Assembly: GCA_015661205.1 (NCBI GenBank)
Contig: JACVXV010000039.1
Location: 1-34,010, forward strand
DNA: 34,010 bases
Direction: 5' to 3'
DNA from: Candidatus Brocadiaceae bacterium
GTDB taxonomy: Bacteria; Planctomycetota; Brocadiia; Brocadiales; Brocadiaceae
A program made the position numbers and the translations under genes. Numbering within the stretch: position 1 is the first letter of the stretch; every line of letters starts with the position of its first letter. The notes under the pieces are model-generated. The model was not told the origin of the DNA and searched no databases. It was given only the letters and a program-made list of their open reading frames with translations. Shown here one piece after another: positions 1 through 34,010 of the stretch.

Positions 1-109
1 TTTCTCAATAAAAACATCTTACACATTTTTGGAAGGCAATGCTCCTTTTCTCTTCCTATGTCTTACTTATTACCCACAGATTCTGCGGACGAGCCGAATT
101 TTATTATGT

Positions 110-129
110 GACAAGCGGGGACGCTTGTC
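110..129. repeat. Perfect short hairpin upstream of the five-repeat gene
   Basis: Arms gacaagcg and cgcttgtc pair perfectly around a ggga loop. No T-tract follows, so a terminator is unlikely. It resembles the other ggaca-containing intergenic hairpins of this window and is probably a dispersed element. The rest of bases 1-274 shows no gene that I can support. Confidence 0.6.
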
Positions 130-274
130 CTACCAGAAACGGATTGAAATTTTTCTATCATTAAAACAATTATGACAAATCGCTCCATAATAATACAAGG
201 CACCGTCTCCCACATGGGGAAAAGTGTTTTGGTGTGTGCCTTATGCCTTATTCTGAAACAGGAGATGTATTAGC

Positions 275-3200
275 GTGATCAATGTGGATTTCCTCCGCGA
301 GGGGATTGAAAAGCTACTCTATATACACGAAGAGGTCTTCTGGCTTAAAGAGTGTTTTACCGTTGGCATCTCACTGCTGGTCTTCCTGTTTGTTTGGAAG
401 ATTGTGGTACTTGAATATGGCAGGGACGTACTGCTTTATATAAGCGCCGTTATAGGCGCCGCCTGTATCGCTATGGGCGATATGGAGTATTGGAGCAGCA
501 ACGACATCCTGAAACTCGTCGCCCCCATATCCCTTTTTCTGTTGGCGCATAAGAAAAAGCAGGAAAGCGACGTCATACTGTTCATCTTTCTCGTACCCTA
601 TTTCTTTACCTCGTACGCCTTTCATATTTACAAGAATATTTACTACGGCGGCGTTTCCGTATTAACTATTCCGCTTATTATCTTTTGCATTGCCCTTGCT
701 AAACAGAGCAGGGCGCTCTCTCTCTTTATCAGCATAGTCATAGGGATATTGATAAACCTGATCGGCGCCAATTGTGAGCCGGGCGTTAACGACATCATCA
801 TAAATCCCGCATTGATTACCCTTGCTATAAGGTCGATTGAGTTCCGAACAAAAAACCCGCGCTACACCGATTTTTTAAAGATATTCTGGATAACACTCGT
901 CTGCTTTGCCTTTTTCGGCAGTTGGGCATTCCATTTTCTGGAACCGGTACTTCCGCCGATCCTTGACCTACTGAAGGCGTACATTGCTGACCCGCTCTTT
1001 AGTGCAAGCAAACACATGATAGCGCGTGACGAAGAGGTTTTTTGGTTTAAAGAGTGTTTTACCGTAGGCATGTCGATACTGGTCTTCCTGTTCGTCTGGC
1101 GGATTGTGGCGCTTGAATACGGCAGGGGGGTGATGCTCTACGTAAGCGCCTTTATCGGCGCCGCCTGTATTGCGATGGGCGATATGGAGTATTGGAGCAG
1201 CAACGACATCCTGAAACTCGTTGCCCCCATATCCATCTTCCTGCTGGCTCAGAAGAAGAAGCGGGAAGGCGATGCCATGCTGTTCTTCTTTCTTGTTCCC
1301 TATTTCTTGACTTCGTACGTCTTTCATATTTATAAAAACTTTTACTACGGCGCCTTTTCCTTACTAACCATTCCCTGTATTATCTTCTGCATTACCCTTG
1401 TCAAACAGAGCAAGACGCTTTCAATCTTAATTAGCATCGTTATTGGGGTGTTGATAAACCTGCTCGGTATCAATTGCGAGCCTGGCGTTAACGACATCCT
1501 TATCAATCCGGCGCTTATTACCCTTGCCGTAAGGTGGATTGAGTTCAGGACGAAAAACCCGCGATACACGGGTTTTTTAAAGACATTCTGGATAACACTC
1601 GCCTGCTTTGCCTTTTTCGGCAGTTGGGCATTCCATTACCTGGAACCGATACTTCCGTCTGTCATCGACCAACTGAAGGGGTTCGTTACGGCGAATTTTG
1701 TTGATGCGGGCAAAGACCTGTTAGAGCGCAATGAAGAGGTATTCTGGCTCAAGGAGTGTGTCACCGTTGCCGGCTCAGCGCTGGTCTTCCTGTTTGTCAG
1801 GAGGGGTGTTGTCCAGGGGTATGGCAGAGAATTATTGCTCTTTATGAGCGCCTTAATCGGCGCTGCCTGCATTATGCTGGGTGACATGGAGTATTGGAGC
1901 AGCAATGACATGCTGAAGCTCGTCGCTCCCATATCCATGCTCCTGCTGATGCATAAGAGGAAGCGGGAAAGCGACGTTATGCTGTACATCTTTCTTATAC
2001 CCTATTTCCTGACCTCGTATGCATTTCACCTTTACAAGAATTTTTACTTTGGTGGGGTCTCCTTATTATCGGTACCCTTTATTATCTTTTGCATCGTCCT
2101 GTCGAAACAGAGCAAAGCGCTTTGCATCACTATCAGCATTATCCTTGGGATACTGATAAACCTGATCGGTATCAGCCTAGAACCCGGCATTAACGACGTT
2201 ATCATAAATCCGGCACTGATTACCCTCATTGTCCGGTTGATTGAATTCAGGACAAAAAACCCACGGTACAATAGCTTTTTGAAGATATTCTGGGTAACGC
2301 TCATCTGCTTTGCCTTTCTCGGCAGTTGGACGTTCCACTACCTGGAACCGATACTTCCCACGATCATCGACCAATTGAAGATATACGTTTTAGCGCCTTT
2401 CTTTGATACGGGGACACACCTGATAGAAGTACACGAAGAAGAGGTCTTTTGGATCAAAGAGTGTTTTACCACGGGTGTTTCTCTGCTGGTCTTCCTGTTT
2501 GTTTGGAGGGTCGTGATACTTGGGTATGGTGGAGAAATACTGCTTTTCGTGAGCGCCTTTATCGGCGCGGCCTGCATTATGATGGGCGACATGGAGTATT
2601 GGAGCAGCAACGACATCCTGAAACTCAGCGCCCCCATAGTCTTATTCCTGCTGGCACACAGGAGGAAGCAGGAAAGCGACGTCCTGCTGTTCATCTTCCT
2701 CGTACCATATTTTCTCACCTCGTATGCGTTTCATGTTTATAAAGGCATTCACTACGGGGGACTGTCATTATTATCCCATCCGCTCCTCGTCTTCAGCATC
2801 ATCCTCGTGAAAGATAGCAGGGTATGGTCTGTCTTTTTCTGCATTGTTATCGGAGTTCTGATAAACCTGATCGGTATGAACACTGAACCCGGCATCAATG
2901 ACATTATCGTAAATCCCGCCTTGCTCACCCTTATCGTAAGGGCGATTGAACTTAAGAAGAAGAATCCAAGTTACACGGGTTTCTTAAAGATACTCTGGAT
3001 AACGCTCATTTGTTTTGCCTTTTTTGGCAGTTGGGTATTCCATTTCGTGGAACCGATGCTCCCATACATGCTTGATTATTTGAATGCGTATGTAATGATA
3101 CCTTTACTTGACGCGGCGAAACACCTGATGGAGATGTGCGACGAGGTCTTTTGGCTCAAAGAATCCGTCACAACGCTTATATCCTTTATCATTTTACTTA

Positions 3201-3769
3201 TTGTTTGGGGACTTGTGAGACTGGGGTTTGGCGCCGGTGCGCTTTTGGTGGTGGGAACGTTTATCGGGTTTGGTTGTATCTTTCTGGATGGCGTTGACTT
3301 TTGGAGCAGCAATGACATACTGAAACTTCTTGCGCCAACGGCCGTATTTTTACTGGCAAACAAGAAAAAACAGGACAGCGACATTTTCTTGTACATATTT
3401 CTCGTGCCGTACCTCCTTACTTCGTATGAATTCTACCGGAGTGTACCGCATGGCGCGATGTCCGTGATGTCACACGCAATGATCCTTATAAGTATCGCCT
3501 TTGTTAAGAAAAACATGCCCCTTTCGTTCATGACCAGTGCTACGGTGGGGATACTCATAAACCTGCTTGGCGTTAATGCCTCTCCCGGCACGAACGATAT
3601 TTTTGTGAATCCCGCTCTGATTACGCTCGCGGTCAGAGGGCTTGAGTCCCGGACTAAAAATCCCCGGTACACGGAGTTTCTCAAATCATTCTGGCTGACA
3701 CTCGTATTTTTCGCCTACTTCGGCAGTTGGGTGTACTACCACTTACAAATCGCTTATTCAAGTATGTAA
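275..3769 (+). CDS. Large polytopic membrane protein of five tandem 234-residue repeats, unknown function
   Basis: I do not recognise the family. The protein has 1164 residues. It consists of five homologous units beginning near residues 19, 253, 487, 722 and 956, so the period is 234-235 residues (about 702 bases). Each unit has roughly seven hydrophobic stretches, which suggests about 35 membrane segments in total. Landmarks recur in every unit: an opening EVFWxKE, a GDMEYWSSNDILKL loop (GVDFWSSNDILKL in unit 5), an EPGxNDI..NPALITL segment, RTKNPRY, and a closing FGSWxFH. In unit 5 the EPG block reads SPGTND, and this unit is the most diverged. The GTG start at 275 is supported by ggag at 261-264. 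There is no signal peptide or enzymatic motif. The conserved charged and aromatic loops suggest a transport, channel or scaffold role, but that is only inference. The gene stands alone, convergent with resB across a non-coding gap. Confidence 0.85.
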   Translation: MINVDFLREGIEKLLYIHEEVFWLKECFTVGISLLVFLFVWKIVVLEYGRDVLLYISAVIGAACIAMGDMEYWSSNDILKLVAPISLFLLAHKKKQESDVILFIFLVPYFFTSYAFHIYKNIYYGGVSVLTIPLIIFCIALAKQSRALSLFISIVIGILINLIGANCEPGVNDIIINPALITLAIRSIEFRTKNPRYTDFLKIFWITLVCFAFFGSWAFHFLEPVLPPILDLLKAYIADPLFSASKHMIARDEEVFWFKECFTVGMSILVFLFVWRIVALEYGRGVMLYVSAFIGAACIAMGDMEYWSSNDILKLVAPISIFLLAQKKKREGDAMLFFFLVPYFLTSYVFHIYKNFYYGAFSLLTIPCIIFCITLVKQSKTLSILISIVIGVLINLLGINCEPGVNDILINPALITLAVRWIEFRTKNPRYTGFLKTFWITLACFAFFGSWAFHYLEPILPSVIDQLKGFVTANFVDAGKDLLERNEEVFWLKECVTVAGSALVFLFVRRGVVQGYGRELLLFMSALIGAACIMLGDMEYWSSNDMLKLVAPISMLLLMHKRKRESDVMLYIFLIPYFLTSYAFHLYKNFYFGGVSLLSVPFIIFCIVLSKQSKALCITISIILGILINLIGISLEPGINDVIINPALITLIVRLIEFRTKNPRYNSFLKIFWVTLICFAFLGSWTFHYLEPILPTIIDQLKIYVLAPFFDTGTHLIEVHEEEVFWIKECFTTGVSLLVFLFVWRVVILGYGGEILLFVSAFIGAACIMMGDMEYWSSNDILKLSAPIVLFLLAHRRKQESDVLLFIFLVPYFLTSYAFHVYKGIHYGGLSLLSHPLLVFSIILVKDSRVWSVFFCIVIGVLINLIGMNTEPGINDIIVNPALLTLIVRAIELKKKNPSYTGFLKILWITLICFAFFGSWVFHFVEPMLPYMLDYLNAYVMIPLLDAAKHLMEMCDEVFWLKESVTTLISFIILLIVWGLVRLGFGAGALLVVGTFIGFGCIFLDGVDFWSSNDILKLLAPTAVFLLANKKKQDSDIFLYIFLVPYLLTSYEFYRSVPHGAMSVMSHAMILISIAFVKKNMPLSFMTSATVGILINLLGVNASPGTNDIFVNPALITLAVRGLESRTKNPRYTEFLKSFWLTLVFFAYFGSWVYYHLQIAYSSM

Positions 3770-3825
3770 CAGATTTACCGGTATTCGAAACAAGGATGTG
3801 TTTATTTAATGGAGGAATATTGGGT

Positions 3826-3854
3826 GGCATGGACAAACCCTGCTTGTCCGTGCC
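3826..3854. repeat. Dispersed hairpin, copy A (ggcatggacaa family)
   Basis: Arms ggcatggacaa and ttgtccgtgcc pair over 11 bases with one G-T position. Related hairpins lie at 9937-9964 and 13028-13061. The absence of a T-run argues against a simple terminator, although it could still fold at the end of the five-repeat gene transcript. Confidence 0.55.
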
Positions 3855-3921
3855 TGCTTGTGACTTACAACGGTATGAAAACCACCGTAAATCAGGCCTA
3901 GGGCGACTTTTTTGTTCACAC

Positions 3922-3948
3922 GCAGGGACATGGGCACCGTGTCCCTGC
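3922..3948. repeat. Hairpin with 12-base arms
   Basis: gcagggacatgg pairs with ccgtgtccctgc around a gca loop, with 11 of 12 positions Watson-Crick and one G-T. It lies immediately beside the resB relic. It is probably another dispersed palindrome. Confidence 0.55.
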
Positions 3949-3956
3949 TTTGAAAT

Positions 3957-4126
3957 TCCTGTAGATTGTTTTCGTTGGTTAGCTTGCTGAGGCGCCGTAG
4001 CCGCTTTCGGCCACGCAATGGGCATTACATCCCCTTCCCAACCGTCCTGAAAATAATCAGCAACATGCCTGCTGAAAAGAACAAGATAGTCAGAAAGGTA
4101 AGGAGAATACTGGGATTTCTTTTTAC
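3957..4126 (-). pseudogene. Relic of the 3' end of a second resB copy
   Basis: On the minus strand, positions 4126 down to 4025 encode an in-frame tail beginning VKRNPSILLTF, containing LLIIFRTV and ending in a stop at 4025-4027. This matches the last 34 residues of the intact ResB at 4938-5900, which begin VKRNPSIPLTF and contain LLVIFRTV. About 90 of 107 aligned bases agree by eye. The similarity continues past the stop into non-coding DNA: the stretch from about 3957 corresponds to about 4886, including the shared string ttgttttcgtt. Upstream of the tail the reading frame is lost. A possible further remnant in another frame (VVTISKELKEV, around 4180-4215) is weaker. I read this as a truncated, decayed duplicate of the neighbouring gene. 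Confidence 0.8.
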
Positions 4127-4937
4127 CTTCTGTACTTGTGGTTGCACCTCCTGGCGCCGGGAAAGATGATGTACCAAACCTCCTTAAGTTCTTTACTAAT
4201 TGTAACAACAGGGGAGAAATATATAAACTCAACATGGCCTCTTATTTGATTTTTCACAATGGATTGAAACAACAATAGCCTGATATGCCATTTCTGACAT
4301 ACCAAGCTATTGTTTAAACTCTCTCATATCGCTTTACACCCCTTTCTCTAAAAGCTTAAGGATGCTTTTATCATTATCGGTAACATTTCAAAGACTACGA
4401 CGCGCTTTATATACTTTTTACATGTTGTTGGACGGGTCTTATTTCAATGTTACTGATAATTTCAAAGAACTTTTGGAGGGGAACTAAAAGCGGTCGAACA
4501 GATACATACTTATACATCTTTAAATTGCTTTTTTTATATCTTGAGGAACGTTTAACCTCATTAACTCTCTCTTAGTTCCTCTCCACCTTCATTTTACCAC
4601 ATTATTTGATTTTTGCCACCTTCCTCAGATTATTTTTCAATCAAGTCACGATTCAAAATGTGGTAATGAAAAGCTTAAAGTCTCTTTTTGTTTTTTGAAA
4701 TCACAGAGGGTTTGCTGGTGATTTATAGATTTCTTAACTTAATACGTATTGGGAAGGAATGGCACTGGTGAAAAGCCCGGCAGGTTTGTAAAGGGGCTTT
4801 GTAAGATAGATTCCGCACAAAAGGTTACAAGTAATATGCCCCTACCTGTTGGAATCGGGAGATACCTGTAGCTTGTTTCCGTTGTGCTATTTGTTTTCGT
4901 TGATTTGCTTGCTGACACTTTCGGCTACGCAATGGTA
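4127..4937. other. AT-rich non-coding stretch with three inverted repeats
   Basis: I see no credible gene here. It holds: (1) an imperfect long hairpin at 4271-4314, with arms aacaatagc and gctattgtt whose pairing extends inward with two mismatches; (2) an inverted repeat attatcggtaacatt (4373-4387) and aatgttactgataat (4446-4460), 14 of 15 matching; (3) ttaccacatt (4594-4603) and aatgtggtaa (4657-4666), perfect. The pattern looks like remains of small mobile or structured elements between two convergent genes. Confidence 0.5.
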
Positions 4938-5900
4938 TTACCTCACCTTCCGAACCGTTCTGAAAATAACCAGCAATACGCCTGTTGAAAAGAAAAAGAT
5001 AGCCACAAAGGTAAGGGGGATGCTGGGATTTCTTTTTACGCTGACGAGGGTTCCCGGCACGGACTTGATATCCTCAAAAACGATATTAACCCCGTTTACC
5101 ACCTTTGCATTTTTTTCCCCGACCGGCAGAAATATTTGCTGGGATCCCTGCCCTTTCACGGTAACAACGAGCTTCACGACGGGATACTGGTATTGCGGAG
5201 GCATGTACAAATCGGCCACGTACAGTTGCGCATTACCGGTGTTTATCTTCTCATTAATAGATACGTTGCTGGGGCGTCCATCTATATTCAGAATAACGCT
5301 GGATGCGATCCATCCATAATCACGCATAAGAACTTCTAACACCCCATGCTGTAAAAGAACTGGATTGTTGTAACCCAGGGTATCGGAGTACTCCACGCCG
5401 TCTTTTCGAACGGAGACAAAGACCGTGATGTTTTTGGGCATCCCGTTGGGATAAGAACTGGTTTTAAGGTCGGTGACCTTCATCTCTGCCCCTCCCACAT
5501 CCACCCATTCATTAGCGACGGAAACGGGCGGCGACGAGGTAGAGCAAAGCCCGCCCACGAGGTGGACGACCAGCGTGATAATAAAACCGACGTGCACAAG
5601 GGACGCGCCGTAGAGGGAAATCTTCTTTACGCCGCCTTTTGCCTTTCTGATAACTGAGTCAAGGGTACACAGGAAGGTATTGACACCGTAAAAAACACAC
5701 CCGATAAATAGCAGATAAAACCAGGCATGAATCGGCTTCCACTCGGTGAAAAAAAAGGTTATGTCGTCACCGGAAAGCCCGGCATAATGGCGGGGGAAGT
5801 AGCTCATGACAAAGCTGCCGATAATAAGCAATCCGGTAGCGGTAAAGCCGACAATAATACCGAGTTTTTGTGATTTTAAAAAGTTGTAGATGGCATTCAT
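4938..5900 (-). CDS. resB: ResB/CcsB-like cytochrome c biogenesis protein (System II)
   Basis: ResB (CcsB/Ccs1) works with CcsA to bring heme across the membrane and attach it to CXXCH motifs of c-type cytochromes. The 320-residue protein has four hydrophobic segments (about 13-33, 58-78, 97-119 and 290-312). A large extracytoplasmic domain (about 120-285) sits between the third and fourth, the usual ResB topology. His103 and His113 lie inside the third segment and His58 at the edge of the second; such His residues are candidate heme ligands in this family. It is shorter than many ResB proteins but complete. ccsA lies directly upstream on the same strand, 174 bases away. No clear Shine-Dalgarno sequence precedes the ATG. 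A decayed copy of its 3' end lies about 0.9 kb away at 3957-4126. Confidence 0.85.
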   Translation of the reverse strand: MNAIYNFLKSQKLGIIVGFTATGLLIIGSFVMSYFPRHYAGLSGDDITFFFTEWKPIHAWFYLLFIGCVFYGVNTFLCTLDSVIRKAKGGVKKISLYGASLVHVGFIITLVVHLVGGLCSTSSPPVSVANEWVDVGGAEMKVTDLKTSSYPNGMPKNITVFVSVRKDGVEYSDTLGYNNPVLLQHGVLEVLMRDYGWIASSVILNIDGRPSNVSINEKINTGNAQLYVADLYMPPQYQYPVVKLVVTVKGQGSQQIFLPVGEKNAKVVNGVNIVFEDIKSVPGTLVSVKRNPSIPLTFVAIFFFSTGVLLVIFRTVRKVR

Positions 5901-5948
5901 AAATGAACCGTTATTTTATACCTAATATCGCCCCGGTCGCCTGTCTAT

Positions 5949-6009
5949 GCCCCATAGGGGCAAATGCTAATAGTTTTCAAGGAAACGAACCATAAAGTCC
6001 CGTAGGGAC
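5949..6009. repeat. Structured intergenic element with two GC-rich hairpins
   Basis: Two short hairpins lie in the ccsA-resB spacer: gcccc-ata-ggggc (5949-5961) and gtccc-gta-gggac (5997-6009). The second sits in the context aaagtcccgtagggacggc. This closely matches aaagccccggaggggcggc at 13452-13470, which also follows a gcccc/ggggc hairpin. The two loci therefore look like copies of one dispersed REP-like element. Confidence 0.6.
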
Positions 6010-6074
6010 GGCTGAAAATAAAGAATTATAAAGGGCAAATACCCCTCGAAAAAACTTTGCTTGTGTAACCCTCG

Positions 6075-6842
6075 TTACCGAAAACTGTGCGAACCGCCGA
6101 GAAAGAAACTGGTGCCGACGTACGTCATAATAAGAATTACAAAGCCCAGTATGGCCACAAGCGGTTTAAATCTCTTTGCCGCAGGCCAGTAGTCCAGGTG
6201 CAGACACGTCGCATAAAAAAACCATATAATAACGGACCACACGACCTTTGCATCCCAGAGGAAATAAGCCCCCCAGGCGACAAAGCCCCACAAACCGCCA
6301 AAGATCATCGAAATGGAAAAGACGATAAGCCCATACTGAAAACCATCGTCAATAATCTGGTCATACCGCTTTTTTTCACCCGGTGTAAAGCACCGTGCAA
6401 CTGCCGCCGCCATAGCGCTAACCCACAGGGCATAACAAAAAAACGAGAGCGGCACATGCAGCACGTACCAGATGGTAAGCATGAGCGGCGGGGCGTAGCT
6501 CAAACCTTTGGGGAAGAGTGCTGCCCCCCAGAAGAAGCCATATCCGACGCCAAACAAGGTCAGGCGATAGATACGGCTCTCCGTCTTCGAGTAAATGAGC
6601 AAAATAATAAACGTAGCTATCGCAAAGGCGCTAAATGATTCGAATTTGTTGGTTAGCGGGAAATATCCTATTGCTATGCCGCGGAGCGTGGTTGCAGCAA
6701 CGTGAACGAGGATGATACCGAGTAAAACGTAAAAGCGTATTTTCCACCGGGTAAAGCCAATGCCCCAATAGACGGTATACGCCCCTATGCAGGACCAATA
6801 TAAAATAACCGATAAATAAATGAGAGACTGGGCGATGTCCAT
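6075..6842 (-). CDS. ccsA: CcsA-like heme-handling protein for cytochrome c biogenesis
   Basis: CcsA (ResC) is the polytopic partner of ResB in System II and carries the tryptophan-rich WWD heme-binding motif. In this 255-residue protein the motif is at about 185-215: a WGFVAWGAYFLWDAK core followed by a segment ending at His215. Other likely heme ligands are His47, in LVHVAATTL, and His129. The FPLTNKFESFSAF segment (61-73) is also typical of CcsA. About eight membrane segments are visible. The usual WDPKE core reads WDAKV here, so the Pro and Glu are missing. resB follows on the same strand, so the two probably form an operon. Start: ATG at 6842; an AAGGA-like sequence lies too far upstream to be a normal ribosome binding site. 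Confidence 0.9.
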   Translation of the reverse strand: MDIAQSLIYLSVILYWSCIGAYTVYWGIGFTRWKIRFYVLLGIILVHVAATTLRGIAIGYFPLTNKFESFSAFAIATFIILLIYSKTESRIYRLTLFGVGYGFFWGAALFPKGLSYAPPLMLTIWYVLHVPLSFFCYALWVSAMAAAVARCFTPGEKKRYDQIIDDGFQYGLIVFSISMIFGGLWGFVAWGAYFLWDAKVVWSVIIWFFYATCLHLDYWPAAKRFKPLVAILGFVILIMTYVGTSFFLGGSHSFR

Positions 6843-6907
6843 TTGAATAGTATTAAATTACATCCTTCATAAAACAGCGTCTGCCATTGCTAAAATGTTT
6901 GGTTCGA

Positions 6908-7105
6908 TCAAAGTCCTAACTCTTTCTTTGCTTCTTCCAGGCTTACTGTTGGAGCATTTTTTTCTGCCTTTTTTGCTTGGCGCAATTCTTTAAAATCTTC
7001 ATAATCATTAAGCTCTTCCTGTATTTTTAAAAACTCCTCATAGGGTATAACTGCAAATTGTTTTTTCCCGTTTTGTTCTAAAATATTTGGATGTAGGGTA
7101 ATCAT
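6908..7105 (-). CDS. Phd/YefM-like antitoxin
   Basis: This 65-residue protein is the likely antitoxin of the RelE-like toxin encoded just upstream (7119-7367). The N-terminal half contains a short beta-helix pattern with FAVIPYEEFLKIQ, as in Phd/YefM-family antitoxins. The C-terminal half is charged and helical, suited to wrapping the toxin. Such proteins neutralise the toxin and usually repress their own operon. A strong Shine-Dalgarno sequence, aaaggaggg, sits just before the ATG in the 13-base gap after the toxin stop. This could keep antitoxin synthesis high relative to toxin. The order is toxin first, the reverse of classical relBE. Family assignment is by pattern only. Confidence 0.75.
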   Translation of the reverse strand: MITLHPNILEQNGKKQFAVIPYEEFLKIQEELNDYEDFKELRQAKKAEKNAPTVSLEEAKKELGL

Positions 7106-7118
7106 AAATTCCCTCCTT

Positions 7119-7367
7119 TCATCTATAAATATCCTTCCTATGTCTAATCCGATAAACTACAATAACGTCTCCCTCGATTTCAAATAAAACCCTGTAATCG
7201 CCGACTCGTAATCTGTAGTTTGGTTCTGTGTTTGTTAGGTGTTTAACGTCACCAAACATATTTTCTTTTAATGCTTCAATTTTTTCAAAAATACGTTCAA
7301 GTTCTCTTTTGGATATTTTTTTTCCATCTTTTAAAGATTGAGGTTTGAACTCTATTTTGTATATCAT
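7119..7367 (-). CDS. RelE/ParE-family toxin
   Basis: At 82 residues this has the usual length of RelE/ParE-fold toxins, which in RelE-type members cleave mRNA on the ribosome. The order of elements fits: an N-terminal strand (MIYKIEFKPQSLKD), two helices rich in Lys/Glu, then YRLRVGDYRVLFEIE, the core strand motif of the fold, and a C-terminal RIRHRKDIYR. The basic residues in the last segment are in the place where RelE catalytic residues lie. It is the first gene of a two-gene operon with the antitoxin at 6908-7105. No good ribosome binding site is visible, in contrast to the antitoxin. Whether it targets mRNA or gyrase cannot be told from sequence. Confidence 0.85.
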   Translation of the reverse strand: MIYKIEFKPQSLKDGKKISKRELERIFEKIEALKENMFGDVKHLTNTEPNYRLRVGDYRVLFEIEGDVIVVYRIRHRKDIYR

Positions 7368-7478
7368 TTTTCAATTTCATTAAAAGCTAACATTGAGCTA
7401 TGGGACAGCGCATTTTCCCATCAAACACAGGGATAGACAGCACTACAGCTTACTGCGCAACCACTACGCCAAAAGACA

Positions 7479-8294
7479 TTATTGCTTTCCACCGGAAGCG
7501 GCTCGAAGTCTTGCCGCAAAGTCATCAATAATTGTAGTGAGCAACTGATGTGCCTTTTCGGTAAACAAACCGCTCAGTAAGCCCGCAAACCCGCTGCCAT
7601 AAGGATTGAATGTGACAAGTTCTCCTTGTGTTTGCAGAAGAAAAACGTGTTTTCCACCTTTAATAGCCAGATAAACAACAAATCCAGATGCAAGACCTAG
7701 TGATAACGATCGAAGTGTCATTGCACTATCTCCTCTCAGTGCAGTGATCATCGCTCCGATTGATCCACAGGCCATTATAGCAATAGCAAGTAATTGATCG
7801 GAACTGAGCATGAGAAGACTCGCAGTACTTTTACGGATGAAGCTCGTTAGGAGCGATAATCCTTCTGTACCGCCTGTACCGCCTGTACCGCCCTTGTCAA
7901 TATAGCTCCTACGCACGTTTCTGAGAATATGACTTTCTTCGTCAGAGCCAAGCGCTATAAGCGTTTGAACCTCTTGTTTTGTCCCTTCAAGCCACTGTAT
8001 CTCATTCAGCATATACCGCATTGCATCTGCGCGGTCAACGTTAACCGTAGCTGTACCCACAAGTTGTGTAATGCTACTTTCCCTGCTTTGCTCCACGAAC
8101 TCAGATTTGCGTGTTGATATTTGACCGCTGATTATGGACAGCACACTTTCACGAGCAGCAATTTCAGCAATTGAGAAAACTGCGGTAAACGCCACCATCA
8201 GAAGAATTAATGTATTAACAAACGAGTATGGCAATAAGTTTTTGACGTGTTTACAAAAAGACTGTGTTAATGGCAATTTACTATCCGTTTCCAT
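7479..8294 (-). CDS. Membrane protein of unknown function with a Gly-Gly-Thr repeat
   Basis: I do not recognise a named family. The 271-residue protein has one N-terminal membrane segment (about 24-45) and an extended polar region (about 46-155) with likely helical character. Two closely spaced membrane segments follow (about 163-186 and 193-214), then a C-terminal part with NPYGSGFAGLLSGLFTEKA. GLFTEKA-like segments occur near the ends of other bacterial membrane proteins, but give no function. Three tandem GGT units occur midway, encoded by three identical 9-base copies (7866-7892), a likely slippage site that keeps frame. It sits between the toxin-antitoxin pair and the foldase gene, all on the minus strand, with no sign of coupling. 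Confidence 0.75.
   Translation of the reverse strand: METDSKLPLTQSFCKHVKNLLPYSFVNTLILLMVAFTAVFSIAEIAARESVLSIISGQISTRKSEFVEQSRESSITQLVGTATVNVDRADAMRYMLNEIQWLEGTKQEVQTLIALGSDEESHILRNVRRSYIDKGGTGGTGGTEGLSLLTSFIRKSTASLLMLSSDQLLAIAIMACGSIGAMITALRGDSAMTLRSLSLGLASGFVVYLAIKGGKHVFLLQTQGELVTFNPYGSGFAGLLSGLFTEKAHQLLTTIIDDFAARLRAASGGKQ
7866..7892. repeat. Triple 9-base tandem repeat inside a gene
   Basis: Three perfect copies of tgtaccgcc lie end to end. On the coding strand they read Gly-Gly-Thr three times. Copy number changes would add or remove three residues without breaking the frame. Confidence 0.9.
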
Positions 8295-8367
8295 GCCCCC
8301 CCTTTTGTAAACAACCTCTAACTGGTTATTACCGTAATCACGGCATGACGAATTTTACTACACACAA

Positions 8368-8398
8368 GCGGGGTTCAGGTTACAAATCTGAACCCGCC
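8368..8398 (-). terminator. Possible terminator hairpin after the foldase gene
   Basis: gcggggttcag and ctgaacccgc pair over 10 bases with one bulged G, 43 bases past the foldase stop. No T-run follows on the minus strand, so intrinsic termination is uncertain. It may instead be a dispersed hairpin. Confidence 0.4.
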
Positions 8399-8440
8399 AG
8401 AGCCACACTATAATTTACAACTCAAACAACGCCCCTTGCA

Positions 8441-9538
8441 TTACAAGCTAACCTCGATCTTCGCCTTTTCCTTCAAGTCCTTTATAAGATCGCGCATCGC
8501 TATACCCACCAACTCTTCTTTTACCATGCCTTTTACCTCTGAAAAACTTGCGTCCTTTGCAGGGGTGCGGTTGGTGACCTTTATGATGTGATATCCAAAT
8601 TCCGTCTTAACCGGGTCGCTGATCTTGCCCACCTCTGTCGCAAAAGCTGCGCTTGCAAAGGCGTCCACCATAGCGCCGCGCCGGGGGAATGCCCCCAGAT
8701 CTCCGCCGGATTTCCCCGTAGGGCAGTCGGAATACTTCTTTGCCAATTCTGCAAAATCAGCCCCACCATCCAGTTCTTTCTTAATAGAATCAATCTTTGC
8801 CCTTGCCTTATCAAACTCATCCTGTTCCTTCATGTTCTTGGTATCAACCAGGATATGGCTGGCAGTCGTCGTTTCTCCATTATAATTACTGATGTTTTTC
8901 ATAAAATGCTCTTCCATCTTTTTATCATCAACGTCTTTGGTGACATAACTTTCAATGGCGGCAGACATACCGATTGCCGTCTTCAATTCACCGATATTGC
9001 TGCCCTGAAACTCCAAAAACTGCTCTAAGGTCTTGTCCTTTGTGGCAGGATTGTTTTTAATGTTGTCACGCATCTTGGCGATTTCTTTGTCCACCACCTC
9101 ATCGGCAACGGTCAACTTCTTTTCCAACACAAATTGTCTTAATAAAGTTTGCGCAACAAGCCTATCGGTAATTTGCAGTTCCATAGAAGGAATTGCGGCG
9201 GGGTCAACATGTTGTTCAAACCGGCTCAGGATCGCATCCAATTCCTTACGAAGGATTTTTTCGCCGTTAACCGTGGCAATCACCTTGTTTGTGTCTGCTT
9301 TTTCCTTTTTGCTGGGAAGGCTGGAACCGTGTCCGCCACCATCCATAGCCACCGCCGCGCTGTGCATCTTCTCTTTGTCATCCTTTTTAAAGGTTACATT
9401 CTTGTGAACGTCGGCAAAGTTCTTTTCATCGACCTTGCCGCTTGTCTGAACGTTGCCCGGCTCGTTTTTCCCGCAATTCAAAGCGGATAAGGCGAGCAGG
9501 CCGGAAAACATCATAAAAACAGTAATTCTTCTTGTCAT
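8441..9538 (-). CDS. Parvulin-type peptidyl-prolyl isomerase lipoprotein (PrsA/SurA-like)
   Basis: This is a foldase that assists folding of exported proteins at the membrane or in the periplasm. The 365-residue protein starts with a signal sequence and a lipobox-like SALNC, placing the acylated Cys at residue 22; Asn before the Cys is unusual. A SurA N-type helical domain follows, starting near residue 86 with VIATVNGEKILRKEL. The parvulin PPIase domain spans about 225-322, with TASHILV, the GGDLG core and FGYHIIKV near its end, all hallmark segments. A charged coiled tail closes the protein. The start is well supported: aaggag precedes the ATG by about eight bases. A plain lipoprotein PrsA role and a SurA-like outer-membrane protein chaperone role are both possible. 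Confidence 0.9.
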   Translation of the reverse strand: MTRRITVFMMFSGLLALSALNCGKNEPGNVQTSGKVDEKNFADVHKNVTFKKDDKEKMHSAAVAMDGGGHGSSLPSKKEKADTNKVIATVNGEKILRKELDAILSRFEQHVDPAAIPSMELQITDRLVAQTLLRQFVLEKKLTVADEVVDKEIAKMRDNIKNNPATKDKTLEQFLEFQGSNIGELKTAIGMSAAIESYVTKDVDDKKMEEHFMKNISNYNGETTTASHILVDTKNMKEQDEFDKARAKIDSIKKELDGGADFAELAKKYSDCPTGKSGGDLGAFPRRGAMVDAFASAAFATEVGKISDPVKTEFGYHIIKVTNRTPAKDASFSEVKGMVKEELVGIAMRDLIKDLKEKAKIEVSL

Positions 9539-9591
9539 AAAACTACTCCTTACATGAAAGATACTTTGGTAAGAACTAACGGGAATTTTAA

Positions 9592-9822
9592 TTACATAGA
9601 GGGGTGTGTGGTATGTTTTCTTCCATAATACGCAGCAATAAGTTTCAGCAGGTCTTCTTCCTTTTGGTTTGCAATAAAGTCCAGTGCAATATCAATGAGG
9701 AGATTAACAGTCAGCCGTGGGTTATTCAGGGTAATTTGCTTCAGCGCCTCATAAACCTCCGGGTCTATGTCAATTGCCGCCTTTGGTTTCACCAGGAGAT
9801 ATTTTTGAATTTTAGCGCCCAT
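9592..9822 (-). CDS. Small ribbon-helix-helix-like protein
   Basis: With the ATG at 9822 the product has 76 residues. The pattern AAIDIDPEVYEALKQ, then a short turn, then LTVNLLIDIALDFIAN, resembles the strand-helix-helix core of CopG/Arc-type DNA-binding proteins. A charged tail ending KHTTHPSM follows. In-frame upstream starts exist (ATG at 9855, GTG at 9882) and would add 11 or 20 residues. None has a convincing ribosome binding site; I prefer 9822 because the extra residues do not look like this fold. Possible roles are a transcriptional repressor or an orphan antitoxin. No toxin gene is adjacent. Confidence 0.5.
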   Translation of the reverse strand: MGAKIQKYLLVKPKAAIDIDPEVYEALKQITLNNPRLTVNLLIDIALDFIANQKEEDLLKLIAAYYGRKHTTHPSM

Positions 9823-9936
9823 AGTAGTTACACCGTGCAATGTAAACAAACTCATTATGAAATAGGTTCCCTTCCGTAGCACTTTTGTTGTAATAGTTCA
9901 CCGGTTTAACTTTTTAACTGTTGTGTTACAAGGGAA

Positions 9937-9964
9937 GGCATGGACAAACACCATTTGTTCGTAC
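9937..9964. repeat. Dispersed hairpin, copy B (ggcatggacaa family)
   Basis: ggcatggacaaa is followed after a short loop by ttgttcgtac. The first 12 bases are identical to copy A at 3826. The second arm carries changes that weaken pairing, so this looks like a decayed copy. Confidence 0.5.
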
Positions 9965-9976
9965 TATGTCCAAATA

Positions 9977-10061
9977 TGGGCGAGGTGGGAGTCGAACCCA
10001 CACAACCTTTAACGGTCAAAGGATTTTAAGTCCTTCGTGTCTGCCATTCCACCACTCGCCC
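9977..10061 (-). tRNA. tRNA-Leu (anticodon TAA)
   Basis: The 85-base gene has acceptor arms gggcgag/ctcgccc, a long variable arm as expected for leucine, the T-loop core gttcgactc, anticodon TAA, and discriminator A. The CCA end is not encoded. It lies 176 bases downstream of tRNA-Cys on the same strand and may share its promoter. Confidence 0.95.
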
Positions 10062-10196
10062 AAGTATTACCGGCCCATAGCCACACGTCTACCCTATCAG
10101 TTAAGCGTGGAGGAGGGAGAACTGTTGAGTGGTGTTTGCAGTCACATCGGAGATGGTTTTTTTGCATTTCTCCGGAAAGGCTACTTTTCCCCATTC

Positions 10197-10228
10197 CATC
10201 CGTGTAGATTCGGGTACATTCGTGGCTG
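10197..10228. repeat. Three phased 10-11 base units between the tRNA genes
   Basis: The sequence reads catccgtgtag, attcgggtac, attcgtggct: three successive diverged copies of a unit like attcgtgta. Similar phased 'atccgtgt' strings are, from memory, dispersed in planctomycete and verrucomicrobial genomes; that comparison is unverified. Confidence 0.4.
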
Positions 10229-10237
10229 GAAGATGAA

Positions 10238-10310
10238 AGGCGGCACTGGGATTCGAACCCAGGGTAACGGTTTTGCAAACCGTGGCCTTAGTCCACTTGG
10301 CGATGCCGCC
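10238..10310 (-). tRNA. tRNA-Cys (anticodon GCA)
   Basis: The 73-base gene has acceptor arms ggcggca/tgccgcc, discriminator U (typical for cysteine), anticodon loop ttgcaaa with GCA, and T-loop ggttcgaatcc. CCA is not encoded. A good promoter lies 37 bases upstream. Confidence 0.95.
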
Positions 10311-10346
10311 GTAAATTATCTTCGTTAAAGAAAACGTAAGTGTGCT

Positions 10347-10375
10347 ATAATATCACCAAGAAAATTTTTAGGCAA
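10347..10375 (-). promoter_or_regulatory. Predicted sigma-70-type promoter for tRNA-Cys (and perhaps tRNA-Leu)
   Basis: On the minus strand, TTGCCT (10375-10370) and TATTAT (10352-10347) are separated by exactly 17 bases. The -10 box ends 36 bases before the tRNA-Cys 5' end. Confidence 0.6.
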
Positions 10376-10405
10376 GGAATTTTTTAAAAGACTGTAAAAA
10401 CTTCC

Positions 10406-10435
10406 TTGACTACCGCCTTTTGGTAAGGTTACAAT
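10406..10435 (+). promoter_or_regulatory. Predicted sigma-70-type promoter for the ATPase/TPR pair
   Basis: TTGACT (10406-10411) and TACAAT (10430-10435) are 18 bases apart and end 65 bases before the ATG at 10501. The promoter is divergent from that of the tRNA genes. Confidence 0.55.
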
Positions 10436-10500
10436 AAGCCGAAAACCTACTATTTATCGCGCTAAGTCACCAATAAACAACCGAAACGAGAGGAAAGCAC

Positions 10501-11847
10501 ATGACGACGCTAAAAAGAGCAACAAAGGTATCAGAAATTCCAGCCGCATTTCCACCGGCGCCGTTAAGCAATGACGAATTCGACACGTTTTACGTGCCGG
10601 TTGACAGCGAGAGGGACAACTGCCTTTCAAGGGTCAGTGAATTAAAGAAAAAGCTGGAGGGGTCAAACACCAAGATACTCTTTGCCGGCCACCGTGGTTC
10701 GGGGAAATCCACCGAACTGAATAGACTGAAAAGAGAAATAGAGAGGGACACGTTCTTCGTCAAGTTTTCCGTTGTCGAAGAACTCGATATAAACGACATC
10801 AGTTACGTAGACCTCATCATGGTCATGATGGAAAAGCTTGCAAGCGAGGCAGTAAAGGAAAGGATTATCACAACCGACAGCAAGTATATCAAGCAGATAA
10901 AGGACTGGCTGGTGGATGTAACAAAAATAAAAGAGGAAGAGACGGGCTACCAGCTTGAGGTGCAGGCCGGAATCAAGGCAAACCAGGGCGTCCTCTCGCT
11001 ATTTATAGGACTCATAGCCGAATTCAAGGCTGCCATTCGAGCGTCGAGTAATAACAAGACGGTATACCGCAATGAGCTTGAAAAGAGGGTAACCATACTC
11101 AAGGCAAACTGCAACGTCCTGATTAATGAAATAGAAATGGGTTTGAAGGCAAAGAATCAGAGACTCCTGCTTGTTATCGAGGATATGGACAAGGCGGACA
11201 CCCGCAAGGTGCAAGAGATATTGTGCAAGCATTCCGGCATCCTCGCCGAGCTTAACACTCGAATGATATTTGTGGTGTCCATGTTTGCCCTGACCACCGC
11301 AATCCTTGCGGACATAACTGGTAGGTACACTATGGTGAGCCTCCCGATGATAAAGGTCAGAGAGAAAAACGGAGCGCCGTTTAACGCAGGCATTGATACC
11401 ATCAAGGCCGTTATAGAAAAGCGTGCCGAACCATCGTTATTCGAAAAGGACGTAATCGGCCTGTTGATTGACAACTGCGGCGGCGTTTTTCGCGACCTCT
11501 TCGAGATGATAGAGATTGCCGCAAATGCTGCCGACTTTCGCAAACGGCAAACCATCTGCAAAGAAAACGCCGGGTACGCCTTCGAAAGGCTCAAGGCTAA
11601 ATATCGCGGTATGATTACTGTTTCCAATGAGCAAAAGGGCGGAATTACGACCGATGGCCTTTATGACAAACTGGTAGAAGTCTGCAAATCTACTACGAAA
11701 AGCCACTCCCTTGACGAGAAGATGCTGTTGCTCCTCTCGTGCTTGGCTGTGGTAGAGTACAATGGGGTGCAGTGGTTTGACGTCCATCCCGCCGTAAAGA
11801 GCCTTTTACAGGATATGAATCTTTTACAGGACGTGCAAAAGACCTGA
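10501..11847 (+). CDS. AAA/STAND-type P-loop ATPase
   Basis: The 448-residue protein has a clear Walker A, GHRGSGKST (63-71), and a Walker B ending in acidic residues, LLLVIEDMDK (222-231). These define an ATPase of the AAA_16/STAND class. No membrane segment or nuclease motif is visible. The C-terminal third is helical and could be a sensing or partner-binding part. The stop TGA overlaps the ATG of the next gene (TGATG at 11845-11849), so the two are translationally coupled. aggaaag at 10491-10497 is a good ribosome binding site for this ATG. STAND ATPases with TPR partners often act as sensing switches in signalling or conflict systems. That role here is inference; the substrate or trigger is unknown. 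Confidence 0.8.
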   Translation: MTTLKRATKVSEIPAAFPPAPLSNDEFDTFYVPVDSERDNCLSRVSELKKKLEGSNTKILFAGHRGSGKSTELNRLKREIERDTFFVKFSVVEELDINDISYVDLIMVMMEKLASEAVKERIITTDSKYIKQIKDWLVDVTKIKEEETGYQLEVQAGIKANQGVLSLFIGLIAEFKAAIRASSNNKTVYRNELEKRVTILKANCNVLINEIEMGLKAKNQRLLLVIEDMDKADTRKVQEILCKHSGILAELNTRMIFVVSMFALTTAILADITGRYTMVSLPMIKVREKNGAPFNAGIDTIKAVIEKRAEPSLFEKDVIGLLIDNCGGVFRDLFEMIEIAANAADFRKRQTICKENAGYAFERLKAKYRGMITVSNEQKGGITTDGLYDKLVEVCKSTTKSHSLDEKMLLLLSCLAVVEYNGVQWFDVHPAVKSLLQDMNLLQDVQKT

Positions 11848-13010
11848 TGGATACACAGGAACTTGGTCTCCTCATGAACGCCCTAAAAAACAAGGATACG
11901 GGCTTCTATCTCGTGGAGGCCTCCGACAATGCGGTTATAGACGACCTGCTCCTGAAGATAAACGTTGCCATGGGGCAGGTGGGAAAGAAGACCGCAGCCA
12001 TAGACTTTTCCGGGAAAAGTGACTGTTGGTTTGCCGCAGACCTCATTTGTAACAAGGTAAAGGCGTCGCCGGACATCCATATCTTTTTCATCAGAAACCT
12101 CGAAACCCCCGCAGGCGCTAACCCCGCAAACTTTCTCCGCCAGTTGAACATGTCGAGAGAGACCATCTATGCCCTCGGCAGAAACATGGTATTCATCGTC
12201 AGCCCGGCATTTGCGCGGCTCTTTATGCTGCACGCCAAAGACCTCTTTTCGTGGATACCCCAGCGATTCACATTTGAAGGCGGCGCCGTTGTAACGCCCA
12301 GGGAATTTGCGCAGTCCATGCGGATGGATGAGCGCGTCAGGTTCCGGGGCGATAAGGACAGGGCGTACCTGAAGGAACTTATTGCCCTCTACGAGGAACA
12401 ATTACGGCATGCGCCTGATAATGCCCAATTCAGGGTAGAAAACATCATCAAACCCCTTGCAGGCCTGTATAAAGAAAACGACGATTTTGGCAAAGAGGTA
12501 TTGCTCAGGGGAGAGATTAAAGATTTCTACAAAGTCCCCGATGAAAGATACGCCGCGGCCTTGACAAGTCTTGGCAATGTCTATGGAAGACTTCCAACGG
12601 GAGATCGCGCTGAAAATCTCCAAAAGGCCATAGATGCCTACCGGGAGGCATTAAAGATTCGCACCATTGAGGCATTTCCGGTGGGTTATGCCAGGATCAT
12701 GAACAACCTCGGCGTTGCCTATCAAGGCCTGCCGGCAGGAGACCGCGCCGAAAACCTCAAAAAGGCCATTGATGCCTACCAGGAGGCATTAAAGATTTTC
12801 ACCATTGAGGCATTTCCGGTGGATTATGCCATGACCATGAACAACCTCGGCAATACCTATCAAGACCTGCCGACAGGCGACCGCGCCGAAAATCTCAATA
12901 AGGCCATAGACGCCTACCGGGAGGCCTTAAAGATTTACACCATTGAGGCATTCCCCCGTGATCACGCAATGGTAAAGAGTAACCTTGATGGATTGCTGGA
13001 TAAGGCGTGA
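11847..13010 (+). CDS. TPR-repeat protein coupled to the upstream ATPase
   Basis: This 387-residue protein has two parts. Residues 1 to about 150 look like a degenerate NTPase domain: RNMVFIVSPAFARLF and a following segment ending FSWIPQRFTFE match the type found before TPRs in STAND-like proteins, but no Walker A is present. Residues about 215-375 hold tandem TPR-like repeats with a 46-residue period (GDRAENLxKAIDAYxEALKI...FPxxxAxxxNNLG); GDRAENL recurs three times, 138 bases apart at the DNA level. TPRs bind protein partners. The start overlaps the ATPase stop by one base, implying the two products act together, possibly as a split version of a STAND-TPR protein. No effector domain can be seen in either. 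Confidence 0.8.
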   Translation: MDTQELGLLMNALKNKDTGFYLVEASDNAVIDDLLLKINVAMGQVGKKTAAIDFSGKSDCWFAADLICNKVKASPDIHIFFIRNLETPAGANPANFLRQLNMSRETIYALGRNMVFIVSPAFARLFMLHAKDLFSWIPQRFTFEGGAVVTPREFAQSMRMDERVRFRGDKDRAYLKELIALYEEQLRHAPDNAQFRVENIIKPLAGLYKENDDFGKEVLLRGEIKDFYKVPDERYAAALTSLGNVYGRLPTGDRAENLQKAIDAYREALKIRTIEAFPVGYARIMNNLGVAYQGLPAGDRAENLKKAIDAYQEALKIFTIEAFPVDYAMTMNNLGNTYQDLPTGDRAENLNKAIDAYREALKIYTIEAFPRDHAMVKSNLDGLLDKA

Positions 13011-13027
13011 TGGCCGGGTTTACGCCA

Positions 13028-13061
13028 GGCACGGATAAATATTGCACATCTTTGTCCGTGC
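13028..13061. repeat. Dispersed hairpin, copy C (ggcacggataaa family)
   Basis: gcacggataaa pairs with tttgtccgtgc at 10 of 11 positions plus one wobble. It shares arm sequence with copies A (3826) and B (9937). Confidence 0.55.
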
Positions 13062-13384
13062 TCATGGTGGATAAAGCGAAGCGCATCCGCCAATAATAAC
13101 ATTACCGCATTTGTCCGCGCCTTGTGGCTTACAGCGGTAAGAAAGCTGCCGGATATTAGATGGTTCTCAGAAATTTAAGCTTGAAATAGGCTTGGAATAA
13201 CAGTAATCTTAAGCTTTTGGATTTTTCAGTAAAAACCATTTCTTATCGTAGGGCAGACCTTTCGGTTTGCCTGTTTCCTTATGCATGGGGAGGCAAGGCT
13301 AAAGCCGCGCCCTACACGTTCACGCCGGGTTTGTAATCTGCATTTGACGGGATGCAGCACGTGGGAATGCGTTGAAAACGGTAT

Positions 13385-13468
13385 GCCCCGTCAGGGGCAA
13401 CACAATCGTAGCCCACTGCGTAAGCGGTGGGTAAATAGAGCTATCACATTCTAAAGCCCCGGAGGGGC
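13385..13468. repeat. REP-like cluster of three hairpins
   Basis: gcccc-gtca-ggggc (13385-13398), cccactgc-gtaa-gcggtggg (13412-13431, one G-T) and gcccc-gga-ggggc (13456-13468). The last sits in aaagccccggaggggcggc, nearly identical in layout to aaagtcccgtagggacggc at 5993-6012. Confidence 0.65.
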
Positions 13469-13517
13469 GGCACAAATACCTAATGATTTTTAAACGTTTA
13501 GGAACTTCAAACCAATG

Positions 13518-13545
13518 GTAGTGGCAAGGCGCGCCTTGCCACTAC
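13518..13545. repeat. Perfect 28-base palindrome just before the AsmA-like gene
   Basis: gtagtggcaaggcg is followed directly by its exact reverse complement. The palindrome ends 13 bases before the first possible ATG at 13559, in the place a ribosome binding site would occupy. It could be a dispersed element, a protein operator or a translation-limiting hairpin. Confidence 0.85.
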
Positions 13546-13558
13546 ACAAAATCACTAT

Positions 13559-15898
13559 ATGCCTACTTTCATGAAAAAAACAATATACATCGCCGGCGTC
13601 CTTTTCTTTCTCATCGGGATGGCCGTTTTTGGTTATATCTTTCTTGGAAGATTAATATCAGACGAGGCAATAAAGAATCGCATCACGGGTTTGCTGAAGG
13701 ATTTTGGGACGGCAAAGCTCGATAATGCCCACGTTGACTTCCTGGAGGGGATCAGCATTGACAACCTCTCATTTGACGGCTCATGCCCTGATTTACTGGG
13801 GAAATCCTTTGTTATTCCCAGGATGCTCTTGAAGCATGATTTACAAGGGATTATCAAAGGGCATCTTAATATCAATCAGGCAATTGTCATCGGGCCTCAG
13901 ATAACGATTGATAAGCCGACGGATATATGGTCCCTTTTGAACGCGTTAAAGGCAAATTTCGACAGGGCGCCTTTGCCGCTTTATACGGGAGCATTGCGCA
14001 ATGGGGTAGAACTACGGGGTTTAAAAGTCCATATAAAGGGAAATCCTGAGACACAGAGTCCGGAAATTAAGGTGTCCGGCATTAACGTTACCTTTGTGCC
14101 TTACGCCGGCTCTTTTGAAGATATCATCATCAAAGGCATCGTGGCAGACCCGCTTTTAGGCAATTACTCGCTAAACATGCGGCTCCGCCCGAACGTTCCG
14201 AGCCTTGATATAGAAATAGGCACAAATGATATGGTTATGAGCGAGGAGTTTTGCCAAAGGTTTCCCTATATCGGCAAGATGTTGTGGGATTCGTACAAAC
14301 CTTCGGGAAAGATAAAGGTTTTTTGCAGGGCATCCTTTAACAATCAAGATGGGCAGCAAAAGAGCGATTATCTCGTTACCATTAATATAAACGGGCTGGA
14401 AATTAAGTACGAAAAGTGGCCGAGGCGTATCTACAATATGAGCGGAGACATAGAAATAAATACGGAAAAGATATACCTAAAAAACCTCATTGGCTATATT
14501 AAGAGCGGCGACTACACATCCCAGGCGGTGTTTAATGGGGAGGTGGACCTTTATGGCCCTAAAAAGACCTTTATTTTGACGGTCCCCAACGTGTTTCTTA
14601 ACCAGGAAATACTCCAGGACGTCCCTGAAATCGGAGAATATATATGGTCAAAAGCACATCCTAACGGATTAGTGGACGTCGTTTTTCAGTACAACAAAGA
14701 AACGGAAGAAAAGGAACGGTATTACCTGGAGGTCACCTGTAAGGGACTGGAGGTAAAACCCCAGGAAATGCCCTTTCCCATATCGTACGTAAATGGACAA
14801 ATCAAGTTGTGCGATAACATCATATTGTTTAAAAATGCCAGCGGGTATATTCAATGTGGTAACCAAGCGATCTTTTCTGAGATGAACGGTGTTTATGACA
14901 TGAATAGCGGGCGAAGGATATTTAATTTTCATGCGCCGAGCCTGGATATTACCAGCTCATTTTTGGAGAGTCTGCCCGACAAGGGCATGGGGGAAAAACT
15001 CTTAACAAACCTTAGTCCCGCCGGCAAGGTGGAAATTAATGCCAATTTCCAGCAATTTAAAGAACAAAAAGATAATGATTATTCCGTGGAATTGTACTTG
15101 AAGGATTGCGATATTACGGACGGGAAATACAAGATACCTTTCCGGGGAGTTGGTGGAAGGGTAGAGGTCAACAAGAAGGGGTTTTCATCCAAGCACATCG
15201 AAGCAAAGTGTTCCGGCGGCAACATAGAAGGGGCGTTGTCCGTCGAAACGGCTACGGAGCCATATCATTACAGCGGAGAAATGAATTTCTCCCGCGTGGA
15301 ATTGAAAGAACTCATCCAAAAAATTGCCAATACGGATAAGACGTGGTCGGGCAAACTTTCCGGAAATATTGTTTTCCAGGGAACAGGGACAGACACGAAT
15401 AGTATTTGCGCGGACGGCCAAATACAAATTGATGAAGGACATCTTTCAGACGTGCCTATTGTCTTGAGCATATTTAATATATTGAACTTAAGTATCCCTA
15501 AAAAAGAAAGCTTTCGAACCGCACAGATAAATTTTAACGTGAAAGACGGTATTATTAATATTGAAGAGGGACGGCTGTACAGTGATACGGTAGAGCTTCT
15601 CGGCCGGGGCACGGTAAAACTTACCGGGGACATTGATATCAAAATCGTTGCCGGATTCAGCAAGGATTTTTTCTCAGAGATACCCATTGTGGGAAAGATA
15701 TTCGACTACGTTGTCGGCGGCGTGAGAAAGCAGTTGACTATGGTTGAAATTAATGGTACTTTCCTGGAACCGCAAAGCAGGTCTTTAGCTTTTAAACCTC
15801 TGACCACGTCGATCAGGAGTATGTTCGATTTATTGCCCAAAAACAATCAAGGCGTGGTTCCAGAAAAACCGGTAATCGAGGAAAAACCATCGGAATAA
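13559..15898 (+). CDS. AsmA-like protein, putative inter-membrane lipid transport or assembly factor
   Basis: The 779-residue protein has one N-terminal membrane anchor (about 8-29) and is otherwise a long beta-rich periplasmic protein with an AsmA-like C-terminal region. Segments such as LSGNIVFQGTGTDTNS, GQIQIDEGHLSDVP, INFNVKDGIINIEEG and VELLGRGTVKLTGDIDI (about 610-700) show the alternating pattern of AsmA/TamB-type bridges. Members of this superfamily carry phospholipid between inner and outer membranes or assist outer membrane assembly; the role here is by analogy. Two starts are possible, ATG at 13559 or at 13571 (MKKTIY), neither with a ribosome binding site. A perfect palindrome sits just upstream. 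The next gene starts 4 bases after the stop, so they are probably co-transcribed. Confidence 0.75.
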   Translation: MPTFMKKTIYIAGVLFFLIGMAVFGYIFLGRLISDEAIKNRITGLLKDFGTAKLDNAHVDFLEGISIDNLSFDGSCPDLLGKSFVIPRMLLKHDLQGIIKGHLNINQAIVIGPQITIDKPTDIWSLLNALKANFDRAPLPLYTGALRNGVELRGLKVHIKGNPETQSPEIKVSGINVTFVPYAGSFEDIIIKGIVADPLLGNYSLNMRLRPNVPSLDIEIGTNDMVMSEEFCQRFPYIGKMLWDSYKPSGKIKVFCRASFNNQDGQQKSDYLVTININGLEIKYEKWPRRIYNMSGDIEINTEKIYLKNLIGYIKSGDYTSQAVFNGEVDLYGPKKTFILTVPNVFLNQEILQDVPEIGEYIWSKAHPNGLVDVVFQYNKETEEKERYYLEVTCKGLEVKPQEMPFPISYVNGQIKLCDNIILFKNASGYIQCGNQAIFSEMNGVYDMNSGRRIFNFHAPSLDITSSFLESLPDKGMGEKLLTNLSPAGKVEINANFQQFKEQKDNDYSVELYLKDCDITDGKYKIPFRGVGGRVEVNKKGFSSKHIEAKCSGGNIEGALSVETATEPYHYSGEMNFSRVELKELIQKIANTDKTWSGKLSGNIVFQGTGTDTNSICADGQIQIDEGHLSDVPIVLSIFNILNLSIPKKESFRTAQINFNVKDGIINIEEGRLYSDTVELLGRGTVKLTGDIDIKIVAGFSKDFFSEIPIVGKIFDYVVGGVRKQLTMVEINGTFLEPQSRSLAFKPLTTSIRSMFDLLPKNNQGVVPEKPVIEEKPSE

Positions 15899-15902
15899 CA
15901 TT

Positions 15903-17993
15903 ATGCTAGAACATTTTTTTGCACCTAAAACGGTTGCCGTCGTCGGCGCTTCCCGTGAAGAAGGCAAGGTTGGGCATGATTTGTTGAAGAATCTGCTGCA
16001 ATATCGTTTTGCAGGTAAGATTTTCCCCATAAATCCTCATCCGGGCGATATCCTGGGAATCAAGTCATACACCAGTGTTAAAGAAGTTTCTGAAAAATTA
16101 GACCTGGTAGTAATTATCGTGCCCGCCCAGTACGTGGGAAAAATCGTGGACGATTGCGTTGAAAAGGGCGTGGATTCGATTATCGTTATCAGTGCTGGTT
16201 TCAAGGAAAGCGGCATTGATGGCGCGGCGCGGGAACGGGAACTGCTGCAGAAGCTGAAGGCGCACTCTATCCGGATGGTGGGTCCCAATTGCCTCGGCTT
16301 GATTAATACCCAGGCCAACCTCAACGCCTCGTTTGCCGCCGGTATGCCGGCTCAGGGCGACGTGGCCTTTTTCTCACAGTCAGGCGCGCTTTGCACGTCC
16401 ATATTGGACTGGGCAATGGGCGCAAGCATGGGGTTCTCGAAGTTTATCAGTATGGGAAACAAGTCGGACGTCGATGAGGTGGATATGATAAAAGCCCTGG
16501 ACGCCGACCCCGCCACAAGGGTTATACTGGGTTATTTGGAAGGGGTGAAAAACGGTGCGGAGTTCATGGCGGCTTCCCGGCAGACCACGCGGAAAAAGCC
16601 GATGATTATCGTAAAATCAGGGGGAACGGCGGCCGGCGCAAAGGCGGCGTCTTCACATACGGGGGCGTTGGCCGGTTCAGAGAACGCGTTTGACGCGGCG
16701 TGCAAGCAATCGGGGATTTTAAGGGTGAAAACCCTCGAAGAGCTTTTTGACTGCGCCAGGGTGTTCAGCGCCCCACAATTGCCGAAAGGCCAGCGCATCG
16801 CGTTGATTACCAACGCGGGTGGTCCGGGTATTATCGCAGCCGATGCCGTGGAACGGTCGCGGTTGAAAATGGCGGGTCTTTCTAAAAATACCATAGATTT
16901 TCTTCGGGCGTCTTTGCCGCCTACGGCAAGTGTTTACAACCCTATTGACGTATTGGGCGATGCAAAGGCGGACAGATACAAGATCGTTCTTGAGAAAACG
17001 CTGGAGGATCCCAACGTCGATGTGGTGTTGATTATCCTGACGCCCCAGGCGATGACGGAGATAGACAAAACGGCGGAACTCATTACCGCGGTATCCCGGC
17101 GAACTGACAAACTCATAGTCACCTCATTTATGGGTGGGGTGCGGGTTGAAAGCGGCATAAAAATACTCTGCCAGGCAAAGGTGCCTAACTATGCCTTTCC
17201 TGAGCGCGCAATATCCGCAATAGAAACGGCCTATCGATATACGGAATGGCAGAAACGGCCCGGACGGGAGGTAAAAACCTTTCAAGCTCAAAAAGAAACG
17301 GCCCGGACCCTTATCAACGAAGCTCGGCAAAAAAATCGCCGGTATCTGAGCGAAGAAGAGGCAAAACAGGTAATATCCAACTATGGCTTCGTGATACCGC
17401 GAAGCATCCTTGCCGCTTCCGAGGAAGAAACAGCAAGCGCTGCTGAAGAAATCGGATATCCGGTGGTTATCAAGATTTCCTCCCCCGACATCCTGCACAA
17501 ATCGGATTTTGGCGGGGTGGCGGTTGGGGTAAAAACCGCGGCAGACGCGCGGAGGTTCTTTTGTGAAATCACGCAAAAGGCGCGCCGCCTGATGCCCGAC
17601 GCCGACGTAAAAGGCGTCCTGGTGCAGCAGATGGTTACCGGCGGCAAGGAAGTGATTCTCGGCATGTCGCGCGACCCCCAGTTCGGCCCACTGCTCACGT
17701 TTGGGCTGGGCGGCATCTACGTGGAGGCGTTAAAAGACGTTTCGTTTCGGGTCGCGCCCATTGACGCACGCGATGCAGAAGAGATGATCCGCGAGATTAG
17801 GGCATTTACTCTTTTAAAAGGCGTCCGGGGTGAACCGCCGTCCGATCTCGGCGCCATTATTGACAGTCTTTTAAAACTTTCCCAGATGGTTACCGATTTC
17901 CCTGAAATTATGGAAGTGGACATAAATCCGCTCGTAGTGTTTCCTGAAGGGAAAGGGGCGATAGCCATAGACGCGAGATTGGCGCTGGAATAA
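15903..17993 (+). CDS. ADP-forming acetyl/acyl-CoA synthetase, fused alpha-beta subunits
   Basis: The enzyme interconverts acyl-CoA + ADP + Pi and acid + CoA + ATP, by way of a phosphohistidine. At 696 residues it has the fused layout: CoA-binding Rossmann domain (about 1-130, VAVVGASREEGKVG and GPNCLG), succinyl-CoA ligase-like domains (about 145-460) with the phosphorylated His252 in SSHTGALAGSE, then an ATP-grasp domain (about 475-696). The ATP-grasp part includes VVIKISSPDILHKSDFGG with the second His532 and EVDINPLVV near the end. It could conserve energy from acetyl-CoA or activate organic acids; substrate specificity cannot be read from sequence. It follows the AsmA-like gene by 4 bases and precedes the BioD/DRTGG gene by 27, a likely operon. 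Confidence 0.92.
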   Translation: MLEHFFAPKTVAVVGASREEGKVGHDLLKNLLQYRFAGKIFPINPHPGDILGIKSYTSVKEVSEKLDLVVIIVPAQYVGKIVDDCVEKGVDSIIVISAGFKESGIDGAARERELLQKLKAHSIRMVGPNCLGLINTQANLNASFAAGMPAQGDVAFFSQSGALCTSILDWAMGASMGFSKFISMGNKSDVDEVDMIKALDADPATRVILGYLEGVKNGAEFMAASRQTTRKKPMIIVKSGGTAAGAKAASSHTGALAGSENAFDAACKQSGILRVKTLEELFDCARVFSAPQLPKGQRIALITNAGGPGIIAADAVERSRLKMAGLSKNTIDFLRASLPPTASVYNPIDVLGDAKADRYKIVLEKTLEDPNVDVVLIILTPQAMTEIDKTAELITAVSRRTDKLIVTSFMGGVRVESGIKILCQAKVPNYAFPERAISAIETAYRYTEWQKRPGREVKTFQAQKETARTLINEARQKNRRYLSEEEAKQVISNYGFVIPRSILAASEEETASAAEEIGYPVVIKISSPDILHKSDFGGVAVGVKTAADARRFFCEITQKARRLMPDADVKGVLVQQMVTGGKEVILGMSRDPQFGPLLTFGLGGIYVEALKDVSFRVAPIDARDAEEMIREIRAFTLLKGVRGEPPSDLGAIIDSLLKLSQMVTDFPEIMEVDINPLVVFPEGKGAIAIDARLALE

Positions 17994-18020
17994 TTTTTCA
18001 TAACAAAAAGGGGGCATATC

Positions 18021-19091
18021 ATGATATCCATTTTTATAGCATCCGTCACACCCTTTTCCGGGAAAAACCTCATCTGTCTCGGTCTCGGCTTGAAATTTAA
18101 AAGGGATGGATACCGTGTCGGATACTTTAAACCCGTTGGGATTTCACCGGTGCTTGTGGATGGAATTGTAACTGACGAAGACGCCGTATTCCTTTCCAAG
18201 TCGCTGGAAGTGGACGAACCACCCCAGTCGATCTGTCCCGTGGTGCTGACCGAAGACCTCATCACCCGCATGACGCAGGGCGAGGAATTGAATATTCGCC
18301 AAAAGACCATGACCGCCTTTAACCAGGCCGCCACAGGGCAGGATGTAATAATTTCCAGGGGTCTTGGCAGGCTCTCCAGCGGCACCTGCCTGCTCTTTTC
18401 AGAGTTGGATTTTATCAAGGCAAGCAATGCTAAGGTAATATTTGTGGATAAACTGCAACCCGGCATTGATACCCTGGATGGATTTTTCTATGCGTCAAGG
18501 ATGCTTGGCGACCAATTACTGGGCGTCGTGTTCAACATAGTCCCTCCGGCAAAGATAAATCACGTGCGTGAGACGCTGGTACCCTTCCTAAAGAAAAACG
18601 GCATTACAACGCTGGGTGTTGTGCAAAAAGACCCCATCCTTGGAGCCGTTCCCATTCGCGAAATCGTTACGGCATTGAACGGTAAGGTCCTTTGTTGTAA
18701 TGACAAATTGGACGAGTTGGTTGAACACTTCATGATTGGGGCAATGAACATGGAAAGCGCCCTACGCTATTTCCGAAAGATAGACAACAAAGCGGTCATT
18801 ACCGGCGGGGACAGAAGTGACATCCAACTGGCGGCCCTTGAAACATCTACAAAATGCCTCATCCTTACCGGAGAATTGTATCCCGACGCCTCTATTTTGG
18901 GACGGGCGCAGGAATCCGGCGTGCCGGTTATGGTTGTGCGGGCGGATACAGCCTCGGCAGTCGAGATTTGCGAAGGTCTTGTTGGATACGTCAGCCTGCA
19001 CAGTAAATCCAAGGTGCAGCGCGCGGCCGAGGTAGTAGAGCGCGAACTGGATTTCAAAACAATCTATGAACGGTTGGGGATGAAAAAATAG
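18021..19091 (+). CDS. BioD-like/DRTGG-domain protein (Pta N-terminal-like)
   Basis: The 356-residue protein combines an N-terminal BioD-like P-loop domain (about 1-200) with a DRTGG domain (about 205-315), a pair also found as the regulatory N-terminal half of long phosphotransacetylases. The P-loop region reads SVTPFSGKNLICLG, with Asn instead of the usual Thr/Ser after GK, so nucleotide hydrolysis may be weak. ITGGDRSDIQLAALE is the DRTGG signature region. No phosphotransacetylase catalytic domain is present. Standing 27 bases downstream of the ADP-forming acyl-CoA synthetase, it probably senses or regulates acyl-CoA metabolism; I infer this from context. A strong ribosome binding site (aaaggggg) precedes the ATG. 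Confidence 0.85.
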   Translation: MISIFIASVTPFSGKNLICLGLGLKFKRDGYRVGYFKPVGISPVLVDGIVTDEDAVFLSKSLEVDEPPQSICPVVLTEDLITRMTQGEELNIRQKTMTAFNQAATGQDVIISRGLGRLSSGTCLLFSELDFIKASNAKVIFVDKLQPGIDTLDGFFYASRMLGDQLLGVVFNIVPPAKINHVRETLVPFLKKNGITTLGVVQKDPILGAVPIREIVTALNGKVLCCNDKLDELVEHFMIGAMNMESALRYFRKIDNKAVITGGDRSDIQLAALETSTKCLILTGELYPDASILGRAQESGVPVMVVRADTASAVEICEGLVGYVSLHSKSKVQRAAEVVERELDFKTIYERLGMKK

Positions 19092-19192
19092 AGTGGCGTT
19101 TCATAATAAACCATTCTTTGCAACCTTCGTGTTCTTTGTGATGAGAACCCTTTTTTGGTTGCTGTCTTGCGATGCCGGGAAGGGTGTCTATA

Positions 19193-20353
19193 CTACCTCT
19201 GTAACCACATCTTTCCCCAATTCAACCACCTGCGCACGTATGACAACGGCAGCAGCCATTGATGTGCCGGGGGGTAGGAAGCGCGGATATAATCAGCGCT
19301 TGGAAACAGCAGGGTGAACATGCCGGTAACCATTGAAAAGATTGAAGAAACAAAATCAAATCTGAGTGTTCTTATTACATAAATTAACACCCCACCGGTT
19401 AACCACACGTGCCCCATGTCAGGTCTGCTATGGCGGGCTAATTCAACGGATGCCGGCGCCGGCCATTGGGAAAAATCGTCAAATCCAAAGGGTATAGAAG
19501 TACCCGCCCAGTCTCTGGCCAGCTTTAACGCGGTTTCCATGGCATTGCGCCCTCGCCACTCAACGCATCGCCATTGTAGTATCTTCCAGTCATCGGCATT
19601 GCTGAGTTGTCCGGCAAGCAGTGCCGTATCATAAATCCAGGTCAGCCGATTATGCGGAAGATGATTTCTTATGTTAATTGCGGAATACATTAGTGCGTCT
19701 ATCGGGTGCAGGATGCTCATCGTCAGTGAAGGTGTTTTTAGCGCAACGGCCCTTTGGAAGAGGTCTTCAACGCCAACCTCACGTGTTGTTCCATGTAAAA
19801 GATACAAATCCCAGTGCAGCTCTATTCCACGGAGATTACGTGTTTTTCCGGTAGGTTTAAAGATTTCGTCCTTATAAATATTTTTTAAAAAAGGCATGAA
19901 TCTTTTTGTCTCGAGTAGATAGCCCAGTTCCTGCAATAACACCCCGGCGCGTTCAACCTGAGAAGGTTTGATCAGGATATCTAAATCGCTGCTCGGTCTT
20001 GTTGCCGGATCGGGATATACCGATCGAGCAAGGGCAGGTCCTTTTAGTATCAGGATATCTATACCGGCGTGCTGAAAGGCATTCAACAACACGCTCAATT
20101 GTTTTTCCATCTGCATTGTTCGAAACCTGCTCCACAGGAAGGCATTTCTTAAATGTTCTACCACGTGATGCGGAAGAAGAGACGTAGAGGAGCGGGTGGT
20201 AATCTTCCAGTAAAGCAAGGGGGATACCCACTGGTTTTTTAGCGCAATCAGAAGCTTGTCCCAGTCATCCTTTGACGCATTAGGCGGTAAAACCGGCGTA
20301 TCCCTAAGCAGAGACGAAAGGTAAGGCTTGAATTGTTCGGGAATGGTAATCAT
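19193..20353 (-). CDS. Nucleotidyltransferase-fold protein (NTP_transf_5-like)
   Basis: From the ATG at 20353 this has 386 residues. The core motif is LKGPAL (103-108) followed by PATRPSSDLDILIKPSQV, with the DxD pair Asp123 and Asp125. This is the signature of the uncharacterised nucleotidyltransferase family (NTP_transf_5). The C-terminal part has a hydrophobic stretch and ends with YVRRWLNWGK. Members occur near exopolysaccharide and peptide-modification genes, but their substrate is unknown. A GTG at 20416 would add 21 residues; I chose the ATG because those residues are not typical for the family, but neither start has a clear ribosome binding site. It is the last of three minus-strand genes (radical SAM, propeller, this one) that may or may not be one unit. 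Confidence 0.8.
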   Translation of the reverse strand: MITIPEQFKPYLSSLLRDTPVLPPNASKDDWDKLLIALKNQWVSPLLYWKITTRSSTSLLPHHVVEHLRNAFLWSRFRTMQMEKQLSVLLNAFQHAGIDILILKGPALARSVYPDPATRPSSDLDILIKPSQVERAGVLLQELGYLLETKRFMPFLKNIYKDEIFKPTGKTRNLRGIELHWDLYLLHGTTREVGVEDLFQRAVALKTPSLTMSILHPIDALMYSAINIRNHLPHNRLTWIYDTALLAGQLSNADDWKILQWRCVEWRGRNAMETALKLARDWAGTSIPFGFDDFSQWPAPASVELARHSRPDMGHVWLTGGVLIYVIRTLRFDFVSSIFSMVTGMFTLLFPSADYIRASYPPAHQWLLPLSYVRRWLNWGKMWLQR

Positions 20354-20596
20354 TGTTTCACAATCCAAACAAGTCGGAAGTGTAAGGTAAAAAAATTCAG
20401 CATTATGAACGTACACCTCAAAGGTGATTTGCTTACAGGGGAATTCGATTCTCTTTCACAAAATATTATTATTGCTGGTTTTAGGATTAATTTGTAACTG
20501 TGTTGGTTCCCCGTTGCGTTATTATAGTGTTTTTTTAAGCTTTAAGTGTGACCCTACTCCAAGGCACGCTAACGCCTTGTATTACCTGACGGTCGG

Positions 20597-21985
20597 TCAC
20601 GGGGCATCAGCGCATACATGTATGTCTTCCGAATACTTAATTGTGGCATAGTCCCATGTGTCATTAAACCCGTTACTATGTCCGGTCACGTAGACATTGC
20701 ACGATGCATCTAAAGCTATGCCGAAAGCCCGATCATCACCATTTACCGGTCCGTTGTATCTTGCTATCCATTGCCGAGAGCCATTAGTACGATACTTTAT
20801 AGTTACATAGTCGCTAATAAAAACAGACACATTCGCATGCCCGGTAACATAGACATTACCGGATGCATCTACTGCCAAGTCATAAGCTTCATCTCTCCTG
20901 CTTGCCGGACCGTCGTATCTTGCTACCCATTGTTGTAGGCCATCAGCATTATACTTTATCGTTGCCAGGTCAGAACCGGTGCCGTCTCCCTTACTATTGC
21001 CGGTTACATAGGCATTGCCCGATGGATCTACGGCTATGGCAGTAGGCACATCAAAATCTTTTCCAGGCCCGTTGTATCTGGAAACCCATTGCCGGAGGCC
21101 ATTGGCGTCATACTTTATCGTTGCATAGGCAGAAGATTTATTTCTCCAGGTTCTATAACTCGACCCGGTTACGTAGACATTGCCAGTCGCATCAATATCT
21201 ATGGCAGCAGCATAATCATCTCTGTTTGTCGATCCGTTATATCTTGCAACCCACTGTTCGTTGCCGTTGACATCATACATTATAGTCGCATAATCACTCC
21301 TGTTGACGGGTCCACCATAACTCGACCCGGTTACATAGGCATGGCCTGAGGCATCCACTGCTAAGGCAGCAGCATAATCACCGCCGTTTCCCAACGGTCC
21401 GTTGTGTCTGGCAATCCATAGCTCATTGCCATCGGTGTCATACTTTATCGTTGCATAATCAACACCGGTGGCAGTTCCACCATAACTTGTCCCGGTTACA
21501 TAGACGCTGCCTGAGGCATCTACCGCTATGGCAACAGCCTGGTCCCAACCATTTCCCGGCCCATTGTATCTTGCAACCCACTGCTGGTTGCCATTTGCGT
21601 CATACTTTACCGTGGCATAGTCATATGTATAGTCGCCGGTTCCATCACTGTAGCCGGTCACATAGACATTGCCGGATGCATCTACCGCTAATTGCTGATT
21701 GCCATACGCATCATACTTTATTGTTGCATAGTCAAGCCTGGTTTCATTGGTTCCAAAACTATTCCCGGTCACATAGACATTCCCATCTGCATCTACAGCT
21801 ATGGCAGCAGCCTCATCCTGACCATTTCCCGGTCCGCTGTATCTGGCGGCCCATTGCTCTGAAGAATATGAAACAGCCGGCATGAGAATAAACAAAGAAA
21901 AGATAATAATCGTTGACATTATATACCTGTAACCCGCAACTTTCGATAACACCAATAATTTTTTTAAAATCGATATCGTTCTCAT
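20597..21985 (-). CDS. Exported SBBP-type beta-propeller repeat protein
   Basis: From the ATG at 21985 (gagg ribosome binding site nine bases upstream) the protein has 462 residues. A signal-like hydrophobic stretch, MSTIIIFSLFILMPAVSY, sits about 22 residues in, so export is likely though the N-region is long. The rest is a string of about 54-residue repeats of the type QWVARYNGPxN...AIAVDASGNVYVTG...DYATIKYDANGN, matching SBBP (beta-propeller) repeats. I count seven full repeats and one partial one. The second is shortened: YDAYGNQQ runs directly into LAVDASGNV, missing about 22 residues that every other repeat has. The function may be adhesion or surface binding; this is inference. The GTG/ATG options upstream would overlap the radical SAM gene by a few bases. 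Confidence 0.85.
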   Translation of the reverse strand: MRTISILKKLLVLSKVAGYRYIMSTIIIFSLFILMPAVSYSSEQWAARYSGPGNGQDEAAAIAVDADGNVYVTGNSFGTNETRLDYATIKYDAYGNQQLAVDASGNVYVTGYSDGTGDYTYDYATVKYDANGNQQWVARYNGPGNGWDQAVAIAVDASGSVYVTGTSYGGTATGVDYATIKYDTDGNELWIARHNGPLGNGGDYAAALAVDASGHAYVTGSSYGGPVNRSDYATIMYDVNGNEQWVARYNGSTNRDDYAAAIDIDATGNVYVTGSSYRTWRNKSSAYATIKYDANGLRQWVSRYNGPGKDFDVPTAIAVDPSGNAYVTGNSKGDGTGSDLATIKYNADGLQQWVARYDGPASRRDEAYDLAVDASGNVYVTGHANVSVFISDYVTIKYRTNGSRQWIARYNGPVNGDDRAFGIALDASCNVYVTGHSNGFNDTWDYATIKYSEDIHVCADAP

Positions 21986-22020
21986 TTTATTGTCCTCAAA
22001 TTTCCGTCCTACAGCAAAAA

Positions 22021-23196
22021 TCACGCAGTACCCTCCCACAGTTGGAGTTCTCCGGGGTCATCATGATATGGCAAGACATGGAATGAAGGGCAATACTGGC
22101 ATTGCAAGGGGACAACGTTATTATGCACGCGGTTGCGGAATTGGGAATATTTCAGTGATTTCCATATTTGTTTAAAGGGCGTTTGGAAAATGTTTCCCAT
22201 AGCGTATTTACGCTGAAATTCACGGCGGTTCCCTTCGTTACCGGCGCAACACGGTATAACGGTGCCGTCTACGAAAATAAAGGGCATACTCCAGTAGGTG
22301 CAGTTGCTAATGTCCGCCTTTCGCCGGGGGACGTTCTTGTTCCAGGCGGCCAGGACGTTCAGCTCCAACGCCCTGCGGTTGGTGGCCTCCACAATTTCAT
22401 CGGGAATAACGGTGGGGAGTCCTTCAATTTCCTTGTATTGATGGAGAATGCTCGTAAAGAAAACGGAGGGGCGTTCCTTGCCGCGTGTCACATCGTAAAG
22501 CAATTCGATAAATTTTTCCGTTTCATGCAAATTGTAGTTGGAGATGATGTAATGAAAGACCACCTGCGGGTAGATTTGCCCTGCCGCACGGCGGATATCA
22601 AAGAAATCGGAAAGGTTTTGCTTCACCTGTTCAAAGTTTGAACCAACACGGATTTTCTCGTAGGTTGCCGCTGTTGCGGCGTCAATCGATGCAATGATCT
22701 TATCAACCTTCAGCCGCACCAATTCCTTTGCCCGGTCTTTTGTCAGGAGGTGGAAGGAGTCGTATATTTCAACGTCAATTTTTTTGGACTTGACATACTC
22801 AATCATCCGCAAGAAATCCTTGTTCAGGAAACTCGTCCCGATCCCCGTCATGCCCACCCACTTCAGGCTGGGAAATTGCCTGATGATGTAAACAAATTCG
22901 TTGTATGACATATCCCTCTCAACCTCATTCCAGTAGGTGTGTTCGCACATCACGCATTTCAGATGGCAACGGGTGGTCGTCTCCACCTCGATTAGTCGTG
23001 GCAGATGGAGCAAATAGGGAAAGAGGGTTTTTAAAATGAGCTTACGGGGGGCTTCTTTTCCAAACGTCAGGATATACCACAACTTGTTATAGATACCCTT
23101 AACACCCTGCTCCCGGAATATTTTTTTACACTTTTGTAATGATGGCATGAATGAATTATATATCCCGCCAATAAGGGTATCAACACCATTTTTCAC
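22021..23196 (-). CDS. Radical SAM protein with a SPASM-type C-terminus
   Basis: The 391-residue enzyme has the radical SAM cluster motif CHLKCVMC (Cys77, Cys81, Cys84) in a segment that follows LIEVETTTR. A TIM-barrel pattern follows, and then a Cys-rich C-terminal part with SNCTYW, VIPCCAG and CQYCPSF, as in SPASM domains that bind extra iron-sulfur clusters. Such enzymes often modify peptides or cofactors, or act in cell-surface pathways. The substrate is unknown. GTG at 23196 is the longest start; an internal ATG at 23148 is an alternative. The propeller gene starts 35 bases downstream on the same strand. No small precursor peptide gene could be identified nearby. Confidence 0.88.
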   Translation of the reverse strand: MKNGVDTLIGGIYNSFMPSLQKCKKIFREQGVKGIYNKLWYILTFGKEAPRKLILKTLFPYLLHLPRLIEVETTTRCHLKCVMCEHTYWNEVERDMSYNEFVYIIRQFPSLKWVGMTGIGTSFLNKDFLRMIEYVKSKKIDVEIYDSFHLLTKDRAKELVRLKVDKIIASIDAATAATYEKIRVGSNFEQVKQNLSDFFDIRRAAGQIYPQVVFHYIISNYNLHETEKFIELLYDVTRGKERPSVFFTSILHQYKEIEGLPTVIPDEIVEATNRRALELNVLAAWNKNVPRRKADISNCTYWSMPFIFVDGTVIPCCAGNEGNRREFQRKYAMGNIFQTPFKQIWKSLKYSQFRNRVHNNVVPLQCQYCPSFHVLPYHDDPGELQLWEGTA

Positions 23197-23265
23197 AAAG
23201 AAAAACTTTAAATCATGGGGAAACAGGTAAAATTATTTTTTGCATTTATACTTCTGTAACAATAA

Positions 23266-23274
23266 TGCTATAAT
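23266..23274 (+). promoter_or_regulatory. Predicted extended -10 promoter element for pyrD
   Basis: TGCTATAAT is a perfect extended -10 element (TGnTATAAT). The -35 region is weak, as is usual for extended -10 promoters. It lies 52 bases before the pyrD ATG. No pyrimidine attenuator or riboswitch-like structure was seen in the short leader. Confidence 0.6.
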
Positions 23275-23325
23275 TAATTCCTAATTTTCTTCAACGGCTC
23301 ATTTGTCTTCATCTAAAAAACGATA

Positions 23326-24246
23326 ATGTCTAAAATAAACTTATCAGTCAATCTCTGTAACATCCCATTAAATAATCCCGGCATCCTGGCGTCGGGGATT
23401 TTGGGGACTACCAGGGCGTTGCTAAAACGCATGGTTGAAAATGGCGCCGGGGCCGTGACGATAAAGTCCATCAGCAAGGAGCCGAGGGAGGGCCACAAAA
23501 ACCCTACGGTCATTACCTTCGAAGGCGGTATGCTAAACGCCGTTGGCTATTCAAACCCTGGTGTTGAGGCGGCGGCAAAAGAATTTTCCCAACTGAATGA
23601 GATAGGCGCGCCAGTGATAGCCAGCGTGATCGGCACACAAAAAGAGGACTTCGTGAGGGTGGTTGAAGGCCTTTCCGCTCAAAAATTTTCAGCGATAGAG
23701 ATACCTCTCTCCTGCCCGCACACGCCCGGCTTCGGGCTACTTGCCGGGCAAGGCACGCCGCAGGCCACCTTCGACATAACTGCTGCGGTAAGAAAGGCCA
23801 CCAGTCTGCCGATATTCATCAAACTATCACCAAGCATACCCGAACTCTGCTCCGTTGCGAAGGCAGCAGAAGACGCCGGCGCGGACGCCATTACGGCGGT
23901 TAACTCTATGGGTCCCGGTATGCTCATTAACATAGACGCGCAAAGGCCTATTCTGAGCTTTAAGGTGGGCGGCGTTACCGGGGATGCCCTGAGACCCATT
24001 GCCATACGATGTGTATATGATTTGTACCAGTCCGTTAAAATCCCCATTATCGGCGTGGGGGGAATTTCCACGGGTAGGCACGCCATTGAGATAATGATGG
24101 CCGGGGCGTCAGCTTTTGGGGTTGGGTCTGCCATTTATTACCGGGGTATTGACGTATTTAAGAAAATATCCGATGAGATGGCCTTTTGGATGCAGGAACG
24201 CGGCATTACCAACATTAACGAGATTGTAGGAGTTGCTCATGATTGA
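23326..24246 (+). CDS. pyrD: Dihydroorotate dehydrogenase, catalytic subunit (class 1B)
   Basis: PyrD oxidises dihydroorotate to orotate in pyrimidine synthesis using FMN; class 1B enzymes pass electrons to PyrK. The 306-residue protein has the expected layout: an N-terminal LNNPGILASG, then GAVTIKSIS, EGGMLNAVGYSNPG, then the catalytic Cys130 in LSCPHTPGFG, and IKLSPS. The FMN phosphate-binding pattern IPIIGVGGISTG and AGASAFGVGSAI are near the end. The usual NxSCPN active-site string reads PLSCPHT here, with both Asn replaced (Pro128 and His132), a variant worth noting. pyrK follows with an 8-base overlap. No Shine-Dalgarno sequence precedes the ATG. Confidence 0.93.
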   Translation: MSKINLSVNLCNIPLNNPGILASGILGTTRALLKRMVENGAGAVTIKSISKEPREGHKNPTVITFEGGMLNAVGYSNPGVEAAAKEFSQLNEIGAPVIASVIGTQKEDFVRVVEGLSAQKFSAIEIPLSCPHTPGFGLLAGQGTPQATFDITAAVRKATSLPIFIKLSPSIPELCSVAKAAEDAGADAITAVNSMGPGMLINIDAQRPILSFKVGGVTGDALRPIAIRCVYDLYQSVKIPIIGVGGISTGRHAIEIMMAGASAFGVGSAIYYRGIDVFKKISDEMAFWMQERGITNINEIVGVAHD

Positions 24247-25003
24247 ACAACCGATAATGGTAAAAATCTGTGATATCCGGGAAGAATCACCGGACGTAAA
24301 GACGTTCTTCTTCTCCAAAGGAAATCTTCGATTTGAGCCGGGGCAGTTTGTCATGGTGTGGCTGCCGCTTCTTGACGAAAAACCTTTTGCGGTATCCTAC
24401 CTCCAAAACGACGTTGCAGGCATTTCCGTACTGAGAAGGGGCATATTTACGCAGTCCCTCCACGATATGAAAATAAGCGGGACGTTCGGTATCCGCGGGC
24501 CTTATGGCAGAGGTTTCGATTTACAACCGGGCGCGTGCGCCGTAGGCGGCGGCATCGGAATGGCCTCGCTTGCCACCCTTGCGGATAGATTACCCGATAT
24601 AACGATACTACAGGGGGCGCGAACCGCTTCCGGAATCATTTATCAAAACCGTTTCAGAGGCATGAAGGTATGTACCGACGACGGCTCTCTTGGACTACGG
24701 GGAACGGTTATCGACTTGCTGCCGGAACAACTAAAAAGCCGTACATTTCAGAAGGTGTATGCCTGCGGTCCCGAAAAGATGCTGTATAGAGTGGTGGAAT
24801 TGTGCAACCGCTACGGCGTCGGATGCGAGGCCTCCCTAGAGCGGTACATGAAATGCGGTTTTGGGCTATGCGGCCAGTGTGATTGCAGCGGACAGCGGGT
24901 GTGCCTTGACGGACCGGTCTTTACTTCCGCGGAATTAAGCGTAATGGAAGATTTTGGAAAAATGGAAATTACAAAGGCCGGCGAAAGAGTAATCCATAAA
25001 TAA
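24239..25003 (+). CDS. pyrK: Dihydroorotate dehydrogenase B electron transfer subunit
   Basis: PyrK carries FAD and a [2Fe-2S] cluster and moves electrons from PyrD to NAD+. I place the start at ATG 24239, because gtaggag (24226-24232) stands six bases before it; a TTG at 24233 is less likely. The protein has 254 residues: an FAD-binding barrel (about 1-95) with the PFAVSY segment, an NAD-binding part with GGGIGMASL and YACGPEKML, and the cluster ligands in MKCGFGLCGQCDC...VC near the C-terminus. The start overlaps the pyrD stop by 8 bases, so translation is coupled. All family hallmarks are present. Confidence 0.92.
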   Translation: MIEQPIMVKICDIREESPDVKTFFFSKGNLRFEPGQFVMVWLPLLDEKPFAVSYLQNDVAGISVLRRGIFTQSLHDMKISGTFGIRGPYGRGFDLQPGACAVGGGIGMASLATLADRLPDITILQGARTASGIIYQNRFRGMKVCTDDGSLGLRGTVIDLLPEQLKSRTFQKVYACGPEKMLYRVVELCNRYGVGCEASLERYMKCGFGLCGQCDCSGQRVCLDGPVFTSAELSVMEDFGKMEITKAGERVIHK

Positions 25004-25014
25004 ATGAAATTTCA

Positions 25015-25043
25015 TTGACATCGCAGGGTAAATATAGTATTTT
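25015..25043 (+). promoter_or_regulatory. Predicted sigma-70-type promoter for tRNA-Glu
   Basis: TTGACA (25015-25020) and TATTTT (25038-25043) are 17 bases apart. They end 68 bases before the tRNA. The -35 hexamer is perfect; the -10 is moderate. Confidence 0.5.
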
Positions 25044-25111
25044 TCTATTCGTGAATTTTAAATAAGGTCGCAGAGCGCCTTTATCTGAAATAGAGTACCT
25101 GTTTTTTCTTA

Positions 25112-25184
25112 GCCCCCATCGTCTAGTGGCCCAGGATGTCAGGTTCTCAGCCTGAAGACAGGGGTTCAAATCCCCTTGGGGGTA
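25112..25184 (+). tRNA. tRNA-Glu (anticodon CTC)
   Basis: The 73-base gene has acceptor arms gccccca/tgggggt (first pair G-T), anticodon loop ttctcag with CTC, T-arm agggg-ttcaaat-cccct and discriminator A. CCA is not encoded. No integrase or repeat of the tRNA 3' end was seen nearby. Confidence 0.95.
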
Positions 25185-25334
25185 CTTTATTTAAAGATAA
25201 ATGCGGGAAATGGGTCAACGCCCCTGCTGGTAATAGCAGCCATGAGTAATCAAGTCACTCAGTATACGTCATGCCATAAAATAGCGTTATTTACCTAATT
25301 ACGGGTTTAAACAATTATAGAAGGAGAAGATGGT

Positions 25335-25637
25335 ATGGGGAACGTTTATAGTTGCGGATCATGTGGTTTGACTACGACCGATAAAGGACACCTTTGCAAT
25401 CCGGTTATAGCGTACGTATGCAAGTCTTGCGGCACAACAACAGGCGACCCCAGACACATCTGTGCCCCCAAGCTGGTCAATTTAAAGTATTCCTGTAGCT
25501 CCTGTGGACGGCTATCGGCAAAACGGGAGATGCTCTGCAACCCCACCCCCATAGCAAAACCCAAAAAGGAAAAGACCGCCAAAAAGTCTGCCACCAAAAA
25601 ACCAGCCACTAAAAAGAAAGCCAAATCTAGGAAATAG
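25335..25637 (+). CDS. Small triple zinc-ribbon-like protein with a lysine-rich tail
   Basis: I do not recognise a named family. In 100 residues the protein repeats a C-x2-C-x8-H-x-C unit: Cys7/Cys10/His19/Cys21, Cys29/Cys32/His41/Cys43, and Cys54/Cys57/Cys68, where the third unit has Met66 in place of His. Each probably binds one zinc ion, the last imperfectly. Residues 72-100 are almost only Lys, Ala, Thr, Ser and Pro (KKSATKKPATKKKAK), like histone H1-type tails, and should bind nucleic acid. A good ribosome binding site (agaaggag) lies before the ATG. It is an isolated gene downstream of tRNA-Glu. A nucleic-acid-binding role is inference. Confidence 0.8.
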   Translation: MGNVYSCGSCGLTTTDKGHLCNPVIAYVCKSCGTTTGDPRHICAPKLVNLKYSCSSCGRLSAKREMLCNPTPIAKPKKEKTAKKSATKKPATKKKAKSRK

Positions 25638-25869
25638 TAACGGTTTGCGTGATAGCCGCAAGCTTCTTTTTTTCGAAAAACACAGGGCAAATTCCCTGTA
25701 TTTGCGGGTTTAATCATCGAAAACGTGATTTGTTGGCAATAGGCTGATAACGGCGGAGACGCATACCCACAAGTATTTCGTTAAACGCTTTTAGAGATAG
25801 CTTGGGTAGCCCTTTTTTTTAAGCGCCTTTCCTATAACTCAACGGTTAAGTAATCCATAGCAGTTCACT

Positions 25870-26464
25870 ATGAATATATATGAATTTGCTTTCAAAATGT
25901 TATTGCTTTTCTTCCCAGGCATCTTATGTGCATACATCGTTGATGGCTTAACTATCCATCGACCGAGAGACGCAAAATTCTTTATACTTCAGTCGTATTG
26001 TTTCTTCGTAGCCTGACCAACTCAAATTTACCATTCTCTTATCGTGAAATTGCAATCGTATCAGTCATTGCAATTATTTTGGGTGCATTCATTTCTGTTT
26101 TAGCGAGATACAAGGTTCTTAATAGATTAGATGCGCTCGGTTTATAGGTTTAACTAAAAAATTTGGAGAACTTGATGTTTGGGGTTATATGCTCAACATT
26201 AAGGGGACTGTTTGGGTCGCAGTCCGTGACCATAAAAACAATCTTATTTACGACGGTTGGGTTCAGGCATTTTCAGATGATTCAAAGGACGCCGAACTTT
26301 TATTACGAGATGTTTCAATTTACAACAATGATTCAGGAGAATGTTTGTACCAAGTAGGAGCAGTATATCTATCACGTAAAAGAGAGGATATATCAATAGA
26401 GTGTAGAACTTTGTCAATTGATCCAAAAATAATATGGAAGGAGAAAAAAAGCTATGAGAAGTGA
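25870..26464 (+). pseudogene. Decayed DUF6338-like membrane protein gene with two frameshifts
   Basis: Three reading-frame pieces line up in order to form one protein of about 195 residues. Piece 1 (25870-26016) starts MNIYEFAFKMLLLFFPG, a typical DUF6338 N-terminal membrane segment, and ends in a TGA at 26014. Piece 2, in the next frame, reads SLTNSNLPFSYREIAIVS and a membrane segment, and ends in a TAG at 26145. Piece 3 (about 26148-26464) reads TKKFGELDVWGYML, then a soluble part with VAVRDHKNNLIYDGWVQAFS and AELLLRDVSIYNN. Both transitions are explained by loss of one base. The neighbouring genes are intact, which favours real decay, but sequencing indels are possible. The gene overlaps its small partner by 11 bases. 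Confidence 0.75.
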
Positions 26465-26641
26465 AGAAGATAGAGCTATCTCTCAATCGGAAACTCAAAA
26501 TTTCAATGAAGGGTCTCAAAAAAGGGCTGTGTAAATGAGCGGCCGACTACACCCCCACCACAACAGCCACCTGCAGGGCAGGGTGGCAGGCAAAGTCAAT
26601 CTGAGGACACCCAACAAATCATTCAAAACAACGGGGATTAA
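26454..26641 (+). pseudogene. Frameshifted small proline-rich protein gene, partner of the DUF6338-like gene
   Basis: After an aaggag ribosome binding site, an ATG at 26454 opens MRSEEDRAISQSETQNFNEG and stops after 26 codons. One base earlier in frame, the sequence continues as ERPTTPPPPQQPPAGQGG and QSQSEDTQQ, ending at a TAA at 26639-26641. Adding one A to the run of six A in ctcaaaaaaggg would join the pieces. The first half is hydrophilic and the second rich in Pro and Gln. From memory, small Pro-rich proteins of this type follow DUF6338 genes. A terminator overlaps its end. Confidence 0.65.
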
Positions 26642-26655
26642 TCCGTTGTTTTTTC
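26627..26655 (+). terminator. Rho-independent terminator
   Basis: aacaacgg and ccgttgtt form a perfect 8-base stem with an 8-base loop, followed by a run of six T in total (tt within the arm plus four more). It ends the DUF6338-like/Pro-rich locus. Confidence 0.8.
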
Positions 26656-26682
26656 TCAAGCGGTTTATGCTAAAGTGTTGCA

Positions 26683-26916
26683 GTGAAATTTGATATTGTC
26701 AGTCAAATTGAAGATATTGAAATTGTTGCCGTTGGAACCGGTATTCGGGACTTGGCCTATTTACAAAAGGTTTATGGCCATGGCCGTTGGAGAAAATTAA
26801 AAGGTAGCGCTTATGTGAAACTGCATAATGGTCGGCTGAGGCGGGTTGAACTGCACTGGTACGAAGCGCATGGCGTGGGTCAAAAAGATATGAAAATAAA
26901 GCATTATTTGGATTAG
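26683..26916 (+). CDS. Small conserved-type protein, first of a two-gene pair
   Basis: The 77-residue product starts with GTG and has no clear ribosome binding site; it lies 28 bases after the terminator above. It is basic at one end, with the string GHGRWRKLKGSAYVKL, then a strand-like RLRRVELHWYEAHGVGQKDMKIK. I recognise this as a type seen as a small hypothetical protein next to a partner like the next gene, but I know no function. The next gene starts three bases after its stop, so both are one transcript. Possible roles include a toxin-antitoxin-like pair, though no toxin fold is visible. Confidence 0.7.
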   Translation: MKFDIVSQIEDIEIVAVGTGIRDLAYLQKVYGHGRWRKLKGSAYVKLHNGRLRRVELHWYEAHGVGQKDMKIKHYLD

Positions 26917-26919
26917 CCA

Positions 26920-27144
26920 ATGAATACACGGAAAAGACATTTTGCCATTTGTATTGACAACACGGATTATGCGGCCTCGCTGATTGTAAAAAAATTATAT
27001 GAAGTACTACCGGATGAAGAAGCGGCGAAAGATGGCTATTTGCGGATAATAGATGAGAGCGGTGAAGATTATTTGTATCACGGTAGCCATTTTGTTTTGA
27101 TTGAGTTGCCGATAGAGGTTGAGCAGGCATTAGTTGCCGTGTAA
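26920..27144 (+). CDS. Small conserved-type protein, second of a two-gene pair
   Basis: The 74-residue acidic product begins three bases after the stop of the 26683 gene. Features seen: FAICIDNTDYAASLIVKKLYEVLPDEEAA, then GYLRIIDESGEDYLYHGSHFV, then LIELPIEVEQAL. The repeated strand-like segments suggest a small beta-rich fold such as an SH3-like barrel; this is a guess. The pair of a basic first protein and an acidic second one is reminiscent of toxin-antitoxin modules, but no evidence for toxicity exists here. Promoter and regulation are unclear. Confidence 0.7.
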   Translation: MNTRKRHFAICIDNTDYAASLIVKKLYEVLPDEEAAKDGYLRIIDESGEDYLYHGSHFVLIELPIEVEQALVAV

Positions 27145-27284
27145 GATAAAAGACCACCCTGAGAATAGAACATAACGTCATCGGCGGATTTTGTCTTGCA
27201 ACTACACGTTATAAACCCGTCAGTATTTCCACTTATACGTTTCCACAGTAGCTTATTCTCAGTCTGCGGCCTAGCCTCGCCGAC

Positions 27285-27794
27285 TTACGGATGCCTTTGA
27301 TACCTCTCCATAATAAGGTGCCATTTGCCCTGGTATTTGAGTATCTTTTCCACAACCTCCCTTACGGCGCCGTGTCCCCCCCTTTCCTTGGTAACGAACA
27401 AGGCCTGGTGTTTTACAGCCGGGACGGCGTTGGCTACGGCAACGGGAAACCCCACGCGGTAGAAGATGGGGAGGTCGATGAGGTCGTCACCGATATAGCA
27501 TATCTCCTCATCCCGTAGCGCGTGCTTTTCCAGGATATCGTGGTACGCGTCTATCTTATTTATTATCCCTTGGTATACCACTTCGATATTCAACTCTTTT
27601 GCCCGGTGGTTTACCGCTTCACACGTCCTGCCGCTGAGTATGGCGGTTTTAATGCCTGCGCGATGCAGATAGGCAATGCCGGTGCCATCCAGCACATGAA
27701 ATGCCTTCATTTCATTTCCACGGGAATCCAGAAAAATGCGGCCGTCAGTTAAGACGCCATCAACGTCCATGATTACCCATTTTATATTTTTCAT
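27285..27794 (-). CDS. kdsC: KdsC-type HAD phosphatase (3-deoxy-D-manno-octulosonate 8-phosphate phosphatase)
   Basis: KdsC removes phosphate from Kdo 8-phosphate to give Kdo, the inner-core sugar of lipopolysaccharide. From ATG 27794 the protein has 169 residues, the normal size of this compact HAD family. Motif I is MDVDGVLTDG with catalytic Asp10 and Asp12, motif II is AILSGR, and motif III/IV is CYIGDDLIDLPI. A TTG at 27809 would add 5 residues. kdsD lies 53 bases upstream on the same strand, so the two form a Kdo operon: KdsD makes arabinose 5-phosphate and KdsC acts two steps later. The two other enzymes of the pathway are not in this window. Confidence 0.9.
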   Translation of the reverse strand: MKNIKWVIMDVDGVLTDGRIFLDSRGNEMKAFHVLDGTGIAYLHRAGIKTAILSGRTCEAVNHRAKELNIEVVYQGIINKIDAYHDILEKHALRDEEICYIGDDLIDLPIFYRVGFPVAVANAVPAVKHQALFVTKERGGHGAVREVVEKILKYQGKWHLIMERYQRHP

Positions 27795-27847
27795 TGTTGA
27801 AAATACCAAACGTTTTTAATCGGTTTGAGGCGTTGCCTCGTTAAGCA

Positions 27848-28822
27848 TTACAAACCAACTTCCAGCAAATCCTGCACGTCTATAATACCAATGGGGACGT
27901 TGGAATCATCCACCACGGGAACTTGGTCAATTTTATAATCTTTTAATATTTTATATGCTTCGGCAACCAGGCAATGGGCGTGAACTACCTTGGGAGACCG
28001 TGTCATTACCTCTTTTATGGTGCATCGCAGGACAGACATGCCATCCATTAAATGCCTTCGCAGGTCGCCGTCGGTGAAGAAGCCCACGAGCTTTTTTCCC
28101 TTATCCACAACGCTTACGGCGCCTGGCTTGCCTGCCGTTTCCGTCATAATATTAAGAACGTCAAGCAACAGCGTGTCCTCGTGGACAACGGGGTTCTCTT
28201 CGTCTTTTCGCATGACCATTTCCACGGTAAGTAATTTTCGGCCAAGCTCGCCTCCGGGGTGATAAAAGGCGTAGTCTTCTTTCCGAAGGTTTCGCTTCTT
28301 GAAAATTGTGAGGGCTAATGCGTCGCCCAAGGCAAGCATGGCGGTGGAACTGGCCGAAGGGGCAAGGCCTAAGTGGCAGGGTTCTTCAATCTTTCCGATG
28401 TCAAGCACCACGTCGCTGTGTATTGCCAGGGTAGACTTGCCGTTCCCCGTGATGGCAATCACCTTTGCGCCGATCTGCTTTATAAAAGGCAGAGGCGCAA
28501 CTACCTCCGTTTCACCGCTGTTGGAAAGGGCAAGCACAACGTCGTCCGCAACAATACGCCCAAGGTCTCCGTGCTTTGCCTCAGACGAATGAATCCAGTA
28601 CGAGGGTGTTCCCGTGCTTGCCAGGGTTGCAGAAATCTTTTGTCCGATAATTCCCGCCTTGCCGATGCCGGTAACCACCACCCGTCCCTTGCAGTTAAAA
28701 ATCAAATCAACCGCATGTTGGAAACGAATATCAAGGCGGTCAATCTGGTTCCTTATTGCCTCCGATTCAAGAAGCAGCACTTCCTTTGCAAAGGCAATGT
28801 CGGTTGATTGGTTTTCTTTCAT
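27848..28822 (-). CDS. kdsD: Arabinose-5-phosphate isomerase (KdsD/KpsF)
   Basis: The enzyme interconverts ribulose 5-phosphate and arabinose 5-phosphate, the first committed step of Kdo synthesis. The 324-residue protein has the expected order: an N-terminal helical region, a SIS domain (about 35-170) with VVTGIGKAGIIGQKISAT, SSEAKHGDLGRI and ALSNSGETEV, and two CBS domains (about 205-320) such as VMTRSPKVVHA near the end. A strong promoter is visible 75 bases upstream (28897-28925). kdsC follows on the same strand. Confidence 0.93.
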   Translation of the reverse strand: MKENQSTDIAFAKEVLLLESEAIRNQIDRLDIRFQHAVDLIFNCKGRVVVTGIGKAGIIGQKISATLASTGTPSYWIHSSEAKHGDLGRIVADDVVLALSNSGETEVVAPLPFIKQIGAKVIAITGNGKSTLAIHSDVVLDIGKIEEPCHLGLAPSASSTAMLALGDALALTIFKKRNLRKEDYAFYHPGGELGRKLLTVEMVMRKDEENPVVHEDTLLLDVLNIMTETAGKPGAVSVVDKGKKLVGFFTDGDLRRHLMDGMSVLRCTIKEVMTRSPKVVHAHCLVAEAYKILKDYKIDQVPVVDDSNVPIGIIDVQDLLEVGL

Positions 28823-28896
28823 AAGGTTGTTTTGCAGGTTGGAAATATTATGACATTCAGTTAAAAAGATAGTAACAGTTATATTTAATGCGTTTA

Positions 28897-28925
28897 ATTA
28901 TAGTAGCCATATCTATGACATTCAA
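28897..28925 (-). promoter_or_regulatory. Strong predicted sigma-70-type promoter for kdsD-kdsC
   Basis: On the minus strand TTGAAT (28925-28920) and a perfect TATAAT (28902-28897) are 17 bases apart. The -10 box ends 74 bases before the kdsD ATG. Bases 28927-28967 upstream hold a gtgaaaac/gttttcac inverted repeat. Confidence 0.7.
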
Positions 28926-29040
28926 GTGAAAACGACAATGGCGGACGGGGGAATCTTTGTTTTCACATAACCGGAATACCGTTAAAACCCATTCATTGCT
29001 TACAAACGATCCTATTCAAATTGAGATACAGGAGAAATTG

Positions 29041-29676
29041 CTATTTTTTTAGGTCGTCTTTTAATTGTTCCATTAATTTCCTGGTCATTTCTTTTGCCAC
29101 TTCGATTTCATTTTTGTATGGTTCGCCTCTGTTTACTTCAACGGACCATACAACGTTCCCATTTCTAATGTCAATGCATTCTGCGCTGAAAGCGGCAATT
29201 CCTCGCTCATAAATAGGCATGTTCTTTATGCCGAATGCATCTATTTTACCAAAGACTATGGCGTCTACTTTTAACGTCTTCTGCAGGGCGGCAAAATCCT
29301 TTTGGCCGGTGAGGGTTCTCTCCTTCACCCCGCTCGCCCTTATTCTATCCTTAACCTCTCCGCGGGTTAAAATGGAATAGGTGCATACCCTTGATAATTC
29401 ATTGGTAAAAATCTCCGCGAGTATCTCACCGGCATCGGGATTCGGTATTGATTGAACAACAAACCCTTGTACCCCTTCTTGCTGGATGGCTTTGTCATCA
29501 AAACGTAATACCGCAACAGTCTTGACTTGGTGAAAGGAATCGTCCAAGTTAACGTTTAAAGTGCTTTTGGAGGTTGTGGAACATCCGGTGCAATGGAGTA
29601 ATGTCAGGAGGTTTAGTATCCAGAGCAAACAAATCCATTGTTTACCCGATGCTCGTTTTGCGAGATTGATTACCAT
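29041..29676 (-). CDS. Putative lipoprotein (GNA1162/CsgG-like)
   Basis: From ATG 29676 the protein has 211 residues and an N-terminal hydrophobic stretch ending in a lipobox-like HCTGC, with the acylated Cys at residue 32. A soluble domain follows with KTVAVLRFDDKA, EIFTNELSR, YSILTRGEV and DAIVFGKIDAF, the pattern of GNA1162/CsgG- or TolB-N-like surface lipoproteins. These help assemble or modify outer-membrane features; the role here is unknown. A longer start at 29772 would place a long, non-signal-like extension before the hydrophobic stretch, so I prefer 29676 even though no ribosome binding site is clear. It stands between kdsD and the mla operon. Confidence 0.7.
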   Translation of the reverse strand: MVINLAKRASGKQWICLLWILNLLTLLHCTGCSTTSKSTLNVNLDDSFHQVKTVAVLRFDDKAIQQEGVQGFVVQSIPNPDAGEILAEIFTNELSRVCTYSILTRGEVKDRIRASGVKERTLTGQKDFAALQKTLKVDAIVFGKIDAFGIKNMPIYERGIAAFSAECIDIRNGNVVWSVEVNRGEPYKNEIEVAKEMTRKLMEQLKDDLKK

Positions 29677-29874
29677 GATATTTTGCACAGAATGATTGTT
29701 TAAAGGGACTCTTTTAGAAGCAGGAGTGATATCTTCAGCAAGGCTTTTAATCGTGTAACGCCCCGACAACACCTTGATTGTACGGGAATTTGTATTTTGT
29801 CTAAGCGGGTTTTTGGGATGGTATATGCAAATTACATCGTTTGGATTAATTTGGCGTTTGTGAATTTCAACCTT

Positions 29875-29906
29875 TGTAGAGACGCATAGCTATATGCGTC
29901 TCTACA
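29875..29906. repeat. Perfect dispersed hairpin with 14-base arms
   Basis: tgtagagacgcata and its exact complement flank a gcta loop. It lies 85 bases past the end of mlaA on the minus strand. It has no T-run and looks like a REP-type element; gtagagacgc-type hairpins are, from memory, widely dispersed in several phyla. Confidence 0.75.
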
Positions 29907-29991
29907 TGGTTTCAAGTAAAGGTTGTCTGATTGTTATTAGCAACTGGAGCTGCATTCCGTCGTTCTTACAATCAGAAGCATCTTCATCGTT

Positions 29992-31077
29992 TTATTCCTT
30001 AATCTTCTTGTTTCTGTTCTGTACGTAAGCATCCTGCAAGGCAACATAAGGATCAACAGCACCCACCGTTATGCTTTCATACGTGGCTCCCTTATCAATC
30101 GACGTGTCGTTAACCGTTTCGTAGGCACCCCTTCCAATGCTTTCTATTGGGGTGAGGAAGAAAAACGAAACCCACGTTGTCGGGTTTAAAGCAAGATCGC
30201 CTACATACCCTACCGTGTCTCGCACCGTAGAAGGCCCGATGATCGGCCAGTTGATGTACGTGCCGGATGATACCTTGTGACCAAAATCCGCGTCGTGCAT
30301 TTCCATGTTAAATTGTGATTTTGCCGGGTCAAAAAAACCTGCCAGACCGATGGTGCTATTTATCAAAAACCTGGACATTTCAATACCGGCGGTTGCAAAT
30401 TTTGCCTGAAAAAGGCAGTTAAAAAAGCGTACCGGCATCTTTAAGTTAGTGAAAAAATTCCTGACGCTTACACGCGCTTTTTCCGGTACAATGAAGTTGT
30501 ACCCCTTGTAAGCGGGTTTCAATCCATAATAATAGATTTTATCATTGACGTTATACATCGTCCTGTTGAAAGACGGCAATGAATCTTTTACGGGAGGCGA
30601 TTCTGTGTCTCCAAACGTCGGCTCTTCACCATTATTACTACCTTCGCTTGCGGCTACGCCTGCCACGGCCTGTTTATCCCCAGCCGCACTGCTCGCTTTC
30701 CCCTCTACCGCAAGACTTTGTTCGCTTGCCGCTGAAGATGCAACCACCATTCCTACTTTGCCGGTATTTTCTCCCTCTAGCGGGGTTTCCGTAACGGCTT
30801 TATCTGCAACTCCGCCACCGTCTTCGCTTTCTCCGTTAGGCGAATTCGACGAGATAGGAGACGGTTCTTTGCCAAAGGCCGCATCTATCACCACTCCAAC
30901 GGATGTGGCTTCCTTTTCTACGGCTTTACCGGACACATCCTCATCGGAAGGGACGACGTCACGTTCTACTGCCACAGAATCCCCCCATGCTGCGGGGAAT
31001 GTACCTTCACCAAAACATGCCCAAAACAAAAATGCAAACGTAAGGACGACGCATTTCAATACCGCAGATGTTCTCAT
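29992..31077 (-). CDS. mlaA: MlaA/VacJ-like outer membrane lipid-asymmetry protein with a long linker
   Basis: MlaA removes phospholipids from the outer leaflet of the outer membrane and hands them to MlaC. The 361-residue protein has a signal sequence ending near FLFWAC (a possible lipobox, Cys21). A long low-complexity region rich in Ser, Ala, Glu, Gly and Val (about 30-170) follows; this is unusual for MlaA. The MlaA domain proper (about 175-360) is typical: SFNRTMYNVNDKI, RVSVRNFFTNL, RFLINSTIGLAGFFDPA, FGHKVSSGTYINWPIIGPST and a tail ending in DAYVQNRNKKIKE. It is the last gene of the mla operon, 14 bases after mlaC, with aggag before its ATG. Confidence 0.9.
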   Translation of the reverse strand: MRTSAVLKCVVLTFAFLFWACFGEGTFPAAWGDSVAVERDVVPSDEDVSGKAVEKEATSVGVVIDAAFGKEPSPISSNSPNGESEDGGGVADKAVTETPLEGENTGKVGMVVASSAASEQSLAVEGKASSAAGDKQAVAGVAASEGSNNGEEPTFGDTESPPVKDSLPSFNRTMYNVNDKIYYYGLKPAYKGYNFIVPEKARVSVRNFFTNLKMPVRFFNCLFQAKFATAGIEMSRFLINSTIGLAGFFDPAKSQFNMEMHDADFGHKVSSGTYINWPIIGPSTVRDTVGYVGDLALNPTTWVSFFFLTPIESIGRGAYETVNDTSIDKGATYESITVGAVDPYVALQDAYVQNRNKKIKE

Positions 31078-31091
31078 TTCCTTTCTTGCTC

Positions 31092-31694
31092 CTAATTATT
31101 GGACTTTTCTTTTATGCGTACGACGAGATCCGCGTACGAGGATTTTGTTAAGATGCTGTTAAATTGACTGCGATAATTATTAACAAGGCTAACCCCTTCA
31201 ATGATCACGTCATATATCTTCCAATCGCCTTGATTGTTGAGCATCCGATATTCCACAGATACATCGGTTCCCTTATTGGTAACCAGCTTGGTTTGCACGC
31301 AGGCATATTTGCCGTCCATTTTATCACTCACGAGAGCAACTTTTTCGCCGGAATAGGTGTCTGTTTTTCCGACATACGATTCTTTGAGTATCTCGGTAAA
31401 CAATTCAACAAACCCCTTCTTTTCTTCTGCTGAGCGGTCTTTCCAATACACGCCAAGGGATCTTTTTGCCATTTCTTCAAAATGAAAGATGAACGATATC
31501 TCTTCCCATAATTTTTGCCTGCGCTCCTGTATCTTGTCATTTCCCTTTAAGGCGGGGTCCTTTAGTACGGCCAAACCTTTATCTACCGTAGTCATAAGCA
31601 GATTTGCGGCTTCCCCTGCCCACAAAAAAGATGAGGTGTAGCTAGAAAAAACAAAAACCAACAACGCAATAAATGCTATCTTCCTGTGCTTCAT
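31092..31694 (-). CDS. mlaC: MlaC-like periplasmic phospholipid-binding protein
   Basis: MlaC shuttles phospholipid between MlaA at the outer membrane and the MlaFED complex in the inner membrane. The 200-residue protein has a signal peptide (about 1-27, cleavage near LWA-GEA). A helical ABC-transporter auxiliary domain follows with SFIFHFEEMAKRSLGVYW, then FVELFTEILKESYVG, and a C-terminal VEYRMLNNQGDWKIYDVIIEGVSLV-type strand pattern, all characteristic of MlaC/Ttg2D. mlaD ends 5 bases before its start. Confidence 0.9.
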   Translation of the reverse strand: MKHRKIAFIALLVFVFSSYTSSFLWAGEAANLLMTTVDKGLAVLKDPALKGNDKIQERRQKLWEEISFIFHFEEMAKRSLGVYWKDRSAEEKKGFVELFTEILKESYVGKTDTYSGEKVALVSDKMDGKYACVQTKLVTNKGTDVSVEYRMLNNQGDWKIYDVIIEGVSLVNNYRSQFNSILTKSSYADLVVRIKEKSNN

Positions 31695-31699
31695 TTCCC

Positions 31700-32146
31700 T
31701 TAATCCTTTACCTTCCCAAAAATAAAATTCCCAATTAATTTTTCAATATCGAGCGGTGGTTCCGTCTCGTGCAACGAGCCTCCATGACCAACCAACTCGT
31801 CCGATCCTCCCGGCGTAATTTCTACATATTTTTCCCCTAAAAGCCCTTTCGTGCGGATAGAGGCAATGGCATCTTCCTGTAATTTTATGTTATCCTGAAT
31901 TAACAACTCCACTTCCGCTTGATAATCTACCAGTTTGATATCCTTAACCTTGCCGACCTCAACACCCGATATTTCTACAACGGTATTTTTTTTCAGTCCT
32001 TTAACGGAGCTAAAAACGGCCTTTACCTGGTAATAATGTTCCCCCCAGAGGTTGATCTTTCCGAGGTTTACCGATATGTAGCCCATGCAGACTATACCAA
32101 TAAACACAAAAATACCTACCGCTATCTCTGCATCAAATTTTTTCAT
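31700..32146 (-). CDS. mlaD: MlaD-like MCE-domain protein
   Basis: MlaD is the substrate-binding MCE subunit of the inner membrane complex and forms a ring that passes lipid. The 148-residue protein has one membrane anchor (about 8-28) and one MCE domain (about 35-115) with YYQVKAVFSSVKGLKKNTVVEISGVEVGKV in order. The conserved GLLGEKYVEITPG segment follows. This is a normal MlaD length. It lies 43 bases after mlaF and 5 before mlaC on the same strand. Confidence 0.92.
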   Translation of the reverse strand: MKKFDAEIAVGIFVFIGIVCMGYISVNLGKINLWGEHYYQVKAVFSSVKGLKKNTVVEISGVEVGKVKDIKLVDYQAEVELLIQDNIKLQEDAIASIRTKGLLGEKYVEITPGGSDELVGHGGSLHETEPPLDIEKLIGNFIFGKVKD

Positions 32147-32189
32147 AAATATTTGTCACTTTCTCTACCATTGGTTATTTGGGAAATAT

Positions 32190-32945
32190 TTATTTTACCG
32201 AAATAGGCCCTTCCAATTCTCCGGAAATAAACTGATGTACAACCGGGTCTTTTGACGTCCGTATCTCTTCCGGTGTGCCAACGGCAATAATCTTTCCTTC
32301 ATATAACATCGCTACCTGATCAACGATAGAAAAAATTGCCGGTATTTCATGGGTAACGATAATTGCGGTGAAGCTAAGGCTCTTCTGGCAGTCACGAATC
32401 AGGTTGTGGATTGCCTTTCCCATCAAGGGGTCAAGTCCCGTCGTCGGCTCATCAAAGAGAACTATCTCCGGATGCATTACCAGGCACCTGGCCAGCGCCA
32501 CCCGTTTTCTCATGCCGCCGCTTATCTCGGCGGGATATTTGTTCTCGGCCCCGGAAAGCCCAACCCTGGCCAGTTCCTGAAGCACGGCAACGCGGATTTC
32601 GGATGACTTCATCTTCGTTTTTTCCCTGAGCGGAAACGCTACGTTGTCAAAAGCAGTCAAGGAATCAAAAAGCGCGCCGCCCTGAAAAACAATTCCGAAA
32701 CGTTCTTTTAACCGTCTCAGGGCTTTGCCTCTCGGCTTGCGAATGTCCTGATTATCAACCTTTACCTGTCCGCTGTCCTGCTTCATCATGCCCATGATGT
32801 GCTTCAACAACACGGATTTCCCCTTCCCGCTACCTCCAATCAGGGCAAGAACCTGCCCCTTTTTGACTTTTAAGTTAATGCCACGAAGCACCTCATGACC
32901 ATTAAAACTTTTATGTAAATCAATAACCTCAATCATAACGCTCAT
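32190..32945 (-). CDS. mlaF: MlaF-like ABC transporter ATP-binding protein
   Basis: MlaF powers the Mla lipid transporter. The 251-residue ATPase has Walker A GGSGKGKS (37-44), where the usual GxSGSGKS carries Lys at the fifth position, a Q-loop in IVFQGGALFDSL, the signature SGGMRKRVALAR and Walker B IVLFDEPTTGLDP, followed by a switch His in TAIIVTHE. The FDSLTAFDNVAFPLRE segment is typical of MlaF. Its ATG overlaps the mlaE stop (TGATG) and is therefore translationally coupled to it. mlaD follows after 43 bases. Confidence 0.93.
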   Translation of the reverse strand: MSVMIEVIDLHKSFNGHEVLRGINLKVKKGQVLALIGGSGKGKSVLLKHIMGMMKQDSGQVKVDNQDIRKPRGKALRRLKERFGIVFQGGALFDSLTAFDNVAFPLREKTKMKSSEIRVAVLQELARVGLSGAENKYPAEISGGMRKRVALARCLVMHPEIVLFDEPTTGLDPLMGKAIHNLIRDCQKSLSFTAIIVTHEIPAIFSIVDQVAMLYEGKIIAVGTPEEIRTSKDPVVHQFISGELEGPISVK

Positions 32946-33727
32946 CAGGTGACCAAAATAGAAGTCAAAAAATAATCACATATCAGTATTGCTACAGAGG
33001 AAATTACCACCGCCTGTGTTGTTGCTTTACTCACGCCTTCTGCGCCATAGCCGGTATGATACCCCTTACAACAACTTATCAATGATATTAACAAACCGAA
33101 ACAGAGCGATTTGTAGAGACCTTCTAGGACATCTTTTGCCTGAATGAAATCCCTGATTCCGCCAAAATACGTTCCACTGGATATACCCGTAAGCCCTGCC
33201 CCAACACCATATCCCCCCAAAACGCCAACCACCACAAAAATTGCATTTAAGAGCGGTAGTGATATGATGCCTGCCAGCAAATTAGGGACTATGAGATACT
33301 TGTACGGATTCAACGCCATAGCATCTAACGCGTCAATCTGCTCGGTAATCCGCATAATACCTATCTCTGCCGTCACCGCGGACCCAGCCCTTCCCGTAAC
33401 CATCAGTGCGGAAATCACGGGACCCAATTCACGAATCAACGACAATGCTACGACAGGGCCTAAACTCATTTCTGCGCCAAATTTAACCAGCGCATAATAC
33501 GTCTGCAGCGCAAGAACCATACCCGTAAACAAACCTGTCAGAACAATGACGGAAATGGTCTTTACGCCGATGAAGTTGATTTGTTTAATAACCCTTCCAA
33601 TGAGATACGGGGGAAAAATCATCCAGAATAGGGATTCTGCGAGAAAACACCCCATCCGCCCCAATTCTCTAATGAAATTGTGTATTAAATGCCCAAGCGC
33701 TTTAAATGGAATAAATACTACAACCAT
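32945..33727 (-). CDS. mlaE: MlaE-like permease
   Basis: MlaE is the inner membrane permease of the phospholipid transport complex. The 260-residue protein has the hallmark RELGPVISALMVTGRAGS, AEIGIMRITEQIDAL and a VPNLLAGIISLPLL membrane segment, with about five or six membrane segments in all. It is the first gene of a five-gene operon mlaE-F-D-C-A. No mlaB gene is present in the operon. A strong promoter lies just upstream. aaggag is present but 15 bases before the ATG, a longer gap than usual. Confidence 0.93.
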   Translation of the reverse strand: MVVVFIPFKALGHLIHNFIRELGRMGCFLAESLFWMIFPPYLIGRVIKQINFIGVKTISVIVLTGLFTGMVLALQTYYALVKFGAEMSLGPVVALSLIRELGPVISALMVTGRAGSAVTAEIGIMRITEQIDALDAMALNPYKYLIVPNLLAGIISLPLLNAIFVVVGVLGGYGVGAGLTGISSGTYFGGIRDFIQAKDVLEGLYKSLCFGLLISLISCCKGYHTGYGAEGVSKATTQAVVISSVAILICDYFLTSILVT

Positions 33728-33768
33728 CTTACTTTATAATCACTCCTTGTCAAATTCACAAAGTAAAT

Positions 33769-33797
33769 ATTAAAGCATTCTCTCAGAACATTGTCAA
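33769..33797 (-). promoter_or_regulatory. Strong predicted sigma-70-type promoter for the mla operon
   Basis: On the minus strand a perfect TTGACA (33797-33792) and TTTAAT (33774-33769) are 17 bases apart. The -10 ends 41 bases before the mlaE ATG. No other promoter-like site is obvious within the operon. Confidence 0.7.
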
Positions 33798-33902
33798 GAA
33801 GAGAAATTATGACGTTAATGAAATAATTACATATACTAAAGAACGTTTCACTTCAATTAATGGTATTAAAGGTTGTAGAACCTTGCAATCGTGCAACGAA
33901 TT

Positions 33903-34010
33903 ATGGATAATTCCAAAATAGCCATAATTGGCGGTGGGCCGGCAGGCGCCCTCTTCAGCATCTTTGCCTCTAAGCTTGCGCATGACCTGGGCAAGCAACT
34001 CGACACCGGT
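33903..34010 (+). CDS. Partial FAD/NAD(P)-binding oxidoreductase, N-terminus only
   Basis: The gene runs off the window end. The visible 36 residues begin MDNSKIAIIGGGPAGALFSI; IGGGPAGA is the GxGxxG dinucleotide-binding motif of a Rossmann fold, and its place right at the N-terminus fits flavin-dependent dehydrogenases, geranylgeranyl-reductase-like and similar enzymes. A GTG at 33891 in the same frame would add four residues. Its function cannot be told from this part. It is divergent from the mla operon. Confidence 0.7.
   Translation, partial: MDNSKIAIIGGGPAGALFSIFASKLAHDLGKQLDTG

Follow-up and report, generated by a model that had tools for sequence, protein, structure and literature searches.

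Five tandemly fused copies of an undescribed, lineage-restricted membrane protein in a Candidatus Brocadiaceae genome: an intact and old array

The window analysed here is a whole contig of 34,010 bases from a Candidatus Brocadiaceae bacterium, and a repetitive membrane protein gene begins 274 nt from its end. ORF analysis placed the gene at positions 275-3769 of the plus strand, where an intact frame with a GTG start encodes 1164 amino acids. The chance of an open frame of this length was about 5e-28, as calculated from base composition. Five units follow one another in frame, starting at residues 1, 235, 469, 704 and 938. Their start-to-start spacings were 702, 702, 705 and about 702 nt, and units 1 to 5 were 234, 234, 235, 234 and 227 residues long, respectively. 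The features of the locus are as follows.

260..264, plus strand: AGGAG, a ribosome-binding-like site from the sequence, 10 nt upstream of the GTG start
275..976, plus strand: unit 1, residues 1-234, with eight predicted membrane helices
977..1678, plus strand: unit 2, residues 235-468
1679..2383, plus strand: unit 3, residues 469-703
2384..3085, plus strand: unit 4, residues 704-937
3086..3769, plus strand: unit 5, residues 938-1164 and the stop codon; the first-branching unit
3966..4126, minus strand: decayed remnant of a duplicated ResB 3' end, 81% identical to 4891-5039 and lying between the array and the intact ResB gene

The tandem duplication inside one protein described in an earlier note was thus borne out, and the unit length of 234-235 residues given there applied to units 1-4 but not to unit 5. 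Between array units, DNA identity was 58-80% and protein identity 47-74%; unit 5 shared 47-52% identity with the others. The near-identical block reported for units 1 and 2 corresponded to an exact match of 47 nt (473-519 and 1175-1221), the longest word common to any two units. Three signature strings said to be conserved in every unit were not identical throughout, unit 3 having WSSNDMLKL and unit 4 having NPALLTL and KNPSY.

The array adjoined ResB/CcsA-type cytochrome c maturation genes; such a cytochrome c maturation system II has been described in anammox bacteria (PMC4222556). On the array side of ResB/CcsA no conserved neighbour was found, and that side varied between genera. From its sequence, the decayed ResB duplicate is the apparent scar of a rearrangement beside the array. 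Elsewhere in the window, positions 10501-13010 of the plus strand held an AAA-type ATPase gene followed by a TPR-repeat protein gene, the two ORFs overlapping by one base, and positions 20597-22039 of the minus strand encoded an SBBP beta-propeller-repeat protein with at least six repeats. The source genome (G000) is a draft metagenome-type bin of 3.9 Mb in 292 contigs, 97% complete, and the sole member of its genus among the genomes compared. No match to hydrazine synthase alpha (PF18582) was found in this genome, perhaps because the gene was left unbinned.

The AlphaFold model of unit 1, made with 34 relatives, reached a pLDDT of 83.8 and a pTM of 0.82. It contained eight long helices (residues 14-41, 46-65, 71-87, 91-114, 118-138, 142-162, 174-188 and 192-218) plus a short helix spanning 167-171. 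The number of lysine and arginine residues per loop alternated, with 2.1, 2.4, 1.7 and 2.2 in the odd loops and 0.0, 0.9 and 0.03 in the even loops. The unit had been described as seven-helix, with about 35 membrane segments in the protein; the model and the loop charges give eight helices per unit and therefore about 40 segments. Under the positive-inside rule, both termini of the unit are predicted to lie outside the membrane (N-out/C-out), so head-to-tail fusion would preserve the topology and give every unit the same orientation. A two-unit model kept both bundles and the helical linker between them, with a relative packing that was not fixed (pTM 0.54). Foldseek searches with the unit model found no fold match in the PDB (best E 1.0, TM 0.36) or in the viral fold library BFVD (best E 0.63).

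Scans of the unit and its family against Pfam, NCBIfam and PHROGs gave only chance-level matches. Searches of the PDB by sequence and by profile found no relative, the sole match being a FliQ fragment with an E value of 0.015, and no account of this eight-helix protein turned up in the literature searched. These results, together with the fold searches, agree with the earlier statement that no family was recognised. Single-unit homologues, which that note had missed while proposing that related genomes be checked for them, were found across the Brocadiaceae and once in the array's own genome. They were present in 31 of the 33 Brocadiaceae genomes (the two without one were 84% and 58% complete), in 6 of the 17 genomes of the sister family that includes Scalindua, and thereby in 37 of the order's 62 genomes. 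Outside the order none was found among 392 phylum-wide genomes, nor were relatives of the unit found in the phages, plasmids and viral contigs searched. A scan of genome contigs with unit 1 alone gave no match, and the same scan with the family alignment gave 30 loci, the named genera being Brocadia, Jettenia, Kuenenia, Scalindua and Loosdrechtia. The family profile matched the array in five separate full-length segments (E 5e-102 to 3e-92); this profile includes the array units themselves, and the single-unit homologues also matched the array protein by plain protein search. Kuenenia hertensis and a genus related to it carried a further single-unit paralogue (L065:6439-7113 and L066:8785-9462), which was divergent, with about 35% identity to the units, and in L066 lay near several ammonium-transporter-like genes. 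A tie to anammox chemistry itself was rejected because presence of the unit protein does not track hydrazine synthase alpha: many genomes of the order carry PF18582 without the unit protein.

The single-unit gene was found in the order response regulator, histidine kinase, unit, PH, TPR. The response regulator and kinase upstream were of the PhoB/PhoR type, the kinase with PAS and HAMP domains; downstream, the PH protein was of the bPH_2 kind and was followed by the TPR protein. Across 40 loci, in which one G010 gene present at both ends of its contig was counted twice, the histidine kinase lay within 800 nt upstream in 24 and the PH gene lay downstream in 27. The array's own genome has its single-unit copy on contig C132, likewise beside a PhoB/PhoR-type pair and genes for a bacterial PH-domain protein and for a TPR protein. 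This neighbourhood was missing from Scalindua and, in part, from Kuenenia. At the array it was absent downstream, and upstream the contig ends. In several genomes, sugar-transferase and radical SAM genes were found near the cluster, mostly on the opposite strand.

In the tree, the five array units formed one clade (support 100/99). Unit 5 fell outside units 1-4 (97/97) and had the longest branch, in accordance with the suggestion that it is the oldest or fastest-evolving unit. The duplication had been called recent; dS was 0.62 between units 1 and 2 and at least 0.87 for all other pairs, with a range of 0.62-1.10 within units 1-4. Because dS is 0.6-1.1, the duplication is old. The dN/dS between array units was 0.19-0.24, and values near 0.2 mean that the units have been maintained; purifying selection on the array units is supported. 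Units 1-4 share a two-residue insert that unit 5 does not have. Local signals compatible with gene conversion were detected between units 1 and 2 across helix 8 (permutation p 0.004) and between units 2 and 4 across the WSSND block (p 0.009), both values being per pair and uncorrected for the ten pairs compared. The gene conversion proposed earlier therefore keeps some local signal with weak support, which suggests limited exchange in two segments of the array. For direct descent of the array from the single copy on C132, the AU test gave a p value of 0.21.

Conservation was then mapped onto the unit. The D, E and N residues conserved in 90% or more of the single homologues (E22, D65, D71, N72, D73, E111, N157 and N173) all lay in the outer half. 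Conserved charged or amide positions overall showed a modest outward bias (10/125 outer versus 4/100 inner), and the inner half contained no conserved acidic or amide residue. Conserved glycine and proline residues lay within the helices. F18, W19, K21, E22, N72, D73, K76, N173, W201 and W213 were invariant in the family and retained in all five units, and 17-19 positions were invariant in all array units and singles. E111 was present in 30 of 30 single-unit homologues (alignment A3) and in unit 5, which also retained T167 and H128, the latter shared with unit 4. In units 1-4 position 111 was A, V, A and A, respectively, and Asp71 was replaced by Ser in all five units. The earlier idea that one functional site recurs in each unit is not supported by these substitutions: with the otherwise invariant E111 lost from units 1-4, five equivalent active sites are unlikely. 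Together with the insert of two residues, the loss of Glu111 supports the origin of units 1-4 from one derived copy.

The five-unit form was found in one assembly only among the genomes searched. In Ca. Loosdrechtia aerotolerans (L048:7898-9274, minus strand), two adjacent, unfused unit genes lay in the same frame with one stop and seven codons between them. Both copies were nearest to their own genus in the tree, so this two-gene state is independent of the array; judged by its sequence, it is the arrangement expected before a fusion. The series from a single gene through two in-frame neighbours to a five-unit fusion offers a concrete path to a tandem-fused giant membrane protein. It also draws attention to a membrane family, so far uncharacterised, that nearly all Brocadiaceae genomes carry, often beside a two-component system; these bacteria matter for nitrogen removal.

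The array is real, intact and old, a tandem fusion within an undescribed, lineage-restricted membrane family. As to what it does, the reading we favour, though tentatively, is that an eight-helix protein which in its single form serves as an envelope binding or sensing module was fused head to tail, unit 5 remaining canonical and units 1-4 having diverged. The single protein would be an outward-facing module of the cell envelope, concerned with envelope homeostasis, and may work with the adjacent PhoB/PhoR-type pair and PH-domain protein. Gene neighbours and conservation are the basis for this proposed function, and the PH-domain parallels are analogies: the B. subtilis ydbST genes for PH-domain proteins are members of the sigma-W regulon (PMC3498285), and bacteriocin export in E. 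faecalis requires PH-domain proteins (PMC8657885). The fused gene would be an additional paralogue that has moved to a new place; its unit 5 would have kept the canonical pocket, and units 1-4 would serve as diverged modules for binding or scaffolding, held at a fixed ratio. Its history may have run from tandem duplication through loss of the stop between copies and relocation beside ResB/CcsA to expansion of the first unit, with the relocation left unplaced relative to the fusion. Several points count against the envelope-module reading: the PH/two-component neighbourhood does not lie beside the array itself and is wholly lacking in Scalindua and partly in Kuenenia, the outward bias of conserved charged or amide positions is only modest, and a single assembly has the five-unit form.

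An outward-facing membrane enzyme, in which each unit would be catalytic on a lipid-linked or extracytoplasmic substrate, is unlikely. The conserved E22, D65, N72, D73, K76, E111, H128, N157 and N173 lie mostly near the outer face, and the retention of E111 in unit 5 only and of H128 in units 4-5 would fit a full residue set in unit 5 with activity changed or lost in units 1-4. The sugar-transferase and radical SAM genes near the cluster would suit such a role, but most of them are on the other strand; no enzyme family or fold match was found, and profile comparison with exosortase and YhhN was negative. Gene-dosage amplification or drift, in which the repeat would have expanded neutrally or for little benefit and having five units would serve no particular function, is similarly improbable. 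The array is unique to one genome, a rearrangement scar adjoins it, and each of its units deviates from the family at 9-14 of the 63 conserved positions, a count that nearly all singles stay below. However, all five units are open and in frame, their dN/dS is low, and the 17-19 invariant positions have been kept throughout.

We consider it rather doubtful that the single protein normally assembles as a multi-copy ring or pore, with perhaps five members, which the fusion ties into one chain. An even helix count with both ends outside, near-equal units with regular linkers, and the glycine and proline residues within helices would all suit such an oligomer. Yet the two-unit model leaves the relative orientation unfixed, the five-unit case is single while Loosdrechtia has two copies, unit 5 is just 47-52% identical to the others, and the inner half lacks a conserved acidic or amide residue. 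Equally doubtful is the broader proposal of a new fold restricted to the anammox order, with the array a natural covalent pentamer that sets the number of subunits in a ring or multi-site receptor, unit 5 being canonical and units 1-4 specialised. An assembly artefact, for which the draft bin and the nearby contig end might speak, is highly implausible because the longest exact word between two units, 47 nt, is below ordinary short-read length, and the units are 58-80% identical, the frame is intact and the GC content of the array (0.464) is close to that of the rest of the contig (0.460).

Several known membrane proteins were compared with the unit family, exosortase and YhhN sequences from related genomes being aligned to it profile to profile. 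Exosortase EpsH (PF09721) is a multi-helix membrane protein of similar size that occurs elsewhere in some of these genomes; it was rejected, with a Pfam match in 0 of 35 family members and an hhalign probability of 0.6%. The exosortases of this order keep C176-S177-G178, R221 and H242, whereas the unit family has no such conserved motif. Lysoplasmalogenase YhhN (PF07947), also multi-helix and of similar size, was the top but meaningless match in the viral fold library and was rejected as well (no Pfam match, hhalign probability 0.1%, TM-score 0.25). Rhombosortase/rhomboid (TIGR03902) was rejected at 15 bits against a cut-off of 84, with 1 of 35 members matching at E 0.003. In four-domain voltage-gated channels, a whole membrane domain is repeated head to tail in one chain, the counterpart of tetramers. 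The array resembles them, as it does any tandem-fused membrane protein, in this internal repetition, but its unit is unrelated and it has five units of eight helices. Also among the closest counterparts is the single-unit protein of Brocadiaceae and Scalindua, which is homologous along the whole unit at 36-61% identity; it consists of one unit of roughly 218-249 residues, usually in the PhoB/PhoR-PH-TPR cluster, whereas the array joins five units beside ResB/CcsA.
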